Below, piece by piece: positions 1 to 64,000 of a DNA stretch of 64,000 nt; the first letter of the stretch is position 1; each line of letters begins with the position of its first letter. The stretch comes from a virus. The notes below the pieces were generated by a model. The model was not told where the DNA came from. It saw only the letters and a program-made list of their open reading frames with translations, and did no database searches. Location of the stretch: positions 1-64,000 of the IMG/VR virus record IMGVR_UViG_3300034110_000188. One strand, given 5' to 3'. A program made the position numbers and the translations under genes.

Positions 1-4
1 TAGC

Positions 5-69
5 CCATTAGATGCAACTATTTAAACGTTCGTAATTTTTTAACCTTTGCCCAGTCCATTAGATGCAAC
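5..69. repeat. Two 14 bp direct repeats
   Basis: The sequence CCATTAGATGCAAC occurs at 5-18 and again at 56-69, a spacing of 51 bp. No ORF covers either copy. A separate perfect stem-loop (CTTGGTT/AACCAAG, 99-105 with 115-121, 9 nt loop) lies just to the right. The role is unknown; both lie downstream of the minus-strand gene that ends at 182. Confidence 0.55.
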
Positions 70-134
70 CGTACAAATATTATTTATTGTATTACGTTCT
101 TGGTTAATAAAGGCAACCAAGCAAAAACCTATTG

Positions 135-182
135 AGGCGTCCCTTGAATCGAACAAGGGACAAAAGTCAACCGTTGACGCCT
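135..182 (-). other. tRNA-like minihelix (acceptor plus T-arm)
   Basis: Read on the minus strand, 182-176 (AGGCGTC) pairs perfectly with 141-135 (GACGCCT) as a 7 bp acceptor-like stem. Inside it, CCTTG (158-154) pairs with CAAGG (146-142) around the loop TTCGATT, a canonical T-loop. Only 17 nt replace the D and anticodon arms, so this is not a complete tRNA. It overlaps the last base of the neighbouring gene. It could be a tRNA remnant, a phage attachment-site-like segment, or a coincidental terminator-like hairpin. The fold is seen directly; the meaning is inference. Confidence 0.4.
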
Positions 183-454
183 TATTTATTGTTTAATATC
201 TTTGCCACTGCTTGAATGACGCTATATTTATTATAGTTTCCAGTTTTAAAATGTGGTTTTACTGTATCCAGTAAAGTTTGGTAAGTATCTTTATCTTTTT
301 TACACTTTACCAAAAAAGAAATAATTTCTTTAGCTTCTGTCTCTTCTTTTTTATCCAGTTGTAAGATTAAAGAAATACACCCGCCCAGTGTCTTAAATTG
401 GTTGTTTAATTCTGTGTTAATGTTTCTTACCTGTGTTTGTGTTACTTTTTTCAT
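182..454 (-). CDS. Hypothetical 90 aa protein
   Basis: A small, lysine-rich, predicted helical protein with no family I recognise. It begins MKKVTQTQVRN and has a central hydrophobic patch (CISLILQL, about residues 26-33) followed by a charged KKEETEAKE stretch. There is no signal peptide. It is the only minus-strand gene at the left edge, in the same orientation as the early arm at the right end of the window, so it may belong to that arm if the genome closes. A TACATTTG element lies about 45 nt upstream of its start. Function is unknown. Confidence 0.6.
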   Translation of the reverse strand: MKKVTQTQVRNINTELNNQFKTLGGCISLILQLDKKEETEAKEIISFLVKCKKDKDTYQTLLDTVKPHFKTGNYNKYSVIQAVAKILNNK

Positions 455-499
455 TTTGTTTGTTTTAATTGTTAAAAATGTTTGTTTCTTAATACCTTA

Positions 500-507
500 C
501 AAATGTA
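500..507 (-). promoter_or_regulatory. Bacteroidota-type -7 promoter element
   Basis: On the minus strand this reads TACATTTG, matching TAnnTTTG. It lies 45 nt upstream of the start of the gene ending at 182 and would give a leader of roughly 40 nt. Confidence 0.4.
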
Positions 508-817
508 CGTAAACTATTTTGATTAATTCAAATTAAATTTAAAAAAAATTAAACGAATTTATCGTCTGTAAGTAGTTATACTTAGATAGAAGTAAGTACC
601 TGTATATAGAAATAAAGTGTAATGTATTGATATTCAGTAAGTTAATGAATTGAAATAATTTTTTGTGTAGTTTTTTTATTTTTGGCAAAGTTGGTCAGGT
701 AGTAACGACATCAATACAAGCAAGGCGAAAAAAAATAAGCTTAATAAATTGACCGCAAAAAAATTTAGCTGAATTATATAAATGCAATTAAGTTGCATTA
801 AGAAAAGTGACAGTATT

Positions 818-852
818 AAATTAAATAATGTCACGTGAATAAATTAAATAAT
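818..852. repeat. 12 bp AT-rich direct repeat
   Basis: AAATTAAATAAT is present at 818-829 and 841-852, with the right arm of the GTGACA...TGTCAC hairpin (807-834) between them. Short AT-rich matches are common here, so weight is low. Confidence 0.4.
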
Positions 853-906
853 ACCAAGCAAAGAAACGCGAACTAATTAAATACTATTTAATATTACGCT
901 ATTGTA

Positions 907-926
907 TACCACAACATACCACAACA
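907..926. repeat. 10 bp tandem repeat
   Basis: TACCACAACA is repeated twice head to tail at 907-916 and 917-926. It is one of several iteron-like repeats in the non-coding region. Confidence 0.55.
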
Positions 927-963
927 TAAAAAGCTAAAAAATCTGAAGCAAATTTCCGAAACG

Positions 964-1029
964 TAATACCCCCCATCAAAAATGAAATGACTTTCCTTTG
1001 AGGGTAGGTTGCGTCAAATGGGGGGATTA
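964..1029. repeat. G/C-tract inverted repeat
   Basis: TAATACCCCCCAT (964-976) is the reverse complement of ATGGGGGGATTA (1018-1029) apart from one bulged A. The arms are separated by 41 nt. Runs of six C and six G stand out in this AT-rich DNA. No T-tract follows, so a terminator is unlikely; a protein-binding cruciform or origin component is possible. Confidence 0.55.
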
Positions 1030-1054
1030 TACCGAACCCCAACACACAAGATAC

Positions 1055-1089
1055 CACGAAATAGTGCTGACATTCACGAAATAGTGCTG
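1055..1089. repeat. 15 bp direct repeat, 20 bp period
   Basis: CACGAAATAGTGCTG is present exactly at 1055-1069 and 1075-1089. The 20 bp period is two helical turns, as expected for paired protein sites on one DNA face. Confidence 0.6.
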
Positions 1090-1132
1090 CGTTTTCTTTA
1101 GATTTTGATGAGACAGCATTCTATAACTATCT

Positions 1133-1200
1133 ATATTACAGTACTTTATACTACTTTAGTGTTAAGATGTTAAGAAATAAGTATAAATACAACTATATAA
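1133..1200. repeat. Dispersed non-coding element, copy A
   Basis: Shares ordered blocks with 60808-60874: ATATTAC, ATACT, GTTAAGATGTT (1161-1171) and ATACAACTATATA (1187-1199). The distance between the last two blocks is 26 bp in both copies. Both copies are followed by TATA-rich DNA with a GAGAG block. It lies about 170 bp upstream of the first plus-strand gene. Confidence 0.6.
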
Positions 1201-1355
1201 AAAAAGAGTATATATATATTTATATATAGAGAGATATAGAGAAATTTTCCAACATTCCGACACTAAATTCTCTCAATCCAGCGTCACTGCTACAAACTTA
1301 ACAGCACATTCCATTAAAATCTAAAGAAATGTTAGCATTTTCCAACATTTAGGTA

Positions 1356-1363
1356 TATATTTG
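1356..1363 (+). promoter_or_regulatory. -7 promoter element (leaderless geometry)
   Basis: TATATTTG lies 4 nt before the ATG at 1368. With the usual Bacteroidota spacing, transcription would start at or next to the start codon. Confidence 0.6.
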
Positions 1364-1367
1364 CGAC

Positions 1368-1835
1368 ATGAATGTATTAGAGAAGTTTAGTAAGGTAAGT
1401 GAAAACATATTTGTGAGTAGCTACGGTCGAGTTGTTAAGGCGGATGGAGAACCGAACACGACAGAGTGGAGAATAAGATACGAACTTGCGACAACGATCG
1501 AAGGATCATTTGTCTACGTTTGGATTAAAGGGACGAGACTTCCGTTGCATAAGTTGGTTGCTGGTCACTTTATGGATGAGCCGAGCGGGAAGTGGTATGT
1601 GAATCACCTGGACGGTGAGGCGCGCAATAATTTTGTAGGGAACTTGACGTTCGAGAAGACGAAACGTTACCCGAGGTTCCATGACGTGCCGACTTACCAT
1701 GGCGGAAGGGTGTACAAGGTGGTAAATAATAGGATATTTAGGACGCTTGAGTACGTGAAGCGAAGTGACGCTGCTAGGATAGTTAATGAATTGGAGCGAG
1801 GAAATAAAAATATTACACTAAAACTTGCAAAATAA
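1368..1835 (+). CDS. HNH endonuclease-like protein
   Basis: A 155 aa protein resembling the DNA-binding/HNH part of phage homing endonucleases. A candidate first His sits in HKLVA (residues 61-65), followed by a degenerate HNH core VNHLDGEARNN (78-88) and the closing Asn in GNL (91-93). The usual HIDGN core reads HLDGE here, so nuclease activity is uncertain. It is the first gene of the rightward arm and has its own -7 element almost touching the ATG. Codon choice is GC-rich in places (ACG, GCG, CGA), unlike the flanking AT-rich DNA. Family assignment is by motif; cutting activity is inference. Confidence 0.6.
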   Translation: MNVLEKFSKVSENIFVSSYGRVVKADGEPNTTEWRIRYELATTIEGSFVYVWIKGTRLPLHKLVAGHFMDEPSGKWYVNHLDGEARNNFVGNLTFEKTKRYPRFHDVPTYHGGRVYKVVNNRIFRTLEYVKRSDAARIVNELERGNKNITLKLAK

Positions 1836-1847
1836 AATAAAAAGCAA

Positions 1848-1855
1848 TAAATTTG
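1848..1855 (+). promoter_or_regulatory. -7 promoter element
   Basis: TAAATTTG lies 18 nt before the ATG at 1874 and supports that ATG over the in-frame one at 1853, which lies inside the element. Confidence 0.5.
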
Positions 1856-1873
1856 TACTTTAATCTAAATAAT

Positions 1874-2110
1874 ATGAGTATGTATCCAACAAACGCCACA
1901 TCTATTGTAGCAGCATTAAGCGAAAACGCTGAAGACACAGTTTCAAACATTTTTGAAATGATTAATAATCACTGCACTTTTGAAGAGCAGAATTACATTG
2001 TAAGTTCTCTTAAGGAACGTTTAATAAAATACAGAGAAGATTTTGTTGAACGTGTCAATGAAGATTTACTTCACGACATCGAGTTGCTTGATCAATTAAG
2101 AAAAGCTTAA
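1874..2110 (+). CDS. Hypothetical 78 aa protein
   Basis: A small acidic, mostly helical protein beginning MSMYPTNATS. I chose the ATG at 1874 because an upstream in-frame ATG at 1853 overlaps a -7 promoter element. It has no signal peptide, membrane segment or motif I recognise. It sits between an HNH-like gene and the first tRNA-like gene in a region of small accessory genes. Confidence 0.6.
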   Translation: MSMYPTNATSIVAALSENAEDTVSNIFEMINNHCTFEEQNYIVSSLKERLIKYREDFVERVNEDLLHDIELLDQLRKA

Positions 2111-2118
2111 GATCAGAA

Positions 2119-2221
2119 TGCGTAGTGGCGGAAGGTTAGGGATGTCCCTGACGTGGTAGACGCTGAGACTTCGAGTGATTATTCAAGTCAATATTTATAG
2201 GTTCGAATCCTGTCTACGCAT
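2119..2221 (+). tRNA. Leucine-type tRNA-like gene with an inserted D-loop hairpin
   Basis: Ends fit a tRNA. The acceptor stem is TGCGTAG (2119-2125) with CTACGCA (2214-2220), and the T-arm is ATAGG-TTCGAAT-CCTGT. The D-arm flanks GCGGAA and TGGTAGACGC are typical of tRNA-Leu. The D-loop, however, is expanded by a self-complementary AGGGATGTCCCT hairpin, and 2167-2189 folds as GACTT...AAGTC with an inner GAGT/ATTC stem. I cannot place a normal 7-nt anticodon loop, so the anticodon is unassigned. At 103 nt it is about 17 nt longer than usual. No CCA is encoded. It may be a decayed or specialised tRNA-like RNA. Confidence 0.5.
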
Positions 2222-2245
2222 CTAAATAAATAAAAACAAATACAA

Positions 2246-2467
2246 ATGGAAAGTACATTTTATGACAGACTTCTTATTGAAGCGCAAGAATTAGCAACAA
2301 AAACAAACGCATTAAACGATTTTATGCGCACACAGGCTTTTGTTGACTTAGATAGAGAGAATAAGGATTTACTTTATCGCCAATCAAGACTAATGAATGA
2401 GTATTTACAAATTTTAGGTCAAAGATTAGAGATTTTAGGTGCTAAATTCTCATTTAAAAATAAATAG
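2246..2467 (+). CDS. crAss001_48-related small protein
   Basis: A 73 aa protein with the spacing of a widespread small phage family: an N-terminal RLxxEAxELxxKxxAL helix, FxxLxxENxxLLxxQ (about residues 32-46), then MxxYLxxLGxRLExLG (50-65). Proteins of this type occur in many phages, including crAss-like phages, with no established biochemical role. It is predicted to be two amphipathic helices forming a hairpin. It lies between the two tRNA-like genes. The family call is from memory of the pattern, not from a search. Confidence 0.6.
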   Translation: MESTFYDRLLIEAQELATKTNALNDFMRTQAFVDLDRENKDLLYRQSRLMNEYLQILGQRLEILGAKFSFKNK

Positions 2468-2494
2468 TTGACGGCTCGGAAAGACGAGCGACAT

Positions 2495-2615
2495 GGGGTA
2501 GTGGCGGAATTGGTAGACGCAAAAGGCACTTGTCTTCAAGGGGCAAGTTTAAATGTCAAGAGCTTGATAATGTTGATAACACACAAGCGTACAAGTTCGA
2601 ATCTTGTCTGCTCCA
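2495..2615 (+). tRNA. tRNA-Leu(CAA)-like with long variable arm
   Basis: Acceptor GGGGTAG (2495-2501) pairs with CTGCTCC (2608-2614), discriminator A2615. The D-arm GCGGAATTGGTAGACGC is a perfect leucine-class arm. The anticodon stem TTGTC/GGCAA encloses TTCAAGG, giving anticodon CAA. The T-arm is ACAAG-TTCGAAT-CTTGT. Two abnormalities are clear. About 8 extra nt lie between the D-arm and anticodon stem. The variable region is about 43 nt and folds as GCTTG/CAAGC with an inner TGTT/AACA hairpin, against about 15 nt normally. No CCA is encoded. Total length is 121 nt. Confidence 0.65.
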
Positions 2616-2635
2616 CTAATAAAACAAAATAACTT

Positions 2636-2782
2636 ATGAAAATTAGAATCGAAACATTATTTGACTCATCAAGAGAATGGGCGGTGGTATTGTTACCAAT
2701 GGTAGCATTTGAAAAAGACGGAAGACATAAAGAGCTTGCTATAGCTTGGTTGTTTTGGGGTGTAACAATAGGCAACATATGA
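2636..2782 (+). CDS. Hypothetical 48 aa protein
   Basis: A short ORF starting MKIRIETLF right after the second tRNA-like gene, with a hydrophobic C-terminal half (ELAIAWLFWGVTIG, about residues 33-46) that could touch or insert in a membrane. Its stop overlaps the start of the next gene (ATATGA), the tight coupling seen throughout this phage, which argues that it is real. Family unknown. Confidence 0.55.
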   Translation: MKIRIETLFDSSREWAVVLLPMVAFEKDGRHKELAIAWLFWGVTIGNI

Positions 2783-3039
2783 AATACAGAAAGAAACCAG
2801 TAGAGATTGAAGCGATAAAATTCACGCGCGATAATTGGGATGAGATTAAGGCTTTCACAAATGAAACAGCTTATAGAGGCTTACATATTGAAAGAATAGA
2901 TGGAATTGCAACTTGCATTATCCCAACGCTTGAAGGTCAACACATAGCAACTGAAGGAGACTACATCATCAAAGGAGTAAAAGGCGAATTTTACCCGTGC
3001 AAACCAGACATATTTGAATTGACTTACGAAAAAGTATGA
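2779..3039 (+). CDS. Conserved phage protein (MKYRKKPVxIEA family)
   Basis: An 86 aa protein starting MKYRKKPVEIEAIKF, a motif found at the start of many small phage proteins of unknown role. The conserved end EGDYIIKGVKGEFYPCKPDI is also present (about residues 60-79). An in-frame ATG 33 nt upstream is less likely because it would lie inside the preceding gene and place the family's conserved start internally. Predicted soluble. It overlaps its upstream neighbour by 4 nt and its downstream neighbour by 4 nt. Confidence 0.75.
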   Translation: MKYRKKPVEIEAIKFTRDNWDEIKAFTNETAYRGLHIERIDGIATCIIPTLEGQHIATEGDYIIKGVKGEFYPCKPDIFELTYEKV

Positions 3040-3212
3040 CACAACAAGAACTACGCGAGTTGTTGAGAAGTTACTTAAGGAGAAACTACTTAACACCATA
3101 CAAATTCGCGAAAATAGCAGACATACCACAGGACTGTGTGTATAAGTTCCTTAAGGGACGCGACATGAGATTACACAACATTAAAAAACTAGAAGAATGC
3201 AAGCTTACGTAA
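3036..3212 (+). CDS. Small helix-turn-helix-like protein
   Basis: A 58 aa, very basic protein. Residues 20-52 (LTPYKFAKIADIP, then a turn and VYKFLKGRDMRLHNIKKLEE) have the helix-turn-helix pattern of Cro/phage-repressor proteins, where the second helix reads the major groove. It may be a small transcription factor. It is in a chain of overlapping small genes, with ATGA overlap at the front and 16 nt overlap at the back. The fold call is by pattern only. Confidence 0.55.
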   Translation: MTQQELRELLRSYLRRNYLTPYKFAKIADIPQDCVYKFLKGRDMRLHNIKKLEECKLT

Positions 3213-3511
3213 CGTTATTATCAGCAATGCAGGTTGTGCTTAACTGCGCACTTGAACTAGAAGGAACTCCCTACATGCAGGGTAAGGTGAAGCAGAAGGT
3301 CAATGAGGCGATCAACGTGATGAACCTGAAGAACGCTAAGAACCGCGACAAGCTTTGGAAGATTGACGACAAGATCGCAGCTGACATGATGATGGCTATT
3401 CACACGATCGGTGAGAATATTGCTAAGTGTGACGCAACTGCACTGTCGAACATAACAGCCATTACGCGCCAGGGAGTGGACTTCAGTAAGTTTAAGTTGG
3501 TTGAGATATGA
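3197..3511 (+). CDS. Hypothetical 104 aa protein
   Basis: A predicted mostly helical soluble protein beginning MQAYVTLLSAMQVVLNCALE, with a basic middle (KNAKNRDKLWKIDDK). No known motif is visible. It overlaps both neighbours, indicating one co-translated operon of small accessory genes. Function is unknown. Confidence 0.6.
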   Translation: MQAYVTLLSAMQVVLNCALELEGTPYMQGKVKQKVNEAINVMNLKNAKNRDKLWKIDDKIAADMMMAIHTIGENIAKCDATALSNITAITRQGVDFSKFKLVEI

Positions 3512-3669
3512 ACCAGCTTCCAAACATACTTGAGATGATAGACGCTGTTCAGAAGTACATTAAGGAAAAGAAGGGATTGGACGTTCAGATAGATGTGCCA
3601 CAGATACTAATGTCGCAGGACCAAGTAAATAAACTAATATACGCTTATAATTATGCCAGATCTAAGTAA
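3508..3669 (+). CDS. Hypothetical 53 aa protein
   Basis: A short helical protein (MNQLPNILEMIDAVQKYIKEKK...). It starts inside the stop of the preceding gene (ATGA) and overlaps the next gene by 17 nt. No family is recognised. The coding call rests on the coupled starts and stops and on uninterrupted frame. Confidence 0.5.
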   Translation: MNQLPNILEMIDAVQKYIKEKKGLDVQIDVPQILMSQDQVNKLIYAYNYARSK

Positions 3670-3868
3670 ATGTAGTAATGAAGACTGTAAGAAGAAGTGG
3701 TTTTGCTTCAGATATACAGCGGCTCCGTCAATGAGACAGAGTTACTCAGCATTCGATCACAACGATTGCAACTACCAGATTAAACACGACTGCATCCACT
3801 GCGGTGGCAGAAAGGTACACAAGATGTCGTGCCCAACAGTCAAACAAATGTTGATGTTAAATAATTAG
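3653..3868 (+). CDS. Cysteine-rich putative zinc-binding protein
   Basis: A 71 aa protein with Cys at CSNEDCKKKWFC (residues 7-18) and CIHCGG (47-52) plus C60 and several His. The CxxxxC and CxxC pairs resemble a zinc ribbon or small zinc finger. It could bind nucleic acid or a host protein. It is last in the small-gene operon ahead of the chaperonin pair, which has its own promoter. Metal binding is inference from residue spacing. Confidence 0.55.
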   Translation: MPDLSKCSNEDCKKKWFCFRYTAAPSMRQSYSAFDHNDCNYQIKHDCIHCGGRKVHKMSCPTVKQMLMLNN

Positions 3869-3914
3869 ACATTGATTTAGAAGACTTAATATGCTAACTG
3901 TCGCAAAAACATAC

Positions 3915-3922
3915 TATATTTG
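3915..3922 (+). promoter_or_regulatory. -7 promoter element for chaperonin operon
   Basis: TATATTTG lies 19 nt before the groEL start and gives a short leader. The Bacteroidota-like start context TTAAAATATG follows. Confidence 0.6.
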
Positions 3923-3941
3923 CGACAAAATAAATTAAAAT

Positions 3942-5474
3942 ATGAATAAAGTAATACATAGAGACGCTGAAGGCAGAGCTCAATTAATTGAAGGGATTAG
4001 ATTATTCTCTGACGCTGTAAAATCTACATTAGGTCCATCAGGAAGGACTGTAATTCTACAAGGACATCAATATATTGGAAATCACCACATCACAAAGGAT
4101 GGAGTTACGGTAGCAAGATCAATCCGATTTGAGAACAAAATACACGACACCGCTGCACTTATGTTGCGCCAGGCAAGTGAGAAGACTGCATCAGCGGCAG
4201 GAGACGGAACAACTACCTCAGTGGTACTAGCAGAGGCGTTTATCAACGCTTTTGAGAAGTACTACAAGATTGAGCAAGGTTCAGTTATAGACGTTCTAAG
4301 AGACGTTCACAAGGTATGTGATGAATTAGTCCGCAAGCTTGATGATATGTCAATAGAGGTAACAGGAGACATGCTACAACACGTTGCAACCATCTCCGCA
4401 AATAACGACGCTACGATAGGTAAGCTTATCGCTGACATATTCGCTGAGGTTGATGTTGTGACGGTTGAGGATTCGAAGGGTGAAGAAGTTTACGCGGAGA
4501 TTGTAACTGGACTTAAGTTGGATCGTGGCTACGCGTCACGTTACTTCATTACAGATGTGAAGAAGCAAGAATGTGTGCTAGACAACCCTTACATTTTATT
4601 GTTTGACTCAAACATAGGTGACTTGCACGGAATGGAGCACATCCTAGCTGAAATAATAAAAAGCAATAAATCACTCTTAATTATCGGAACGTTGGAGCCG
4701 AACGCTATGAACGCGCTTAACTACAACGTACTTAACGGTAACATCAAGGCTGCCGTGATTGAGCCGCCATCGAACGGATACAGACGCGACGACATTATGC
4801 GCGACTTGGCTTATGTGTTGGATGCTCAGTACTACTCAGAAGAAACTGGTGATGACTTGCAGATGGTACAGTTGGAGGGACTAGGTCGTGCATCTAAGGT
4901 TACGATTACAGATCAGACGACTATTATTGAACCAAACTCAGAGGCAGTTGAGCGTATTGGATACAGAGTAACTGACTTACAGGCTGAAGAGCCAAGTGCA
5001 GATATCGACATCCGACTTCAGGCTATCTCTGGTGGATTTGGTGTAATTCACGTTGGGGCACCAAGCAGTGTTGAACAGAAAGAAATTAGAGACCGAGTTG
5101 ATGATGCAGTGGCTGCGATTCGTGCTGCTAAGGAAGAAGGAATTCTACCAGGCGGAGGATCAGCTATATTGAATGCATTTACTGCCGTGGACATTGACGC
5201 TAAAGACGTGGCTTACGAAATCGTGCACTACGCGGTTGAATCTCCACTACGCCAAATGCTAGTTAACGCTGGAAGACTTGAGACTGACATAAACAGAATT
5301 GTTGGTGAGGTTACGAACGGTCCTTTGGGATACAACGTTAAGACGGAAGGTTACGAAGACTTAATCGAGACAGGTGTAATTGATCCAACAAAAGTAACAA
5401 AGAACGCGATACGTAACTCGATATCTGTTGCGTCAACAATTTTAAGTACTAACTGTATAATTACTGAACAATAA
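3942..5474 (+). CDS. groEL: Phage chaperonin GroEL
   Basis: A 510 aa group I chaperonin that folds proteins in an ATP-driven double ring. Nucleotide-site motifs are intact: GPSGRTVIL (31-39), TKDGVTVAR (51-59), GDGTTTS (87-93), the catalytic-Asp region VDDAVAAIRAAKEEG, and the GGG loop. GVIDPTKVT near the C-terminus is typical. The protein stops at about 510 residues, against about 545 in bacteria, and lacks the repeated GGM tail. The apical domain is divergent (VEDSKGEE, SRYFITDVKKQE). Unlike the usual bacterial order, groEL precedes groES; the two overlap by one base. It probably folds virion proteins, as phage-encoded chaperonins are thought to do. Confidence 0.95.
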   Translation: MNKVIHRDAEGRAQLIEGIRLFSDAVKSTLGPSGRTVILQGHQYIGNHHITKDGVTVARSIRFENKIHDTAALMLRQASEKTASAAGDGTTTSVVLAEAFINAFEKYYKIEQGSVIDVLRDVHKVCDELVRKLDDMSIEVTGDMLQHVATISANNDATIGKLIADIFAEVDVVTVEDSKGEEVYAEIVTGLKLDRGYASRYFITDVKKQECVLDNPYILLFDSNIGDLHGMEHILAEIIKSNKSLLIIGTLEPNAMNALNYNVLNGNIKAAVIEPPSNGYRRDDIMRDLAYVLDAQYYSEETGDDLQMVQLEGLGRASKVTITDQTTIIEPNSEAVERIGYRVTDLQAEEPSADIDIRLQAISGGFGVIHVGAPSSVEQKEIRDRVDDAVAAIRAAKEEGILPGGGSAILNAFTAVDIDAKDVAYEIVHYAVESPLRQMLVNAGRLETDINRIVGEVTNGPLGYNVKTEGYEDLIETGVIDPTKVTKNAIRNSISVASTILSTNCIITEQ

Positions 5475-5731
5475 TGGCAGTACTAAATAGATTTATCTTA
5501 GTTGAGGTAGTCAACGAAAGAAAAAGTGCATCAGGGTTTGAAATGACGGCTTCGACCGTCACTGGTGCGCTTTACCAACGAGGCATTGTTAAAGACAAGA
5601 GCGATGAGGTCACCACAATGAAGAAAGGTGACGAGATATTTTACAATAAATCTTCAGGACATTTACTTCGACTGCCTGACGGCAGTAATGTATTTGTAAT
5701 CCAGGAACGCGACGTTGTAATTGTTATCTAA
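5474..5731 (+). CDS. groES: Phage co-chaperonin GroES-like
   Basis: An 85 aa GroES-like cap protein, shorter than the usual 95-97. It starts MAVLNRFILVEVV, followed by a mobile-loop-like segment KSASGFEMTAST (about residues 17-28) and a C-terminal GDEIFYNKSSGH...VFVIQERDVVIVI that matches the GroES beta-barrel end. It starts on the last base of the groEL stop, so translation is coupled. It should cap the adjacent phage GroEL, or host GroEL as T4 gp31 does. It ends 2 bp from the end of the convergent regulator gene. Confidence 0.88.
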   Translation: MAVLNRFILVEVVNERKSASGFEMTASTVTGALYQRGIVKDKSDEVTTMKKGDEIFYNKSSGHLLRLPDGSNVFVIQERDVVIVI

Positions 5732-5733
5732 CC

Positions 5734-6249
5734 TTACTCGTCAGGACTTACAAGTACTGTTCGTTCCTGTAACTTCTTTTTACGTAAATCGCGGTTCATT
5801 TTACGGATCGCGATTGAGTAAATTCTAGCTTTCTGGTTTGTCTTGTCGATAAGTCCATTTATTTTGGCTGACTCGCTGATTAGCTGCTCACCATTCAACT
5901 TTTTGTATACCGTAGCTACAAGTTGCTTCCCGACAGTAGTAAGTTCGTACAGTGGTGTTCTGTGGTCTTTATCTGACCTCCACATTCTAACCCACCCGTC
6001 TTCAATCATTCTTTCAAGTTTGTATCGATCGAACGGCATAATCATGCTGTAGTCTTTAAACCTAGTCATAGTGAATATATCTTCACTGTATAGGAAGAAT
6101 AACATTTCGAGGTGTACAGTCGTGATGTTGTACTTCTTTCTAGCCCAAGCCATTACGATTCTATGATACTTTAGATAATCATTTGCTTTATGTCGTCTGT
6201 AGACAACTGGAGTAGATTTGACTATTTTAGTGTTTATCTTTTTTCTCAT
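5734..6249 (-). CDS. Winged-helix-like (MarR-type) putative regulator
   Basis: A 171 aa basic protein, the only minus-strand gene between 455 and 48959. Residues 30-115 read like a MarR/PadR winged helix: RKKYNITTVHLEMLFFLYSE (helices), FDRYKLERMIEDGWV (recognition helix) and HRTPLYELTTVGKQLV (wing and return helix). The C-terminus is Lys/Arg-rich. Its predicted -7 element (TATTTTTG) is 4 nt from its ATG and abuts the promoter of the divergent fibre/spike operon, so it may control both. A DNA-binding role is inference from fold and position. Confidence 0.65.
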   Translation of the reverse strand: MRKKINTKIVKSTPVVYRRHKANDYLKYHRIVMAWARKKYNITTVHLEMLFFLYSEDIFTMTRFKDYSMIMPFDRYKLERMIEDGWVRMWRSDKDHRTPLYELTTVGKQLVATVYKKLNGEQLISESAKINGLIDKTNQKARIYSIAIRKMNRDLRKKKLQERTVLVSPDE

Positions 6250-6253
6250 AATA

Positions 6254-6271
6254 CAAAAATAGTTATCTTTG
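6254..6271. promoter_or_regulatory. Back-to-back divergent promoters
   Basis: On the minus strand TATTTTTG (6261-6254) is 4 nt from the ATG at 6249 and is preceded by TTG at a 20 nt spacing, a full Bacteroidota promoter. On the plus strand TATCTTTG (6264-6271) is 20 nt from the ATG at 6292. The two -7 elements are separated by 2 bp, so polymerases could not occupy both at once. Confidence 0.65.
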
Positions 6272-6291
6272 TGAAGAAATACAATAAAAAA

Positions 6292-6564
6292 ATGGCACTA
6301 GGAAGAACTGCTAAGTACTACAAGGAAAATCCTGAGGCTTACGCAAAGAAACTCGCGTACCAGAAGAAGCTTAATAAAAAGCCATCTGAGGTAGATCGTA
6401 GAGTTGAGCTTAACAGAGTTAACAGACAGAATCACGCTGCTGGTAAAAGTTCAGTAGGTGACGGAAAGGATGTTTCTCACATGAAGAACGGTAAGACTAC
6501 ATTAGAAAAGGCAAAGATAAATAGAGCTAGACAAGGTTCAAACGGTAAAACAACTAAGAAATAA
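6292..6564 (+). CDS. Basic conserved phage protein, likely virion
   Basis: A 90 aa very basic protein (MALGRTAKYYKENPEAYAKK...). I set the start at 6292 because the promoter ends at 6271. Low-complexity Lys/Arg/Gly/Asn content and a C-terminal RARQGSNGKTTKK suggest nucleic acid binding or packaging with DNA. Similar basic proteins lie near structural genes in other Bacteroidota phages. It is the first gene of the spike/fibre operon and touches the next gene by one base. Confidence 0.6.
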   Translation: MALGRTAKYYKENPEAYAKKLAYQKKLNKKPSEVDRRVELNRVNRQNHAAGKSSVGDGKDVSHMKNGKTTLEKAKINRARQGSNGKTTKK

Positions 6565-6827
6565 TGGCAACACAAAAATTACAAGTAAGTAGAGCTGCGG
6601 CAGTAACGCCAAGTAATACTGTAGATATTCCATATGTAGCGTACCCAAGTGGACCTACATTAGCATGTGTAATTTACACAGGTACAGGTGGCGATATTAA
6701 AGTTATGACTGACGGTGGAGATGAAGTAACATTCGTTTCTACTAATCCTGGTACATTCTTACCAGTTCAAGTTGTTCGTGTATTTGCTACAGGAACTTCA
6801 GCTACAAACATTTTAGCTCTTTGGTAA
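6564..6827 (+). CDS. Spike base protein (RCAP_Rcc01079-like)
   Basis: An 87 aa beta-rich protein with the hallmark pattern of spike base proteins known from gene transfer agents and phages: a VTPSNTVDIP start, YTGTGGDIKVMTDGGDEVTF in the middle, and LPVQVVRVFATGTSATNILALW at the end. It would form a small trimeric base that attaches spikes or fibres to the capsid or tail. It sits just ahead of fibre genes. Confidence 0.75.
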   Translation: MATQKLQVSRAAAVTPSNTVDIPYVAYPSGPTLACVIYTGTGGDIKVMTDGGDEVTFVSTNPGTFLPVQVVRVFATGTSATNILALW

Positions 6828-6828
6828 G

Positions 6829-7110
6829 ATGCCATCGATTAATGCAATAGCAATTGCGATACAGACTGATGTTGTATCCAATGTTTACATTGTAAATAGA
6901 TACATAAACGACTTTAAGACTCGTGTACTTGCCGACGGCGGTACATTTGAAGCTCAGACGTGTTTGCAAAAAACTTTAGCAGGTCTATTAATAGAATTTG
7001 GTGAAGTTGAAGAGATTGTGTACAATTTTAAAAGCAGAGTATTAGCAGATGGAGGATCTTTTGAAGCAGAGAGTTGCTTATTAACAACATTAAATGAATT
7101 AGACGTATGA
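6829..7110 (+). CDS. Structural protein with internal repeat
   Basis: A 93 aa protein built from two copies of one unit: DFKTRVLADGGTFEAQTCL (about residues 27-45) and NFKSRVLADGGSFEAESCL (about 66-84). RVLADGGTFEA-type motifs recur in tail-associated proteins of Bacteroidota phages. It lies between the spike base gene and a fibre gene and overlaps the latter by 4 nt. Exact role unknown; a tail or spike accessory protein is likely. Confidence 0.6.
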   Translation: MPSINAIAIAIQTDVVSNVYIVNRYINDFKTRVLADGGTFEAQTCLQKTLAGLLIEFGEVEEIVYNFKSRVLADGGSFEAESCLLTTLNELDV

Positions 7111-8312
7111 GTTTATTAGATACAGCGTCACTTATCGTGACACCAAATGGTTATAAGGCGGGAACGCTTTATTCAGTTATTCCTAATACAACGTTAGGAG
7201 ATTTAGACGTAACAAGAGCAACCACAGCGACACGAGTTAATTCAAGTGGATTGATTGAAAGCGTAGCAAGTAACGTACCACGTTTAGACTACACAAACGG
7301 AAGTTGTCCGAGTATATTAGTAGAGCCACAACGAACTAATTTGTTTAATTATAGTGAACAATTTGATAATGCTTATTGGACTAAAGTTTCAAGTTCTATT
7401 ATAGCTAATTCAATTGTTTCTCCTGATGGTTTAACTTCAGCAGATAAATTAACAGCAACGGGAACTTCGATTCCATGTGTTTATAAAGATTCAACTTTAT
7501 CAGGAAGTTATACAATTTCTGCTTATGTTAAAAAAGGAACAAGTAATTATTGTTGGCTTTATTTGCACTCAATTTCTGCTATATTTAATATAGACAACGG
7601 AACAATAGTAAGTGGTTCAAATGCTACAATTAATAGTGTTGGTAATGGTTGGTATAGAGTTACTTTAACAGCGACATTATCCACTACTGATATTGATTGT
7701 ATAGGGGTTTCAGATGGAACTTCAATAAACGGAATCACTGGACAATATATTTACATTTGGGGCGCACAACTCGAAGCGGGTTCTTACGCTACTTCTTACA
7801 TACCTACTACTTCAGCAAGTGTAACACGAAACGCAGATGTAATTAGTAAGACGGGTATTAGTTCGTTGATAGGACAAACTGAGGGGACTTTGTTTTACGA
7901 TGGTTATTTCGGAAATAATAATTCAGAGGTTTATTTGTTTTTACAAAAATCAGGAAGTACAATAGTTGATGATTCAATGTATATACAAAAACAATTTGGA
8001 AATCAAATACGTTTTAATTCTTTTCTTTCATCCACAAGTGAAGTAGCTATAACTGGAGGTTCTTTCTCAATAGGTGATAGAATTAAAATAGCTGTTGGAT
8101 ATAAAAATAATGACTTTGTTATGTATATAAATGGTGTTCAAATAGGAACAGATACAAGTGCAACTCCACCGACTTGTGCGAATTTACATTTAGCAACTTT
8201 TGCGGGTGACCCAACTAACGAGGTTTATATTGCAAATAAAAGTGTAAACTTAACAGCCTTTTGGAAAACACGATTAACTAATACACAAATGCAGACTTTG
8301 ACAAGCTTATAA
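7107..8312 (+). CDS. Head-spike/tail fibre protein with LamG-like domain
   Basis: A 401 aa adhesin-like virion protein. The N-terminal part (VTRATTATRVNSSGLIESV...NVPRLDY...LVEPQRTNLF) is the phage head-spike fibre domain. A jelly-roll carbohydrate-binding-like region follows (about residues 90-230). The C-terminal about 140 residues resemble a LamG/concanavalin fold, with repeated strands and VMYINGVQIG. It probably binds host surface glycan. Codon use is more AT-rich than in neighbouring genes, suggesting exchange of receptor-binding modules. Its last base is the first base of the homing endonuclease gene. Confidence 0.75.
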   Translation: MSLLDTASLIVTPNGYKAGTLYSVIPNTTLGDLDVTRATTATRVNSSGLIESVASNVPRLDYTNGSCPSILVEPQRTNLFNYSEQFDNAYWTKVSSSIIANSIVSPDGLTSADKLTATGTSIPCVYKDSTLSGSYTISAYVKKGTSNYCWLYLHSISAIFNIDNGTIVSGSNATINSVGNGWYRVTLTATLSTTDIDCIGVSDGTSINGITGQYIYIWGAQLEAGSYATSYIPTTSASVTRNADVISKTGISSLIGQTEGTLFYDGYFGNNNSEVYLFLQKSGSTIVDDSMYIQKQFGNQIRFNSFLSSTSEVAITGGSFSIGDRIKIAVGYKNNDFVMYINGVQIGTDTSATPPTCANLHLATFAGDPTNEVYIANKSVNLTAFWKTRLTNTQMQTLTSL

Positions 8313-8908
8313 TGCCAATAGTTTATTTACATAGAAAACCAATTGATAATTCGATATTTTATGTCGGCATAGGCAATAACAAAAAAAGAGCTTATCATTT
8401 TTATGGACGTAATGCTCATTGGAAAAACACATATAATAAACATTCTGTATTTGTAGATATTGTAGCTGATGTAGAAACAAGGGAAATTGCAAACGAACTT
8501 GAAGAGTTTTTAATTCAAGAAATAGGAATTAATAATCTTTGTAATAAAACTTCAGGTGGTGACGGATTTAAAGGATACCATACTAAGGAGGTAAAAGATA
8601 AAATGAGCAAATCTCGAAAAGGAATGTATGCTGGTAAGAAAAGAAGCGAGTATTTTTGTGAGCAAGTTAGGAAATCAAAAATAGGATATTGCCCAAGTAG
8701 ACAAGCCATAGAAAACGGAGTGCAAAAAAGAAAAGAAAAAGCAAGTTTAATTATTGAGTTAAATAGTGGCTTTATAGGTAAGATTTGGGAAATAGAAAAA
8801 GAATTTAATATTGATAGAAAAGCAGTTTACTATAATTGTAAAAAAGAAAAAGCCATTTTAACAAGAGAATATAAAGGATTGAAATTTAAAAAATACAAAA
8901 CACTATGA
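8312..8908 (+). CDS. GIY-YIG homing endonuclease with NUMOD domains
   Basis: A 198 aa free-standing mobile endonuclease. The catalytic domain keeps Y5 (the GIY tyrosine), Y17-V-G, R26, the ELEE glutamates (62-65) and N78, so it appears active. A NUMOD3-type DNA-binding motif follows (MSKSRKGMYAGKK, about 98-110). The C-terminal 50 residues (IIELNSGFIGKIWEIEKEFNIDR...) resemble NUMOD1. It is far more AT-rich in codon use than its neighbours, a sign of recent arrival. It is inserted between fibre genes with 1 nt and 4 nt overlaps and disrupts nothing visible. Confidence 0.85.
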   Translation: MPIVYLHRKPIDNSIFYVGIGNNKKRAYHFYGRNAHWKNTYNKHSVFVDIVADVETREIANELEEFLIQEIGINNLCNKTSGGDGFKGYHTKEVKDKMSKSRKGMYAGKKRSEYFCEQVRKSKIGYCPSRQAIENGVQKRKEKASLIIELNSGFIGKIWEIEKEFNIDRKAVYYNCKKEKAILTREYKGLKFKKYKTL

Positions 8909-9201
8909 TTTACAAACTAATATACACCGACCACGATAGCGCAATTGCTGATTTATTAGCTAAAGGCGTTTTGATTAACACAACTGATTTAAACGGTAAC
9001 GAGATAAACACGTATGCACAAAGTACACACGCAGTAGTTTACATAGGTCAAATAGTAGATGTTCCTGCAGTAATTGAGAACATGGAAGTAATCAAAGAGG
9101 CTACCTATTTAGAAGGTTACCACGTTGACGTAATGACTGACTTAGAGATTGAGTTCGATAACGCAATAACACCAAACAATCCGAAACACTTATTCGCATG
9201 A
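8905..9201 (+). CDS. Hypothetical 98 aa protein
   Basis: A small acidic protein (MIYKLIYTDHDSAIADLLAKG...) with a central HAVVYIGQIVDVPAVI segment and a C-terminal DLEIEFDNAITPNNPKHLFA. Proteins like this sit next to fibre genes in Bacteroidota phages; a fibre accessory or assembly role is possible but unproven. It overlaps the next, very large fibre gene by 4 nt. Confidence 0.6.
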   Translation: MIYKLIYTDHDSAIADLLAKGVLINTTDLNGNEINTYAQSTHAVVYIGQIVDVPAVIENMEVIKEATYLEGYHVDVMTDLEIEFDNAITPNNPKHLFA

Positions 9202-12200
9202 TAGAGCTTAGACCTGCCAAGTATCTTCTAGGTAGGCTAGCTCCAATGGATAACAACGATAAAATTCCGCAGTTTAACCTTGGGGCTGGTACTTACAATT
9301 CAACAGTATTCCTCCGAGGAGATGGAATATGGGCTGATCCATTGGCGGCAGGATACGTTCCTACGTCACGTACACTTACAATTAACGGTGTCACTTACGA
9401 CTTAAGTGCTAACCGAACGTGGACAATTGACACAACGTCAGCTACGTGGGGTAACATTACTGGCGTACTTAGTAATCAAACAGATTTACAAACAGCACTT
9501 AACTTAAAGGAAGACAAAGCAAACAAAGGTATTCCAAATGGTTACGCTAGCTTAGCTGGTGACGGAAAGGTACCTAGCACGCAGCTACCAAGTTACGTTG
9601 ATGACGTAATAGAAGTTGCTAACTTTGCTGCATTACCTGCAATAGGTGAGACAGGAGTAATTTACATTACGTTAGATAACAACAATGTATATCGTTGGTC
9701 TGGCTCAGTTTACGTTCAGATATCTCAGCCGAATGCGGTATGGGGATCAATCACAGGAACTTTAAGTAGCCAAACTGACTTACAGTCAGCGCTTAACGCT
9801 AAGCAGAACAATATAACTTTAACAACTACAGGAACTTCGGGTGCTGCTACATTAATTGGAGCAACGCTTAACATTCCTCGTTACGATAGTTCATTGATAG
9901 GTTACGTTCCTTATGTTGGAGCTACAGGTAATGTTAATTTAGGTGAATATGGTTTATCAGCTGGATGGGTACAAATTGATACATCACCAACTACATACAC
10001 TCCAGGAGTAGGTAAGTTAGGATGGAATAATCAAGATGGTACTATAGAGTTTCAGCTTTTAGGAGGTAACGTTACTTTACAGATAGGACAAGAACAAGTT
10101 GCACGAGTTGTAAATAAAACAGATCCATCAGTTGATTTATTAGAAGCTAACTATCAAGTAGTAAAGGTTGGTGGAGCTCAAGGAAACAGGCTTAAGGTTG
10201 CGTTAGCTCAAGCTAACAATGATGCTAATAGCGCAGAAACTTTAGGTATGGTTACTGAGACGATACCACATAACCAAGAAGGATTTATTACAACTAGTGG
10301 TCTTGTTAGAAATATTAATACAACAGGTTCGTTACAAGGTGAAACTTGGCTAGACGGAGATATGTTGTATTTATCTGGAACAGTAGCAGGTATAGTAACT
10401 AAAATTAAACCATTAGCGCCAATACATACGGTTATAATAGGTTACGTTGTTCGAGCTCACGTTACGCAAGGTCAAATTTACGTAAAGGTAGATAACGGAT
10501 ACGAGCTAGGTGAACTTCACGATGTCAACACAACTATCAGCAAGACTACACCGATAGACGCTGACTCTGTTTTATTACAAGACACAGCAGATAGCAACAT
10601 TTGGAAGAAGCTAAGTTGGTTAAATACAAAGGCTACTCTTAAGACATATTTTGATACGTTGTATCAAGCAATAGGAAACTATGTTCCTACGTCACGTACA
10701 ATAACTATAAATAGCACGACGCAAGATTTGTCAGCTAATAGAAGTTGGACAATTGACAAAGCTTCAGTTGGGTTAGGTAACGTAGATAATACGAGTGACT
10801 TAAACAAGCCGATTTCTACTGCTACTCAAACTGCACTTAACGCCAAGCAAGATGACATTACGTTGACTACCACTGGTACATCTGGTGCAGCTACGTTGGT
10901 TGGCGCTACTTTGAATATCCCACAGTATCAAAGCGTTATAACAAATCCAATCACTGGGACTGGGACAACGAACTATGTTTCGAAGTTTACTTCTCCTGGG
11001 TCAATTGGAGATTCGTTGATATTTGACAATGGTACTAATGTAGGTGTAGGAACTAATTTACCTTTAGAAAAGCTACATATAAATGGTAATATTTTATTAC
11101 CTGTTTCAAATTCTTTATTTTTAGTACCTACTCTTACTACATACGGAATCGGTACTCCAAATAGCGACGGTGTTCAGATATTTACAGGAGCTGGGGATTG
11201 GATTAGATTCGGTCACATGAGTGGTGTAAATACATTTACTGATCGAATGGTGATTTCTGGATCTGGTAACGTAGGTATAGCAACTACTAACCCATTGTAT
11301 AGATTAGATGTCGCTGGCATTGTAAACACAAGTTCTTTCTACAGAGTAACAAACGGTTCAACATTAACTGGTGCAATCGGTTCTGAATTAGCTATTTTTG
11401 GCGCTGGAGGAAATAACTGGATATTTTATAATCCAAACGCCACAAGCAATGTATTTTATACATCTGGATCTGAAAAAATGCGTATCACACCAGGTGGTTC
11501 ATTATTACTTGGTGACACAATTGTACCATATGAATCAGCATGGTTTGGAACATCTGTTTTTGGTAAAAATGGAACAGATAAAGTAATTGCTGGATTTTTA
11601 AGTTCATCAACAAATGGTGCTGTAATTGGTGGACATAATTCAGCATTAAGCGCTTGGGCTAATTTGAATATAAATGGAGGTGATATTATTTTTAGAAGTG
11701 ATGAAAACGAAAAAGTAAGAATAAAATCAAATGGAAATGTAGGAATCGGAACATCAAATCCAAACAGAAAATTAACTGTTTCTGGTGAAATCAGTTCAAA
11801 TTACGGTTCAAATCAAGGTGCGTTATGGTTAGGTGAAGTTGTAAATCAAGTAGCTTCTTTTACTAGTTATGGTATATTGGATTTTACTTTACATCATGGA
11901 TCTGGATATGCTGATATTATGCGTATTCAAGGAAATGGTAGAGTTGGTATAGGAACTACCAATCCTAATGGACTATTGGAGGTATATGCAGGTAATTCTG
12001 GGGGACTAGGTGGTCACATTATTATAAACAATAATGGATTAGCTGTAGGTAGTTCAACAGCTTTAATATTTCAAGATGGTAGTGCTGGAAGTGCTAGAGG
12101 TGCAATTAGTACAACAACAGAGAATAGTCCATATTATGGACAAATGGATTTTAAAACTGGTGCTGGTACTTATGCATCCTTGACTACACAAATGACCATA

Positions 12201-13487
12201 AAAGGTAATGGCAATGTCGGTATTGGAACATCTGGTCCAAGTGAAAAACTTGATGTTAATGGATACATAACAAGCCAAAGATATTATCCATATAGCTCAG
12301 GAGGATCATATATTTCTGGTGACACAGGCGGGGTAGTGGTTGACGGAAGTGGTTATTTATACGTTACTGCTGTTGGCGGATCTTATTTTCAAACACCTGT
12401 TAGATTCAGAAGCACAATTCAAAATGATTCAAATGCATATCTTCAAGTTAATGGAGGAACAACTGGCGCGACATATTTTGTTGGAAATATAGGAATAAAT
12501 AAAAGTGATCCTTCTTCACAAGTAGATATTCTTTCTAATAAAGCTATCTCAGGAGGATTATCTTTAAGAGTATTAATTGACTCATCTACCAATCAAGGAT
12601 ACTTTGGAGTTGATGGTACAGGCTCTGGAGGTACAGCAGATAAAATATACTTTGGAGGTAGTGGTAATTCAGGAGACGGTAATGTTGGTTCACAGTTTAA
12701 TTTGAATTTTCAAGCTGGATATAGTACAAAAATGACTATTTTATCTGGCGGTAACGTAGGTATAGGTACAACATCACCAGGAGTAAAGCTACACATTCAA
12801 GGATCAAATATAACTGATTCTGCGATTAGGATATTAAACTCTGGCGCTGGAGGTATATCGTGGGATATTTATTCCACTAATAATGGATTTACTCAAGGAG
12901 GAGGAAAATTATTATTTTACAGAACAGCGGCTGATGGAAGTTCAGGAACAGTTGTGTTTGATAGTAACGGAAATGTTGGAATTGGAACAACTAACCCATA
13001 CCAAAAACTAGAAGTACAAGGTTATACACTTTCTACTAAATATGTTTCAGGTGAGATTGAACCTTTTTCTCAAACTGATAATTGGAGTGGAGATGTTATT
13101 GAAGGTAACCCAGATAGTTCTGTAGCTCAATGGGCTCTAGCATACTTAGATCCATCATCTAGCACTTGGTATCCAGTAGATGATTCTGCAGTAGGTTCTA
13201 CATATTTACTAGGAATTTATTTAGGCTCAAATATATTTCTTTTAGAAGGACATATTACTGTGCATGATGTAGATACTGGAGGAAATGGACCAGGAATACA
13301 AAGTCCAGGAAATGGTTTGCCTATCTATATTAGAGATTCAACAACTATCGGAGATATGAGTACTACATTACCAACCACTACAGGAAACTATGTAAGGATA
13401 ATGGGTCATACTTATTATACAAGTGCTGGTACAGGAGACAACTTTGTTATGAAGTTTAGACCATCTAATGACTGGATACAATTATAA
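9198..13487 (+). CDS. Large tail fibre with NVGIGT repeats
   Basis: A 1429 aa fibre. The N-terminal half holds duplicated modules: YVPTSRTLTINGVTYDLSANRTW reappears in altered form later, and ALNAKQNNITLTTTGTSG is repeated as ALNAKQDDITLTTTGTSG. The C-terminal half carries at least seven G(N/R)VGIGTxxP repeats at about 45-100 residue intervals, the pattern of trimeric beta-helical shafts. No S74 self-cleaving chaperone His/Asp motif is seen at the C-terminus. Codons become AT-rich after about 11030, hinting that the distal part was swapped in. It is likely the main host-recognition fibre. Confidence 0.8.
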   Translation: MIELRPAKYLLGRLAPMDNNDKIPQFNLGAGTYNSTVFLRGDGIWADPLAAGYVPTSRTLTINGVTYDLSANRTWTIDTTSATWGNITGVLSNQTDLQTALNLKEDKANKGIPNGYASLAGDGKVPSTQLPSYVDDVIEVANFAALPAIGETGVIYITLDNNNVYRWSGSVYVQISQPNAVWGSITGTLSSQTDLQSALNAKQNNITLTTTGTSGAATLIGATLNIPRYDSSLIGYVPYVGATGNVNLGEYGLSAGWVQIDTSPTTYTPGVGKLGWNNQDGTIEFQLLGGNVTLQIGQEQVARVVNKTDPSVDLLEANYQVVKVGGAQGNRLKVALAQANNDANSAETLGMVTETIPHNQEGFITTSGLVRNINTTGSLQGETWLDGDMLYLSGTVAGIVTKIKPLAPIHTVIIGYVVRAHVTQGQIYVKVDNGYELGELHDVNTTISKTTPIDADSVLLQDTADSNIWKKLSWLNTKATLKTYFDTLYQAIGNYVPTSRTITINSTTQDLSANRSWTIDKASVGLGNVDNTSDLNKPISTATQTALNAKQDDITLTTTGTSGAATLVGATLNIPQYQSVITNPITGTGTTNYVSKFTSPGSIGDSLIFDNGTNVGVGTNLPLEKLHINGNILLPVSNSLFLVPTLTTYGIGTPNSDGVQIFTGAGDWIRFGHMSGVNTFTDRMVISGSGNVGIATTNPLYRLDVAGIVNTSSFYRVTNGSTLTGAIGSELAIFGAGGNNWIFYNPNATSNVFYTSGSEKMRITPGGSLLLGDTIVPYESAWFGTSVFGKNGTDKVIAGFLSSSTNGAVIGGHNSALSAWANLNINGGDIIFRSDENEKVRIKSNGNVGIGTSNPNRKLTVSGEISSNYGSNQGALWLGEVVNQVASFTSYGILDFTLHHGSGYADIMRIQGNGRVGIGTTNPNGLLEVYAGNSGGLGGHIIINNNGLAVGSSTALIFQDGSAGSARGAISTTTENSPYYGQMDFKTGAGTYASLTTQMTIKGNGNVGIGTSGPSEKLDVNGYITSQRYYPYSSGGSYISGDTGGVVVDGSGYLYVTAVGGSYFQTPVRFRSTIQNDSNAYLQVNGGTTGATYFVGNIGINKSDPSSQVDILSNKAISGGLSLRVLIDSSTNQGYFGVDGTGSGGTADKIYFGGSGNSGDGNVGSQFNLNFQAGYSTKMTILSGGNVGIGTTSPGVKLHIQGSNITDSAIRILNSGAGGISWDIYSTNNGFTQGGGKLLFYRTAADGSSGTVVFDSNGNVGIGTTNPYQKLEVQGYTLSTKYVSGEIEPFSQTDNWSGDVIEGNPDSSVAQWALAYLDPSSSTWYPVDDSAVGSTYLLGIYLGSNIFLLEGHITVHDVDTGGNGPGIQSPGNGLPIYIRDSTTIGDMSTTLPTTTGNYVRIMGHTYYTSAGTGDNFVMKFRPSNDWIQL

Positions 13488-13498
13488 AAAACAATATT

Positions 13499-13681
13499 AT
13501 GGCAAAAGCATCTAAATATACCCCAAATGTTTCAGGAATACCTATACTATCCATAAATTTTATTCAAAGTAAAACATTAAACCAAATATCAAACATAAAA
13601 GGCGTTCCGACTTTAGCTATCCCAGATTGGCCTCCATATGAAGGAAAACAAAAAGGTGATGAAGCTGAAAAAATGGAATAA
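13499..13681 (+). CDS. Hypothetical 60 aa protein downstream of fibre
   Basis: A short basic protein (MAKASKYTPNVSGIPILSINFIQ...) beginning 11 nt after the big fibre gene. No known family. Position suggests a fibre cap or chaperone-like accessory. It ends in the charged tail GKQKGDEAEKME. The coding call rests on a good start context and position. Confidence 0.5.
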   Translation: MAKASKYTPNVSGIPILSINFIQSKTLNQISNIKGVPTLAIPDWPPYEGKQKGDEAEKME

Positions 13682-13733
13682 ATGTTAAAATAAAATAACT
13701 AATATTCTTAATAAACAAATAAAAGATAAATAC

Positions 13734-13741
13734 TATATTTG
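13734..13741 (+). promoter_or_regulatory. -7 promoter element
   Basis: TATATTTG lies 15 nt before the ATG at 13757 in a 75 bp AT-rich gap. Confidence 0.5.
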
Positions 13742-13756
13742 TAAAAAATTTTAATT

Positions 13757-13909
13757 ATGAATCAAGAACAAGCGTACCAAGTTATTGAGCAAGCGTTGAA
13801 CGTTGCTACAACTAAAGGAGTTTACAATTTGCAAGATGCAGCTAATATTTTAGCAGCATTGAACGTAGTAGGTCCATTATGTATTAAAGAAAAAGAAGAT
13901 GGTGTTTGA
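13757..13909 (+). CDS. Hypothetical 50 aa protein
   Basis: A small helical protein (MNQEQAYQVIEQALNVATTKG...DAANILAALNVVG), predicted soluble. It has its own upstream -7 element and overlaps the next gene by 11 nt. No family is recognised. Confidence 0.6.
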   Translation: MNQEQAYQVIEQALNVATTKGVYNLQDAANILAALNVVGPLCIKEKEDGV

Positions 13910-14225
13910 TTGGATAATCTCTGCAATGGATTGTAAAATTCATGAGGGACAAATGACTGACGTAGTACAGACTGTACACTGGCGATACAACGCGAAAGAG
14001 TCTATCGAAGATGAAGTTTACTTTGCAGAAATGTACGGTGCAACAGGTGTTGGTGAGCCAACTCCAGATAACTTCACAGACTACAACAGCTTGACTAAAG
14101 AGCAGGTAGTTGGATGGCTAGAAGCAACATTAGACGTTACTGCAATGCAGGAGAATTTAGCTAAACAGATTGAGTTACAGATTAACCCAATCGACGTTAC
14201 GTTACCTCCTCCATTCCCTAATTAA
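13899..14225 (+). CDS. Conserved phage protein (DUF7936-like)
   Basis: A 108 aa protein resembling a small family near phage fibre genes. HWRYNAKE, YGATGVGEP and FTDYNSLTKEQVVGWLE are the recognisable blocks (about residues 28-35, 46-54 and 59-75). It is probably a virion-associated or fibre accessory protein. It is followed directly by a strong rho-independent terminator, so it ends the spike/fibre transcription unit. The DUF number is from memory and should be checked. Confidence 0.55.
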   Translation: MVFDWIISAMDCKIHEGQMTDVVQTVHWRYNAKESIEDEVYFAEMYGATGVGEPTPDNFTDYNSLTKEQVVGWLEATLDVTAMQENLAKQIELQINPIDVTLPPPFPN

Positions 14226-14250
14226 TTAGATATCAATATTTTAACTGAAG

Positions 14251-14280
14251 CCTCATGTGTTAATTCATATGAGGTTTTTT
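14251..14280 (+). terminator. Rho-independent terminator
   Basis: CCTCATGTG (14251-14259) pairs with CATATGAGG (14266-14274), one G-U, loop TTAATT, followed by a run of six T. It closes the fibre unit just before the lysis cassette promoter. Confidence 0.85.
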
Positions 14281-14283
14281 ATT

Positions 14284-14291
14284 TATCTTTG
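14284..14291 (+). promoter_or_regulatory. -7 promoter element of lysis cassette (leaderless geometry)
   Basis: TATCTTTG lies 5 nt before the ATG at 14297 and directly after the terminator, so the first lysis gene may be translated from a leaderless mRNA. Confidence 0.65.
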
Positions 14292-14296
14292 TCTAC

Positions 14297-14722
14297 ATGA
14301 AGTTATACTTATTTTTACTTGTCTTAATAGCAGTTAGTTGCACACCTCAGCGTAGATTTACTAGGCTTATTGAGAAGCATCCATACTTACTTACAACAGA
14401 TTCAATTCAGTTGATTGACACTGTTAGAGTTATAGTTCCTGAAGTTAAGGTAGATACTATTGTTATGGTAAACGATCTTCATGATACAATTACGCTTCAG
14501 AAAGATCAGTTGACTGTAAAAGTTTGGATGAAAGGTGATCAAGTGTTTATTGAAGGAGAATGCGACACAGTAATTGTAGATAGAATAATCAACAGAACAG
14601 TTCCAGTAAGATACTACGAAAAAGAAAAAGGTTTTATTTGGAAATTCTTTTCAGGTGGCATAGGTATAACGTTACTAGTTATGTTCATTATTTATATAAT
14701 TTATAAACGTTACATTAGATGA
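14297..14722 (+). CDS. Putative unimolecular spanin (lipoprotein with C-terminal TM)
   Basis: A 141 aa protein with a lipoprotein signal (MKLYLFLLVLIAVSC, lipobox Cys15) and a C-terminal membrane helix (about residues 118-137, ITLLVMFIIYIIY) ending KRYIR. An outer-membrane lipid anchor plus an inner-membrane anchor on one chain is the layout of u-spanins such as phage T1 gp11, which fuse the two membranes at lysis. The central 100 residues would span the periplasm. It is first in the lysis cassette. The role is inferred from topology and context. Confidence 0.65.
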   Translation: MKLYLFLLVLIAVSCTPQRRFTRLIEKHPYLLTTDSIQLIDTVRVIVPEVKVDTIVMVNDLHDTITLQKDQLTVKVWMKGDQVFIEGECDTVIVDRIINRTVPVRYYEKEKGFIWKFFSGGIGITLLVMFIIYIIYKRYIR

Positions 14723-14979
14723 GTCAATACATTCAGTTCGGATTAGTGACAGCGATCGCTATAATTGGATATTTTTTAAAGATAGTCCACAACGATGTTA
14801 GAAAAGCAGTAGAAGACAACGGCAAGTTAAAAGGCAAGGTTGAACTTGTTGAGCAAGAGAGTAGGTTAAAGTACCAACAGATACTTGAGACAACTCAACT
14901 TGAAATACGTAACCTGACTAAAAACATAAGCGACTTAGCTGTGGCTGTTAAAGAACTGATGGTTAAAATAAATAAGTAA
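14719..14979 (+). CDS. Membrane-anchored coiled-coil protein
   Basis: An 86 aa protein with one N-terminal membrane helix (about residues 5-21, IQFGLVTAIAIIGYFLK) followed by a long charged coiled coil. This is the shape of small holin-associated or i-spanin-like proteins. It overlaps both neighbours by 4 nt and 1 nt within the lysis cassette. Confidence 0.6.
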   Translation: MSQYIQFGLVTAIAIIGYFLKIVHNDVRKAVEDNGKLKGKVELVEQESRLKYQQILETTQLEIRNLTKNISDLAVAVKELMVKINK

Positions 14980-15146
14980 TGGATACAGTAGCAACTCAAG
15001 ATTTTGGTGTATTTGCAAAGTTAGCTGATCACGGTCCTTTAGGATTGGCTGCGCTAGCTTTAGGATACGTAGCGTGGATTTTCATCAAGAGACATCTCGC
15101 AGATAAAGATAGACAAAAACAAGATTATAAACCAAAGAAGAAATGA
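14979..15146 (+). CDS. Small single-TM protein, holin candidate (paralogue 1)
   Basis: A 55 aa protein, DFGVFAKLADHGPLG then a membrane helix (about residues 20-36) and a highly basic tail (KRHLADKDRQKQDYKPKKK). It is clearly related to the next gene over about 32 residues (DFGxF..L.D.G.LG.A.LALGY..W.F), so the pair arose by tandem duplication. Size, single helix and cationic tail suit a holin or holin regulator. Starts on the last base of the previous stop. Confidence 0.55.
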   Translation: MDTVATQDFGVFAKLADHGPLGLAALALGYVAWIFIKRHLADKDRQKQDYKPKKK

Positions 15147-15397
15147 TACTTCAAGCTGATTTCGGTATGTTTCAAACTTTAACAGACTACGGTGTGTTAG
15201 GATTTGCTGTACTTGCTTTAGGGTACTTAGTTTGGCACTTCTTACAGAAGCTCATGAAGAGTGAAGAGGATTACCGTAATCGAGTAGAAGAGCTAGAAGG
15301 ACAATACAGAGATGACTTAGAGAAGAAGATAGAAGAAAGCACAACAAGTTCTAAGAGCTTGAAAGAAACTATTCTTATATTTTTGAGTAGAAAGTAG
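15143..15397 (+). CDS. Single-TM coiled-coil protein, holin candidate (paralogue 2)
   Basis: An 84 aa paralogue of the preceding protein, with the same DFGMFQTLTDYGVLG plus membrane helix (about residues 18-35). It has a longer charged coiled-coil tail in place of the short basic one. The pair could act as holin and antiholin, which often derive from duplication, but this is inference. Overlaps its paralogue by 4 nt. Confidence 0.55.
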   Translation: MILQADFGMFQTLTDYGVLGFAVLALGYLVWHFLQKLMKSEEDYRNRVEELEGQYRDDLEKKIEESTTSSKSLKETILIFLSRK

Positions 15398-15399
15398 TC

Positions 15400-15765
15400 A
15401 TGAAAAGAAAGAAGTTAATATTATTAGGTTCTATGCTAGTGTTTGTAGCACTGCTATTTTTTCAAGTATTTTCAACTGGTCATGGTCACGTAGTAGTGGT
15501 AGAGAAGAATGAAGTTTTAACGAATGAGAATACATCTTTAACCAAAAGCGTATCTAAACTTAAGTCTAAAAACGCTAAGTTAGTAGAAGAGAAGGAAGCT
15601 TTAGTAGAGCAAGTAGCTGAGGTTACTCAGAGTTTAGATAGCACAAGTGAAGTGGCAAAAGAATTAACAAAAGAACTGAAAGATGAAAAGACTACTAATA
15701 GCATTTCTAATGGTCGCGAGTTCGAGTTTGACCCAATCAAACTACCCGATTCAGAAGATAATTGA
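15400..15765 (+). CDS. Membrane-anchored periplasmic coiled-coil (i-spanin-like)
   Basis: A 121 aa protein with a short cationic N-terminus, one membrane helix (about residues 6-24, ILLGSMLVFVALLFFQVF) and a long heptad-like Lys/Glu coiled coil. This is the architecture of inner-membrane spanin subunits. Its last 83 nt overlap the next gene, a secreted protein, in another frame, reminiscent of overlapping Rz/Rz1 genes. No lipobox is present in either. Confidence 0.5.
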   Translation: MKRKKLILLGSMLVFVALLFFQVFSTGHGHVVVVEKNEVLTNENTSLTKSVSKLKSKNAKLVEEKEALVEQVAEVTQSLDSTSEVAKELTKELKDEKTTNSISNGREFEFDPIKLPDSEDN

Positions 15766-16189
15766 CGGAGATACATTTGTTGTACTAACTAAGAAGCAGG
15801 CTGACGATATAAACACGATATTTGAAAGCCAGAAAAAGAAGTTAGTTATACTAAAGAGAGATATTAAAGTAAAGGATAGCTTGCTTGCATTGGTATCAAA
15901 CGATACCATTATAGATACTAGATTTACAGATAGGTTAGATAAGTTAGAGCATTGGTTAATTAACGCGTCTATAGATGGAGCTTGGTTATACTACTCTTGG
16001 GAAGACTCATCAATTTATTCAGTAAATTTGAGAAAGCATTACGTAAGAAAAGATGACGCCACTGGAGATTTACTATTCATGCATGGGGAGGAAGAATTTC
16101 CTAGCGATAACAGAGAGTATCCAAGAATTAATTGGCAAGAAGAAATTGTTAAACCAAAAAGACCTAAGGTCGAAAAAATAGAATTATGA
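15683..16189 (+). CDS. Secreted/periplasmic protein overlapping i-spanin-like gene
   Basis: A 168 aa protein with a Sec signal peptide (MKRLLIAFLMVASSSLTQS) and a helical segment (about residues 37-75), then a Trp/Tyr-rich part (HWLINASIDGAWLYYSWED). IIDGDTFVVLTKKQAD just after the signal recurs in lysis regions of Bacteroidota phages. It starts 83 nt inside the upstream gene. Likely part of envelope disruption; exact role unknown. Confidence 0.55.
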   Translation: MKRLLIAFLMVASSSLTQSNYPIQKIIDGDTFVVLTKKQADDINTIFESQKKKLVILKRDIKVKDSLLALVSNDTIIDTRFTDRLDKLEHWLINASIDGAWLYYSWEDSSIYSVNLRKHYVRKDDATGDLLFMHGEEEFPSDNREYPRINWQEEIVKPKRPKVEKIEL

Positions 16190-16419
16190 GAAAGTTTTTT
16201 AGAGATTTAATTACTGATGATAACAACATCAACGAGCAAGCGTTTGTTGGAGTAGTATCATTTTTTGCAATGCTAGCTGTGCTGTTGGTTGACGTTATTA
16301 CGGGTGCTTACGGTAAAGAATTAGTAATTAAAGAATTCATTTATGATGGATTTTTAATATTAACTATCTCTGCGTTTGGTATTAAAGTAGCAGGGAATAT
16401 AATCAACAAGAAAAAATGA
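16186..16419 (+). CDS. Two-TM holin-like protein
   Basis: A 77 aa protein with two predicted membrane helices (about residues 21-41, VGVVSFFAMLAVLLVDVITG, and 52-72, FIYDGFLILTISAFGIKVAG) and a KKK C-terminus. It lies immediately upstream of the endolysin with 4 nt overlap, the classic place for a holin. It is the best holin candidate of the cassette. Confidence 0.65.
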   Translation: MRKFFRDLITDDNNINEQAFVGVVSFFAMLAVLLVDVITGAYGKELVIKEFIYDGFLILTISAFGIKVAGNIINKKK

Positions 16420-17030
16420 GTTTAAAAGGTTTACAGACAAAGATCGGTACAACTGCTGACGGTGCATTTGGACCTGGTACATTAAAGAAGGCTGCTGAGT
16501 TTTACAAGTTAACTCCAGAACGTGCAGCACATTTCTTCGCGCAACTTTCGCACGAGACAGGTGAGTTTAGATTATTCAGCGAGAACTTAAACTATTCAGC
16601 TGAAGGACTAAAGAAAACTTTTCCTAAGTATTTTCCTACAAGTATACTAGCTAATGCATACGCGCGTAATCCAGAGAAGATTGCAAGCAGAGCTTACGCT
16701 AATAGAATGGGTAACGGAGACGAAGCGTCTAAGGATGGATGGAAGTTCAGAGGACGTGGTGCTATTCAGTTAACTGGAAAAGCTAACTACCAGAACTTTG
16801 CTAACCATATCAAGAACGAAGAGGTTATGACTAACCCAGATATAGTTGCTTCAGATTACGCTTTTGAGTCTGCATTATTTTTCTTTGACAGAAATAAACT
16901 ATGGGACATTTGCGATAAGGGGGTAACTGACGCTACGATACTTTCAGTTACTAAGCGTATAAATGGAGGTACCACAGGATTATTACACAGATCAGAGCTT
17001 ACTAAAAAATATTACGGATGGCTAAAGTAA
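16416..17030 (+). CDS. Endolysin, GH19 chitinase-like
   Basis: A 204 aa cell-wall hydrolase. Residues 1-30 (LQTKIGTTADGAFGPGTLKK) resemble a short peptidoglycan-binding start. The GH19 core has SHETGEF (45-51) with catalytic Glu47 and a second acidic residue at 50, YANRMGNGDEASKDGWKFRG (94-113), and RGRGAIQLTGKANY (112-125 region). It would cleave the glycan strands of peptidoglycan after holin release. No signal peptide, so it depends on the holin. It overlaps its neighbours at both ends. Confidence 0.88.
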   Translation: MSLKGLQTKIGTTADGAFGPGTLKKAAEFYKLTPERAAHFFAQLSHETGEFRLFSENLNYSAEGLKKTFPKYFPTSILANAYARNPEKIASRAYANRMGNGDEASKDGWKFRGRGAIQLTGKANYQNFANHIKNEEVMTNPDIVASDYAFESALFFFDRNKLWDICDKGVTDATILSVTKRINGGTTGLLHRSELTKKYYGWLK

Positions 17031-17155
17031 AAGAAACGGGATCTACAAAGACTACCGTAAAGGTAAGTAGACCTAATGTTCACGGAAAAACAAAAGAAAG
17101 CAAGTTAAAAAGCAGCAAGCTATATACTAAAAAATATAGAGGTCAAGGTAAGTAA
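17018..17155 (+). CDS. Small basic conserved phage protein
   Basis: A 45 aa highly basic protein. KVSRPNVHGKTKESKLKSS and YTKKYRGQGK form a pattern that recurs as a short gene in many Bacteroidota phages, usually near structural or lysis genes. It may be a packaged DNA-binding peptide. It starts 13 nt inside the endolysin gene. Confidence 0.7.
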   Translation: MAKVKETGSTKTTVKVSRPNVHGKTKESKLKSSKLYTKKYRGQGK

Positions 17156-17166
17156 TTAAAAATAAT

Positions 17167-17174
17167 TATCTTTG
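17167..17174 (+). promoter_or_regulatory. -7 promoter element (leaderless geometry)
   Basis: TATCTTTG lies exactly 4 nt before the ATG at 17179. Confidence 0.6.
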
Positions 17175-17178
17175 TACA

Positions 17179-17289
17179 ATGGGAGAAGCTGTTAAGGTTA
17201 TTATACTTGGTACTGAAGGAGAGTTTATTATAGAACTTCCTGAAGGAGTAGGGTGTGATAAAATAATAGAATTCTTAAAGAACTTTTAA
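17179..17289 (+). CDS. Hypothetical 36 aa protein
   Basis: A tiny ORF (MGEAVKVIILGTEGEFIIEL...) whose ATG is placed 4 nt after a -7 element, suggesting a leaderless mRNA. The following fibre gene starts 12 nt after its stop. It could be a real peptide or a leader that couples translation of the fibre gene. Confidence 0.45.
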   Translation: MGEAVKVIILGTEGEFIIELPEGVGCDKIIEFLKNF

Positions 17290-17300
17290 AAACGATAAAA

Positions 17301-18773
17301 ATGAGTTACAAAATTTACAAAACAGGAGCGTTTGTTATTGTTGAAGATTCAACTAGTAATCTTACTAGTGAGTTCAACTCACAAAGTGTTCAGATTGAAA
17401 AACTAAGAACAGCAGTTACTTCTTACGACTTCTTATATGAAGGAAGTCCTGTATTTAGAGGTATGTTCTTAACTGAAATTACAGACGGTTCGGGAAATCC
17501 ATATACGTCTAATGCATTTGATACATTTAGATTTACACAAGTAGGTAAACAAAATGTTGATGGAGTTGGTACGCAAGGACCTACAGGTGCTACAGGTGCT
17601 CAAGGACCTACAGGACCAGCTGGAGCTCAAGGACTTACAGGACCAGTAGGACCAGCAGGATTAGACTGGCAAGGCGCATGGACATCAGGTGCTCCTTATG
17701 TTGCTGACGATGCAGTTGCATACGCTGGAGCTTCTTACTTCTGTATTTTAGCTACCTCAGGTACAACAGCACCAGACTTAGATGCTACACATTGGGCTTT
17801 ATTGGCTTCTCAAGGAGCTATAGGACCTGTAGGACCTCAAGGTATTCAGGGTATTCAAGGTATTGCAGGGGCTACGGGACCAGCAGGACCTACAGGAGCT
17901 ACAGGAGCTACAGGACCTCAAGGTATTCAAGGTACAGCAGGATCCAGCACAGCTACATTAGCTGACGTACTTACTAATGGTAACGATACATCTACATTAA
18001 ATTTCAATAACTACCAAGGCAATAACGCTGGTAGTGGCGCTACTGGAAATAACAACCATGCATTTGGTACACTTGCATTATCTGGTAACACTGGGTCATT
18101 TAACATTGCATTTGGTAGCGATGCTGCTTCTGGTGGGACTGCTTCTAATGTAATTGGATTAGGTGTTGATGCGTTACGAACTAACACTAAATCTTTTGCT
18201 GTTGGTGTAGGACACGGAAGTGGAACATCAAACACAGGTGACTACATGTCTGCTGTAGGTCCATTTTCAGCTCAAAACAATACAGGAAACAGTTTATCTG
18301 CTCTAGGATATACTGCTGCTTTTAATAACACAGGAAACAATGTAGTAGCTGTTGGTAACGGAGCTGCTAACTCGAACTCATCTGATAATTCAGTTGGTTT
18401 AGGATTTCAAGCTATTCAAGGTGGCACTGGAGATTACACAGTAGGCGTTGGTTCTCAAGCTGCATACAATAACACTGGATTCGGAGTTGTAGCATTAGGC
18501 TTAGCTGCTGCTTATGGTAATACTGGGCAAGAGTTAATCTCTCTAGGTCAGCAAGCTGGTAGCAACAACACTGGTAACTTTGTTGCAGCTATAGGTAAAA
18601 ATACAGGTGTAGCAAATCCTTTAAGTAGCCAATTTATTATTGGAAATGATTATTTATCATCATACGCAAATCATGCTGCTGCTGTTGCAGCAATTTCAAC
18701 GCTAGGTATAGCAGGAAATACTTACTTATACCACAATCAAGCTACAAACTCAATTGGAGCTGTAAGATTATAA
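17301..18773 (+). CDS. Collagen-like tail fibre
   Basis: A 490 aa fibre. After an N-terminal attachment domain (about 1-90) come Gly-X-Y collagen-like repeats (GPTGATGAQGPTGPAG, about 93-122). A carbohydrate-binding-module-like insert follows (WQGAWTSGAPYVADDAVAY ... HWALLA, about 124-165), then a second collagen block (about 172-213). The distal part has degenerate repeats of AxGxxAxxNNTGxxxxAxG type, like the beta-prism heads of trimeric adhesins. Likely a trimeric receptor-binding fibre. Confidence 0.8.
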   Translation: MSYKIYKTGAFVIVEDSTSNLTSEFNSQSVQIEKLRTAVTSYDFLYEGSPVFRGMFLTEITDGSGNPYTSNAFDTFRFTQVGKQNVDGVGTQGPTGATGAQGPTGPAGAQGLTGPVGPAGLDWQGAWTSGAPYVADDAVAYAGASYFCILATSGTTAPDLDATHWALLASQGAIGPVGPQGIQGIQGIAGATGPAGPTGATGATGPQGIQGTAGSSTATLADVLTNGNDTSTLNFNNYQGNNAGSGATGNNNHAFGTLALSGNTGSFNIAFGSDAASGGTASNVIGLGVDALRTNTKSFAVGVGHGSGTSNTGDYMSAVGPFSAQNNTGNSLSALGYTAAFNNTGNNVVAVGNGAANSNSSDNSVGLGFQAIQGGTGDYTVGVGSQAAYNNTGFGVVALGLAAAYGNTGQELISLGQQAGSNNTGNFVAAIGKNTGVANPLSSQFIIGNDYLSSYANHAAAVAAISTLGIAGNTYLYHNQATNSIGAVRL

Positions 18774-18775
18774 TT

Positions 18776-19336
18776 ATGAAGTTAGACGCATATAACTTAC
18801 TACAATACCAAATAGGAGACTACGTGTTCGGTTATAGACCGAACACTCCTCCTGGTAGTGTATTTAATTTGAATGACACTTTTGCTAAAGTTATTTCAAA
18901 AGCAAACTTGTCGACTGGCACATCTAGTTTAACTCCTGTTATTTTGGATTCTTTATTGATTCCAGCTAACACAGTTAAAACAGGTGATGTAATTGAGCTA
19001 AGAGGTATTTTTGAAAAGACAGGAGGTTTAGGCGGAGCAACATATGGCATGAGCTTAAATACAACTAACGCTACTGTTGGAACGGCTATAGGTACACTAA
19101 CAGCAGGTATGACGCAATTATTTGTAAACAAGTTTATGCACTTGTGCGTTACTCCATCTGGAACTTATTTATTAAACCCAGGGGCTTCAATGTTGAACGA
19201 TGAAGTTGTATCACCTTCAATTGCACCAGTGTCACTTACTATAGATTGGTCTGTTAATCAGTACTTAATTCTAACAGGTCAAGTGATAAATGCAGGAGAC
19301 TCAGTAAGAAGTTTAGGAATTAAGGCGGTTGTTTAA
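18776..19336 (+). CDS. Fibre-associated beta-rich protein
   Basis: A 186 aa protein with alternating hydrophobic/Thr-rich strands, no signal and no membrane segment. It starts 2 nt after the collagen-like fibre and ends inside a terminator hairpin, so it is last in that unit. It is probably the distal tip or a capping protein of the fibre. No named family is recognised. Confidence 0.6.
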   Translation: MKLDAYNLLQYQIGDYVFGYRPNTPPGSVFNLNDTFAKVISKANLSTGTSSLTPVILDSLLIPANTVKTGDVIELRGIFEKTGGLGGATYGMSLNTTNATVGTAIGTLTAGMTQLFVNKFMHLCVTPSGTYLLNPGASMLNDEVVSPSIAPVSLTIDWSVNQYLILTGQVINAGDSVRSLGIKAVV

Positions 19337-19347
19337 TCGCCTTTTTT
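19324..19347 (+). terminator. Short rho-independent terminator
   Basis: GGCG (19324-19327) with CGCC (19338-19341) and a T-rich tail, overlapping the stop codon of the upstream gene. The stem is only 4 bp, so it may be weak. Confidence 0.5.
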
Positions 19348-19349
19348 AT

Positions 19350-19357
19350 TATATTTG
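19350..19357 (+). promoter_or_regulatory. -7 promoter element of morphogenesis operon
   Basis: TATATTTG, 19 nt before the ATG at 19377, with TTG 18 nt upstream as a possible -33 element. Confidence 0.6.
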
Positions 19358-19376
19358 CAAAACTAAATTAAATAAA

Positions 19377-19616
19377 ATGGAAAAATTAACACAAGACAGT
19401 CTCGATAAGTTGAGAGCTGCACATTCAAGTTACCAGAACTTACGCTCTGAAATGGCTGACATCTCGTTACACGAAATGATGGTAGCTGAACGCAAACAAG
19501 AAGTTAAAGAAGCTATTAATGCTGCTAAGGCAGAGTTGATTGGTATTGAGGCTGAACTCAAGGAGGAGTATCAAGCTAAAGCAATTAACTTGGCTACAGG
19601 TGAAGTTGAGAAATGA
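19377..19616 (+). CDS. Coiled-coil protein at start of packaging operon
   Basis: A 79 aa charged coiled-coil protein (MEKLTQDSLDKLRAAHSSYQ...ELIGIEAELKEEYQAKA). An in-frame ATG at 19329 lies upstream of the promoter, so the start at 19377 is preferred. Coiled-coil genes of this type precede terminase genes in related Bacteroidota phages. Role unknown. Confidence 0.65.
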   Translation: MEKLTQDSLDKLRAAHSSYQNLRSEMADISLHEMMVAERKQEVKEAINAAKAELIGIEAELKEEYQAKAINLATGEVEK

Positions 19617-19837
19617 GTTTAATTCGTAAAATATCAGTTGGTCCAGATTACAAGAATGCAATGCATTTTATTGTAGGTCAAGATGTTTTAGGCAATTCTC
19701 ATAAGATATCTTCAATCAATATTAATGAAAAAGGAGACTATTTAATCCACATTAAGAATGATTCAGAAGAAGTAGTACTGTGGAAGACATTCACAGTTAC
19801 TGTTCCTATTTCAATAGAGCACAACATAGACTTCTAA
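19613..19837 (+). CDS. Hypothetical 74 aa protein
   Basis: A small beta-rich protein (MSLIRKISVGPDYKNAMHFIVGQ...) of unknown family, 4 nt overlap with the previous gene and 1 nt from the next. Conserved-looking GPDYKNAMHFIVGQ and HIKNDSEEVVLWK suggest a beta-barrel; no function can be assigned. Confidence 0.6.
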   Translation: MSLIRKISVGPDYKNAMHFIVGQDVLGNSHKISSININEKGDYLIHIKNDSEEVVLWKTFTVTVPISIEHNIDF

Positions 19838-19838
19838 A

Positions 19839-20384
19839 ATGAAATCAATATTTCACTTCTTGGTTGAACCAAAAGGTGGGAAGCGATATGATAACGTAAA
19901 GGATGTTGGCGAAGGCAAGAAACTTGTGCTAAGTACAAGTCAAGAAGACCACAAAGCAACAAATAGATACGCAACAGTTATCGCTGTTCCACATAACTAC
20001 GATGGAGAAATCTCTATCGGAGATGAGGTCATTGTACACCACAACATATTTAGAAAGTTCTCTGGAATGGACGGACGTGTGAAGAGTGGAAGCTCTCACG
20101 TTTTTGAAAAGTACTACGTAGTAGAAGACATAGAGTTATTTCTGTATCGAAGCGAAAACGGAGAATGGAAAGCTCCGTCTCCTTACATGTTTGTATCTCC
20201 TTTACCTAGTGACGATATGGGCTCGTTTAAGAAGCTCTACGGAACTATCGAGTACAGTTCCGACCCTAACATCAATTCAGGTGAAATTGTTTCATTTCAG
20301 CCAGACTCAGAGTATGAGTTTAAGATTGACGATAAGTTAATGTACAGAATGTATAAAAGAAACTTAGTATGGAAGAATCAATAA
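19839..20384 (+). CDS. Hypothetical 181 aa protein (GroES-like barrel possible)
   Basis: A soluble protein with FLVEPKGGKRYDNV, ATVIAVPHNYDGEISIGDEVIVHHNIFRKF and YVVEDIELFLYRSENG. The order (start strand, GDEVIVHH, final short strand) is reminiscent of a GroES/chaperonin-10 barrel, seen in some phage proteins next to terminase genes. This is a pattern impression only. It overlaps the following gene by 16 nt. Confidence 0.5.
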   Translation: MKSIFHFLVEPKGGKRYDNVKDVGEGKKLVLSTSQEDHKATNRYATVIAVPHNYDGEISIGDEVIVHHNIFRKFSGMDGRVKSGSSHVFEKYYVVEDIELFLYRSENGEWKAPSPYMFVSPLPSDDMGSFKKLYGTIEYSSDPNINSGEIVSFQPDSEYEFKIDDKLMYRMYKRNLVWKNQ

Positions 20385-20671
20385 TCGATAAAAAGAAACG
20401 TATTTGCAAGGCAGGCAGAACGGCTGTTGATGAGTTAATTAAGATTGCTGAAGAACCGCTTATACACAGCAGGCTTAATGCTGATAATATGTCTGAAGAT
20501 GGTCTAGCTGCTGATAAGTTAGTTAGAGCTGCTCAGTCAAAGAAGCTAGCTATATTTGATGCGCTAGAAATACTTAACAGAGTTCAGCTTGAGGAGTTAG
20601 AAATTGAAGCAGCCGAAATGGGTGATCAAGTTGTTGCTCCGTCAAGTTTTGCAGAACGAAGAGCGAAGTAA
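20369..20671 (+). CDS. Putative terminase small subunit
   Basis: A 100 aa helical protein directly upstream of the large terminase (1 nt gap). The basic N-terminus and helical repeats (ADKLVRAAQSKKLAIFDALEIL) are compatible with a DNA-recognition subunit. There is no clear HTH signature, so the call rests mainly on position. Confidence 0.45.
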   Translation: MEESIIDKKKRICKAGRTAVDELIKIAEEPLIHSRLNADNMSEDGLAADKLVRAAQSKKLAIFDALEILNRVQLEELEIEAAEMGDQVVAPSSFAERRAK

Positions 20672-20672
20672 C

Positions 20673-22892
20673 ATGGCACTATACGAAATAGCACCGAACT
20701 ACGTAGATAAAGTTTCTAAAGCCAATAAGAACAGAGGTAAGAAATGGAACTACGGCTACAACGAAGAACTTGACTTAATTGTAATTTCTAAGGACGGCAC
20801 AATAGGTGATGTTTACTATATCAATGGACTTTACATTGCTCTGCCTGCTACTCCAGATAAAGTTGAGGACTACGGCAACAAATGGAAAGCTACATCAATA
20901 CCACAAGAACTTTCACGTATCAAGACTATATTTGATTGGAATAGAAAGGACAACCCATTCAAGATGAAGTATGTTGACTACATCGAAAAGGAGTTTGATA
21001 AACGTGAGAACGGGCATTGGTTCGTTAACAAAGGTAAAAAAACATACATCACTGGAAGTCACTACATGTACCTAAACTGGTCTAAGATCGACGTTGGGTT
21101 ACCCGACTTCCGTGAGTCAAATAGAATTTATTTTATCTACTGGGAGGCGTGCAAGGCTGACAACAGATGCTTTGGCATGATCTACCTTAAGAATAGACGT
21201 TCAGGATTTTCATTCATGTCAGCTTCCGAGACATCTAACCTAGGAACTATTTCTAAGGATGCTCGACTTGGTATATGTTCCAAGACAGGTAGTGACGCGA
21301 AGAAGATGTTTACGGATAAGGTTGTTCCAATTGTAAAGAACTACCCATTCTTCTTCAAGCCAGTGCAGGACGGTATGGATAATCCAAAGACAGAGCTAGC
21401 GTTTAGGCTTCCTGCATCTAGGATTACAAAGAAGAACATGTACGAAGAGTCTGATGTTGATGAGATTGAAGGACTAGACACAACAATTGACTGGAAAAAC
21501 ACAGACGATAATGCCTATGATGGTGAGAAACTTCTGTTCTTAGTTGAGGATGAGGCTGCCAAGCTAGAGCGACCAAACAATATTTTAAATGGATGGCGTG
21601 TACGTAAAACATGTTTACGTTTAGGTTCACGTATCACAGGTAAATGCATGATGGGTTCTACCGCAAATGCATTACTAAAAGGAGGGCAAAATTACAAAGA
21701 TTTATATTATGATTCAGATCCTAAGAAAAGGAACAAGAATGGTCAAACAAAGAGTGGACTATACTCTTTATTCATCCCGATGGACTACAACTTTGAGGGA
21801 TATATTGATGAATTCGGGCATGCTGTAATAAACGATCCTAAAGAGCCTGTTAAAGGAGTTGACGGTGAATTTATAAAAACGGGAGTTGTTTCGTATTGGA
21901 ACAACGAGGTTGACTCACTTAAGTCAGATCCTGACGCGTTAAACGAATGGTACAGACAGTTCCCTAGAACTGAGTCGCATGCATTTAGAGATGAATCAAA
22001 GTCAAGTATATTTAACTTAACAAAAATATACCAACAAGTAGACTACAACGAATCTTTAATCAGAGACAGAGTAGTTGTGCGCGGTTCGTTTCATTGGCGC
22101 GATGGTAAGCCAGATAGCGAGGTTATATGGACTCCAGATATTCGCGGAAGGTTCGCTGTAACTTGGATGCCAGAGAAAGCAATGCAAAACAATGTAATTA
22201 AACGTAACGGAGGATTCTTCCCTGGCAACGAGCACATTGGTGCGTTCGGATGTGACCCCTACGATATATCTGGTACAGTTGATGGACGCGCGTCAAACGG
22301 AGCGCTGCACGGTAAGACTGGGTTTACTATTGACAACGCGCCAAGTAACTTCTTTTTCTTAGAGTACATTGCTCGTCCACAGACAGCTGAGATATTCTTT
22401 GAGGAAGTGCTCATGGCTTGTGTATTCTACGGGATGCCAATTCTAATTGAGAACAACAAGCAACGTTTGCTGTACCACTTCAAGAACAGAGGGTACAGAA
22501 ATTTCTCGATTAATCGTCCAGATAAAAAGATTCACGCGCTATCTAAAACTGAGAAAGAATTAGGAGGTATACCAAACAGTTCCGAAGACGTTAAGCAAGC
22601 TCACGCGAGTGGTATTGAGACTTACATTGAGAAGTATGTTGGTATAGATGCAGAGGGCACGTACCGTGATCCAGAGGAAATGGGACAGATGTACTTCGCG
22701 CGTACTTTAGAGGACTGGGCGAGGTTTGATATTAACAACAGAACCAAACACGATGCTTCGATTAGTAGTGGTCTAGCAATTATGGCTACAAACAGGCATG
22801 CATTTGTGTCAAAAGCAGAGAAACCAAAACTAACTATTAGGTTTCCAAGATATGACAATACAGGCACAACGAGTAAAATTGTCAGAAATTAA
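20673..22892 (+). CDS. terL: Terminase large subunit
   Basis: A 739 aa DNA-packaging motor. The ATPase domain has an unusual Walker-A-like LKNRRSGFS (about 171-179) in place of GxxGxGKS and Walker B FLVEDEA (about 289-295). The C-terminal RNase H-fold nuclease begins at FGCDPYDISG (about 522-531), with further acidic residues downstream. It cuts and translocates genome into proheads. I use the ATG at 20673 because an upstream in-frame start lies inside the previous gene. It is longer than the usual 450-600 residues; this matches the enlarged TerL of crAss-like and related phages. Confidence 0.85.
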   Translation: MALYEIAPNYVDKVSKANKNRGKKWNYGYNEELDLIVISKDGTIGDVYYINGLYIALPATPDKVEDYGNKWKATSIPQELSRIKTIFDWNRKDNPFKMKYVDYIEKEFDKRENGHWFVNKGKKTYITGSHYMYLNWSKIDVGLPDFRESNRIYFIYWEACKADNRCFGMIYLKNRRSGFSFMSASETSNLGTISKDARLGICSKTGSDAKKMFTDKVVPIVKNYPFFFKPVQDGMDNPKTELAFRLPASRITKKNMYEESDVDEIEGLDTTIDWKNTDDNAYDGEKLLFLVEDEAAKLERPNNILNGWRVRKTCLRLGSRITGKCMMGSTANALLKGGQNYKDLYYDSDPKKRNKNGQTKSGLYSLFIPMDYNFEGYIDEFGHAVINDPKEPVKGVDGEFIKTGVVSYWNNEVDSLKSDPDALNEWYRQFPRTESHAFRDESKSSIFNLTKIYQQVDYNESLIRDRVVVRGSFHWRDGKPDSEVIWTPDIRGRFAVTWMPEKAMQNNVIKRNGGFFPGNEHIGAFGCDPYDISGTVDGRASNGALHGKTGFTIDNAPSNFFFLEYIARPQTAEIFFEEVLMACVFYGMPILIENNKQRLLYHFKNRGYRNFSINRPDKKIHALSKTEKELGGIPNSSEDVKQAHASGIETYIEKYVGIDAEGTYRDPEEMGQMYFARTLEDWARFDINNRTKHDASISSGLAIMATNRHAFVSKAEKPKLTIRFPRYDNTGTTSKIVRN

Positions 22893-22895
22893 TCG

Positions 22896-22903
22896 TAATT
22901 TTG
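22896..22903 (+). promoter_or_regulatory. -7 promoter element for portal
   Basis: TAATTTTG, 20 nt before the portal ATG; starts 3 nt after the terminase stop. Confidence 0.5.
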
Positions 22904-22923
22904 AAAATTGAAAGATTAAGTAA

Positions 22924-25338
22924 ATGAGTATAGAGGTAAAGATTCCGTATCAAGCGTTCCCATCCGAGCTTGTCCCTGATGTTCAGAAAGAAACGATGGA
23001 GTATGGTAGACAAGTTGGTAACGCAATTTCTTACGAATGGTTCGATAGAAGAGGCGGAAGTGCTAGATTTTACGACCAATGGGCAGAATTCCATAAAAGG
23101 AGATTATACGCTCGTGCAGAACAACCTATATCTAAGTATAAAAACGAGATGTCAACGGATGGCGACTTATCTCACTTAAACTTGGACTTTACTCCAGTAC
23201 CGATCATACCTAAGTTTGTAGATATCGTTGTTAACGGAATGAGAGACAGAGAGATGTCGATCAAAGCGTTTTCACAAGACATTATGTCCGCAGAAAAGAG
23301 AAACGAGTTTCAAGATATGATTGAGGCTGACATGATCGCTAAAGATTTCTTGAACCAAACAAAAGAACAGTTCGGTATTGACGCGTTTAATGTTGACCCT
23401 GAAAAGTTACCAGAGGACGACGATGAGTTATCTTTATACATGCAGTTGAATTACAAGCCTGCTATCGAGATTGCTGAAGAAGTTGCTATTGATACTATTA
23501 TGCTTGAGAATAAGTATGATGAAATCAGAGACAGAATAAACTACGACATCACTGTACTAGGAATTGGTATTGGTAAGCATGAGTTTTTAAAGGGAGATGG
23601 CGTAAGATTACGTTACGTTGACCCAGCTAACGTTGTTTACAGTTACACTGAAGATCCTTACTTTGAAGATTGTTTCTACTGGGGTGAAGTTAAGATGGTT
23701 CATATCAATGAGTTACTTAAAATCAATCCAGATTTAACAGATAAAGAACTAGAAGAAATACGTAGCATGTCTGCTGCTTGGTCGGAGAACTATCCTTCTA
23801 TGCGTAGATATGATGTATTCCAAAAAGATATTATTACATTACTTTACTTTAACTACAAAACAACTAAAGATTTTGTATATAAGAAAAAGAAAATGTCAAC
23901 AGGTGGAGAGAAGGTGATCAAAAAAGATTCATCATTCAATCCTGAGCCAAACGAAAACTTTGAGAAAATCGGAGTAAAGAAAGACGTTTGGTACGAGGGT
24001 ATCATGATTATGGGTACTCAAAAAATGATTAAGTGGGAAATGGCTAAGAACATGGTAAGAGAAAAGTCTTCCATGCAACATGCTTACCCAAACTATGTGT
24101 CATGTGCTCCTAGAATGTACAAAGGTGTTATCGAGTCTTTAGTTAGACGTATGATTCCTTTTGCTGATCAGATTCAGATGACTCACTTGAAGTTACAGCA
24201 AGTTAAGTCGCGTATTGTTCCTGACGGTATATTTATTGATGCTGATGGTATTAATGAAGTAGACTTAGGTACAGGAGCTGCTTATACTCCAGAGGATGCA
24301 TTAAGACTATACTTCCAAACGGGGTCGGTTATTGGACGTAGCTTCACGCAAGATGGAGAATTTAACAACGCTAGAATTCCAATTCAGCAGTTAAACACAA
24401 GCTCTTCTTACGAGAAGATGCAGTCTCTTGTTGCTGACTACAACCATAACTTGAATATGTTACGTGACGTAACTGGACTTAACGAAGCTAGAGATGGATC
24501 AACTCCAGATCCTGATGCGTTAGTTGGATTACAGAAACTTGCTGCACTTAACAGTAACGTAGCTACACGTCACATACTAGACGCTAGCATGTACATTACT
24601 AAGACGATGGCTGAGTGCACATCGTTACGTATATCTGATATTCTTCAGTACTCTGACATGGCAGAAGATTTCGCAATGAAAATTGGGAAGTACAACATGA
24701 AGATACTTGACGAGATTAAAGACTTATACTTATACAACTTTGGTATCTTTATTGAGCTATCTCCAGATGAAGAGCAAAAAGCTATGCTTGAGCAAAACAT
24801 TCAGATGTCGCTTCAAACAGGATCTATTGATTTAGAAGATGCTATCGATATTCGAACTGTTAGAAACGTGAAGTTAGCTAACGAGATGTTAAAGGTTAAG
24901 CGTAAGAAACGTCAGAAAGATAAGCAAGAGCGCGAGGATGTTCAAATGCAAATGCAAGGACAACTTAACCAAGAGTCTCAAGCTATGGCTGCTGAAGCTA
25001 AGATGCAGGCTATTCAAGCTGAGGCACAAGCTAAAATTGCTGTTAGACAAACTGAGTCTGACTTGGCTATCAAGCAACTTCAAGTTGAGGCTGCTCTTAA
25101 ATCTCAGTTGATGGATAAAGAATTCCAAATCAACATGGAGTTAAGAGGCATGGAAGCTGACACTATTTTACAGAAAACAGATAAAGCTGAGAGAGCCAAG
25201 GACGAAAGAGTATTGAAGCAGGCTTCAGCTCAGTCTAAACTAATTGATCAGCGTAAAAATAATTTACCTCCAGTTGACTTCGAAAGTAGCCTAGATGACT
25301 TGGGTGATTTCGATATGGAGTCTTACGAACCAAAATAA
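22924..25338 (+). CDS. Portal protein
   Basis: An 804 aa protein that forms the dodecameric DNA gateway at one capsid vertex. Position between terminase and scaffold/capsid, size and the order of blocks support this: FYDQWAEFHKRRLYARAEQP (about 37-56), FTPVPIIPKFVDIVVNGM (about 83-100), YVDPANVVYSYTEDPYFED, then a long C-terminal helical barrel. The last 150 residues are a Gln/Ala-rich coiled coil (QMQGQLNQESQAMAAEAKMQ). It matches portals of crAss-like and other Bacteroidota podoviruses. Confidence 0.8.
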   Translation: MSIEVKIPYQAFPSELVPDVQKETMEYGRQVGNAISYEWFDRRGGSARFYDQWAEFHKRRLYARAEQPISKYKNEMSTDGDLSHLNLDFTPVPIIPKFVDIVVNGMRDREMSIKAFSQDIMSAEKRNEFQDMIEADMIAKDFLNQTKEQFGIDAFNVDPEKLPEDDDELSLYMQLNYKPAIEIAEEVAIDTIMLENKYDEIRDRINYDITVLGIGIGKHEFLKGDGVRLRYVDPANVVYSYTEDPYFEDCFYWGEVKMVHINELLKINPDLTDKELEEIRSMSAAWSENYPSMRRYDVFQKDIITLLYFNYKTTKDFVYKKKKMSTGGEKVIKKDSSFNPEPNENFEKIGVKKDVWYEGIMIMGTQKMIKWEMAKNMVREKSSMQHAYPNYVSCAPRMYKGVIESLVRRMIPFADQIQMTHLKLQQVKSRIVPDGIFIDADGINEVDLGTGAAYTPEDALRLYFQTGSVIGRSFTQDGEFNNARIPIQQLNTSSSYEKMQSLVADYNHNLNMLRDVTGLNEARDGSTPDPDALVGLQKLAALNSNVATRHILDASMYITKTMAECTSLRISDILQYSDMAEDFAMKIGKYNMKILDEIKDLYLYNFGIFIELSPDEEQKAMLEQNIQMSLQTGSIDLEDAIDIRTVRNVKLANEMLKVKRKKRQKDKQEREDVQMQMQGQLNQESQAMAAEAKMQAIQAEAQAKIAVRQTESDLAIKQLQVEAALKSQLMDKEFQINMELRGMEADTILQKTDKAERAKDERVLKQASAQSKLIDQRKNNLPPVDFESSLDDLGDFDMESYEPK

Positions 25339-25344
25339 CTAGAT

Positions 25345-25647
25345 ATGATTAAGAAATCAGAGATGAAGTGCAACACGCCAAAGAGAACTTCTGGGCATCC
25401 TACTAAGTCACATGTTGTTAAGGCATGTGAGAATGGTAAAGAAAAAATCATTCGATTTGGACAGCAAGGCGTAAGTGGGAGCCCTAAAAAGGAAGGTGAG
25501 TCTGAAGCTGCTAAAAACAGAAGAGCGTCGTTCAAAGCGCGTCACGCAAAGAATATTGCAAAAGGCAAAATGAGCGGAAGTTATTGGAGTAACCGCGTAA
25601 AGTGGAGCATAGTGTTTTTTATATCAAATGGGTATTTGTTGGTATAA
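25345..25647 (+). CDS. Conserved virion-associated basic protein (DUF6321-like)
   Basis: A 100 aa basic protein with conserved blocks KSHVVKACENGKEKIIRFGQQGVSG and RRASFKARHAKNIAKGKMSGSYWSNRVKW. This matches a small phage family often found beside portal or capsid genes, usually ending at about KVKW. Here about 13 extra hydrophobic residues (SIVFFISNGYLLV) follow, possibly a recent 3' end change. DNA binding is plausible from its charge. The DUF name is from memory. Confidence 0.65.
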   Translation: MIKKSEMKCNTPKRTSGHPTKSHVVKACENGKEKIIRFGQQGVSGSPKKEGESEAAKNRRASFKARHAKNIAKGKMSGSYWSNRVKWSIVFFISNGYLLV

Positions 25648-25677
25648 TGCACTGAAATAAAAATTAATAAAAATTAC

Positions 25678-25685
25678 TAATTTTG
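25678..25685 (+). promoter_or_regulatory. -7 promoter element for scaffold/capsid
   Basis: TAATTTTG, 15 nt before the ATG at 25701. It probably drives scaffold and major capsid genes. Confidence 0.55.
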
Positions 25686-25700
25686 TAAAAATTAAATCAA

Positions 25701-26789
25701 ATGAGTGAATTCAAAGTAAGACTTGTAGAAGATGCTGAACAAAAGCCACTACAAGTAAGAGAAGCTGAGTTATTAGCTGCGGCAGGTGAAGATGTTATCG
25801 TTCCTGAAGTAGTAGAAGAAGTTAAGCTAGATGAAGAAGAAAAAATCATTGATCCAATCGATATTGAGATTGATGAAGAAAAAGTAAAGTCGTTCTTTGA
25901 AAAGAAATACGGAAAGCAAGTTGAGTCTTTTGACGACTTATTTCAAGAGCCAAAGGTAATTGAAAAAGAGTTAGATGAAGACGTAGCTGCATTTCAGAAA
26001 TATAAAAAGGAGACAGGAAGAGGATTGGATGACTTTATGAAGTTAAACAAGGACTACGCTTCCATGGATCCAGACCAGGTTCTTTTAGATTGGTATTCAA
26101 ACGAGAATCCAGAGTTGACTCGTCAAGAGTTAATGGAAGAGATTAATGATAAGTTTGGATATGATGAATATGCAGACGAAGCTGACATCTCTAAGAAAGA
26201 ACGGGCAAAGAAAAAAGAGCTTGCTAAAGCTACCAAAGAACTTAATGCTTTGAAGGAACAGTACAAAGCCCCTCTTGAGTCAAGAGGACTTGATGTTCCA
26301 CAAGAAGAGAAGAGTGCTTGGGAAGAATTTAGAAAAGCTAAAGAAACTTCGACGAAGCAAGGCGAAGAACAGCAACAGAAAGCTCAGTACTTTCAGCAAA
26401 AAACAGATGAGTTATTCTCTTCAGATTTCGAAGGTTTCGGATTTAAAACTGAAGATGGTAACAAGATTGTTTACAAGCCGAAGGAGACAGGAGAAATTAA
26501 GGTTGAACAGTCAAGCGTACTAAACTTTATTAATAAGTTTTTGGATGCAGACGGTAAACTTAAAGACGCTGAAGCTTATCATCGCTCAATTGCCGTAGCA
26601 TTAGACCCAGACAAATTTTTTAAATTTGCGTATGACCAGGGTAAAGCAGACAATGCCAAAGAACTAGAGGCTAGTTCTAAAAACATTGACATGTCTCGCA
26701 ATACACCTCAGATTGTGCAGAACGGAGGGTTTAGTATTAAGGCTGTTGACGCAGAACGAGGAAACAGGTTAATTATTAAGAAAAGCTAA
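25701..26789 (+). CDS. Putative capsid scaffolding protein
   Basis: A 362 aa acidic, highly helical protein with long charged coiled coils (about 95-240). It lies directly upstream of the major capsid gene, the standard place for scaffold. A beta-rich patch (FEGFGFKTEDGNKIVYKPKE, about 242-265) and a C-terminal basic GNRLIIKKS could bind capsid protein. No protease motif is seen. The call rests on composition and position. Confidence 0.7.
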   Translation: MSEFKVRLVEDAEQKPLQVREAELLAAAGEDVIVPEVVEEVKLDEEEKIIDPIDIEIDEEKVKSFFEKKYGKQVESFDDLFQEPKVIEKELDEDVAAFQKYKKETGRGLDDFMKLNKDYASMDPDQVLLDWYSNENPELTRQELMEEINDKFGYDEYADEADISKKERAKKKELAKATKELNALKEQYKAPLESRGLDVPQEEKSAWEEFRKAKETSTKQGEEQQQKAQYFQQKTDELFSSDFEGFGFKTEDGNKIVYKPKETGEIKVEQSSVLNFINKFLDADGKLKDAEAYHRSIAVALDPDKFFKFAYDQGKADNAKELEASSKNIDMSRNTPQIVQNGGFSIKAVDAERGNRLIIKKS

Positions 26790-26801
26790 AATTAAGAAAA
26801 C

Positions 26802-28193
26802 ATGGCTGGTACATTACAAGCTGGTGGGGTATTTTTACAACCATCTGCATCAAAGGCAACATTGCCTACAAATTACATTACTGACTTCGACTTTTTGAAT
26901 CAGTACTTACCTGATACTTACGAAAAAGAATTCGAAAAGTACGGTAACCGCTCAATTAACTCTTTCTTACGTCAAGTAAGTGCTGAGTTACCATCTACAT
27001 CAGATTTGATCAAATGGGAAGAGCAAGGACGTTTACACACTAAGTATGTATCTGTTACAACTGCTGCGGTAGCTGGAGCTGACACTGCTACTTGGACTGT
27101 TGCTGACGCTGGTATTACAGCTTGTAACTTCCGAGTTGGACAAACTGTATTCTTATCAGCTAACGCTGGTACTGCATCTGACAAAGCTATCATTACAGCT
27201 GTATCAGGATTGACATTTACTGTAGCTTACTATGCTGCTGGAGGTCAAACTATCGCTGCTGCTGCTACGTCAACTGCATTCGTTTACGGTTCTGAGTTCA
27301 AAAAAGGTTCAAACGGAATGAACGGGTCTTTAGAGGCTGATCCATCAATTCGTGAGGTATCTCCAATCATCATCAAAGATAAGTATGAAGTATCAGGTTC
27401 TGATATGGCACAAATCGGATGGGTTGAGGTAACTACAGAAAATGGTGCATCTGGATTCTTGTGGTATTTGAAGTCTGAGCACGAAACTCGTTTACGTTAC
27501 GATGATTACTTAGAGATGGCAATGATTGAAGGTGTTCCTGCTGAGACAGGTTCAGGTGCAATCGCTGTAGCTGGTGACGCTGGTAACAAAGGTACTGAAG
27601 GTTTGTTCGAAGCGATCAATACTAAAGGTAACGTTTGGTCTGGTGGTAATCCAACTGCATTGACTGACTGGGATACAATCATCCAACGTTTGGACAAACA
27701 AGGTTCAATCCAAGAGAATGTATTGTTCGTTAACCGTCAGTTCTCTTTTGACATCGACGATATGTTAGCTGCTCAAAACTCTTATGGTGTAAACGGTACT
27801 TCTTACGGTTTATTCGATAACGATGAGAACATGGCATTGAACTTAGGATTCAAAGGATTCAAACGTGGATACGAATTCTACAAAACTGACTGGAAATACT
27901 TAAACGACGCTACATTGCGTGGTGGTATCACAGGTGGTGCTGTAAATGGTGTATTAGTTCCTGCTGGAACAATGACCGTTTATGATCAAGTATTAGGTCA
28001 AAACGCTAAACGTCCGTTCTTACACGTTCGTTACCGTGCTTCTGAAACAGAAAACCGTCGTTACAAAACTTGGATGACAGGTTCAGCTGGTGGTGCACAA
28101 ACTAGTGATTTGGATGCAATGCAAGTTAACTTCTTGTCAGAGCGTGCTCTTTGTACAATGGGTGCTAATAACTTCGTTATTTTCAACGCATAA
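26802..28193 (+). CDS. Major capsid protein
   Basis: A 463 aa HK97-fold-type candidate. It follows the scaffold gene, has an N-terminal arm (FLNQYLPDTYEKEFEKYGNRS), a Thr/Ala-rich insert (about 85-160, perhaps a surface domain), and a conserved-looking core (VTTENGASGFLWYLKSEHE...MAMIEGVP). Its codons are the most optimised in the window and it is followed by a strong terminator, both expected for the most abundant virion protein. Confidence 0.82.
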   Translation: MAGTLQAGGVFLQPSASKATLPTNYITDFDFLNQYLPDTYEKEFEKYGNRSINSFLRQVSAELPSTSDLIKWEEQGRLHTKYVSVTTAAVAGADTATWTVADAGITACNFRVGQTVFLSANAGTASDKAIITAVSGLTFTVAYYAAGGQTIAAAATSTAFVYGSEFKKGSNGMNGSLEADPSIREVSPIIIKDKYEVSGSDMAQIGWVEVTTENGASGFLWYLKSEHETRLRYDDYLEMAMIEGVPAETGSGAIAVAGDAGNKGTEGLFEAINTKGNVWSGGNPTALTDWDTIIQRLDKQGSIQENVLFVNRQFSFDIDDMLAAQNSYGVNGTSYGLFDNDENMALNLGFKGFKRGYEFYKTDWKYLNDATLRGGITGGAVNGVLVPAGTMTVYDQVLGQNAKRPFLHVRYRASETENRRYKTWMTGSAGGAQTSDLDAMQVNFLSERALCTMGANNFVIFNA

Positions 28194-28203
28194 TATAAAA
28201 ACT

Positions 28204-28233
28204 AGAGAGGGGCTTAAGTGTCCCTCTCTTTTT
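28204..28233 (+). terminator. Rho-independent terminator after major capsid gene
   Basis: AGAGAGGG (28204-28211) pairs with CCCTCTCT (28222-28229), 10 nt loop, then a T-tract. Confidence 0.88.
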
Positions 28234-28255
28234 ATTTAATTTTAAATTATATCAA

Positions 28256-28993
28256 ATGAAAACAAATAAGTCAGAGACAATCTATGTCTTAAAAGGTGAT
28301 GCAAAGCCAATGAGCTTTATCTTAGCATCAAGAGATACAACAAGAACGCGTTTAATCGCACAAGACGAAAAAGGTAAATACCGAGCTATTCGTTACGCAA
28401 GAAATCATGAGTCACCATTCGTTGATGAGCAAGAGGGAGAGGTTATCCTTGAGCCAATTGAATTCAAAGATGGTGTATTAATCGTACAAGAATTCGAGAT
28501 TGGTTTAAAAAGATTTATGGACGTTCACCCAGCAAATGGAGAGAAGTTCATGGAGTTAAACCACGAGAAAATTGCTGAAGAAGAAGTTGATATGTTGAAG
28601 GTTGCTACAGACGCACTAGTTAAAACAAGAGATAGCGATATCAATGTTTTAGAATCAGTTGCTCGTGTATTGATTGGAGATAAAGTTGACAACATGACAA
28701 GCAACGAGATTCGTCGTGACATGATGAAATATGCACAACGTGACCCGATGTCAGTATTGGACTTATTCGATGACCCATCTTTAGAAAAACAAAACTTAGC
28801 TCGTAGAGCAATTTCTGCTGGTTGGTTATCATTAAGAAACGGTGGTAAAGAAATTTACAACAACTTCCCTGAGAACAGAAAACGATTAATGGTCGTTCCT
28901 ATGGATATGGATGCTTACACTGCTTTAGAGTCATACCTTGAATCAAATGAAGGAAAAGACCTTTATGTTCAGTTGACTAAAGTGTTAGAATAA
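28256..28993 (+). CDS. Conserved virion/neck protein
   Basis: A 245 aa soluble protein between the capsid and connector genes. An N-terminal beta domain (ETIYVLKGDAKPMSFILASRDTTR, IRYARNHESPFVDEQ) is followed by a helical C-terminal half. Proteins of this layout follow the major capsid gene in crAss-like and related phages and are taken to be capsid vertex or head-completion proteins. It is closed by a strong terminator. Confidence 0.6.
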   Translation: MKTNKSETIYVLKGDAKPMSFILASRDTTRTRLIAQDEKGKYRAIRYARNHESPFVDEQEGEVILEPIEFKDGVLIVQEFEIGLKRFMDVHPANGEKFMELNHEKIAEEEVDMLKVATDALVKTRDSDINVLESVARVLIGDKVDNMTSNEIRRDMMKYAQRDPMSVLDLFDDPSLEKQNLARRAISAGWLSLRNGGKEIYNNFPENRKRLMVVPMDMDAYTALESYLESNEGKDLYVQLTKVLE

Positions 28994-29014
28994 CATATTT
29001 TTATATAACTTTGA

Positions 29015-29047
29015 AAGCCCGTGATTTAGTTCATGGGCTTTTTTTAC
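29015..29047 (+). terminator. Strong rho-independent terminator
   Basis: AAGCCCGTGA (29015-29024) pairs fully with TCATGGGCTT (29031-29040), one G-U, loop TTTAGT, then seven T. Confidence 0.9.
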
Positions 29048-29058
29048 TTTTTTTGTTT

Positions 29059-29066
29059 TATCTTTG
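29059..29066 (+). promoter_or_regulatory. -7 promoter element (leaderless geometry)
   Basis: TATCTTTG, exactly 4 nt before the ATG at 29071, just downstream of a strong terminator. Confidence 0.65.
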
Positions 29067-29070
29067 TATT

Positions 29071-29766
29071 ATGATTAATAGTGTAAGAAATACTGTACTT
29101 GACATAATCAATAAGGACAACAATGGATATGTAACTCCAGATGAGTTCAATAATTATGCAATTCAAGCGCAACGTGATATATTCGAAGAGTACTTCACTA
29201 GCTATGCAATGGCTGTTCAAAAGACGAATGCTAGAATTTATGGAAGTGAGTACGCTGACATTAAGAAAAGAATTGAAGGTGTAATTGATATATTTAACGT
29301 TCCTGCCGAACCATTGGTGTACGATCCACTGACGCTTACATTTCCTAAGCCAGCTGACTTATTTAAGATGGAGCGTTTAACATACAACGGAAACGTTGAG
29401 ATTGAGAAGGTTACGCACGGAAAGATTCTATATTTACTTGGATCTCCACTAACATCTCCGTCTGTTTTATATCCATCTTACACGCTAAGTGCTAACAACT
29501 TAACCGTTTATCCATCAACTATTACTACGTTAGTTACAGCAAATTACTTACGATACCCTGTTGATCCAAAGTGGACATACATAATGGTAAATGACGCTCC
29601 ATTCTTTGATAGTAATGCGAATGACTACCAGGACTTTGAGTTACCTAAAAGTGATGAGATGAACTTAATTACAAGAATACTGCAACTAGCTGGCGTTTCA
29701 ATTAGAGAAAATGAAGTAGTTCAAATGGCTAAGTCAGAAGAAATACAAGATAAGCAAGAACAATAA
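29071..29766 (+). CDS. Head-tail connector with EF-hand-like loop
   Basis: A 231 aa protein. The start at 29071 fits the promoter; an upstream in-frame ATG lies inside the terminator. Residues 14-25 (NKDNNGYVTPDE) match a calcium-binding EF-hand loop with ligands at positions 1, 3, 5, 9 and 12, although position 1 is Asn rather than Asp. Helices flank it. Its position after capsid genes suggests an adaptor/neck protein. The following gene starts on its last base. Confidence 0.65.
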   Translation: MINSVRNTVLDIINKDNNGYVTPDEFNNYAIQAQRDIFEEYFTSYAMAVQKTNARIYGSEYADIKKRIEGVIDIFNVPAEPLVYDPLTLTFPKPADLFKMERLTYNGNVEIEKVTHGKILYLLGSPLTSPSVLYPSYTLSANNLTVYPSTITTLVTANYLRYPVDPKWTYIMVNDAPFFDSNANDYQDFELPKSDEMNLITRILQLAGVSIRENEVVQMAKSEEIQDKQEQ

Positions 29767-30683
29767 TGGGATATATAACAGATTTTCAGTACTACCAGAA
29801 TGGAGGTAACATTCCTACCAATGCAAATTGGGGTTCGTATCAATACGTATCACTAAAGGATATAGTTACAAATTTTGAGTTGATGTATGTTGGTAACGAT
29901 AAGCTTATTAACAACGTTGATAGATATAACATTTTGTTTCATGCAAAGAGAGCTATCCAAGAGCTGAACTACGATGCGTTACGTAACGTAAAGGTTCTTG
30001 AGCTTACAATCAATGATACGCTTCAGATGATTCTTCCTCCTGACTATGTGAACTATGTTCGTATTAGTTTTGAGAAAGATGGAGTTCTGTTTCCTATGAT
30101 TGAAAACAAACAGACAAACTACGCTAACTCGTACTTGCAGGATAATAACCTTGATATTGTATTTGATATTGCTGGTAACGTTATCGAGACTGCTTCTCAG
30201 TTAGACATGGATAGATTGCTAGGTCAAACTCAAAGAATTTACCTTGGCGACGGAAAGTATAACGGTCAGTACGGTTGGTTTGTTGATGGGGATTGGTATT
30301 TCTCTCGCCAAGTAGGTGGAAGATTTGGAGCTGATCCTGAGACATCTAACGGAAACGTTACATTCAGAATAGACAATAAAAGTGGAGTTATTAACTTCAG
30401 TTCACAAATACCAGATGAAAACGTAGTTCTTGAGTACATATCTGACGGTATGGAAAATGGAGACGATGGAGAGATTTCTATAAATAAATTAGCTGAAGAC
30501 GCTGTTTATTCGTACATGAAGTGGGCAATACTTGATAACAAGTTTGGTGTTCAGGAGTACGTTGTAAGTAGAGCGCGTAAAGAAAAGACAGCTAAGTTGC
30601 GTAATGCTAAGATTCGTCTGAGCAATTTACATCCATCGCGTTTATTGATGGTATTAAGAAATCAATCTAAATGGATTAAATAA
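29766..30683 (+). CDS. Head-tail adaptor/neck protein
   Basis: A 305 aa protein (MGYITDFQYYQNGGNIP...). A helical start (ILFHAKRAIQELNYDALRNVKVLEL, about 57-81) leads to a beta-rich centre with YVRISFEKDGVLFP and a helical C-terminus. Such proteins form ring adaptors under the portal in podoviruses of this group. Overlaps both neighbours by one base. Confidence 0.65.
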   Translation: MGYITDFQYYQNGGNIPTNANWGSYQYVSLKDIVTNFELMYVGNDKLINNVDRYNILFHAKRAIQELNYDALRNVKVLELTINDTLQMILPPDYVNYVRISFEKDGVLFPMIENKQTNYANSYLQDNNLDIVFDIAGNVIETASQLDMDRLLGQTQRIYLGDGKYNGQYGWFVDGDWYFSRQVGGRFGADPETSNGNVTFRIDNKSGVINFSSQIPDENVVLEYISDGMENGDDGEISINKLAEDAVYSYMKWAILDNKFGVQEYVVSRARKEKTAKLRNAKIRLSNLHPSRLLMVLRNQSKWIK

Positions 30684-33600
30684 TGGATATTTCAAGAAAT
30701 TTCACCGCTGGGGTGATGGATAAAGATCTTGATGAGCGTGTAATACCTAACGGTAAGTACATTGACGCGTTAAATATTATCGCAGGTTCATCTAAAAATT
30801 CAGACGTAGGTTCAGTTCAAAATATATTAGGTAACACCAAGATTGGCAATACTGCTTCTGTTTTAGGATTTCCTGCTGGACTAACAAACGCAAGAGCAAT
30901 TGGCGCAATTTCAGTTGAAGACATCGATTGTATTTACTGGTTGTTATCATCAGATGAGTGTGACGCAGTTTTAGAGCTAAACACAATTAGTGGAACTGTA
31001 TCTAGAATAATTCAGTCAAACAGAATCGGAGGAGTTACTCAGTTAGGATTTGATTTAGGTTACTTAGTGACGGGTATAAACTACATTAATGGTTTGTTGT
31101 TCTTTACTGACGCATTAAATCCTCCTAGAAAAATGAATATTTCTCGTGTAAGAACTTACACGGTAAACGATCCAAGAATAGATATTGATATTAACGTGGT
31201 GCTTAGACCACCGCTTATTGCACCATACATCGCTATGGGCAACGACGGTACTCAGTCTAACAACATGTCAGATAAGTTTTTGTACTTCGCGTACAGATTC
31301 AAATACATTGACAACGAGTACAGCTCGCTTAGTCCATTTACACCTGCTGCATTTGCTCCAGGTAATTACAATGTAGATCCACAAGTTGGGTACAATGTAT
31401 CAATGCAAAATAAGTATAACTACGTAGATGTTTCGTTTGAGACTGGAAATCAGTTCGTGACAGACATTCAGTTGGTTATGCTTGACTCAACTAGCAAGAA
31501 TATCTTTATAGTTGGAAGCTTCAATAAAGAAGAATTGAATTTATCAAACGAAGTTTCGTATACGTTTAGTAAGTTTAGCAACAACAAGACTTACTCTACG
31601 CTACCTTCGGATCAGATAGGAAGACTATTCGACAACGTACCACTTACAGCTAAAGCTCAGGACATTGTAGGCAGTCGATTGGTATTTGGTAACTACACTG
31701 AGTTTTATGATGTTTCAGACGCTAGGTTTAAGCTATCTGTAATATCTAACATAGACGGTAACTTACCTACAACTACTAATCCGTTAAACACATTAAGATC
31801 GAATAGAGACTACGAGATTGGTATTGTATATACAGATGAATATGGTAGAATGTCGACTGTTATGGATGCTCCAAGCAATACGATATATATTCCACCTACA
31901 AACTCAGCTACAGCAAACAGTATCAGAGTAACAATCAATAGTAATCCTCCAGTTTGGGCGACTAACTGGCGTTTGGTTATTAAGCAGTCAAGAGATGGGT
32001 ACTATAACTTATTCCCTATACTATTCTACAAAGATGGTAACTATCGTTACTTTTTGATAAATGAGTCAGACAGAGACAAGGTATCTGTAGGTGAATACAT
32101 TACATTTAAAGCTGACGCAAACGGAATTACAAACAACAACAAGCAATATAAAGTATTAGAGATTGCGTTAAAAGAAGCTGACTTTATTTCTTCAAATGCG
32201 GTTAGTGAATACGCTGGACTTTACTTAAAGATTAAAGTAGATAACGCTAATGATTTTGATCCTAGTGCGTTATATAATTATTTATATGTAGGCGAAGGTG
32301 TAAGTACTACTATAGGCGCTCCAGTTACAGGATTATTAGGGTTAGGATTAAATGCTCCAGTTGGAGAAATTCCAGTTAGCCCACTAAACAATCCTATTAA
32401 GTGTGCTGATAATCCTATATTTTACGGTAATGGAAATGGATCTGTTTTAACAATATCAGGGGGTGCTTTATCGAATAATCAGTACCTAGGTAATGTTGAT
32501 GCTAGATATACTATTGAAATAGATTCTCCTACTACATTTAGATATACAACAAACATAAATGGTACTGGTCCTTTTATACAGCAAAACGTTCCAATTATAG
32601 CAAACGCAGGGAATCCAATATTAAACGCAGCTGGTATAGCTGTTATGAATATAACATTTTCCACATCTACAGGACTTATTGTAGGAGATAGATGGAAGAT
32701 TAGTTGTAGAGGTCCTGTTTATACAGGTCAAGGAACTATTCCTTCAAGTAATTATTTCGGTGGTATAGGAATAGCTAATATGTCAGCGCTGAATTATGAT
32801 TCAGTAGGAGGATATGCTATTATTCCTGGAACATTATGGTCTCCAAATAATGCTATTGAAACTGACAGAACAATAAACGTTGGCGCTGTAATAACTTTAC
32901 AGATAGTTGAGGATAGATATAATTCAGGCGCTTATATTCAACAACAAATATTCCCCCCATCAGACAGAACATACGCTAATATTGAAGAATGGTTTGTTGA
33001 ATCTGGAGCTTACCAAACATTTATTCAACATGACTTAAGTGGTAATAATGTAGGAGCAAACAGGGTCTCATTTAGAAGAGGAGCTACATATCAAATGGCA
33101 AGTGGTTCTAATAATGGATCTGATTTATCAAATACAGTAAACCAAGGATTTGTAGCAAACGCTACAACAATGGCTTATCCTGTTAGAATGTTTGTAGCTG
33201 GGTTTGGTAAAAGTGAAAATATAAATAATCAAAACCACATTAAGGTAGCATTTAAAATACAACAACAAGATTCACCTACGGTAGTGGAAACTGTGCCTAA
33301 GCAAAATGACTTAGAAGTATTCCATGAGTTAACTAGAACATATAAAGTTGAAGGAGGTAACCACAGAGTTAAGTGGGACTACGAGGACTACACTTTCTTT
33401 ATATCGTCTAATGCTACATTAAACGGCAAGACCGCACTTAGACAGCTAACTCCAAACTACCCACACGACTTTGAGGTAGGTGAGACTGTTTACGTTACTA
33501 CTTCTGTACCTGCATTAAACGGATCATTCACAGTTCTTAGTGTGCCAGATATGTACACGATAGTTCTTAGCGCTCCGTTCCCAGGATCAGGTCCTGTTAC

Positions 33601-34696
33601 TCCAGGGCAAGTGGCTCACAATTCTATTGACACAAACCAATTGAATACAACGACTAGTCCTGCTGTAGTTATAATAAATAATCCTAAGAATAAGAATAGC
33701 AATTACAATGCATATACTTGGGGTAACGGTCAGGAGTCAAACCGAATCAAGGATGACTTCAACCAATCAACTTTAGAGTACTCTCCTAGAGCTACTTCAG
33801 TTATTGAGGATTACGAAGAGCGTCATAACAGAGAGGCACTTACTTACAGTGGTGTGTACAGAGAGACTACATCAATCAATAGATTGAATGAGTTTAACTT
33901 AAGTATAGCTAACTTCAAGTACCTTGACAAATCGTTTGGTTCTATTGAGAAGATATACGCTCGTGATACTGACTTACTTACATTCCAAGAGAATAAAGTT
34001 AGTTCTGTTTTATTCGGTAAAAACTTAATATCAGACTCAGTTGGGGGAGGTTCAATTGTATCTATTCCTGAAGTACTTGGGACTCAGATTGCATATCCTT
34101 ACGAGTATGGTATTTCGAATAATCCAGAGAGTTTCGCAGCTTGGGGTGACGATATATTCTTTACAGACGCGTACCGTGGTGTAGTTCTACAACTTAACGG
34201 AGCTACAATAAACGAAGCTTCTTCACTTGGTATGGAGTTCTACTTCAGAGATTTATTTGAAGCCAACTTAAACAATCAAAAGATTGGTGCATACGATCCG
34301 TTTCAAAGAGTTTATGTTCTTACAACTAACGAAGAGACAGTTTTACCATGTAACGTTAAGGTAAGTCCACCTACTAGAACAGTAATCAGAACAGCTGCAA
34401 GTAATGTAAATTTATTTTATATTAGCGCAACGCTAGGATGGGTTCTTCAACTAGCAGACTTAGGATTTGGGACTTCTTGGTTGACACTTAGTCAGACATC
34501 TGGGTTTGGAGACAGACAAATTAGAGGAAACATACTAGCTAACAATACTGGACTTCCTAGACAAATAGGAGTTACCGTCCTAGCTTGTGGAGTAAGCTAT
34601 AGCTTTACACTTACACAGACAAACGGAAGGTTCATTAACATAGTAAATGTAATTTATAATAACATAGGAGACAATGAAATTATCAGAAAGTTATAA
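30683..34696 (+). CDS. Large tail protein (hub/stabilisation type)
   Basis: A 1337 aa virion protein starting MDISRNFTAGVMDKDLDERV, a start shared by the large tail proteins of many Bacteroidota phages. It is beta-rich with Asn/Thr-rich repeats. Near the C-terminus are conserved YAWGDDIFFTDAYRG-like blocks and then a Bacon-like beta sandwich (CNVKVSPPTRTVIRTAASN...WLTLSQTSG) that may bind carbohydrate. It would form the tail barrel or hub. It overlaps the next gene by 23 nt. Confidence 0.7.
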   Translation: MDISRNFTAGVMDKDLDERVIPNGKYIDALNIIAGSSKNSDVGSVQNILGNTKIGNTASVLGFPAGLTNARAIGAISVEDIDCIYWLLSSDECDAVLELNTISGTVSRIIQSNRIGGVTQLGFDLGYLVTGINYINGLLFFTDALNPPRKMNISRVRTYTVNDPRIDIDINVVLRPPLIAPYIAMGNDGTQSNNMSDKFLYFAYRFKYIDNEYSSLSPFTPAAFAPGNYNVDPQVGYNVSMQNKYNYVDVSFETGNQFVTDIQLVMLDSTSKNIFIVGSFNKEELNLSNEVSYTFSKFSNNKTYSTLPSDQIGRLFDNVPLTAKAQDIVGSRLVFGNYTEFYDVSDARFKLSVISNIDGNLPTTTNPLNTLRSNRDYEIGIVYTDEYGRMSTVMDAPSNTIYIPPTNSATANSIRVTINSNPPVWATNWRLVIKQSRDGYYNLFPILFYKDGNYRYFLINESDRDKVSVGEYITFKADANGITNNNKQYKVLEIALKEADFISSNAVSEYAGLYLKIKVDNANDFDPSALYNYLYVGEGVSTTIGAPVTGLLGLGLNAPVGEIPVSPLNNPIKCADNPIFYGNGNGSVLTISGGALSNNQYLGNVDARYTIEIDSPTTFRYTTNINGTGPFIQQNVPIIANAGNPILNAAGIAVMNITFSTSTGLIVGDRWKISCRGPVYTGQGTIPSSNYFGGIGIANMSALNYDSVGGYAIIPGTLWSPNNAIETDRTINVGAVITLQIVEDRYNSGAYIQQQIFPPSDRTYANIEEWFVESGAYQTFIQHDLSGNNVGANRVSFRRGATYQMASGSNNGSDLSNTVNQGFVANATTMAYPVRMFVAGFGKSENINNQNHIKVAFKIQQQDSPTVVETVPKQNDLEVFHELTRTYKVEGGNHRVKWDYEDYTFFISSNATLNGKTALRQLTPNYPHDFEVGETVYVTTSVPALNGSFTVLSVPDMYTIVLSAPFPGSGPVTPGQVAHNSIDTNQLNTTTSPAVVIINNPKNKNSNYNAYTWGNGQESNRIKDDFNQSTLEYSPRATSVIEDYEERHNREALTYSGVYRETTSINRLNEFNLSIANFKYLDKSFGSIEKIYARDTDLLTFQENKVSSVLFGKNLISDSVGGGSIVSIPEVLGTQIAYPYEYGISNNPESFAAWGDDIFFTDAYRGVVLQLNGATINEASSLGMEFYFRDLFEANLNNQKIGAYDPFQRVYVLTTNEETVLPCNVKVSPPTRTVIRTAASNVNLFYISATLGWVLQLADLGFGTSWLTLSQTSGFGDRQIRGNILANNTGLPRQIGVTVLACGVSYSFTLTQTNGRFINIVNVIYNNIGDNEIIRKL

Positions 34697-36305
34697 GCAC
34701 GGAACTAGTATTGAATATACTTTCACAGCAGAAAGAAACGACAACGGAGAAACTTTGTATGAATCAAATTCTGGTGCAGGTGGAAGTGATATATACCCAG
34801 CTGAAGGAGATACCGTTACAGTATTTGCTGATCAGATTGACGTAAACTTAAACAACAAGTGTTACTACTTAGTATCTAACTCAACTGGATTAAACAGAGA
34901 AGAGATAATAGGTCAAGGAACAGAAATATCCTTAAGCGTCATTGGAGATAGACTCCAAGGTTCTTTTGTGTTTTCTAATCCAAACAACTTTGCTGTACTT
35001 TACCTTATGTTTGACTATACAAATATAGTTGAACTTGGTGATACAATTACTTACGGTTCTTCATCTATAGAAAACAAGGTAATCAATATTCCACTTACAG
35101 ATGCGGTAGGAAACGTTAACGTGGCTTACTCAATCAATAATCCTGGAGGTAGAGTTGTGTTGTTCTACAACGGTGACATAGTTGACGACTCAGGCGTGTC
35201 GGTTAGTTCTACTTCTGGTAACCTAAGATTTTTTAAGTTCTCTGGAGAACTGAATGAAGCTAAACTCGTGTTTTCTAACACAAACGCGCTATCAATGACA
35301 TTTACCTCTACACCAACATTCCCAGGACTCACAAGGTTCTTTATATGTGACGAAGACGGAACTATAAGCAACGTAGGATCGCAAATCGCGATTAACAATA
35401 ATGTGTGGCATAATGGGTCAGCTTCTATACCACAAGCGGGAGATATTGTATTTACAAATTCAACTGGAACTCAACTATACGACGGAGCTAATTCATATCA
35501 CGTTGTTAGCCCAACACTTATGACTGTACCTAGCCCAACTGCAATTTACGTTCAGTTGGATGCGGAGGGCAATGTTATAAATAGAGGCACAGTGGCTTGT
35601 ACTGAAACACTAGGACCTGTAATTACACAGGGCGACGTTACGATAGTTCAAAACCAAAGACTGAACCTGACTATTGAAGCTGAAAATAATCCAACTACGT
35701 GGAGTATAGTAACACCGTTCAACGAATACTTGCTAAGCGGAAACGAAAAGGGAGCTATCTTCACGTACACTGACGTTAACTCAAACGCTCAGAGAGTAAC
35801 TGTAAGCGCATTAGAAACGCAAACGGTATATGGAGCTGCTTTACCCGTATTAGTTACAGGAACAGGATCTATTGAGCTAGTAGGATTATATCAACAAGCA
35901 GGACTTCCAAACGGCATTACGTTCTCTAACGGTATCTTAAGTGGTCAGCCAGCGACAACTGGTATTTACGATATCACGTTAATTGCAGCTAACTGTGTTG
36001 GAGATTCTTTAGAGTATACGTTTAGTATTATAGTTGAGTCAGAAATCAACATGACTCCGTTTGCTATTGATGTAAACGACTTTATGGAGACTGGAGCTTT
36101 AGCTTGTTCATTGACACCACGTTACGACTTGTTGTATCACAATAGTCCAACAGCTTTAATTCCTGACGTAAATGACACTATCTTTGTAGACATGAAGGGA
36201 ACTACTACATTTAACGGTGGTAAACTTTGGTATAATATTGACGCGTCTACTTACTCAGTTCAAGTAGATGAATATGGAACAGTAATAGCAACTCACACAT
36301 GTTAG
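34674..36305 (+). CDS. Tail protein with Ig-like domain
   Basis: A 543 aa beta-rich virion protein. About residues 400-465 (GLYQQAGLPNGITFSNGILSGQPATTGIYDI, broken here by position only) form a putative Ig-like/cadherin-like domain of the He_PIG type, which often serves in surface adhesion. It begins 23 nt inside the previous gene. Likely a tail surface or tip protein. Confidence 0.6.
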   Translation: MKLSESYKHGTSIEYTFTAERNDNGETLYESNSGAGGSDIYPAEGDTVTVFADQIDVNLNNKCYYLVSNSTGLNREEIIGQGTEISLSVIGDRLQGSFVFSNPNNFAVLYLMFDYTNIVELGDTITYGSSSIENKVINIPLTDAVGNVNVAYSINNPGGRVVLFYNGDIVDDSGVSVSSTSGNLRFFKFSGELNEAKLVFSNTNALSMTFTSTPTFPGLTRFFICDEDGTISNVGSQIAINNNVWHNGSASIPQAGDIVFTNSTGTQLYDGANSYHVVSPTLMTVPSPTAIYVQLDAEGNVINRGTVACTETLGPVITQGDVTIVQNQRLNLTIEAENNPTTWSIVTPFNEYLLSGNEKGAIFTYTDVNSNAQRVTVSALETQTVYGAALPVLVTGTGSIELVGLYQQAGLPNGITFSNGILSGQPATTGIYDITLIAANCVGDSLEYTFSIIVESEINMTPFAIDVNDFMETGALACSLTPRYDLLYHNSPTALIPDVNDTIFVDMKGTTTFNGGKLWYNIDASTYSVQVDEYGTVIATHTC

Positions 36306-37048
36306 AAACACTAGTATTCGATAACGGAAAAGAAGGAGGTACACCAGGGTGGGTATCTAGATATTCTTACTACCCAGATTTTATGATTGGGTTTAAGAGC
36401 AAGTTATACACATTTAAGAACGGTGAGATTTATTCGCACGGAACGAATCAAAGTAGAAACCAGTTCTATGGAGTTAACTATACTTCTAAAATTAAGACAG
36501 TTCTTAACGATGCTCCTACTGACACTAAGATGTTCAAGACTTTAGCTTTAGATAGTAACTTTGCTTGGAATGCTTCTTACGAGACCGACATGGGACAAGG
36601 TTACAATCCGAGTTCGACTTTCGTAAGTAAAGAGAAAGATTTCGTATCTTACTTAAGAAGAATAGATAGCTTGGTTATAAACGACTACGACGCAAAGTTA
36701 CGTTCAACAATGGGTCTAGGTACGGTGCTTTCATTTACGTCACCTATAATAACGTTCTCCGTAAGTATCGACTTAAGTACACTTGCTATTGGTGATCGAA
36801 TTTATAAAATTGTAGCTAACGCATTTGTATACGTAGGCAATGTTGTTTCATACACGGCAAATACAGTTACGTTATCAGGAGGAATAGTTGTGCCAGGTGA
36901 TTTCATTGTAGTAGCTAAGAATAAAACTGCTGAATCATATGGAATGAGAGGGTTCTATCTAAACCTAGAGCTAGAGTCTGACGTTACAAACACAAATTAT
37001 ATAGAATTATTTGCTGTAGAATCATCTGTTTTCAAGTCTTTTCCGTAA
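36299..37048 (+). CDS. Tail structural protein
   Basis: A 249 aa beta-rich protein with FDNGKEGGTPGWVSRYSYYPDF at its start. A similar block recurs in tail proteins of related phages, where they accompany the large tail protein. It overlaps the previous gene by 7 nt and its end lies inside the promoter of the next. Exact role unknown. Confidence 0.6.
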   Translation: MLETLVFDNGKEGGTPGWVSRYSYYPDFMIGFKSKLYTFKNGEIYSHGTNQSRNQFYGVNYTSKIKTVLNDAPTDTKMFKTLALDSNFAWNASYETDMGQGYNPSSTFVSKEKDFVSYLRRIDSLVINDYDAKLRSTMGLGTVLSFTSPIITFSVSIDLSTLAIGDRIYKIVANAFVYVGNVVSYTANTVTLSGGIVVPGDFIVVAKNKTAESYGMRGFYLNLELESDVTNTNYIELFAVESSVFKSFP

Positions 37049-37053
37049 CTTTG
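37046..37053 (+). promoter_or_regulatory. -7 promoter element (leaderless geometry)
   Basis: TAACTTTG overlaps the stop codon of the upstream gene and lies exactly 4 nt before the ATG at 37058. Confidence 0.6.
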
Positions 37054-37057
37054 TGTT

Positions 37058-37453
37058 ATGGAGTTTAGATTATTAGAAGATTTAGATTACGATACGTTAT
37101 GTAAATGGTGGAAGTGGTGGAGATTTTCTGCCCCACCGAAAGATGCGTTACCTCACAATGGTAAAGGCGGTATAATGGTATCGAAGGATGGCGTGGACAT
37201 CTGCGCTGGATTCATTTACTTTACAAATAGCAGTATGTGTTGGATTGAGTTTATTGTAAGCAATCCAGAGGTGAAGGAAAATAGAAAGGAAGCTATAGCT
37301 TTTCTTATTAATGAATTATCCATACTGGCAAAACGAATAGGAGTAAAAGTAGCATACACTTCATTAAAATCACAAAGTTTAATCAATAGTTTTAGTGAGT
37401 GTGAATTCATTATAGGTAGCCACAAATGCACCGAGATGATTAAAGTACTATAA
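37058..37453 (+). CDS. GNAT-like acetyltransferase fold protein
   Basis: A 131 aa protein with the GNAT layout: GGIMVSKDGVDICAGFIYF (strand 2-4 region), WIEFIVSNPEV (strand 4), a helix starting NRKEAIAFLINEL where acetyl-CoA would bind (about 76-88), and TSLKSQSLINSFSECEFI near the end. The R/Q-x-x-G-x-G/A pyrophosphate loop is degenerate, so activity is doubtful. Such genes are common among tail genes of Bacteroidota phages. Confidence 0.6.
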   Translation: MEFRLLEDLDYDTLCKWWKWWRFSAPPKDALPHNGKGGIMVSKDGVDICAGFIYFTNSSMCWIEFIVSNPEVKENRKEAIAFLINELSILAKRIGVKVAYTSLKSQSLINSFSECEFIIGSHKCTEMIKVL

Positions 37454-37460
37454 TTTTTCG

Positions 37461-37468
37461 TAACTTTG
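37461..37468 (+). promoter_or_regulatory. -7 promoter element
   Basis: TAACTTTG, 19 nt before the ATG at 37488, heading the internal-virion-protein genes. Confidence 0.6.
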
Positions 37469-37487
37469 AAGTTCATAAATATTTAAT

Positions 37488-38165
37488 ATGGCAGCAATTA
37501 CAAGCGCAGTAATAGGAGGTTTATCAGCTGGAGCTAGTTTAGTTCAGTATGCACAGCAACAAAAATTATCCAAGGAAGCTGCGAAATCTAGAGAGTTAGC
37601 TCTTAATAGGCTTAAAGCAATACAAGAACAAAATCCATTTGCAGCAGTACAGACTCCAACACTAGGGTCTAAAATGGCTATGGAACAAATTAGCCAACAA
37701 GGCGCAGATACATTAGCGGCACTTCAAGGTGCGGGAGCTGAAGGAGTTATTGGTGGTGTTACGGCACTTAACCAAGGACTACGTGGAGCTGAGCTAGATG
37801 TTGCTGCCAACTTGGATCAAATGAGATACCAACGTGACATGACTCAAGCTGAAGCTCAAGCTGGTATAAATGCTAGAGGTGCTGAACGTGACTTTAAGAT
37901 TGGTGCTGCTGAGGCAAGGGCTGCGGCTGAACAAATGGCTGACGCTGAATTAGCAGGTAACCAAGCGTTACAGAGTGCGTTTGCTGCGTTAGGTACAGCA
38001 GCTGGATCGCTAGGGGCTATTGAGAAGTTTGACTATACTGACATTGAGAAATTAAATGCAGTAGAGAAAGCTGACTTTGATAAGTTGACAGATCCAAATG
38101 AACAAGGAGCATTCCTAGCTAGGCTATATCCAAGTAAATTGAAATACCGTAAATACGCTAAGTAA
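37488..38165 (+). CDS. Internal virion (ejection) protein, Ala-rich
   Basis: A 225 aa protein with an N-terminal Gly/Ala hydrophobic segment (AITSAVIGGLSAGASLVQY) and long Ala/Gln-rich helices. This composition and its place ahead of two more internal proteins resemble the small ejection proteins of T7- and P22-like phages, which enter the cell with the DNA. Confidence 0.65.
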   Translation: MAAITSAVIGGLSAGASLVQYAQQQKLSKEAAKSRELALNRLKAIQEQNPFAAVQTPTLGSKMAMEQISQQGADTLAALQGAGAEGVIGGVTALNQGLRGAELDVAANLDQMRYQRDMTQAEAQAGINARGAERDFKIGAAEARAAAEQMADAELAGNQALQSAFAALGTAAGSLGAIEKFDYTDIEKLNAVEKADFDKLTDPNEQGAFLARLYPSKLKYRKYAK

Positions 38166-39595
38166 TGGTTTCAAGAATAAATGAATTAGATTTATACGTA
38201 TCCAATCGTGGTGAAGATGGTCAGTTAATGGACTGGTCCAAGGCTGCTGCTAGTTTAACTTCTGGTCTAGCTGTTGCATCTGGTATGCGTCAATTACGTA
38301 GAACCGAAAACGAGCAGTTTAAGAAAAGTGCTGAAGCTGAGGTTGAGAAAGATCTTAACTTAACAAATCAAACTGTAAATAACTTAGTTGTTAATGGAGC
38401 AAGTGCTGGTCGTTCTAAGATAAACCAATTGTATAATGATATGCAAAATGGTAGAATATCCAGATCTCAGTATAAAGCTGCCATGGCTAATGTTCAAAGT
38501 AATTGGAAAGATACAGCTGAATATATTAAAGGAGTAGATGGAAAATATTCAGAGGCGTTAGCTAGACAAGAGTCAGGTGATGCATCTGAAATCGAAATGG
38601 GTATTATTGATTACTTCGGTAGATTGAATGACCTTGATAATAAAGCATTTGCTTTCGATGATAATGGAGCTGTATCTGTAGCTGTTTTTAATAATGAACA
38701 GAAACCTATTGCGTATCAAGACATAAGAGCCCTTAATAATTTAATGAACACTAAGTTTGATAAGGTTGATTTAACTGGAATGGTTGATGTTGGTGTAAAA
38801 GGATGGGAGAAAAATAAACAATACAGCGTAACTGACATTAGACTTAAACCTGAGTTATTTAATGCTGAAAAACAAAGATTAACAAATACTATATTATCAG
38901 ATAATAGAAGTATTGCATCTGTATTAGTTGATCACGGGGCTAGTGGATTCTACTTTGGTGATGCAGATAAAGAACGTGCTTTAGCTCAATTGAGACAATC
39001 TAATCCAAATGCTACTGAAGCTGATTTAGTTTTAATGGAGCAAGATAAAAATGGATATACTACAGCCAAGCTAACTGATGATCAATTAAAAAAAGCAAAG
39101 GATATAGTTGGAAGAGAAATTGAAATAAGATTTGGTCGTGAAGTTGATTATGCTCCTAGCTCTGGATCAGGGGATGGAGGACTTACCGCTAATCAAAGTC
39201 TTGGAATACAGCAACAAGAAGAGAGAGATAATTCTCTATGGAGATTAACATGGGATGCTTTTAATGCGCCAAATAGAGACAGAGATTTATACGCTAATAA
39301 TCTAACAGCAGCTACAGGTGGAGCAATTATATTCGAAAAGAATGAAAATGGAAAAGGATATATAGCTAAAAGGGTAAATGGTGAGGAAATTTATACCGAA
39401 GGCAATCCAATGGTGCATGGAAAACAGGCATGGACTATGATAGGTCAAGAGACTGAAGGAAAAGGGACGACTAAAACAGATACTAAATGGGAAAAGAAAC
39501 GCATCGGATTTCAAGGATTATCTAAAAGCAGTCCGAAAGGATCAGCTAACGGGGTAATTCAAACAGCTGTGTCTGGAGGTAAACCAAGAACTTAA
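38165..39595 (+). CDS. Internal virion protein
   Basis: A 476 aa mostly helical soluble protein, starting on the last base of the previous gene. An Ala/Gly-rich region near residues 25-45 (SKAAASLTSGLAVASGM) precedes long coiled coils. No enzymatic motif is visible. Its location directly before the giant polyvalent protein suggests a middle component of the ejection apparatus. Confidence 0.6.
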   Translation: MVSRINELDLYVSNRGEDGQLMDWSKAAASLTSGLAVASGMRQLRRTENEQFKKSAEAEVEKDLNLTNQTVNNLVVNGASAGRSKINQLYNDMQNGRISRSQYKAAMANVQSNWKDTAEYIKGVDGKYSEALARQESGDASEIEMGIIDYFGRLNDLDNKAFAFDDNGAVSVAVFNNEQKPIAYQDIRALNNLMNTKFDKVDLTGMVDVGVKGWEKNKQYSVTDIRLKPELFNAEKQRLTNTILSDNRSIASVLVDHGASGFYFGDADKERALAQLRQSNPNATEADLVLMEQDKNGYTTAKLTDDQLKKAKDIVGREIEIRFGREVDYAPSSGSGDGGLTANQSLGIQQQEERDNSLWRLTWDAFNAPNRDRDLYANNLTAATGGAIIFEKNENGKGYIAKRVNGEEIYTEGNPMVHGKQAWTMIGQETEGKGTTKTDTKWEKKRIGFQGLSKSSPKGSANGVIQTAVSGGKPRT

Positions 39596-39629
39596 TAATA
39601 CAATTATAACAGAAGGAAATAAATATAGT

Positions 39630-42600
39630 ATGCCAGATTTAAAACAATCATTGAGAGATTTTGTAGCTACATCTAATAGCGGTAATTACAAAACAGAAGG
39701 AGAAGTTATGTCTAAGTTCCCTGAATTAAAAGGATATGACATTACTGTATTAAGAGATTTTGTGGCTACATCTAATAGTGGAAAATACAAAAATGAAGAT
39801 GAAGTTTTTGCTAAGTTTCCTGAATTCAAATTTAGTACTCCAAAAAAAAAAGTTCCTACACAGGTATCAAAGCCTTCGGTTGGTTCTTCGGGTACTACAG
39901 AGACTCCTCAAAAACAGTCATCGGGTTCGTTAAAACAAGACGGAATCTATAAGTACCAAGGTAACTTAAAGGCAAACTATAAAAAAGAAAACGGGCAGTG
40001 GTATATTGACCCGACTGGTGGAACTAAATTCCAACCACTTGCGCAAGGTGACGTTGCTAAACGTGTAAAAGTATTAGAGAGTCAAGCTAATTATGACGCA
40101 GACTTAACTGCTTACAACATGCCGAATAAGGCACAGTATAAGCCGTTGCTATTACCTGACAATATTGAAGGCGCTCAAGCTATAAATGCTAAGGAAACTG
40201 AAAAATATAAAGACCTAAGCAAAGCTAAGGTATTCACTGGATTTCCTACTAAAGAAGAAAACAAGTACCGTGTTGTTGACGGACTATGGCAGAGAAGTGT
40301 ACCAAACGAAAAAGGAGAATACTCCGACTGGTCTACAGTAAAAAGCGAATCATCAATCAAAGCATTAAATGGTCAGTTCAAACAGAATGTAAACCTTGAT
40401 GTCGCTAAGACACTAGAGGAATATAGCAAGATTGGATTCAAAGATATTAACTCTGACTTAATTGGAGGAGACGAAGGTGATGCTGTTCCAATGCTTAATA
40501 ATAAATATAAATCACTAGGATTTAGCTTTAGAGAGGGTCTTGGAGATCAAATGATTGTCACTTCATCTATAGAAGGAGTACCAGAAATTACAATAGACAT
40601 GGACTCTTGGGATGGTGCTAAGGACGCGCATAACGCAGCTAGACTTAAAGCATATTTGTCTGAGAACGCATTAACACCTCAAAAAGAAAAAGAACAAGCA
40701 TTCGAAAAGAAGGCTACGGGTATTTTATCTAAAGGAATATATAACGAACCAGACAGAGTTCAAAGGAATGCTGACGGTACACTTCAGAGTCCGATAATGA
40801 ACGTGCCTAAAATAGATCAAGGATTTGTTACTGAATTCCAGCAAGCAGAAAAACAAGTTAAGCTAAGAAATCTTGAGAAAGAGACGGGGCTTAACATGGA
40901 TGAAATTCAAGCTAAAAAAGCTAGAAAAGCTACTGTATATGGATCGGAAAAGGTAATAAGTGGAGATTTAACAGCAAAGTCTATATCATCTCAGAATAAA
41001 GTTAATAAGGTTTATGTTGATAACGAAATAAAAGATATTAACTTAAGAGATAAGTATACTCAAAGACTTATTACTCAGTATGAAAACGATAAAGCAGACT
41101 TTGAGGCTAACTATGATAACTACTCTCAAGAAGAGATAACTATAAAAGAAAATCAATTAAAAGAAAAAGCTAAAGAATTAAAGCAGTCATATGACCAGTC
41201 AGAAAAAGACGCAAAAAATGTTGATTATTTAATTCAATCTCAAGCTGCTTCAACTATATCTGAAAAGCTAGTAAAAGAGAAAACAGGTACTGTTGCTGGA
41301 GCTATAGGTAGATCGCTAACCGATGCAATTATCGATTCTGGCCTTGGTATTTATCAGGCAGTTGGAAACAATGTTACGACTAGAGAGCGTCAAGCTGCTA
41401 AAGATTCTGTAGCCGAGTTATTCACAACCACAACTTCTGAATTTACAGCTTCGGAAGATAGAAGCTTAGTAACGAGTACTTTAGTTGCTTTAACTCAAAT
41501 GACTCCAGCTATCGCTGCTGGTGTTGCTACTGGTGGCGCAACTGCTGGTGCTGCTTATTTTTGGGGTATGTCTTACTCTAATACTTATGACTCAATGGAA
41601 GGTTTAGATCTTCCAGAGGAGGATAGAAAAATGATGTCTTTTGCTATAGCTACAGCTACCGCTGCTTTAGAGTCTTACGGATTAGAAAAAATAACTAGTA
41701 ATAAAGCCGCTTCAGGTTTTGTAGCTAAAAGAGTAGCTCAGGTATTATCAGGTCTTCCAAAAGAAGCGACGATGGATATGATGAATAACGCTATCTACAC
41801 TGACATGAAAAAGGTTGTTGCAGACAAGTTAATCAAGGTGGTATCTAAAGGTGTTATTGAAGGTGGCGTTGAGGTGTCTCAGTCTGCTGCTGAACAGGAA
41901 ATTAAAAATTTATACGAACAAGCTAAAAAGAAAGATGTATTTCAAGAAGACTGGGGTACATTTGGTAAGAATGCATTAAAAGAATTCTTAATAGGATCAT
42001 TCGCTGGGTCTACTGTGAATGCTATGTCAGGTTTAGGAACTACTGTAAAACAGCTAAGTGACCCTGTAAACTTTGGTTTATCTAAAGAAATTGCAAATGA
42101 TGAAGACCTACAAGACTTGTTTAAAAATGACTTAAAGTCAAAGATCATACAAGGCGAGATAACAATCCCAGAAGCGAAAGCAAAGCTGCGTGCTATGGGT
42201 GAATTCAAATCATTATTAGGAAAAGTACCTTCTAATATGTTAGAGAATAATCAGCGAGAAGCAATGAAGCTGATTGAAGAAAAACAAAAGTTACAACGTG
42301 AAATTGAAGGAAAAGAGCCTTCATTAGTTGAAGATAAAAAACAACGTATAGTTGATATAGACAATGAGATGAAACAACTCGTTGAATCTGAATCAGTTAT
42401 ACCAGATGAAATATCATCTTTAAATGACGATGAGCAAGTTATATTTAATGTAGAGACATTAGAAGAAGTGCCTGAGCAATTTAGAGATAGAGCCGTTAAA
42501 AAAAGCGGTATGGAAGTTACACTCAGAAAAAAAATTCTAGGTTTGCCTATAGGTAAAAAAACTAAGAGAATTTTAGGTGATGGTTATAGATATGAATTAA

Positions 42601-45600
42601 CAGGTAAAGAAGCAAAAGATTATGCCGTACAAGAGCGAAGCACAGAGGAAGTTCTTCCACGCGAACAAGAGCAAGCTGGAGAAACAGGGGGTCAACGTGA
42701 AGGAATGGGACAAAGCCTCGAAGGGCAAGAAGTTGCCCAAGAAAGCGCCCAAAAAGTAGAAGACTTAAGAGCACAGGAACAGGCTGAGTTGATTGAAGCT
42801 ATTCCAAATGCTGAACAGTACATGACGGATGGTAAAGTTGATCGAACTAAGATTACTAACCCTGAAGAATTAAAAACTTTTGATAATATCTACAAAAAGT
42901 ATGATGAGATTATCACTCCGTTAATAAGAGAAGTTAAAGTAGAAGAATCTCCTAAAGGAAAGATAACTGTATTTAGGGGTATTGGTAACAATGTGGCTGA
43001 ATCAGAAAATGGAAGTACTCTTTGGGTAGCTGAAGATGAAGAGGTTGCTAAGAATTATGCTGGAACAAACGAAGAAGGATTATTGAATGTTGAGAAAATA
43101 GAGATTGAAAAACCTACTAATCCAATTGAAATGCCTTATAAACTAGCAACCGAAGTCAGAGCTTCTGACATAGGGAATAACTTACGTTCAGTGGTTAAAG
43201 ATTTATATAAGAATAAAAAAATATCTAAAGAAAAATTAACTGAAATAATAGCTTTAATAAAAGATTTTGAAACAAAGGCTGGCAATAATTTAGAGTTATT
43301 TACTGCTAAGCTAAATAAAAAAGAATCTGCCGAAGCTTTTTCTAAAATCGCTCAATCATTAGGTTTTGATGGTGTAGTTCAAAAAGAATCAGCTACAAGA
43401 GATGGAGATAAAACTAATACATATGGCATATTTAAAAATAAGTATGAATCTATTTTATTAGAAGAGACTCCAGTAGTTGAACAAGTAACTATTGATGACG
43501 TAAAAACACTTGACACAACAGATGAAGCAGATGTCAAAGAAGTAGCTGAAGAATCTGAGGCAGATCAAATGGTTAGGCTTCAGAATTTATTAGCTAAAAG
43601 TAATAAGACTTTTGTTACTAAAGTAATTAACATACTTAAGAAGACTGGATTAGCTAAGAAAGTATCAATGCTTAATTCTAAGCAGATAGAGAATAAACTT
43701 AAGTCACTTGGTATAAATCCAGATGTAGCTAAACAAGTTTCTGTGTGGCATGGATCTCCATATTCTTTTGATAAGTTTACAACAGCAGCTATGGGTACTG
43801 GTGAAGGTGCTCAAGCATTTGGTTGGGGGTTATACTTTACTGACTTAGAGAGTATAGCTAAGGGTTACGCTAAAGCACTTGCATCATTAAAGTATGATGG
43901 AAAAAATGTAGATCAAAATGATCTTTTTGAAATGCTATTCAGAGATTTAGATGCTTCAAATTCTGATTTTTATGATTATGAAACAGGAAAAATATTTAAT
44001 TTAAAAAAATTCAAAGAATACATCGATGATAATTTTGAATATTTTTCTAATTTAGAAATTAACGAAAAATCACCTTCTGTCACAAGATTGATGCAGGATT
44101 ATGAATATCGTGATGAGAAACTAAATCAAGCTAAAGAAAATTACAGAAAAGGTAAAGAAATAGATTTTGATAGAATTAAAAATCAATTATTAGAAAATGG
44201 TATAGATGAAAGAACAGCTAATATTTTAACATCTGATCTTAAAAAGAATCACGAAGCAAATATAAATTACCTTAGAAATGCAATAAAATATCTATCTGAA
44301 AGAGATATGATATTAAAAGAAGTTGTACAAAACGAAAGGAATAGAACTAAAAGTCAGTTAAATTATTTTAAACTATTAAAGAATAATTTTGATAAATTTG
44401 ATCTAACTAGAAACTTATATAAAGTATCTCTACATAAAGGAAAACAACCTTCTGAGTATGATTGGTTACAGTGGGATAAAGAACTCACTAAAGATCAAAT
44501 GAAGAAAATACTAGATAACGACATAGATGGTAGTATAGCAGAAGCGTTAGAAGATAATTTTTCTGAACTTTACGATATAAAAACAACTAATGAACTACTA
44601 GATACTATGTATAACATAGGTCTTACTGGTAGTGATTTTTACAAAATATTATCAAAAAATATAGGAGAAAACCCATCAGGTAAAGATGCATCATTGGCTC
44701 TATTAAACGCTGGTATAGACGGAATAAAATACCCAGCAGAAAGTATTTCTCGTGGAGCAACATCTGAAACAGCAAGAGGTTTTAACTACGTGGTATTTGA
44801 TGAAAATGCAATTACTATTGAAGAGCAAATTCAATTTCAAAAAGCATTAGCTAAAAAAGGAGTTGAGTTAATAACAAATGGATTCGTTCATAATGGTGAG
44901 GTTTATATAAACTCTGATAACTTAAATCCAGAGACACCTATTCATGAATTCTCGCATTTATTTAATTCTTGGTTAAAGGAAAACAATAAGGAACTTTACA
45001 ATAAAGGAATTGCTTTAGTTAAAGCTGAATTAGATAATGAGAAAAGTGAGATAAAAGATGTAATTGATTACGTTAAATCCACTCAACCAGATTTAAAAGG
45101 AGATGCTTTACTTGAAGAGATTTTAACACAATTAACTGGAGAAAAAGGAGCTGAGCTAATTAAAACTAATTCAGCTATAGGTAATTGGTTGAAAGAATTC
45201 TGGAAGAGCATTAAAGATAAGTTAGGATTACTTGATGTAACTCCAGAGCAGTTATCTAAAATGACTGTAAGTGAATTTGCTGAAGCTAGTGCTGTTCAGT
45301 TGCTTAAAGGGCAAAAAATAGGCAGTGCAGAAACTGGTACTAAATTCCAAAAAGCAACTGATGGAATGTCTGCTGCTGATATCGTAAGAATCGGTAAGGC
45401 TAATGGTATTGCTAATTCAGTCATTAAAAAGTATCTAAAAGATAATGGGTATACTAACTATACATCATTATTTCCTTCAGTTAAAGTTAGTCCAGCAGCT
45501 AAAGCGGCTAAAGCTATCACAAAGAAACCTGCTCCTAAGATGGTTACCGTTGATGAAATGGCTGCGTTAAAGGATCAGATTAGACTTGAAGCAAGAGCTG

Positions 45601-48600
45601 CAAGAGGAGCCAAAGCAAACATAAAAGAAAACATCGAGAAAATATCCACACTCATCAAGAGTATGGTTACAGCAAAAGGTGACATTAAGCAAAGACATTT
45701 AAAGTATATCTTCAATAAACTTGCTAGTACAAACTTAACTAGCGACGAATCTGTTGACAAGTTATTGGATTATATATTCAAGAAAATGACAGATGCAAAT
45801 TACTTGAATAAACTTGATGAAATTGAAAAAATCAATAAGGCTATTAAGAATAATAAAAACATGGTTGCTGAGATTAAGTACTTGGCAGATATGTTTACTA
45901 AAATTGATTTGAGCAAAGTAAGTAATATTGATAAGCATCTTGAGATAGCTAATAAATTAAAAGAATCTTTAGCTAGATACACTAAGAAAACAGATCCAAC
46001 TGGAGTTGAGTTTAGAAAGAACGTAAATTACCAAGAGTTGCTTGACTATGTTTCTAAAAATGAAGATAAGTTAAAAACTAAGATTGAGAAAAGTTTATCT
46101 GAGGTTTACGATAAGTTATTTGGTGAAGGTGCTTCTGATGGTATGTCTGATGAGGATATGATTAAGAATATCAATGAAGCTAAGGCAGATAAAGTAGCTG
46201 AGATGCGAGATATTGTTGAGGCTAAATTGGAAGATCTTAAGAACGCAATTGACGAGGATACTCCAGATATAGTGAAGAAAGCTGTTTCGCTTGATCCAAA
46301 GTTAATACCAATTACTGACTTAATTGATATCATCAACGGTATAACTATGTACATGGATAATGGAATATTGTCTGGTATGAAGAAGATTGTGGCTAAATAT
46401 GACGGATTAGAAGCAGCTAATAAAAGTAAGGTTAGGTTTAAGCAGTTAATAAGTATTCTTGGTAAAAACGCTTCTATACGTTATAATAATTTGTTTGGAT
46501 ATGTTGATAGTATCCTAACAAAAAAGACTGCAAAAGCTGGAGATGTTGAGCAATTAAAAAAAGAATCTGGTTATTCTGATATTGAACTTGGGTACAATAA
46601 ATCTCAAATTGAAAGAAACAAAAAGGAAGCTGAATATAAAAAGAAGTTTGGTAAAATAAAAAACTTCAATCGTTCAAACAATATCGTAGAAAGACGAATC
46701 ATCTCTCATATGCAACGTGAGTTAATGGATTCTGAGAAACAAGGCGAATACTTCTTAGACAGAAAGAAATTAATAGAAAGCAGTGTCAAAAACTTAAAAG
46801 CGTCAAATGATATTCAACTTGTTGAAGAAGGTAAATTATTAGAAGAGTCTGCTATTAAGTTAGGTGTTTTAAATAAAGATGGTAGTGTTAATGAAAGCAG
46901 CACTATGAATGATATCAATAGCAAAACTCAAAAGTTTAATCTTGATTCTGTTAAGTATATTCAAGATATGTTTAGCGATATATATGAAGCTTTATATGAT
47001 CACTCACTTGGTTTTTATAATACTCTTTTAGAAAGAGACGTTAACTATACTCCAGACGTAATAAGATTAATAGCAAAAGTAGGAACAGATGAAGATGCTG
47101 TTAATAAATCAGATTTCTCTAGATTCACAGGTATGCTAGTTAAGAAAGCTGGTATATTAATGAAGACAAATAGACCTAGTTCATTAACAGATAAATATAT
47201 CTCACTTAATTTTGATCAAGATATGTTTGGTGCTTATGAGGCTGCATTACGAGATTTATACACATCTGAATATAAACAAAAATTCAATGCATACAGAAGT
47301 TCGGATGCGTTCAATGATATAATGGGTAAAGATAAGAATGGAATTTCTAGAGATGCTAAACTTGTCAACCAAAGATATGATGCATATGTAAATGTAAAGG
47401 AAGGAAACATAGCTCCAGATGACGATACGGATAGAGCAATTAAAAAATTCTTAAATACTATTGGAGTATATAACACTGCAATTGCTTTGGGTAGTTTGAA
47501 GAATATACTTGCTCAATCTATACCTACTTGGATTGATACTATGGTATCTACTAAATCATACTTAAATCCTAAGCGAGCTGGTAATGTAATTATAGATTCT
47601 TTTAACCCACAGATATGGGATTTTGTAGAAAGAGCTAATTCGCAAGTTGCGTTACGTGGAAAAGATGCTGTTAGATTTACAGAGACGGTTAAGGATATGA
47701 TGAAGAAGGAATCTTTTACTGGTGATGTTAAAAAAATATCAGGTAAAATTTTGAATTTTATTCCTGAACAAGTAATAAAAATAACTAATCAGTATCCAGA
47801 TAAGGTAGCGGCTATAGGTACATGGATGGCGTACTATAGAGAGTATTGCGCAAAAAACAAGATACCTTTAGATTTAGAGAATCCAAATGCTGATGCGGTA
47901 AACTATGCTGAAACTAAAACTAAGATACAAATTCTACCTAGTGATGCTGCTGAAAGAGGTAAGATTGGTACGGAGAATTCTACTGGATACGCGATTGCTA
48001 GACAGATGTTATTTCCTTTTAGTTCATTTGCTATAAACTCAAAAAATAGAATTTATGGCGATTTATTGAGAATATTTAGAGGTGATACTTTAAATGCTAC
48101 TAGTGATATGGTGGGTGCCATTGCTGGTGTTACAGCTTTTCAGATGATTAATCATTATTGGAAAATATATGTAGGAGGTATTATAGCATCAGCATTATTT
48201 GGAGATGATGAAGATGAGGAGGAACTAGCTAAACGAATTAAATCCTCGAAAGCAAATTCATTATTACAAGGTATTCAAGATTTTGTATCTCCTATGCCTA
48301 TTCTTGATCCATTGATTCCTGTTTTAGGTAATAAAATAATAAGTGCTTATGATTTAGGATTACCAGAGGAACAAGAGTGGAATGAATTCTTGGAGAAAAA
48401 AGTAACGTCATTAAAGAAAAAACAAAATAAAAGTTACACAGACGAAGAAATTGAAGAAATGAAAGTTAAGTTCTTCAAGGATAATCAATTCCAATTGAGA
48501 GAACAAGATAAGTTAGACTACCTTGACAAGTTTGGATCATTGGGTATATCTTCTAAAGTATCGATAGAACTTTTTGATATTTATCAATCAGCTACTACAG

Positions 48601-48962
48601 GTGTTTATATGACCGAATTCAATGGTAAACCAGTAGAGAAGATATTACCTGAAGCTGGAAAAGAAAAAATGAAACAAATTCTTTACGCAAAAATAGCTGG
48701 ATTAACATTTACAGATATAAATAGACAAGCTCAACAAGCATACTATAAAGTAGGCAAGGAAATGTCATTGACGGCTACTCAAGCTGAGACAGCTGATAAA
48801 ATCAAAGAATGGTCTGATTTTAATGGATACAAAATGGATGAATATACTTATCAAGCTATCAAGAATGAATCATCATTAAATAAAGTGAAAGCAGCCATCA
48901 GAAAAATGGACGGCATGTCAGTTAAAGAAAAGGATGAGTATATTAAATCACTAAAGGATTAA
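39630..48962 (+). CDS. Giant polyvalent virion protein with ART and zincin-like domains
   Basis: A 3110 aa protein, likely packaged and injected. Two 33-residue N-terminal repeats (LRDFVATSNSG... at about 8 and 41) come first. A hydrophobic Ala/Gly segment lies near 630-650. An ART-like domain starts at FRGIGN (about 1112), with STLWVAEDEEVAKNYA. A second ART-like domain starts at VWHGSPYSFDKF (about 1370), with AFGWGLYFTD, GIDGIKYP and NYVVFD. A metalloprotease-like HEFSH (1772-1776) with a downstream LEEIL Glu follows. After that are long coiled coils and a C-terminal hydrophobic stretch (about 2815-2870). Known polyvalent proteins protect incoming DNA and modify host targets. The stop is shared with the convergent gene through TTAA. 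Confidence 0.75.
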   Translation: MPDLKQSLRDFVATSNSGNYKTEGEVMSKFPELKGYDITVLRDFVATSNSGKYKNEDEVFAKFPEFKFSTPKKKVPTQVSKPSVGSSGTTETPQKQSSGSLKQDGIYKYQGNLKANYKKENGQWYIDPTGGTKFQPLAQGDVAKRVKVLESQANYDADLTAYNMPNKAQYKPLLLPDNIEGAQAINAKETEKYKDLSKAKVFTGFPTKEENKYRVVDGLWQRSVPNEKGEYSDWSTVKSESSIKALNGQFKQNVNLDVAKTLEEYSKIGFKDINSDLIGGDEGDAVPMLNNKYKSLGFSFREGLGDQMIVTSSIEGVPEITIDMDSWDGAKDAHNAARLKAYLSENALTPQKEKEQAFEKKATGILSKGIYNEPDRVQRNADGTLQSPIMNVPKIDQGFVTEFQQAEKQVKLRNLEKETGLNMDEIQAKKARKATVYGSEKVISGDLTAKSISSQNKVNKVYVDNEIKDINLRDKYTQRLITQYENDKADFEANYDNYSQEEITIKENQLKEKAKELKQSYDQSEKDAKNVDYLIQSQAASTISEKLVKEKTGTVAGAIGRSLTDAIIDSGLGIYQAVGNNVTTRERQAAKDSVAELFTTTTSEFTASEDRSLVTSTLVALTQMTPAIAAGVATGGATAGAAYFWGMSYSNTYDSMEGLDLPEEDRKMMSFAIATATAALESYGLEKITSNKAASGFVAKRVAQVLSGLPKEATMDMMNNAIYTDMKKVVADKLIKVVSKGVIEGGVEVSQSAAEQEIKNLYEQAKKKDVFQEDWGTFGKNALKEFLIGSFAGSTVNAMSGLGTTVKQLSDPVNFGLSKEIANDEDLQDLFKNDLKSKIIQGEITIPEAKAKLRAMGEFKSLLGKVPSNMLENNQREAMKLIEEKQKLQREIEGKEPSLVEDKKQRIVDIDNEMKQLVESESVIPDEISSLNDDEQVIFNVETLEEVPEQFRDRAVKKSGMEVTLRKKILGLPIGKKTKRILGDGYRYELTGKEAKDYAVQERSTEEVLPREQEQAGETGGQREGMGQSLEGQEVAQESAQKVEDLRAQEQAELIEAIPNAEQYMTDGKVDRTKITNPEELKTFDNIYKKYDEIITPLIREVKVEESPKGKITVFRGIGNNVAESENGSTLWVAEDEEVAKNYAGTNEEGLLNVEKIEIEKPTNPIEMPYKLATEVRASDIGNNLRSVVKDLYKNKKISKEKLTEIIALIKDFETKAGNNLELFTAKLNKKESAEAFSKIAQSLGFDGVVQKESATRDGDKTNTYGIFKNKYESILLEETPVVEQVTIDDVKTLDTTDEADVKEVAEESEADQMVRLQNLLAKSNKTFVTKVINILKKTGLAKKVSMLNSKQIENKLKSLGINPDVAKQVSVWHGSPYSFDKFTTAAMGTGEGAQAFGWGLYFTDLESIAKGYAKALASLKYDGKNVDQNDLFEMLFRDLDASNSDFYDYETGKIFNLKKFKEYIDDNFEYFSNLEINEKSPSVTRLMQDYEYRDEKLNQAKENYRKGKEIDFDRIKNQLLENGIDERTANILTSDLKKNHEANINYLRNAIKYLSERDMILKEVVQNERNRTKSQLNYFKLLKNNFDKFDLTRNLYKVSLHKGKQPSEYDWLQWDKELTKDQMKKILDNDIDGSIAEALEDNFSELYDIKTTNELLDTMYNIGLTGSDFYKILSKNIGENPSGKDASLALLNAGIDGIKYPAESISRGATSETARGFNYVVFDENAITIEEQIQFQKALAKKGVELITNGFVHNGEVYINSDNLNPETPIHEFSHLFNSWLKENNKELYNKGIALVKAELDNEKSEIKDVIDYVKSTQPDLKGDALLEEILTQLTGEKGAELIKTNSAIGNWLKEFWKSIKDKLGLLDVTPEQLSKMTVSEFAEASAVQLLKGQKIGSAETGTKFQKATDGMSAADIVRIGKANGIANSVIKKYLKDNGYTNYTSLFPSVKVSPAAKAAKAITKKPAPKMVTVDEMAALKDQIRLEARAARGAKANIKENIEKISTLIKSMVTAKGDIKQRHLKYIFNKLASTNLTSDESVDKLLDYIFKKMTDANYLNKLDEIEKINKAIKNNKNMVAEIKYLADMFTKIDLSKVSNIDKHLEIANKLKESLARYTKKTDPTGVEFRKNVNYQELLDYVSKNEDKLKTKIEKSLSEVYDKLFGEGASDGMSDEDMIKNINEAKADKVAEMRDIVEAKLEDLKNAIDEDTPDIVKKAVSLDPKLIPITDLIDIINGITMYMDNGILSGMKKIVAKYDGLEAANKSKVRFKQLISILGKNASIRYNNLFGYVDSILTKKTAKAGDVEQLKKESGYSDIELGYNKSQIERNKKEAEYKKKFGKIKNFNRSNNIVERRIISHMQRELMDSEKQGEYFLDRKKLIESSVKNLKASNDIQLVEEGKLLEESAIKLGVLNKDGSVNESSTMNDINSKTQKFNLDSVKYIQDMFSDIYEALYDHSLGFYNTLLERDVNYTPDVIRLIAKVGTDEDAVNKSDFSRFTGMLVKKAGILMKTNRPSSLTDKYISLNFDQDMFGAYEAALRDLYTSEYKQKFNAYRSSDAFNDIMGKDKNGISRDAKLVNQRYDAYVNVKEGNIAPDDDTDRAIKKFLNTIGVYNTAIALGSLKNILAQSIPTWIDTMVSTKSYLNPKRAGNVIIDSFNPQIWDFVERANSQVALRGKDAVRFTETVKDMMKKESFTGDVKKISGKILNFIPEQVIKITNQYPDKVAAIGTWMAYYREYCAKNKIPLDLENPNADAVNYAETKTKIQILPSDAAERGKIGTENSTGYAIARQMLFPFSSFAINSKNRIYGDLLRIFRGDTLNATSDMVGAIAGVTAFQMINHYWKIYVGGIIASALFGDDEDEEELAKRIKSSKANSLLQGIQDFVSPMPILDPLIPVLGNKIISAYDLGLPEEQEWNEFLEKKVTSLKKKQNKSYTDEEIEEMKVKFFKDNQFQLREQDKLDYLDKFGSLGISSKVSIELFDIYQSATTGVYMTEFNGKPVEKILPEAGKEKMKQILYAKIAGLTFTDINRQAQQAYYKVGKEMSLTATQAETADKIKEWSDFNGYKMDEYTYQAIKNESSLNKVKAAIRKMDGMSVKEKDEYIKSLKD

Positions 48963-50095
48963 TCAAAGAATATGTCGGTATGGCGTACATCGTTACTGAA
49001 CTTCGGTATCTCTTGTACGCTGTACCCACAGTAAGATACACCAAAGTTATGCTGTACCCAATTTGACGGTGGAGCAAATGACATGAAGTTACGGTAGTCA
49101 AAGCGACGAGCTCTGTCGTAAGCAAGTTGGTGTAAGTCACCCTTATCTAAGTGTATATACTTAGCTGTTATATTTTTTTCATATATGTAATCCAACAGGA
49201 TTGTACTTGTCTTAGGATCAAGTTTCAACGGGAATCCTTTAAACATATACTTAGCATCCTTACCGTGCGTTAAGATGTGGCAGTGATCGCCATAGTAAGT
49301 TGGTGTAATGAACTCGTCTAACACCAAGAACTCAACTTTAGGCATGATATGCTCAAGTACCATTTGTATTGTGCGGTTAGCGATGTAAGCAAAGCTACCA
49401 CTGTGGTTATCTGAACTTACGTTACGACACACGATTTTCTTAGCAAACGACTCACACATTCTAATGAGACGTAACTTTCCTTGAACAAACGTTTCGAACT
49501 GTTGCTCAGTGCTCATGTTTTGCTCTAGCTCGTGTCCTCCGCGTGTTGTCTTACCGTTGTACCCGTCAAGTCCATCTCCTAAATCGTCAATAAATAAAAC
49601 GTCATACGGTCCGTTTTGCATTACCTTACTTCTAATGTAGTTGTACACATGATCAATTCTTTGGTTGAAAATTTCAGCATTGTACTCGTAAGTGTAAAGG
49701 CTTTTAGCTCCAGGACTAAGCCCAACGTGCATGTCTGACAAGACAACACGAAGAGCCATCTCGGAACTTGATACTACTTTGTTAATCGGTTGTGGTGTGA
49801 GTTTAGCTTGAGAGATTATCTTTCTTACGGCATCCTCTATGTTTGTGTTACCTGGGTTTACGTTGATTGAGAAGTGTTTTCCTTTGTACCAGTAGCGTGG
49901 CACCTCATTAGGGTCTATCCCTTGTTTTTCACACTCTTCAACGAACGAGTTTTTATGATTCCAATTTGAAACATTCTTGCGAAGTGAGTCAACGTTTTCT
50001 ATGTCAAATTCTTTTGCTAAGATTCTAGCTGCTTCTGAGAAGTTGTAACCTTCTTCATTGACCAATTGAATGGCTCTGGATTTGATTTTCTCCAT
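48959..50095 (-). CDS. Calcineurin-like metallophosphoesterase with N-terminal HTH
   Basis: A 378 aa protein. Residues 17-30 (YNFSEAARILAKEF) resemble a helix-turn-helix. The phosphoesterase core has all motifs: D121-M-H123, the GD-x-x-D loop LGDGLDG, the Asn-His box SSDNHSG, and the late His in HILTHGKD. Two metal ions would be bound. Enzymes of this fold in phages include SbcD/Mre11-like nucleases and other DNA end-processing enzymes; with a DNA-binding start, a DNA role is plausible. It is last in the early operon. Confidence 0.75.
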   Translation of the reverse strand: MEKIKSRAIQLVNEEGYNFSEAARILAKEFDIENVDSLRKNVSNWNHKNSFVEECEKQGIDPNEVPRYWYKGKHFSINVNPGNTNIEDAVRKIISQAKLTPQPINKVVSSSEMALRVVLSDMHVGLSPGAKSLYTYEYNAEIFNQRIDHVYNYIRSKVMQNGPYDVLFIDDLGDGLDGYNGKTTRGGHELEQNMSTEQQFETFVQGKLRLIRMCESFAKKIVCRNVSSDNHSGSFAYIANRTIQMVLEHIMPKVEFLVLDEFITPTYYGDHCHILTHGKDAKYMFKGFPLKLDPKTSTILLDYIYEKNITAKYIHLDKGDLHQLAYDRARRFDYRNFMSFAPPSNWVQHNFGVSYCGYSVQEIPKFSNDVRHTDIFFD

Positions 50096-50237
50096 AAGAT
50101 CTTTTTACGTCGCGTAGCGTCCTGATTAGGGCTTCGCATATTTGAATTACATTCTCGTCGTTATCCATCAATGCCTCATACAGATCGTCTGTATAGTCGT
50201 TAATTTCTTGCATAGTGGATAACACGTATTGACTCAT
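50055..50237 (-). CDS. Hypothetical 60 aa protein
   Basis: A short acidic helical protein (MSQYVLSTMQEINDYTDDLYEALMDND...). It overlaps the phosphoesterase gene by 41 nt in another frame and the upstream gene by 4 nt. No family is recognised; coupling to both neighbours supports it. Confidence 0.5.
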   Translation of the reverse strand: MSQYVLSTMQEINDYTDDLYEALMDNDENVIQICEALIRTLRDVKRSYGENQIQSHSIGQ

Positions 50238-50515
50238 GCTGGCAAATCTACCATTATTTTTGATGAAAACCTAACATTAGTTAAAAAATATTTAACATCG
50301 TATAGTTTATAATCTTTAACTCGGTTCTTTGTCAGCCTACGCATTGTATTGTCATAGCGCGATTTAGCTATCTTTTGATCGTCATCTAAAGTGACTGGTA
50401 CGTTCTCAAGTGAGAACACATGACGTTCCTCTTTTGGTTTAGTTTTCTGTCTAGCGCGTGGCTTAGGTCGACCAACTAAGAAGAACTTAATGTCGGCTAT
50501 GTAGAGTGCTGTCAT
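50234..50515 (-). CDS. Hypothetical basic 93 aa protein (resolvase-like possible)
   Basis: A basic protein with FFLVGRPKPRARQKTKPKE near its start (about 10-30). This resembles the start of RusA-type resolvases, but the later catalytic Asp pattern of RusA is not evident and the protein is short. It lies next to a VRR-NUC nuclease. I leave the function open. Confidence 0.45.
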   Translation of the reverse strand: MTALYIADIKFFLVGRPKPRARQKTKPKEERHVFSLENVPVTLDDDQKIAKSRYDNTMRRLTKNRVKDYKLYDVKYFLTNVRFSSKIMVDLPA

Positions 50516-50772
50516 AACTTATCAAAATTTACGTTATAATCTGTCCATACGTGATACTTTATCCCTCTGGACTGTAATTCCTTCATTCTATATTTTTGGA
50601 TCTCGCTAAGGACTCCTTTCTCTGTCTTAACCTCAACGAACATAACATCATCTGGTTTAACTGCAACTAAGTCAGCTATACCGTTTACGTTTGTCTTCAT
50701 CAGTTTAATGACGTACCATCCATCAGCCTCAAGCTTCTTGATAATTTTCGATTGTATTTGCGATTCTTTCAT
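50512..50772 (-). CDS. VRR-NUC domain nuclease
   Basis: An 86 aa stand-alone VRR-NUC domain. The PD-(D/E)xK core is complete: helix Q6, D34 in GIADLVAV, E47-V-K49 in FVEVKTEKG, and S56-E-I-Q59-K in the last helix. Short phage VRR-NUC proteins act on branched or flapped DNA and are often called Holliday junction resolvase-like. It overlaps its neighbours by 4 and 44 nt in the early operon. Confidence 0.85.
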   Translation of the reverse strand: MKESQIQSKIIKKLEADGWYVIKLMKTNVNGIADLVAVKPDDVMFVEVKTEKGVLSEIQKYRMKELQSRGIKYHVWTDYNVNFDKL

Positions 50773-51022
50773 GTTCTACTTTTCTAAATCTGTCAATTCT
50801 AAATGCTGGCTCCTGATATCGACCAAGTAGCTTTTGGTAAATTTCGATATTGTGAACTTCTTCTAGCCACATACCGTCAACTATTCCATCGTTATCCGTA
50901 AAACCACGTATAGTGTACTCAGTATTTTTCTTTATCCAATTCAAGTATACCTCACGTACAAACTCAATTTGATCAGCTTTAATCGAATCATCAACACAAA
51001 TTACTTTGTCACCTATTTTCAT
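50729..51022 (-). CDS. Conserved small Bacteroidota phage protein
   Basis: A 97 aa protein beginning MKIGDKVICVDDS, then YTIRGFTDNDGIVDGMWLEEV and PAFRIDRFRKVE. This SH3-barrel-like pattern occurs often in small proteins of Bacteroidota phages and prophages; role unknown. Its end overlaps the nuclease gene by 44 nt. Confidence 0.6.
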   Translation of the reverse strand: MKIGDKVICVDDSIKADQIEFVREVYLNWIKKNTEYTIRGFTDNDGIVDGMWLEEVHNIEIYQKLLGRYQEPAFRIDRFRKVEHERIANTIENYQEA

Positions 51023-51024
51023 AA

Positions 51025-51912
51025 TTAATCAATAAATGCTATTTCTTTTTCAGTTTTATTTCTATCCACTAAATCGTTAATACCGCACATCCCGTTACAT
51101 TCAAAAAGTGGCTCTACTTTCCTTAACGGAATATCATCTAGGCATTTGTTATTAGGATAGTCTGGATGCTTAATAAGGAATACAAGAATATCTTTTTTAT
51201 TCTTCTTATACTTTTCTTTTGCTTCATTCGATTGGTCCTTCAGCATTGCTACTGGCTCTCCTTTTAAGTCAGTTAATTCATGTTCTAAATCAGCCATGAC
51301 TTTAAATTTATCTGGAAATTCTTTCTGCATTTTTTGCCAATAGCCAATTCCACCCTGCACGCATCCAGTAGAGAAACAATTATTATTTTGAAAACCTAAT
51401 TTATACATTTCTGGTATTTCAATATTAGCTTCAGTAACTATATCTATGCAATCCTTTTTATCTAGACCAAGCATTAATAATGGATATATAGCTTTTACTC
51501 TTTCTCCATGATTCATTGTCATTGATAATGCTCTGTTGAATTCTTTCTTATCAAATTCAAAACCGAACACTTGGTGAGTATAATCAGGATTATTTTTCTC
51601 CCACTTCTCACGAACTAATCTCTTCAAATTAGTAGAGCAAATAGCTCCAGTAGCGGTATTCAATGATTTGTGTTTTCTCCACACATCGAATATGTTACCG
51701 TACTTTTCTCCAATACCTGTAATTATTTCTATTGGTAGACCATACCAATTTTCGCAATCCTTTTTGAATCTATAAGTATCTGGGTGTTCATTCTCAGTAT
51801 CAATCATAATTACTCGAACTCTCCCCCCCCCATATATTTCTATTGATTTCTTGCATGCTACAGCTGAAGTTACTCCTCCTGACCACCATGCTATAATGTC
51901 TTTATTTTTCAT
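51025..51912 (-). CDS. PP-loop ATPase, PAPS-reductase-like
   Basis: A 295 aa protein of the adenine-nucleotide alpha-hydrolase family. The PP-loop is SGGVTSAVA (11-19). VIMIDTENEHPDT (35-47) follows, as in PAPS reductases and DndC. Cys92 (AICSTNLKR), CFSTGC (179-184), VQGGIGYW and a C-terminal CNGMC may bind a metal or Fe-S cluster. It could act in sulfur transfer, DNA modification or nucleotide metabolism; the substrate cannot be read from sequence. A run of nine G codes for Gly28-30. Codons are more AT-rich than in flanking nuclease genes, hinting at separate origin. Confidence 0.75.
   Translation of the reverse strand: MKNKDIIAWWSGGVTSAVACKKSIEIYGGGRVRVIMIDTENEHPDTYRFKKDCENWYGLPIEIITGIGEKYGNIFDVWRKHKSLNTATGAICSTNLKRLVREKWEKNNPDYTHQVFGFEFDKKEFNRALSMTMNHGERVKAIYPLLMLGLDKKDCIDIVTEANIEIPEMYKLGFQNNNCFSTGCVQGGIGYWQKMQKEFPDKFKVMADLEHELTDLKGEPVAMLKDQSNEAKEKYKKNKKDILVFLIKHPDYPNNKCLDDIPLRKVEPLFECNGMCGINDLVDRNKTEKEIAFID
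51833..51841. repeat. Nine-base C homopolymer inside coding sequence
   Basis: C9 on the plus strand, G9 in the coding strand of the PP-loop ATPase gene, spanning codons 28-30. Slippage would truncate or restore the enzyme. Confidence 0.8.
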
Positions 51913-52132
51913 ACACTACTTTTACTGGTTTACAATCTAAACTTTTAATAAAATCTTTTGCTTGTTTTAAAGTATAATAAGATAAGTTAACTGTTATTTC
52001 ATCTGTAAATATACCATTTAAACAAATCTCTACATCTTCATAATACCTCCAACCTTTGCCAATACCTAAAAAACCTTTGCAATAATATTGAGGAAAATAT
52101 CTATTATCTTTTTTGATTATTCTTACTTTCAT
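51902..52132 (-). CDS. Hypothetical 76 aa protein
   Basis: A small basic protein (MKVRIIKKDNRYFPQYYCKG...). The FPQYYCKGFLGIGKGWRYYEDVE block recurs in small Bacteroidota phage proteins and suggests a compact beta fold. It overlaps the PP-loop gene by 11 nt, so the two are probably co-translated. Function is unknown. Confidence 0.55.
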   Translation of the reverse strand: MKVRIIKKDNRYFPQYYCKGFLGIGKGWRYYEDVEICLNGIFTDEITVNLSYYTLKQAKDFIKSLDCKPVKVVYEK

Positions 52133-52150
52133 ATCACTTAATTTTAATTA

Positions 52151-52181
52151 CCGAACTTTTCCCCGAACTTTTCCCCGAACT
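52151..52181. repeat. 12 bp tandem repeat between helicase and next gene
   Basis: CCGAACTTTTCC occurs at 52151-52162 and 52163-52174, then a partial third copy CCGAACT that runs into the helicase stop codon. It lies in the 47 bp gap upstream of the 76 aa gene and may affect its expression. Confidence 0.65.
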
Positions 52182-53427
52182 ATTGAGATAAATCTTTCGA
52201 GTCCTTTTTAAATACAGACAAGGTATAATTCTTTTTCTCCTGTACTGCTTTGTAAATTTTTCTCTCTATTCCTTTACTTGAGAATATCCAATAAACTTTA
52301 TTTTGTTTTCTATCGATTCCAGACAAACGATCCCTCGCCTGCCAATAAGACACAGCACTGAACGCAATGTTATAAAACACTAGCGCATCAGCAGCACGTA
52401 ACGAAATTCCTTCACGTCCAGATACTACCTGCAAGGCAATGTTCTTTCTTGTCGCATTGAACTCATCTAAGTCGTTTGTCAAGTTATCTGCACCGAAAAC
52501 TTCTAGCAGTAAGTTATACTCTTCCTTGAATACATAGAAGATACCTATCTTTTGACCTTTGAAGTATTCTTTGATGAACTCACCTTTTCTTTTGTCAAGT
52601 ACCGTTGAGTTACCGCTTTCGAACTTAACTGTACCCGACCAGATTTGGTGTAGCTTCTGCATCATCTTAGCTCCAGTGTCAGCAAGTATAACCTCAGTCT
52701 TACCTTGAACTATCTTATCTTTCATTAGCTCGCGAGCTATGTGTGAAGTCTGTGGACTCATGTCAACGTAAAGTATCTCTTCGTCAATCTTAGTGCTGAA
52801 TCCTGCTTCTTCTTGCGTGAAGGTAATCATGTAAGGGTTAATTGACTGCATTATCTTATCTCTGATGCCGTCACTGTAATCGTTCTTAGGAAATCCATTG
52901 ATAATCTTTCTAGTCACGTTAACGTAGTCGTTTGCCCACTTGTAAAAGTTAGTGTAGTTACGCCACGGAGATCTGTCTGATATCCAAAACTGATGAAACA
53001 ATTGCGAGTAAGACTCGGGTGACATTGTTCCGCTCAAGAATATCATTGGCTTATGCTTGAATAACTTTTTGTACATCGTGGTGTACTTCCCTGGCTTTGG
53101 AAATGATCCGAATCGGTGGTGTTCGTCATGTATGATTAAGTCGTATTGACTTGGTTCCTCAATCTTATGCATCGACTCGTCGTTGCATACAGAAAGATTA
53201 AAGCAGTCATTATAACTAAAATCAAAGTAGTCCTTCTTAATAGACGATACAGCCTTCTTCTTAGTAAGAAACAGAACGTTAGTCGCTCCGTAAAGTCTAG
53301 CCGTCTCAAGTGAAGTAAGAGTCTTTCCGCAACGTACAGCCATCGATAGATACACCATTCCGTGCTCATTTATTATTGATACGGCTCTATTAGCTATATC
53401 AATTTGATATTCACGCAACGTTAACAT
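52180..53427 (-). CDS. SF2 DNA helicase
   Basis: A 415 aa helicase of superfamily 2 (SNF2/UvsW-like). Motif I is AVRCGKT (30-36), Q-motif-like LREYQ (4-8), motif II HDEHH (DEHH box, 101-104), motif III SGT (near 131), and motif VI QARDRLSGIDR (363-373). Motif V-like VVSGREGISL precedes it. It would translocate on or unwind DNA during replication or recombination. Its start codon lies inside the end of the upstream homing endonuclease gene. Confidence 0.88.
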   Translation of the reverse strand: MLTLREYQIDIANRAVSIINEHGMVYLSMAVRCGKTLTSLETARLYGATNVLFLTKKKAVSSIKKDYFDFSYNDCFNLSVCNDESMHKIEEPSQYDLIIHDEHHRFGSFPKPGKYTTMYKKLFKHKPMIFLSGTMSPESYSQLFHQFWISDRSPWRNYTNFYKWANDYVNVTRKIINGFPKNDYSDGIRDKIMQSINPYMITFTQEEAGFSTKIDEEILYVDMSPQTSHIARELMKDKIVQGKTEVILADTGAKMMQKLHQIWSGTVKFESGNSTVLDKRKGEFIKEYFKGQKIGIFYVFKEEYNLLLEVFGADNLTNDLDEFNATRKNIALQVVSGREGISLRAADALVFYNIAFSAVSYWQARDRLSGIDRKQNKVYWIFSSKGIERKIYKAVQEKKNYTLSVFKKDSKDLSQ

Positions 53428-53944
53428 AGTACTTATTTTTTAATATATTTCGAATAGTGCTAGAGCTAATGTTAAATTTAGCAGACAATTCTATCGTATT
53501 TCCATTTCTACCCATTATTCCTTTTGATTTTATAAATCTAACCTGATCTTCTGTTAATTTTCTGAATGGATTTATCTTATTTAAAACATCATATGAATGC
53601 TTTTCATTCTCAGAGTAAGTACACCATTCTAAATTGCTAACTTTATTATTCAATCCATTACCATCAATATGGTTTACACATGGTTTGTTCTTAATATTAT
53701 CAATAAACATTATAGCTACCAATCTATGTACTTGAAATCTTTTAACAGATCCATTCTTACTTAATGTTACTCTTCTATATTCAGATTTCCCTCCTCTTTT
53801 AATTAATTCTTGATTCAAATATTTTTGCTTGTATTTATAAACATATCCATTTGAATAAGTTATGATGCAGTCCTTTCTTCTAACATTTCCCAAGTTAGAT
53901 ACTTCATAATTGTCAAATTCTGTAACTGTTTTCCAAATTTCCAT
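53411..53944 (-). CDS. HNH homing endonuclease (NUMOD4-HNH)
   Basis: A 177 aa mobile endonuclease. NUMOD4 (EIWKTVTEFDNYEVSNLGNV, residues 2-21), a beta hairpin, then HNH with H73 (VHRLVA), VNHIDGNGLNN (90-100), N104-L-E-W, and a C-terminal helix-turn-helix (LTEDQVRFIKS...ISSSTIRNILK). It is clearly AT-rich compared with the primase and helicase on either side. It is inserted between these two replication genes and overlaps the helicase start by 17 nt. Confidence 0.88.
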   Translation of the reverse strand: MEIWKTVTEFDNYEVSNLGNVRRKDCIITYSNGYVYKYKQKYLNQELIKRGGKSEYRRVTLSKNGSVKRFQVHRLVAIMFIDNIKNKPCVNHIDGNGLNNKVSNLEWCTYSENEKHSYDVLNKINPFRKLTEDQVRFIKSKGIMGRNGNTIELSAKFNISSSTIRNILKNKYYVNVA

Positions 53945-53947
53945 AAT

Positions 53948-56326
53948 CTAAAAACTTAATTGTTTGTCATCTAATCTGATGAATTTAATTGTTTTGCCTG
54001 CTGAGTTACGTGACGTTACTGGTTGGTTTCCTGTGAAGTAAACTCCGTAGCTATCTAGCCATCTGTAGAACCTTGCTTGAGGTAAGTTGTATCTACCATA
54101 CCTACCGTAGTCAGGATATTTCTCAGTGAAGTCGTTGTACATGTCAGTCATCTGGTACTGAGCGTTAGCTGTATTTGTTCTGTGGTTCTCTTTGTCTGTA
54201 CACCACTCGTAGAACTCGAAGCACGTATCAGCAATAAACTTACGCGCCTTGATGTTACGGAACTCAGCCTTAAGTAGTCCAGACTGAAGGTACCTCATTA
54301 GGCAACCAATCATGTAGTTGTCGAACCTGTTCCACTCATCTTTGTCCCACTCAACGAAAAGTTGTCGTTTGAACTCATCCTGTGGCGTGTGGTTGCGGTT
54401 GAAGTACTGTCTGAACTCAATCTCCCACTTACGTCGCTCGAATGAATTACCGCTACCTTTAATCGCGTAGTTTGTAGTGATTACAATCTTTGGACTCTGC
54501 TCGAATGGAACCTTGATCGCGTCACGGTTCTTCTTCTCAAGTGTAATTCCCTGCGTAATTATACTGAATAGTCGCTCAAAATCAAAATTTTTCACAACAT
54601 CATCATACACAAGTATTTGCGTGTCTGCCGATACAGTTTGGTACGGGAACGTCTTGTCAAACTTAAAGTCCTTACCGTCAATATCAACGAGGCGCTTGAT
54701 TTTAGCTACAGCTGTAAAGAACAAACCTTTACCTGTCCCTCCCTCTGGATTCTCTGAAATCTTCTCATCGTTAATAATCACAGCTGGACAGTACGAAGCT
54801 GGCTTGTATCCATGCAATAAGAATCCTACAGTTGACTCAAGTGATTTTTTTGACTCATCGTTACCGCTCACAAGCTTCACGAAGTTCTTAAAGTCACACT
54901 CATCCGTCTCTGATGGCACGTAATCTCTATCGATGATCTGCTTGCTCCACACAAATCCGCTAAGGTCAATGTAGTCAATTGGTTGTATCTCAGTTGGTGT
55001 GATCTTAAGCGCACAGTTTCTAAAGTAGATAAAGCTCTCAGATACTGAGTCAACAACAAACTTCGGGTCGAGTCTGTCAAGTAGCGACAAGAAATCTTCC
55101 TTAAAGTAACGCGTCTTATCCGCAAAGTAGTTATAGATTGACTTGTTCTCAAGCTTATCCAAGTAGTCTAACGTGAATACCTTGATGTCATCTTCCGTAG
55201 CATCGTCAATTAAGTTATTCTGAATGCGAACAAACACGAACTTATCTGATCCTGCATGGTAGTACTTATAGAACCCGTTCTCCTGTAGAAACTTCTTGAA
55301 CAGGTGATGCACTGGCGATACGACACCTTTGCTGTTTATGCTCCAGAACTCATCCTCACTGTTCAGTTCAATGATGTGCTCAATTACTTTCTTCACTTCG
55401 TTCTTGTCACCTTTCGATACGTACTCAATGATACTATCGATTGGTTTACCTTGCTTCACGTCACGTTTAATCGCGTCAAGTCGCTCAGTATCTTCGTAGA
55501 ACTTAGTGTTGTGTATGTGAGTCTGTTTGTATGCTGACTCTACTGTAGTCTTAATCTCCACCCAAGGGAAATCCTTTTGCTCGAACTGACGTACAATAAC
55601 CTTACACATGTCCTCTGATATACCAAACTCATTCATAGCCTGGCACAGTACGTATAGGTTGTGGTTGCGAGATCCGTCTACTAAACCGAACTTCGCTTCC
55701 CACCACACGAGTAGTCTGCGTGAGATTTCGTCTGTCTCCTCTAGCTTAAGTGTAGGAACCGTATCAACGATACTTAACTGCTCGTACTTCTCTGTAGGTA
55801 AGCTATCCCAAAGTGCAGAGAATTCATTTACATAAATGTCTGGGTCATATGATTCGTAACATACACGAGATATGTCCTTTGTTGTCTTATCAAATTCAGC
55901 ACAAGCGTAGTACTCTTCAAGTGCTGCAAAGTATTGTTTGTGATTTTCTATTGACGGAGGTATTCTAACAACTAGTTTTAGTCCGTCGTTGCTTGGAGAT
56001 ATGAAGCAAGCAAATGTGTACTTGTCTTCAGATAACTCTTCTTTCTTTTTGTCTCGTAACTTATTATTCTTGAATCCATCGAAGTCAAGACATATAAATC
56101 CCGAGTGTTGCTCAATTGCTTTTGCCTCACGTCTAAGAAACTTACCTGAGAAACATATCGCAGGTAGGTCCTTCTTTAGTTCGTTTCGGTCTGACTTCTC
56201 ACCCTTGTCTCGGATACGCTCAACGAGTTCCTTTGACGCACCATTTCTAATGCGTTCAAACTCCTCGAGTATATCCCTGAAGAATGGAGTGCTTGTCTCC
56301 TTAATATTCTTAAATACAGTTATCAT
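53948..56326 (-). CDS. Primase-helicase (BT4734/VirE-type)
   Basis: A 792 aa replication protein. The N-terminal domain has SGKFLRREAKAIEQHSGFICLDFDGF (given by parts; DFD at 81-83) and FACFISPSNDGLKLVVRI, the BT4734/VirE-N primase-like signature with catalytic acidic pair and GLK motif. A primase-C-terminal helical region follows. The helicase domain has P-loop EGGTGKG (about 526-532), Walker B ILVYDDV, and the sensor ITTNYAIKG. It would prime and unwind DNA at the phage fork. It has no ORF interruption. Confidence 0.85.
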   Translation of the reverse strand: MITVFKNIKETSTPFFRDILEEFERIRNGASKELVERIRDKGEKSDRNELKKDLPAICFSGKFLRREAKAIEQHSGFICLDFDGFKNNKLRDKKKEELSEDKYTFACFISPSNDGLKLVVRIPPSIENHKQYFAALEEYYACAEFDKTTKDISRVCYESYDPDIYVNEFSALWDSLPTEKYEQLSIVDTVPTLKLEETDEISRRLLVWWEAKFGLVDGSRNHNLYVLCQAMNEFGISEDMCKVIVRQFEQKDFPWVEIKTTVESAYKQTHIHNTKFYEDTERLDAIKRDVKQGKPIDSIIEYVSKGDKNEVKKVIEHIIELNSEDEFWSINSKGVVSPVHHLFKKFLQENGFYKYYHAGSDKFVFVRIQNNLIDDATEDDIKVFTLDYLDKLENKSIYNYFADKTRYFKEDFLSLLDRLDPKFVVDSVSESFIYFRNCALKITPTEIQPIDYIDLSGFVWSKQIIDRDYVPSETDECDFKNFVKLVSGNDESKKSLESTVGFLLHGYKPASYCPAVIINDEKISENPEGGTGKGLFFTAVAKIKRLVDIDGKDFKFDKTFPYQTVSADTQILVYDDVVKNFDFERLFSIITQGITLEKKNRDAIKVPFEQSPKIVITTNYAIKGSGNSFERRKWEIEFRQYFNRNHTPQDEFKRQLFVEWDKDEWNRFDNYMIGCLMRYLQSGLLKAEFRNIKARKFIADTCFEFYEWCTDKENHRTNTANAQYQMTDMYNDFTEKYPDYGRYGRYNLPQARFYRWLDSYGVYFTGNQPVTSRNSAGKTIKFIRLDDKQLSF

Positions 56327-56329
56327 AAT

Positions 56330-56509
56330 TTAACTTCCGCAATATAAACAACCGTCCTCATCGTCATCTAACTCTGGGTTAGTTTCGATCTCTGGGTTGA
56401 GCTGTTTCTTTAATTCATAAATCTGTTGCATTATCTCTCCATCCTTGAAGATATCACCCGTAAGTTTTGATTTTAGCTTTTCAATTTCATCTTTATTTGG
56501 TTGTTTCAT
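56330..56509 (-). CDS. Hypothetical 59 aa acidic protein
   Basis: A short helical protein ending in an acidic stretch PELDDDEDGCLYCGS with CxxC at the C-terminus (residues 54-57), which could bind a metal. The start overlaps the end of the upstream gene through the repeated junction sequence. Family unknown. Confidence 0.55.
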   Translation of the reverse strand: MKQPNKDEIEKLKSKLTGDIFKDGEIMQQIYELKKQLNPEIETNPELDDDEDGCLYCGS

Positions 56510-56661
56510 TGTTCTTGTTGTTTAAGTTCTTCTATTAACTCTAAAAATTCTTTTAATGGTAATTTACCCGTTTTAACCCATTCATAAATTAATTTATACT
56601 TTTCTGAATTAAGGCTCAAAGCATTTAGTTTTTCTGTTCTGTCAATTTTTGTTTGTGTCAT
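56506..56661 (-). CDS. Hypothetical 51 aa protein with KQQEQ tail
   Basis: A small helical protein (MTQTKIDRTEKLNALSLNSEKYKLIYEW by parts). Its last five codons (KQQEQ) and stop are contributed by a 19 bp repeat that also holds the next gene's start. AT-rich codons. No family recognised. Confidence 0.5.
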   Translation of the reverse strand: MTQTKIDRTEKLNALSLNSEKYKLIYEWVKTGKLPLKEFLELIEELKQQEQ

Positions 56662-56903
56662 TGTTCTTGTTGTTTAGTTATTTCTAATTCAGAAAGTAAA
56701 GAATCTGCAAATTGCACGGATAAAATAGGCAATTGTTTAAGAATATTTTCAGTTATTAAAGCATTTGAGCAACTTGCTAACAACCCTTGCATTGCTAATC
56801 CTGCAAAGTATTCACGTTTTGTTAAACCTTTAGAATACTCTTGAACTTCTCCACTATGTGTGTAAACTAAATGTGGATTTATTGGTTCGTTTTCGTTTTT
56901 CAT
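56658..56903 (-). CDS. Hypothetical 81 aa protein with KQQEQ tail
   Basis: A protein with LTKREYFAGLAMQGLLAS (about 27-44), a short motif seen in small Bacteroidota phage and prophage proteins. The last residues (ITKQQEQ) come from the shared junction repeat. Predicted helical and soluble. Role unknown. Confidence 0.6.
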   Translation of the reverse strand: MKNENEPINPHLVYTHSGEVQEYSKGLTKREYFAGLAMQGLLASCSNALITENILKQLPILSVQFADSLLSELEITKQQEQ

Positions 56904-57046
56904 TGTTCTTGTTGTTTAAGGATAAAGGCTAATACTATTGATACTAAAAAAATAGTTCCACCTAATCCTTGATTAATTACTGCACCAATGTATAATCCGA
57001 AAAACATTACTACTACTATCATTAATGCTATTATATCTTTTCCCAT
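56900..57046 (-). CDS. Small two-TM membrane protein with KQQEQ tail
   Basis: A 48 aa, very hydrophobic protein (IIALMIVVVMFFGLYIGAVI, then GGTIFLVSIVLAFIL) with two predicted membrane helices and the shared KQQEQ end. It could be an early membrane-active peptide. The start codon is preceded by an 18 bp sequence also found before the gene at 57299. Confidence 0.55.
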   Translation of the reverse strand: MGKDIIALMIVVVMFFGLYIGAVINQGLGGTIFLVSIVLAFILKQQEQ

Positions 57047-57047
57047 C

Positions 57048-57299
57048 TTATTCTGATTTAAGTTGTCCTAATCTTGAATTTATAAGTTTATGTAATCTTA
57101 CATGGTCATCTTTTTTACCTAAAAAAAACGCAAGATTTACATCATCTTCACTAAACCCTTTCTGTTGCTTTTCCATTTCCAACTTTGCATAAGCCAAGCA
57201 CAAACAATCTTCAATTGCTTTAAATGAACCCGTGTAAAGTTTTGTTTCTTTGAGTTGTTCCATTTCTGAAATCAATTCCCGTACTGCTGTTTGTTTCAT
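57048..57299 (-). CDS. Hypothetical 83 aa protein
   Basis: A charged helical protein (MKQTAVRELISEMEQLKE...). The MKQTAV start and SFKAIEDCLCLAYAKLEMEKQQK block occur in small phage proteins of Bacteroidota, with no assigned role. It sits in the cluster of tiny genes with repeated junctions. Confidence 0.55.
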   Translation of the reverse strand: MKQTAVRELISEMEQLKETKLYTGSFKAIEDCLCLAYAKLEMEKQQKGFSEDDVNLAFFLGKKDDHVRLHKLINSRLGQLKSE

Positions 57300-57310
57300 C
57301 TTATTCTGAT

Positions 57311-57511
57311 TTAAAAGTTAAATAATACTGCTAAAAGTGTAACAGATAAAAGTATTGTGCTAATCATGTAAAATTTATACATTCTTTCATACTTTTTTAA
57401 TTCTTTTCCTATTTCTGTGATTTCAATATCTGTTATAGGTCTTCCTCTTTGTTCTTCCCTATTTTTTTTGATATATTCATTAAGCATTTTTTTTGTTTTT
57501 ATTAATTTCAT
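57311..57511 (-). CDS. Small C-terminal TM protein
   Basis: A 66 aa protein with a basic helical start (MKLIKTKKMLNEYIKKNREEQ) and a C-terminal membrane helix (about 46-66, FYMISTILLSVTLLAVLFNF), i.e. a tail-anchored topology. Its start lies in a copy of the 19 bp junction repeat. Role unknown. Confidence 0.55.
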   Translation of the reverse strand: MKLIKTKKMLNEYIKKNREEQRGRPITDIEITEIGKELKKYERMYKFYMISTILLSVTLLAVLFNF

Positions 57512-57861
57512 TGTTCTTGTTGTTTAGTTATACTTTTATGTTGTTCAATTGTTATAGATGTTTGTTTAACCACACAAACTCTATCGCTCGATCCAAATGG
57601 GAGCAAGTAGTGAGCGTCAAATGACTCACTGAATAGTACGCTTGTGTCGTGGTTATCTAATACGTTTAACTCATCAAAGTTCGCTACTGTGTACTTAACG
57701 TTGTCGCTAATCACTATCCAACCTTCTTTGGTGTATAGCGCGCGACCAAATAAAAAGGGGAGATTATCTCTCCCCACTTTACTCTTAGAATGGAGGCTCA
57801 GCATCTGATACAGTTGCTTCAACTCTGAATGCGTCAAGCGTGTTGAAGTACTTAACTTCAC
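57508..57861 (-). CDS. Hypothetical protein with KQQEQ tail; start uncertain
   Basis: The frame is open for 117 codons, but its first 25 lie inside the OB-fold protein gene. A later ATG at 57804 gives about 98 residues. The conserved-looking part is FGRALYTKEGWIVISDNVKYTV and FSESFDAHYLLPF. A terminator-like hairpin (57757-57775) lies within the frame, before this part. The tail is again KQQEQ from the 19 bp repeat. Function is unknown. Confidence 0.5.
   Translation of the reverse strand: MKLSTSTRLTHSELKQLYQMLSLHSKSKVGRDNLPFLFGRALYTKEGWIVISDNVKYTVANFDELNVLDNHDTSVLFSESFDAHYLLPFGSSDRVCVVKQTSITIEQHKSITKQQEQ
57747..57775 (-). terminator. Minus-strand rho-independent terminator
   Basis: On the minus strand GGGGAGA, loop GATAA, TCTCCCC (57775-57757) is followed by TTTTTATTT. 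It comes 10 nt after the stop of the OB-fold gene. It also falls inside the long frame of the downstream 117-codon ORF. Confidence 0.75.
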
Positions 57862-58090
57862 CGTCTTTTGGACTAACCCACTCGCGCCCTTTCAAACCGA
57901 AAGAAATCTCGCACTCATCACCTTCTTTAACTCCGTCAAGTAACGTAACGTTTTTTTGCGATAACTGGAACGAGACAAGTTGCTCGTAGTTACCATCTTG
58001 AATTGACAATACAAACTCTCTCTTTGAGAATTTATCTGACACTTGTACAGTGTCTCCCTTAACTTTAAGGGTTCCTTGAACTTTAAACAT
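57785..58090 (-). CDS. DUF3127-like OB-fold protein (SSB-like)
   Basis: A 101 aa protein from the ATG at 58090. It has KFSKREFVLSIQDGNYEQLVSFQLSQ (by parts) and VTLLDGVKEGDECEISFGLKGREW. This is the DUF3127 signature, an OB-fold family of Bacteroidota and their phages thought to bind single-stranded DNA. The end is acidic/hydrophobic (DAEPPF), like the tail of bacterial SSB. The ATG at 58090 overlaps the upstream stop by 8 nt; a longer in-frame start would lie within that gene. Confidence 0.8.
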   Translation of the reverse strand: MFKVQGTLKVKGDTVQVSDKFSKREFVLSIQDGNYEQLVSFQLSQKNVTLLDGVKEGDECEISFGLKGREWVSPKDGEVKYFNTLDAFRVEATVSDAEPPF

Positions 58091-58808
58091 TGAACTTTGA
58101 TTTATATTCGTAATAGTATTCTGACGCAAGTTTACCTTTAGCGTCAAACATTTTTATATCTTCTTCTGTTAATTCTACATCAAACGACGCAACACGTAAC
58201 TCCAACGGTAAGTCACCACATTCGTGCAACGATAAGTCTTCGTATGCTGGTATCAATTCCTCTGGAGTATCTACCAATACATACGCAACTTTACCTTTAG
58301 TCCAGCCTTTCATATAGAGGTAGCATTTCACTTGCCACTCGTACTGAGCATTCTTTGGGTCCTTGTAGTGCTTAATGAAACTCTTCTTGTCTGTAGCTGT
58401 CTTGATATCGATAATCATTTCATTATCGTAGTCAATTATATCTGGGTGACCCGTCCAAAACTCTGTACTTAACTCTTCGTCAGACTTTACAAAGTTAGTA
58501 AACCAAAGTGAATTAACAATACCTATTGACTCATCTTCGCACATAGTTCCTTTCTGAGTTCTATAGCTACTGAACGACGAAGTATATTGCCATATCTCAG
58601 CATCAACCGACTCTTCGATGAAAGACTTAGCACCAGGAGTAAGCTCTATTTGTGCGTCGCGTTTCTTAATCAACTCGTCTCTAGTCTCTGCTTGCTTATC
58701 AGTTAGCTTAATCTTCATCATCAACTCATTCAACGTGCGATGTTGAGCTTCAGTCAATCCATGACTACCAGCCATGATTGAGTACGCACTACTTGCTCTG
58801 GACTTCAT
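58083..58808 (-). CDS. YqaJ/lambda-exonuclease-type PD-(D/E)xK nuclease
   Basis: A 241 aa nuclease. After a helical start the catalytic core shows E91 (QKGTMCEDES), D123 in TGHPDIIDYDNE, D134-I-K136 in MIIDIKTATD, and Q-x-x-x-Y in YEWQVKCYLYM. This is the order of viral recombinases that resect double-strand ends. It adjoins an OB-fold protein and a conserved partner, consistent with a phage recombination module. Confidence 0.82.
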   Translation of the reverse strand: MKSRASSAYSIMAGSHGLTEAQHRTLNELMMKIKLTDKQAETRDELIKKRDAQIELTPGAKSFIEESVDAEIWQYTSSFSSYRTQKGTMCEDESIGIVNSLWFTNFVKSDEELSTEFWTGHPDIIDYDNEMIIDIKTATDKKSFIKHYKDPKNAQYEWQVKCYLYMKGWTKGKVAYVLVDTPEELIPAYEDLSLHECGDLPLELRVASFDVELTEEDIKMFDAKGKLASEYYYEYKSKFNV

Positions 58809-59265
58809 CTAATTGTTTGATTTGTTCGTCAGTTAATATTCTTGTGCTAAGGATTTGTTCCTTAGTCCACGTCCCGTCTTGTACAGCCTTGATCGCTTTA
58901 GGGAAGTCCTTGTCGCTGATTGGTGTCTTACGTGGCGCAGGTTTGTCGCGCTTAACTCTAATTGCGTCAACCATGTCGCCGTCCTGTACCGAGCGTACCT
59001 TAGCTGTTATCAACTCGATTTCCTTACCGACCCACTTAGTAAAGTCAGGTGTACCAACCGCACTTGCAATTGCCTTCATGTTAGTTGAGTTAGCCATAAG
59101 AGGTTTAGGTAAGTCACTAAACTCAATTACAATTTTCTCAACACCTTGTAGCTCAGAAATTTTCTTCTTGCTAACTGATTTTATTTTACCAATCAAGCTA
59201 CCACCTGTTGGCACGTCCCATGCACCTAAGTACGGTGATGGCATTAATTCTCTCCAATGATTCAT
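58789..59265 (-). CDS. Conserved phage protein of recombination/replication module
   Basis: A 158 aa protein. I chose the ATG at 59265 (MNHWRELMPSPYLGAWD), because upstream in-frame residues look non-coding and overlap another gene. The pattern PSPYLGAWDVP, then KPLMANSTNMKAIASAVG, then WVGKEIELITAKV is found in a phage family next to exonucleases and SSBs. No catalytic motif is visible; single-strand annealing or SSB-like function is possible. It overlaps the exonuclease gene by 20 nt. Confidence 0.65.
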   Translation of the reverse strand: MNHWRELMPSPYLGAWDVPTGGSLIGKIKSVSKKKISELQGVEKIVIEFSDLPKPLMANSTNMKAIASAVGTPDFTKWVGKEIELITAKVRSVQDGDMVDAIRVKRDKPAPRKTPISDKDFPKAIKAVQDGTWTKEQILSTRILTDEQIKQLDEVQSK

Positions 59266-59275
59266 ATTATTTAAT

Positions 59276-59500
59276 TTACCAAGATTCAACATTATTAATA
59301 CAGTAGTCATCACCAGGATGAGCATTCATCCAATCGCCTTCGCTCAAGTAAAATGTCTTAACATTTTGTGAGCAACTGTTCTTAATTACTACTGAGTAAT
59401 CTGACACGTTATCGCTTTGTATAACACCGCAGTTACAATTTTCTTTTTCGCAAGATGTCATCCCGATGACAATTACTGCTAACATAATTAACTTTTTCAT
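59276..59500 (-). CDS. Small lipoprotein
   Basis: A 74 aa protein with a clear lipoprotein signal (MKKLIMLAVIVIGMTSC, lipobox Cys17), then CNCG and other Cys that may form disulfides. It would be anchored in the host envelope early in infection. Superinfection exclusion is a known role for phage lipoproteins, but here that is only inference. Confidence 0.7.
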   Translation of the reverse strand: MKKLIMLAVIVIGMTSCEKENCNCGVIQSDNVSDYSVVIKNSCSQNVKTFYLSEGDWMNAHPGDDYCINNVESW

Positions 59501-59501
59501 A

Positions 59502-60182
59502 TTATTTGATTTTATTTAGATACCATATTGCTTTGTTGATGTCTTGCTTGAAGTCATCACCTGGCTTATCGCCAGCTCTTGAAATGTATTTGAATGCATT
59601 GAGTAGGCAGAAGCTCTCGAACTTTTCTTGACCAAACATGTCAATCATAATCTCCCATACTTCCTTGTCACCTTTCTTGTAGTGATCGGGTTCAACGAAG
59701 TTGTATTCTTTTTGTTCACTAACTGGTTCTTCTATAAACTTACTGTCAGAAATTACATCGTCGCAGTTTCGAATTGGATACTCCGAGTAAGTAATCGTTT
59801 TATCTTCCCAAGCGATGATTGACTCTATTTTCTTATCCTTCCAATCTGTTGGTTTGATTTCTTTACCAGTTGCCCAAATATATCCAAGTGCGCCGAGTTT
59901 ATGTAAAACAGCGAACTTAAAGTCAGGTACATTTATTTTGTATACTATACCGTCAGCGTCGTTGTTCTGAATAATAAAGTCTAGTTCATCAATTGCTTCT
60001 AAGCCATAGTTAATACTACTCCATGATATAGTTTTTTCATGTACTATAATTGACTTGATGTCATCAGAAGGAGGTGTCTTTGGATCTATAGGATTCCCTT
60101 GATTCCATCTATATCCAAGTTGCTTTAGTTTGAATAGCAAGGCATATAGATAACCGTTGTTTATATTAATTTTTTGTTCCAT
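59502..60182 (-). CDS. DUF3310-containing protein with duplicated N-terminal module
   Basis: A 226 aa protein. The C-terminal 60 residues carry the DUF3310/SaV-like motif: HYKKGDKEVWEIM, LLNAFKYISRAGDK and INKAIWYLNKI. The first 150 residues hold two similar units (YLYALLFKLKQLGYRWNQG ... EAIDELDF and FKFAVLHKLGALGYIWATG ... SEYPIRN), an internal duplication. DUF3310 proteins are common in phage early regions and are sometimes annotated as nucleotide kinases, without strong proof. Confidence 0.75.
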   Translation of the reverse strand: MEQKININNGYLYALLFKLKQLGYRWNQGNPIDPKTPPSDDIKSIIVHEKTISWSSINYGLEAIDELDFIIQNNDADGIVYKINVPDFKFAVLHKLGALGYIWATGKEIKPTDWKDKKIESIIAWEDKTITYSEYPIRNCDDVISDSKFIEEPVSEQKEYNFVEPDHYKKGDKEVWEIMIDMFGQEKFESFCLLNAFKYISRAGDKPGDDFKQDINKAIWYLNKIK

Positions 60183-60215
60183 GCTGTAAAAATATTTAAT
60201 GTTAATTGAATTAAG

Positions 60216-60398
60216 TTATTTTTTCTTATTTTGTTTATAATCTAAGTAAAATCCCGTAGCAACTATTAAGTTCATTCCCATAGATGCAATCACCTCGTGC
60301 AAGTCAGCGTAAACGTTTGTGCTTAAGTGAACGTGACCAACTACCCAGAATGGAACCGACAAGTTCTGCGAGATCCAGATGATGGTGAACCTTAACAT
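60216..60398 (-). CDS. Small membrane protein
   Basis: A 60 aa protein with two hydrophobic segments (about 2-22 and 34-52, EVIASMGMNLIVATGFYL) and a basic end (DYKQNKKK). It is part of a cluster of four tiny consecutive membrane proteins. Role unknown. Confidence 0.5.
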   Translation of the reverse strand: MLRFTIIWISQNLSVPFWVVGHVHLSTNVYADLHEVIASMGMNLIVATGFYLDYKQNKKK

Positions 60399-60499
60399 TA
60401 CAGTACGTAACTAAGGACCAACCACGGACCAAACATGTACAGTAGCGACATTAATATCGCAAGTAGTACACCGAATGTTTTATCAAGTATGTTTCTCAT
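60398..60499 (-). CDS. 33 aa membrane peptide
   Basis: MRNILDKTFG followed by a single strongly hydrophobic helix (VLLAILMSLLYMFGPWLVL). Its stop overlaps the next start by one base and its start overlaps the upstream gene by 17 nt. Confidence 0.45.
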   Translation of the reverse strand: MRNILDKTFGVLLAILMSLLYMFGPWLVLSYVL

Positions 60500-60659
60500 A
60501 TAACTTGTGTAAAAGTTTACCCATTGCTAATGGAAATATTACCATACAGATGCATGCATAGAAAATAAGTCCTATTACTTTTTGCCACCAGTGATGGAGT
60601 TTATCGAATCCACTCAATGAAAAGAATGTAAATGCAAAACTTAATGCGAAATAAATCAT
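60483..60659 (-). CDS. 58 aa two-TM membrane protein
   Basis: Two hydrophobic helices (IYFALSFAFTFFSLSGF and VIGLIFYACICMVIFPLAM) joined by DKLHHWWQK, and a basic end. It overlaps both neighbours. Family unknown; the topology is holin-like, but it lies in the early arm, far from the lysis cassette. Confidence 0.5.
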   Translation of the reverse strand: MIYFALSFAFTFFSLSGFDKLHHWWQKVIGLIFYACICMVIFPLAMGKLLHKLYEKHT

Positions 60660-60769
60660 GTTAATAAAGTTTTAAGTAAATAAATAAAAAGTGTTGGTCC
60701 TAACCCGACGGCTAGTAGTCCAACCGCAGCAAGAAATACTCCAGCTGCATTGTCAAAATGTTGCTTCAT
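60656..60769 (-). CDS. 37 aa membrane peptide
   Basis: MKQHFDNAAG then one membrane helix (VFLAAVGLLAVGLGPTLFIYLL). The stop overlaps the next start (ATGA). First gene downstream of the shared non-coding element. Confidence 0.5.
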   Translation of the reverse strand: MKQHFDNAAGVFLAAVGLLAVGLGPTLFIYLLKTLLT

Positions 60770-60961
60770 GTTTAGTTTATTTAATACCAACATCGCTGAA
60801 GGTATTGATATTACTGGTACTCATACTAAATAATGTTAAGATGTTGAAAAAAGTTGCTCTATACAACTATATAGAATTATACTATACTATACTTTTCTAT
60901 GAGAGAGTATTTATAATATTTCTTAACATAGTAACATTTTAGTATATAAATATACTGATAA
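60770..60961. other. Non-coding AT-rich region holding dispersed element copy B
   Basis: No gene is seen. It contains an AATACC/GGTATT hairpin (60783-60806) and copy B of the dispersed element. TATA-rich DNA and an ACATTTTAG block resembling 1344-1353 follow. It separates the DnaA-like gene from the small membrane cluster and would contain the latter's promoter, although no clean TAnnTTTG is found on the minus strand. Confidence 0.55.
60808..60874. repeat. Dispersed non-coding element, copy B
   Basis: Same ordered blocks as 1133-1200: ATATTAC (60808-60814), ATACT, GTTAAGATGTT (60835-60845) and ATACAACTATATA (60861-60873), the last two again 26 bp apart. Both copies read in the same direction on the plus strand. 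Confidence 0.6.
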
Positions 60962-61555
60962 TTAGTCAGTTACGCAATGTTGTGTTATATTTTTCTCAAC
61001 ATTTTCCAGCACTAATCGTAGTTCTTCAACATACTTTAGCACCAATTTGTCCTTAATTGACAGCATGTTACTGATTAGTTTCTCTGCGTGAATGACCGTC
61101 GCATGGTTGCGATTGAACAGTTCAGCTATCTCTCTGAGCGTCATATGGTGTTTGTTTCTGAGATAATGCATGATGATCTGTCGCTTCATTGTTGACTCTC
61201 GATACCTTGACTGAGTAATATAAGGTGCGATAATTTCCTCTAACGCTGTCTTACATTCCATTGGTGTATTGAGGTTCATGCTTATGTATTCTGCCATGGA
61301 CTCAGCTACAGATTTGTAACGTTTCATCTTGTCAGAGGCAACCTTTCGAGTCAGTGTTGACACTGCGGTTTCTTTGATGCTGAATGCCTTTGCTATGTCA
61401 CGTATACTGAAGCCAAGTTTAACACAGTGATACACAGCGTAGCTTCTTTGAGCTCCGTGGTAGTGTGGGTTTGGCTTCGGATACCTTTCATTGATTACAT
61501 CAGCAAATTCATTAAGACTTATTCCCCTGTTGTATATCCACGATTTCCAACTCAT
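60962..61555 (-). CDS. DnaA domain IV-like DNA-binding protein
   Basis: A 197 aa protein without AAA+ domain. Residues 48-68 (GFSIRDIAKAFSIKETAVSTL) form a helix-turn-helix. Residues 116-165 match the DnaA double-strand DNA-binding domain: SRYRESTMKRQIIMHYLR, MTLREIAELFN and NHATVIHA, the last being the DnaA signature equivalent to DHTTVLHA. It could bind an origin or regulate transcription. Copy B of the dispersed element lies right after its stop. Loss of the ATPase means it cannot work as DnaA alone. Confidence 0.8.
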   Translation of the reverse strand: MSWKSWIYNRGISLNEFADVINERYPKPNPHYHGAQRSYAVYHCVKLGFSIRDIAKAFSIKETAVSTLTRKVASDKMKRYKSVAESMAEYISMNLNTPMECKTALEEIIAPYITQSRYRESTMKRQIIMHYLRNKHHMTLREIAELFNRNHATVIHAEKLISNMLSIKDKLVLKYVEELRLVLENVEKNITQHCVTD

Positions 61556-61763
61556 ACTTATTAATTTTAATTTCTAATCCAATTAAGTCAAGTAGACCAT
61601 CTACTGACACTACGTCAATCAATCGAGACCTAAACAATATTTGATCTGACTGAGACTTGTTAAGGTTAAACTTTCTGTAGAACTGGTCAGCATTGTAACC
61701 CTTCATCAGCATGTTTATTTTCAACATTGCGTTGAATTGCGGTGTGCGTTTTGCTTTTATCAT
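61512..61763 (-). CDS. Hypothetical 83 aa protein, HTH-like
   Basis: A basic protein (MIKAKRTPQFNAMLKINMLMKGYNADQFYRKFNLNK by parts). MKGYNADQFYRKFNLNKSQ (19-38) looks like a short helix-turn-helix. It overlaps the DnaA-like gene by 44 nt, so the two are probably made together and may be partners. Confidence 0.5.
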   Translation of the reverse strand: MIKAKRTPQFNAMLKINMLMKGYNADQFYRKFNLNKSQSDQILFRSRLIDVVSVDGLLDLIGLEIKINKYELEIVDIQQGNKS

Positions 61764-61927
61764 TTTATTTCATAATTAAATGGTTCGTAAATTCCACTAA
61801 CCGACTGATTGTCCTCTGTTAGTGTTCTCAATTGTTTCTTTTGTTTCTTTGGTGTTAGTACGTGGAATAGCACAACAAATACCATTAGCACCAACATGAA
61901 ACGTGTTTCATTCTTCCTCTTCTTCAT
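61760..61927 (-). CDS. Small single-TM protein
   Basis: A 55 aa protein from the ATG at 61927, with a basic start (MKKRKNETRF), a membrane helix (11-25, MLVLMVFVVLFHVL) and a charged tail. A longer in-frame start would lie deep inside the zinc-finger gene. Overlaps neighbours by 20 and 4 nt. Confidence 0.5.
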   Translation of the reverse strand: MKKRKNETRFMLVLMVFVVLFHVLTPKKQKKQLRTLTEDNQSVSGIYEPFNYEIK

Positions 61928-62054
61928 ATCCAGTTCCATTACATTCTTCACACATAATCTCATCGTAACATCCGCCACAGCATTCGTTACTCCAATTGGT
62001 ACAGCTTAATCTTTCGATACATCCCGTGCCCTCACATGTCTCGCATTCTTTCAT
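61908..62054 (-). CDS. Small zinc-finger protein with CxxCxGxG motifs
   Basis: A 48 aa protein with C4-x2-C7-x-G-x-G and C35-x2-C38-x-G-x-G pairs plus CCGGC (25-29), then an acidic end EEEEE. These are DnaJ-type zinc repeats. It could bind an unfolded or host protein. Too short for most gene finders, but its residue pattern is unmistakable. Confidence 0.65.
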   Translation of the reverse strand: MKECETCEGTGCIERLSCTNWSNECCGGCYDEIMCEECNGTGYEEEEE

Positions 62055-62329
62055 ATCTCAGTTGCTTCTTTGATTAGTTGTTCTGCATTTCTTCTAACAT
62101 TTGGAGTAATCATTTCATTCCTAGAAATATTTTGTAACATCTCCAACATTTCGGGTGCTTTTGAAATTAGTAATGCGTTTGCTTTTCCATTAATATCTTT
62201 GTATGAAGATTTTGAATACACCCAAGCAACGCAATCTTGATTAACTGAATTGATTGCAATATCTAAATGACTATCAACTTCATCAGTTATTAATACTTCC
62301 CACTTTCCTTTTGTTCCTCTGAATTCCAT
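62051..62329 (-). CDS. Conserved small phage protein
   Basis: A 92 aa protein with GTKGKWEV near the start and ANALLISKAPEMLEMLQNI (about 50-68). This pattern is found in many phage and prophage early proteins of unknown role. Overlaps the zinc-finger gene by 4 nt. Confidence 0.65.
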   Translation of the reverse strand: MEFRGTKGKWEVLITDEVDSHLDIAINSVNQDCVAWVYSKSSYKDINGKANALLISKAPEMLEMLQNISRNEMITPNVRRNAEQLIKEATEI

Positions 62330-62331
62330 GA

Positions 62332-62652
62332 TTACTTAGATAAAATATATATTGGTTCAACACCAGGATACGCTATGTAGAATCGCTCAAGTGCGTCCAT
62401 CATATCCGTTCCCTTTACATTAACTCCCGTACTCTCGGTACTGCTTGTCATCCACGTTACGTGAAACTCTTTGTTCTCTTCGTCAAGTACCTTGAGGTAC
62501 AAATCGTTCCATAATTCCTCGTCGTCTGACCAACTGAATGAGCGTAAAGCGTATGAAAGTTTCTTTACGTGTAGTTCGCTACTACCTAATCGTAGTGCGT
62601 TTGTTCTGTACGGCTCTTCTAATTGTGATAGCCACTCTGTAATTGTTTTCAT
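62332..62652 (-). CDS. Conserved small phage protein
   Basis: A 106 aa protein starting MKTITEWLSQLEEPYRTNAL, a start seen in small proteins of Bacteroidota and other phages, usually with SLSxALxxxFxWSxSxEGxxYW; here SYALRSFSWSDDEELWNDL. Function unknown. Confidence 0.65.
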   Translation of the reverse strand: MKTITEWLSQLEEPYRTNALRLGSSELHVKKLSYALRSFSWSDDEELWNDLYLKVLDEENKEFHVTWMTSSTESTGVNVKGTDMMDALERFYIAYPGVEPIYILSK

Positions 62653-62653
62653 A

Positions 62654-62857
62654 TTAATTTAGAATTACGTCCTCGTACACCCATGTAGTGTACGCAGGAC
62701 AATTTAACTTTATAATTTTTGTTACCTCGTAACGTTTGATGCACATGTCGACCATGTAGTCATCTAACTCTATTAGAAGCTCTCTGACGTTGAATGCTTC
62801 TATTTCAAGTACCCAGAACTCATGTCTCGCTTTGACTCCAACTTTGTAAACGTTCAT
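62654..62857 (-). CDS. Hypothetical 67 aa protein
   Basis: A small mixed alpha/beta protein (MNVYKVGVKARHEFWVLEIEAFN...). No motif recognised. Overlaps the upstream gene by 38 nt. Confidence 0.5.
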   Translation of the reverse strand: MNVYKVGVKARHEFWVLEIEAFNVRELLIELDDYMVDMCIKRYEVTKIIKLNCPAYTTWVYEDVILN

Positions 62858-63035
62858 AATCTTGCTTTGTTATTTCAATGTAAAAAGTACCAACTAAGTT
62901 ATCCATTAGTTCGTCAATAGAAGAACCATGATGGTGAACATATAGCTTAAACTCAAACGACCTAACGAAGTCGTCGAAGTCTAGCTCATTGAATAGGTCT
63001 GCGTCATCGCTGAATATAAAGTGCCGTGATTTCAT
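62820..63035 (-). CDS. Hypothetical 71 aa acidic protein
   Basis: An acidic protein (MKSRHFIFSDDADLFNELDFDDFVRSF by parts), pI clearly low at its N-terminal half. Acidic early phage proteins often mimic DNA or target host enzymes, but there is no direct evidence here. Overlaps both neighbours. Confidence 0.5.
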   Translation of the reverse strand: MKSRHFIFSDDADLFNELDFDDFVRSFEFKLYVHHHGSSIDELMDNLVGTFYIEITKQDYERLQSWSQSET

Positions 63036-63190
63036 AAGTCTTTAATTTCCATTAGTATTTCTTCCTCAGACATCTCGTGGTCTAAGTCAATTGATAAATT
63101 CATTAGCACCGTATCCATGTCCTCGTACATTGCTAACTTTAAGTTAGGTACATTAATGTACCGTTCCTTTACTGCCTTGATTACTTTCAT
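63032..63190 (-). CDS. Hypothetical 52 aa protein
   Basis: A short acidic helical protein ending LDHEMSEEEILMEIKDL. Its stop overlaps the next start (ATGA), and its start overlaps the upstream stop by 4 nt. No family recognised. Confidence 0.5.
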   Translation of the reverse strand: MKVIKAVKERYINVPNLKLAMYEDMDTVLMNLSIDLDHEMSEEEILMEIKDL

Positions 63191-63408
63191 ATCGTTATTA
63201 ATTTTATTTCTAATAATCTTATGGATGCATTCGGATACGTTGATACTAATTCATTGTACAACATCTCATTGTCATACTCTTCACCACCGTTTCGTTCAGC
63301 TACTACTATAGGTAGTATTACATCAATGACTTGTTGTTCAGTCAAGTCTGTCTCAAGCATGAAGTTTTCCTCGCTCCATGCTGTTGTGTTGATTTCAAAT
63401 TTGTTCAT
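63187..63408 (-). CDS. Hypothetical 73 aa protein
   Basis: A soluble acidic protein (MNKFEINTTAWSEENFMLETDLT...) with a predicted beta-alpha start. No known motif. Within a run of overlapping early genes. Confidence 0.5.
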   Translation of the reverse strand: MNKFEINTTAWSEENFMLETDLTEQQVIDVILPIVVAERNGGEEYDNEMLYNELVSTYPNASIRLLEIKLITI

Positions 63409-63535
63409 AGCTTATAATTTTATTTGTTTTACTAATTAAATTGATGTAGTTATCCAAGTGTCGCTGGTCCGCGAACTGTTTCGTAACTACTTTGTGGTCA
63501 CCTTTCGGTGTCTTATAACTTATCGTTGCTTTCAT
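63395..63535 (-). CDS. Hypothetical 46 aa protein
   Basis: A basic short protein (MKATISYKTPKGDHKVVTKQFADQ...). It starts on the last base of the upstream stop and overlaps the next gene by 14 nt. No family recognised. Confidence 0.45.
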   Translation of the reverse strand: MKATISYKTPKGDHKVVTKQFADQRHLDNYINLISKTNKIISYEQI

Positions 63536-64000
63536 TAATGATTTAAAATGTAAATACTTTTCTTTCCTTTGCCTTCTGTACCGCTACACAAACCGCACTT
63601 GCTACAGCTTGACTTATATCCCGATTCTTTACTTGCAGGACAATTAACAACCTCGCCTATCGGTGTAGGTGTAGCAATGTAACTTCTGTACCCTTGTTCC
63701 TTAGCTACGTTCGACTCATCTAACGTGTGCGTTGATGCCATGAAGTACTTGCCTAGGACATCGCTTCGTTTCCATTGGTGTGTGTATCCCGTCCAATTGT
63801 CAGCTACGTCGACCATTGCCTCGATCAGTTCAATTGGATGCAGTGACGGTTCACCGTACGTACCGAACCGAATGAATTTACCTTGAGCAATTTCACGAGC
63901 AATGATGGTGAACGATGCTTCATAGTTAGGCACATCGTCCCACGTTGCGTACTGTTTCGCTACACGTTTCAACATTGATATGAAACCCACGTATTGGTTG
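63535..64000 (-). CDS. Conserved phage protein (DUF7227-like), truncated by window edge
   Basis: The frame stays open to the right edge, so the true start is outside. Visible are YGEPSLHPIELIEAM and WTGYTHQWKRS, then a Cys-rich end CPASKESGYKSSCSKCGLC, a likely zinc or Fe-S site. This pattern (GTYGDP...WTGYTHQW...C..C..C..C) is common in phage proteins of unknown enzymatic role. DUF number from memory. Confidence 0.65.
   Translation of the reverse strand, partial: NQYVGFISMLKRVAKQYATWDDVPNYEASFTIIAREIAQGKFIRFGTYGEPSLHPIELIEAMVDVADNWTGYTHQWKRSDVLGKYFMASTHTLDESNVAKEQGYRSYIATPTPIGEVVNCPASKESGYKSSCSKCGLCSGTEGKGKKSIYILNH

Follow-up and report, generated by a model that had tools for sequence, protein, structure and literature searches.

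Why should a phage join several unrelated small genes by one and the same short sequence? The question is raised by the IMG/VR record IMGVR_UViG_3300034110_000188, of whose 66,954 bases positions 1–64,000 constitute the stretch of DNA analyzed here (the window). Four exact copies of the 19-mer TAAACAACAAGAACAATGA, which we call the type A junction, lie on its minus strand, each closing one open reading frame and opening the next, just as the first-pass annotation of this DNA had described. No further exact copies were found in the 66,954-base record outside the island of small genes that holds these four, and 0.14 matches at up to three mismatches would be expected in shuffled sequence. At every copy the preceding frame closes with KQQEQ and TGA, and the next ATG overlaps that stop (ATGA). 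The four preceding proteins align convincingly with one another at KQQEQ only, which bears out the claim that they are otherwise unrelated.

Organization of the island in the window

The virion genes of the record, including those for the terminase, portal, and tail fibre, are on the plus strand and its replication genes on the minus strand. The island sits between the gene for a single-strand DNA binding protein (phrog_4932, DUF3127; 57785–58090) and that for a primase with a BT4734-like N-terminal domain and DUF5906 (53948–56326), the first core gene past the island. Upstream of the single-strand-binding protein are an exonuclease gene (phrog_5715, with a weak RecE-like match; 58083–58808) and a gene for a 157-aa OB-fold-like protein (58789–59262) at the position that Erf occupies in other phages; all of these genes, and all features of the island given below, are on the minus strand. 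The phage also carries a gene resembling phosphoadenosine phosphosulfate reductase (51025–51912).

Read along the minus strand, the left-edge gene (57508–57801) is conserved in sister phages as far as the junction; its true start is uncertain because its frame crosses a terminator-like hairpin with a T tract (57757–57775), located between the single-strand-binding protein gene and the first island gene. Junction A copy 1 (57508–57526) opens cassette 1 (57311–57511; 66 aa with a putative membrane segment), for which no relative was found among the fetched loci. A second, 18-bp junction had been reported to occur twice nearby, and both copies are confirmed: this type B junction, TTAAATCAGAATAAGATG in the window and given as the allele AAATCAGAATAAGATG, lies at 57297–57314 and 57044–57061, between copies of the 19-mer. 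At the first of these the upstream gene stops at the junction's own first TAA, and the C-terminal tail is hence not constant. Cassette 2 (57048–57299; 83 aa), a divergent member of the TAVEW family with the C-terminus KSE, separates the two type B copies. It is followed by cassette 3 (56900–57046; 48 aa, hydrophobic), junction A copy 2 (56900–56918), cassette 4 (56658–56903; 81 aa, phrog_2201-like and of unknown function, with relatives in L054, L140, L101, and L088), junction A copy 3 (56658–56676), cassette 5 (56506–56661; 51 aa), and junction A copy 4 (56506–56524), cassettes 3 to 5 each ending in KQQEQ. The right-edge gene (56330–56509; 59 aa) has a body that is conserved in sister phages and an N-terminus that differs. 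Promoter-like sites, sought for the sigma-70 type only, do not exceed shuffled expectation in the island, the sole terminator-like site falls outside the array, and the junction has no match in Rfam.

Three sister contigs are available for comparison, with primase proteins 99% (L138 and L139) and 91% (L140) identical to that of the window phage. The DNA flanking the island matches the window at 95% on the primase side and 90–96% on the other side in L138 and L139, and at about 82% in L140. Homology to L139 breaks off at about 57,528, 1–2 bases before junction A copy 1, and is picked up again near position 56,512, within copy 4; these two copies form the left and right edges of the variable island. 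The cassettes between the first and last junctions differ among the sisters, and most have no relative in them. At the left edge the window carries type A, L139 type B, and L138 an A/B hybrid, AAATCAGAACAATGA; at the right edge both L138 and L139 carry a shortened form, TTTAAACAATGA. Type B is a second junction allele of the same kind as type A. Both motifs are absent from the stretches fetched for marine-type relatives of the primase (about 50% identity).

Exchange of one-gene cassettes at the junction

Numerous other viral contigs likewise have the 19-mer, a repeated asymmetric element found in one orientation at the starts of unrelated non-structural genes, between their genes, with a gene order that differs from copy to copy; a comparison of gene order had been proposed in the first-pass annotation. 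At least 120 IMG/VR stretches contain the exact sequence, many of them with two to five copies, against one IMG/VR match for a reversed-letter control. Type B occurs at at least 120 viral loci and ranked as the second most promiscuous 16-mer in a search made without prior choice. Carrier phages can have essentially unrelated cores, and the 19-mer is not confined to the lineage of the window phage: in a whole-record comparison, the window phage (G000) shares one open reading frame of at least 90 aa with G007 and four with G005. Neither outcome that would have refuted the earlier reading was obtained, since the repeat is not absent from other phages and whole-gene duplication is not its explanation; duplication as the origin of the window copies was rejected because the four proteins are unrelated.

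The bacterial and archaeal genomes (257 billion bases, 84,980 species) hold 12 copies of the 19-mer, single and in one genome each, and it is present in 1 of 397 genomes of one family. All five copies in Bacteroidota genomes (L130, L131, L132, L134, and L136) are at an open gene start, while none of the seven in other genomes stands ahead of a long open reading frame, which marks it as a viral element in the start-site language of Bacteroidota. Most of the N-termini encoded behind the Bacteroidota-genome copies resemble signal peptides. A bacterial or prophage origin of the 19-mer was rejected on the grounds that bacterial genomes contain only scattered single copies. The carriers are uncultured phages that most likely infect Bacteroidota, their hosts being inferred. 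A megablast search of the region against named phages gave no match, and the 18-base core was not found in print in the literature searched.

Where, then, do the genomes of different carriers diverge? When contigs are aligned with one another, the alignment stops at the junction 16–24 times more often than a uniform distribution would give. Seventy-nine junction pairs match at 95% or more on one side and at less than 50% on the other (over 80 bp), and 24 pairs are identical on both sides. Among gene starts at least 90% identical, after removal of duplicates, the upstream DNA was unrelated for 53 of the 57 pairs located at the motif, compared with 201 of 556 at control starts; the mirror (reverse) test gave 58 of 65 at the motif and 84 of 385 in controls, and near-identical starts with unrelated upstream DNA at type B amounted to 15 of 19 (controls, 85 of 225). 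Matches run 0–7 bases past the 18-mer, the shared tracts are mostly 80–330 bp, or about one gene, and shuffled junction pairs fall between different metagenomes by 39 to 2. Junction pairs are not independent, so the argument rests on ratios rather than p-values; most contigs are fragments. Control gene starts also break (36%), and gene boundaries are thus breakpoints in general. These comparisons show that many phages have exchanged one-gene cassettes whose limits are the junctions. Together with the turnover of island content among the sister phages, the breaks at the motif's edges support the earlier idea of a reusable gene-linking module with cassette shuffling, of which the homologous mechanism remains an inference.

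The pool of exchanged genes is large and mostly anonymous. In our sample, 316 distinct cassette proteins (median 66 aa) fall into 145 families, with 105 singletons; nearly all those scanned have no known function, and one is a thioredoxin. Differences between related cassettes are distributed as 605 at third, 319 at first, and 168 at second codon positions, a bias indicating that the cassettes are real genes. The same thioredoxin-like cassette lies behind the 19-mer with different upstream DNA in L003 (reverse strand, behind the second junction) and in L013:1727–1975. In L001:11557–12426, two cassettes are tandemly duplicated and the boundaries of the duplication are at junctions. Elsewhere two junctions follow each other directly, or with just a very short gene separating them, resembling scars of cassette loss (L094:95–135, L079:4340–4383, L048, and L016), in the orders B then A, A variant then B, and A then A.

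Many arrays are headed by a conserved leader, about AAGGATAAGGGGTAAAAATTGCCACATATCTTAAAACGAAATGTAA (for example L002:4845–4910, L023:4310–4354 on the reverse strand, L067:100–145, and some 30 other loci). Its hairpin core is inverted, with the orientation of the flanks kept, in L031, L042, L050, L066, L090, L096, and L105; the leader hairpin is absent from the window. The commonest cassette family, TAVEW, has halves that are swapped at CAAGCCAAAGAAATGGAGAAGGAG, with 21 gene pairs in which one half is at least 85% and the other less than 60% identical; half-swaps are seen, for instance, between L036 and both L041 and L042, and between L100 and L304. The CAAGCCAAAGAAATGGAGAAGGAG core lies within a long predicted helix, and its Ala codon is GCC in 100 of the 114 genes, whereas GCC accounts for 11% of all Ala codons. 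In L007:4338 and L104:4791 an MKTAVEW start is fused to an unrelated membrane protein, suggesting a crossover within the first codons. The family is also found in Flavobacterium elemo phages, and the elemo phage stretch examined is without junctions.

Start site, recombination site, or artefact

What keeps one sequence in front of so many unrelated genes? Type A has A at −3, −6, −12, and −13 relative to the start and no SD sequence, and As at these positions have been shown to raise translation in Flavobacterium johnsoniae (PMC6847099). There is essentially no folding in the junction region (mean MFE −0.29 versus −2.08 kcal/mol, at similar GC), and an SD-like core is present at just 1% of the other gene starts in the carrier contigs. 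The features of an A-rich (Kozak-like) Bacteroidota start, namely the A positions, the lack of an SD sequence, and low structure, are therefore met; the proposal that the junction provides an A-rich translation start holds as far as these features go, and that it works in translation is only inferred.

It is conceivable, though in our judgment rather unlikely, that translation is the whole explanation, the best start site for the host having been selected gene by gene and the shuffling being the usual mosaicism at gene boundaries. The A-rich, unstructured start is in keeping with this, and among variants of the 19-mer the As are conserved and the C/G positions freer; copies in Bacteroidota genomes are located at gene starts, and control starts break too, but the breaks in question fall at the motif's edges. 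Moreover, hosts do not converge on the 19-mer, given how few bacterial and archaeal copies there are (12 single copies in 84,980 species, 1 of 397 genomes of the family), and type B is a different sequence in the same use. Exact copies also outnumber altered ones (183, against 39 with one change and 16 with two), a comparison biased by the choice of loci for carrying an exact copy.

An unrecognized recombinase or transposase acting on the junction in integron-like fashion seems to us less plausible still. A constant short site in one orientation, one-gene cassettes, and arrays that reach five copies, often headed by the leader element, are what such an enzyme might leave behind; yet no tyrosine recombinase (PF00589, 0 of 25 records, with positive controls, the fragmentary contigs limiting the result) and no serine recombinase was found in 25 records, and the motif has no inverted repeat. 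Exchange takes place not only at type A but also at type B, at the A/B hybrid, and at an unrelated short sequence inside the TAVEW gene. From this variety of unrelated short joints we infer that generic homology fits better than a site-specific enzyme.

All our data are contigs from metagenomes, and assemblers could have joined unrelated phages at a repeated sequence such as the junction. We consider such an artefact very improbable: identical combinations recur across different metagenomes (nine junction pairs), three independent sister contigs have both flanks 95–96% (or 82%) identical around the differing island, and the cassettes have the codon-position bias of real genes (605:319:168).

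The 19-mer is a DNA or RNA element, and its KQQEQ tail is incidental because constraint acts on the nucleic acid. Among 183 distinct exact copies, a long open KQQEQ frame lies upstream of 90, a stop at the motif's TAA is found in 30, and 63 have neither. Where a copy departs from the 19-mer at one or two bases, the altered bases are at first, second, and third positions of the KQQEQ codons in 43, 9, and 8 cases. The shared tail pointed out by the first-pass annotation is real at all four window copies but is no general trait, about half of the copies being without the frame. A function of the tail itself, for example as a degradation or binding tag on many small proteins, can be set aside almost entirely, for while four of four window copies are in the KQQEQ frame, 93 of the 183 distinct copies have no long open one upstream, changes fall on first (43) and not third (8) codon positions, and type B yields KSE. 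KQQEQ as a selected peptide was rejected on these frame counts and codon positions.

A proposed mechanism and its precedents

We think it quite probable that the junction is an optimal start site for Bacteroidota and at the same time supplies the homology by which an exonuclease and an annealing protein exchange one-gene cassettes in Bacteroidota phages. Its stop codons and unstructured A-rich start should allow the small gene behind it to be translated, strong translation being an inference. Because identical bases occur in many phages, the junction is a short homology as well. A phage exonuclease would process DNA ends, and an Erf-type or analogous single-strand annealing protein would anneal them at the junction, so that cassettes joined exactly there could be gained, lost, duplicated, or swapped one gene at a time. 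Types A and B would be interchangeable junction alleles in the early-gene island of an uncultured phage pool.

The identity of the recombining enzymes is inferred from gene context. A homologue of the window phage's exonuclease lies no more than 1.7 kb upstream of the array in 55 of the 57 loci having one, and 50 of 53 loci have an Erf-family annealing protein at a distance of 0.84–2.3 kb upstream, without exception on the same strand for both; the two are encoded together in many carriers, and Pfam confirms the Erf family in 11 of the 25 records. RecT was found in none of the 25. In the record of the window phage itself, both Erf and RecT (PF04404, PF03837) are absent. Its 157-aa protein has a predicted OB-like fold with a helical tail, and a structure search returned weak single-strand-binding-like matches only; it is merely a positional analogue of Erf, leaving the window phage without a recognized annealing protein. 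The proximity of the island to the exonuclease and Erf genes could merely reflect early-gene order. Relaxed homologous recombination driven by an Erf/exonuclease pair has been demonstrated (PMC3945230), and with such a pair just upstream of many arrays it is the likely machinery; the measurements there used longer stretches of homology, either identical or diverged, whereas the junction offers some 18–27 exact bases. For annealing proteins, a homology of 18–27 bp lies toward the short end of the range, and no experiment stands behind the model.

How does the junction compare with known systems? The boundary or linker sequences of lambdoid phages are short, conserved, and located at gene boundaries, and have been proposed to guide the recombination of cassettes. 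Each is, to our knowledge, specific to one gene boundary, whereas a single junction sequence links numerous unrelated genes and recurs in the same genome. Integrons are arrays of one-gene cassettes drawn from a shared pool by the tyrosine recombinase IntI at a structured attC site. Junction arrays resemble them in their one-gene cassettes, shared pool, and frequent leader, but no integrase was found in the records searched and there is no attC-like structured site, the junction region being essentially unfolded.

Promoter early stem-loops (PeSLs) of T4-type phages are short, repeated, intergenic regulatory sequences that mediate gene shuffling between related phages, and are composite motifs of an early promoter and a stem-loop terminator (PMC4503421, citing Arbiol 2010 and Comeau 2014). 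The shuffling of small genes is common to both systems. The junction, unlike the PeSL, has no recognizable promoter or terminator, is a 16–19-bp stop/start overlap with a translation start, and is near-invariant across unrelated phage cores. The start-associated sequences (SAS/ESAS) of cluster K mycobacteriophages are short asymmetric repeats at the starts of non-structural genes, mostly in one orientation, that precede gene families with no relation to one another; an inverted repeat lies upstream of some of them (PMC3203893). The SAS is a 13-bp sequence, GGGATAGGAGCCC, with an SD core, 3–7 bp ahead of the start. It is found where the gaps between genes are larger, hardly occurs outside one phage cluster, and has no exchange reported for it in the section consulted (PMC3203893). 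An asymmetric repeat in one orientation at unrelated non-structural gene starts is common to SAS and junction, but the junction differs in sequence, has no SD core, and overlaps the start codon; its genes overlap, and their exchange is documented.

The junction belongs with PeSLs, SAS, and lambdoid boundary sequences, but lacks defining features of PeSLs and of SAS. The first-pass annotation knew of no named system of this type; the junction is indeed a distinct variant, but one with these three precedents. It differs from them as one near-invariant stop/start overlap common to unrelated phages and repeated within genomes.

What is the relevance of such a junction? We speculate, with the case evenly poised, that a few near-invariant alleles, whose identity we infer to be kept because they permit exchange, act as a counterpart of the integron that relies on homology and needs no integrase, and through which Bacteroidota phages draw one-gene early cassettes and TAVEW half-genes from a common pool. 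If true, the junction would be an assembly standard common to unrelated phages. Phage mosaicism is usually viewed as the product of illegitimate or relaxed recombination events that are rare and on which selection then acts. The junction is a short, defined sequence that can be recognized in raw contigs, and it marks sites at which single small genes have been exchanged, also between phages with unrelated cores. With it, the many early proteins that are still unknown can be searched for, rates of exchange can be measured, and the idea that a shared start site drives gene flow between phages becomes directly testable.
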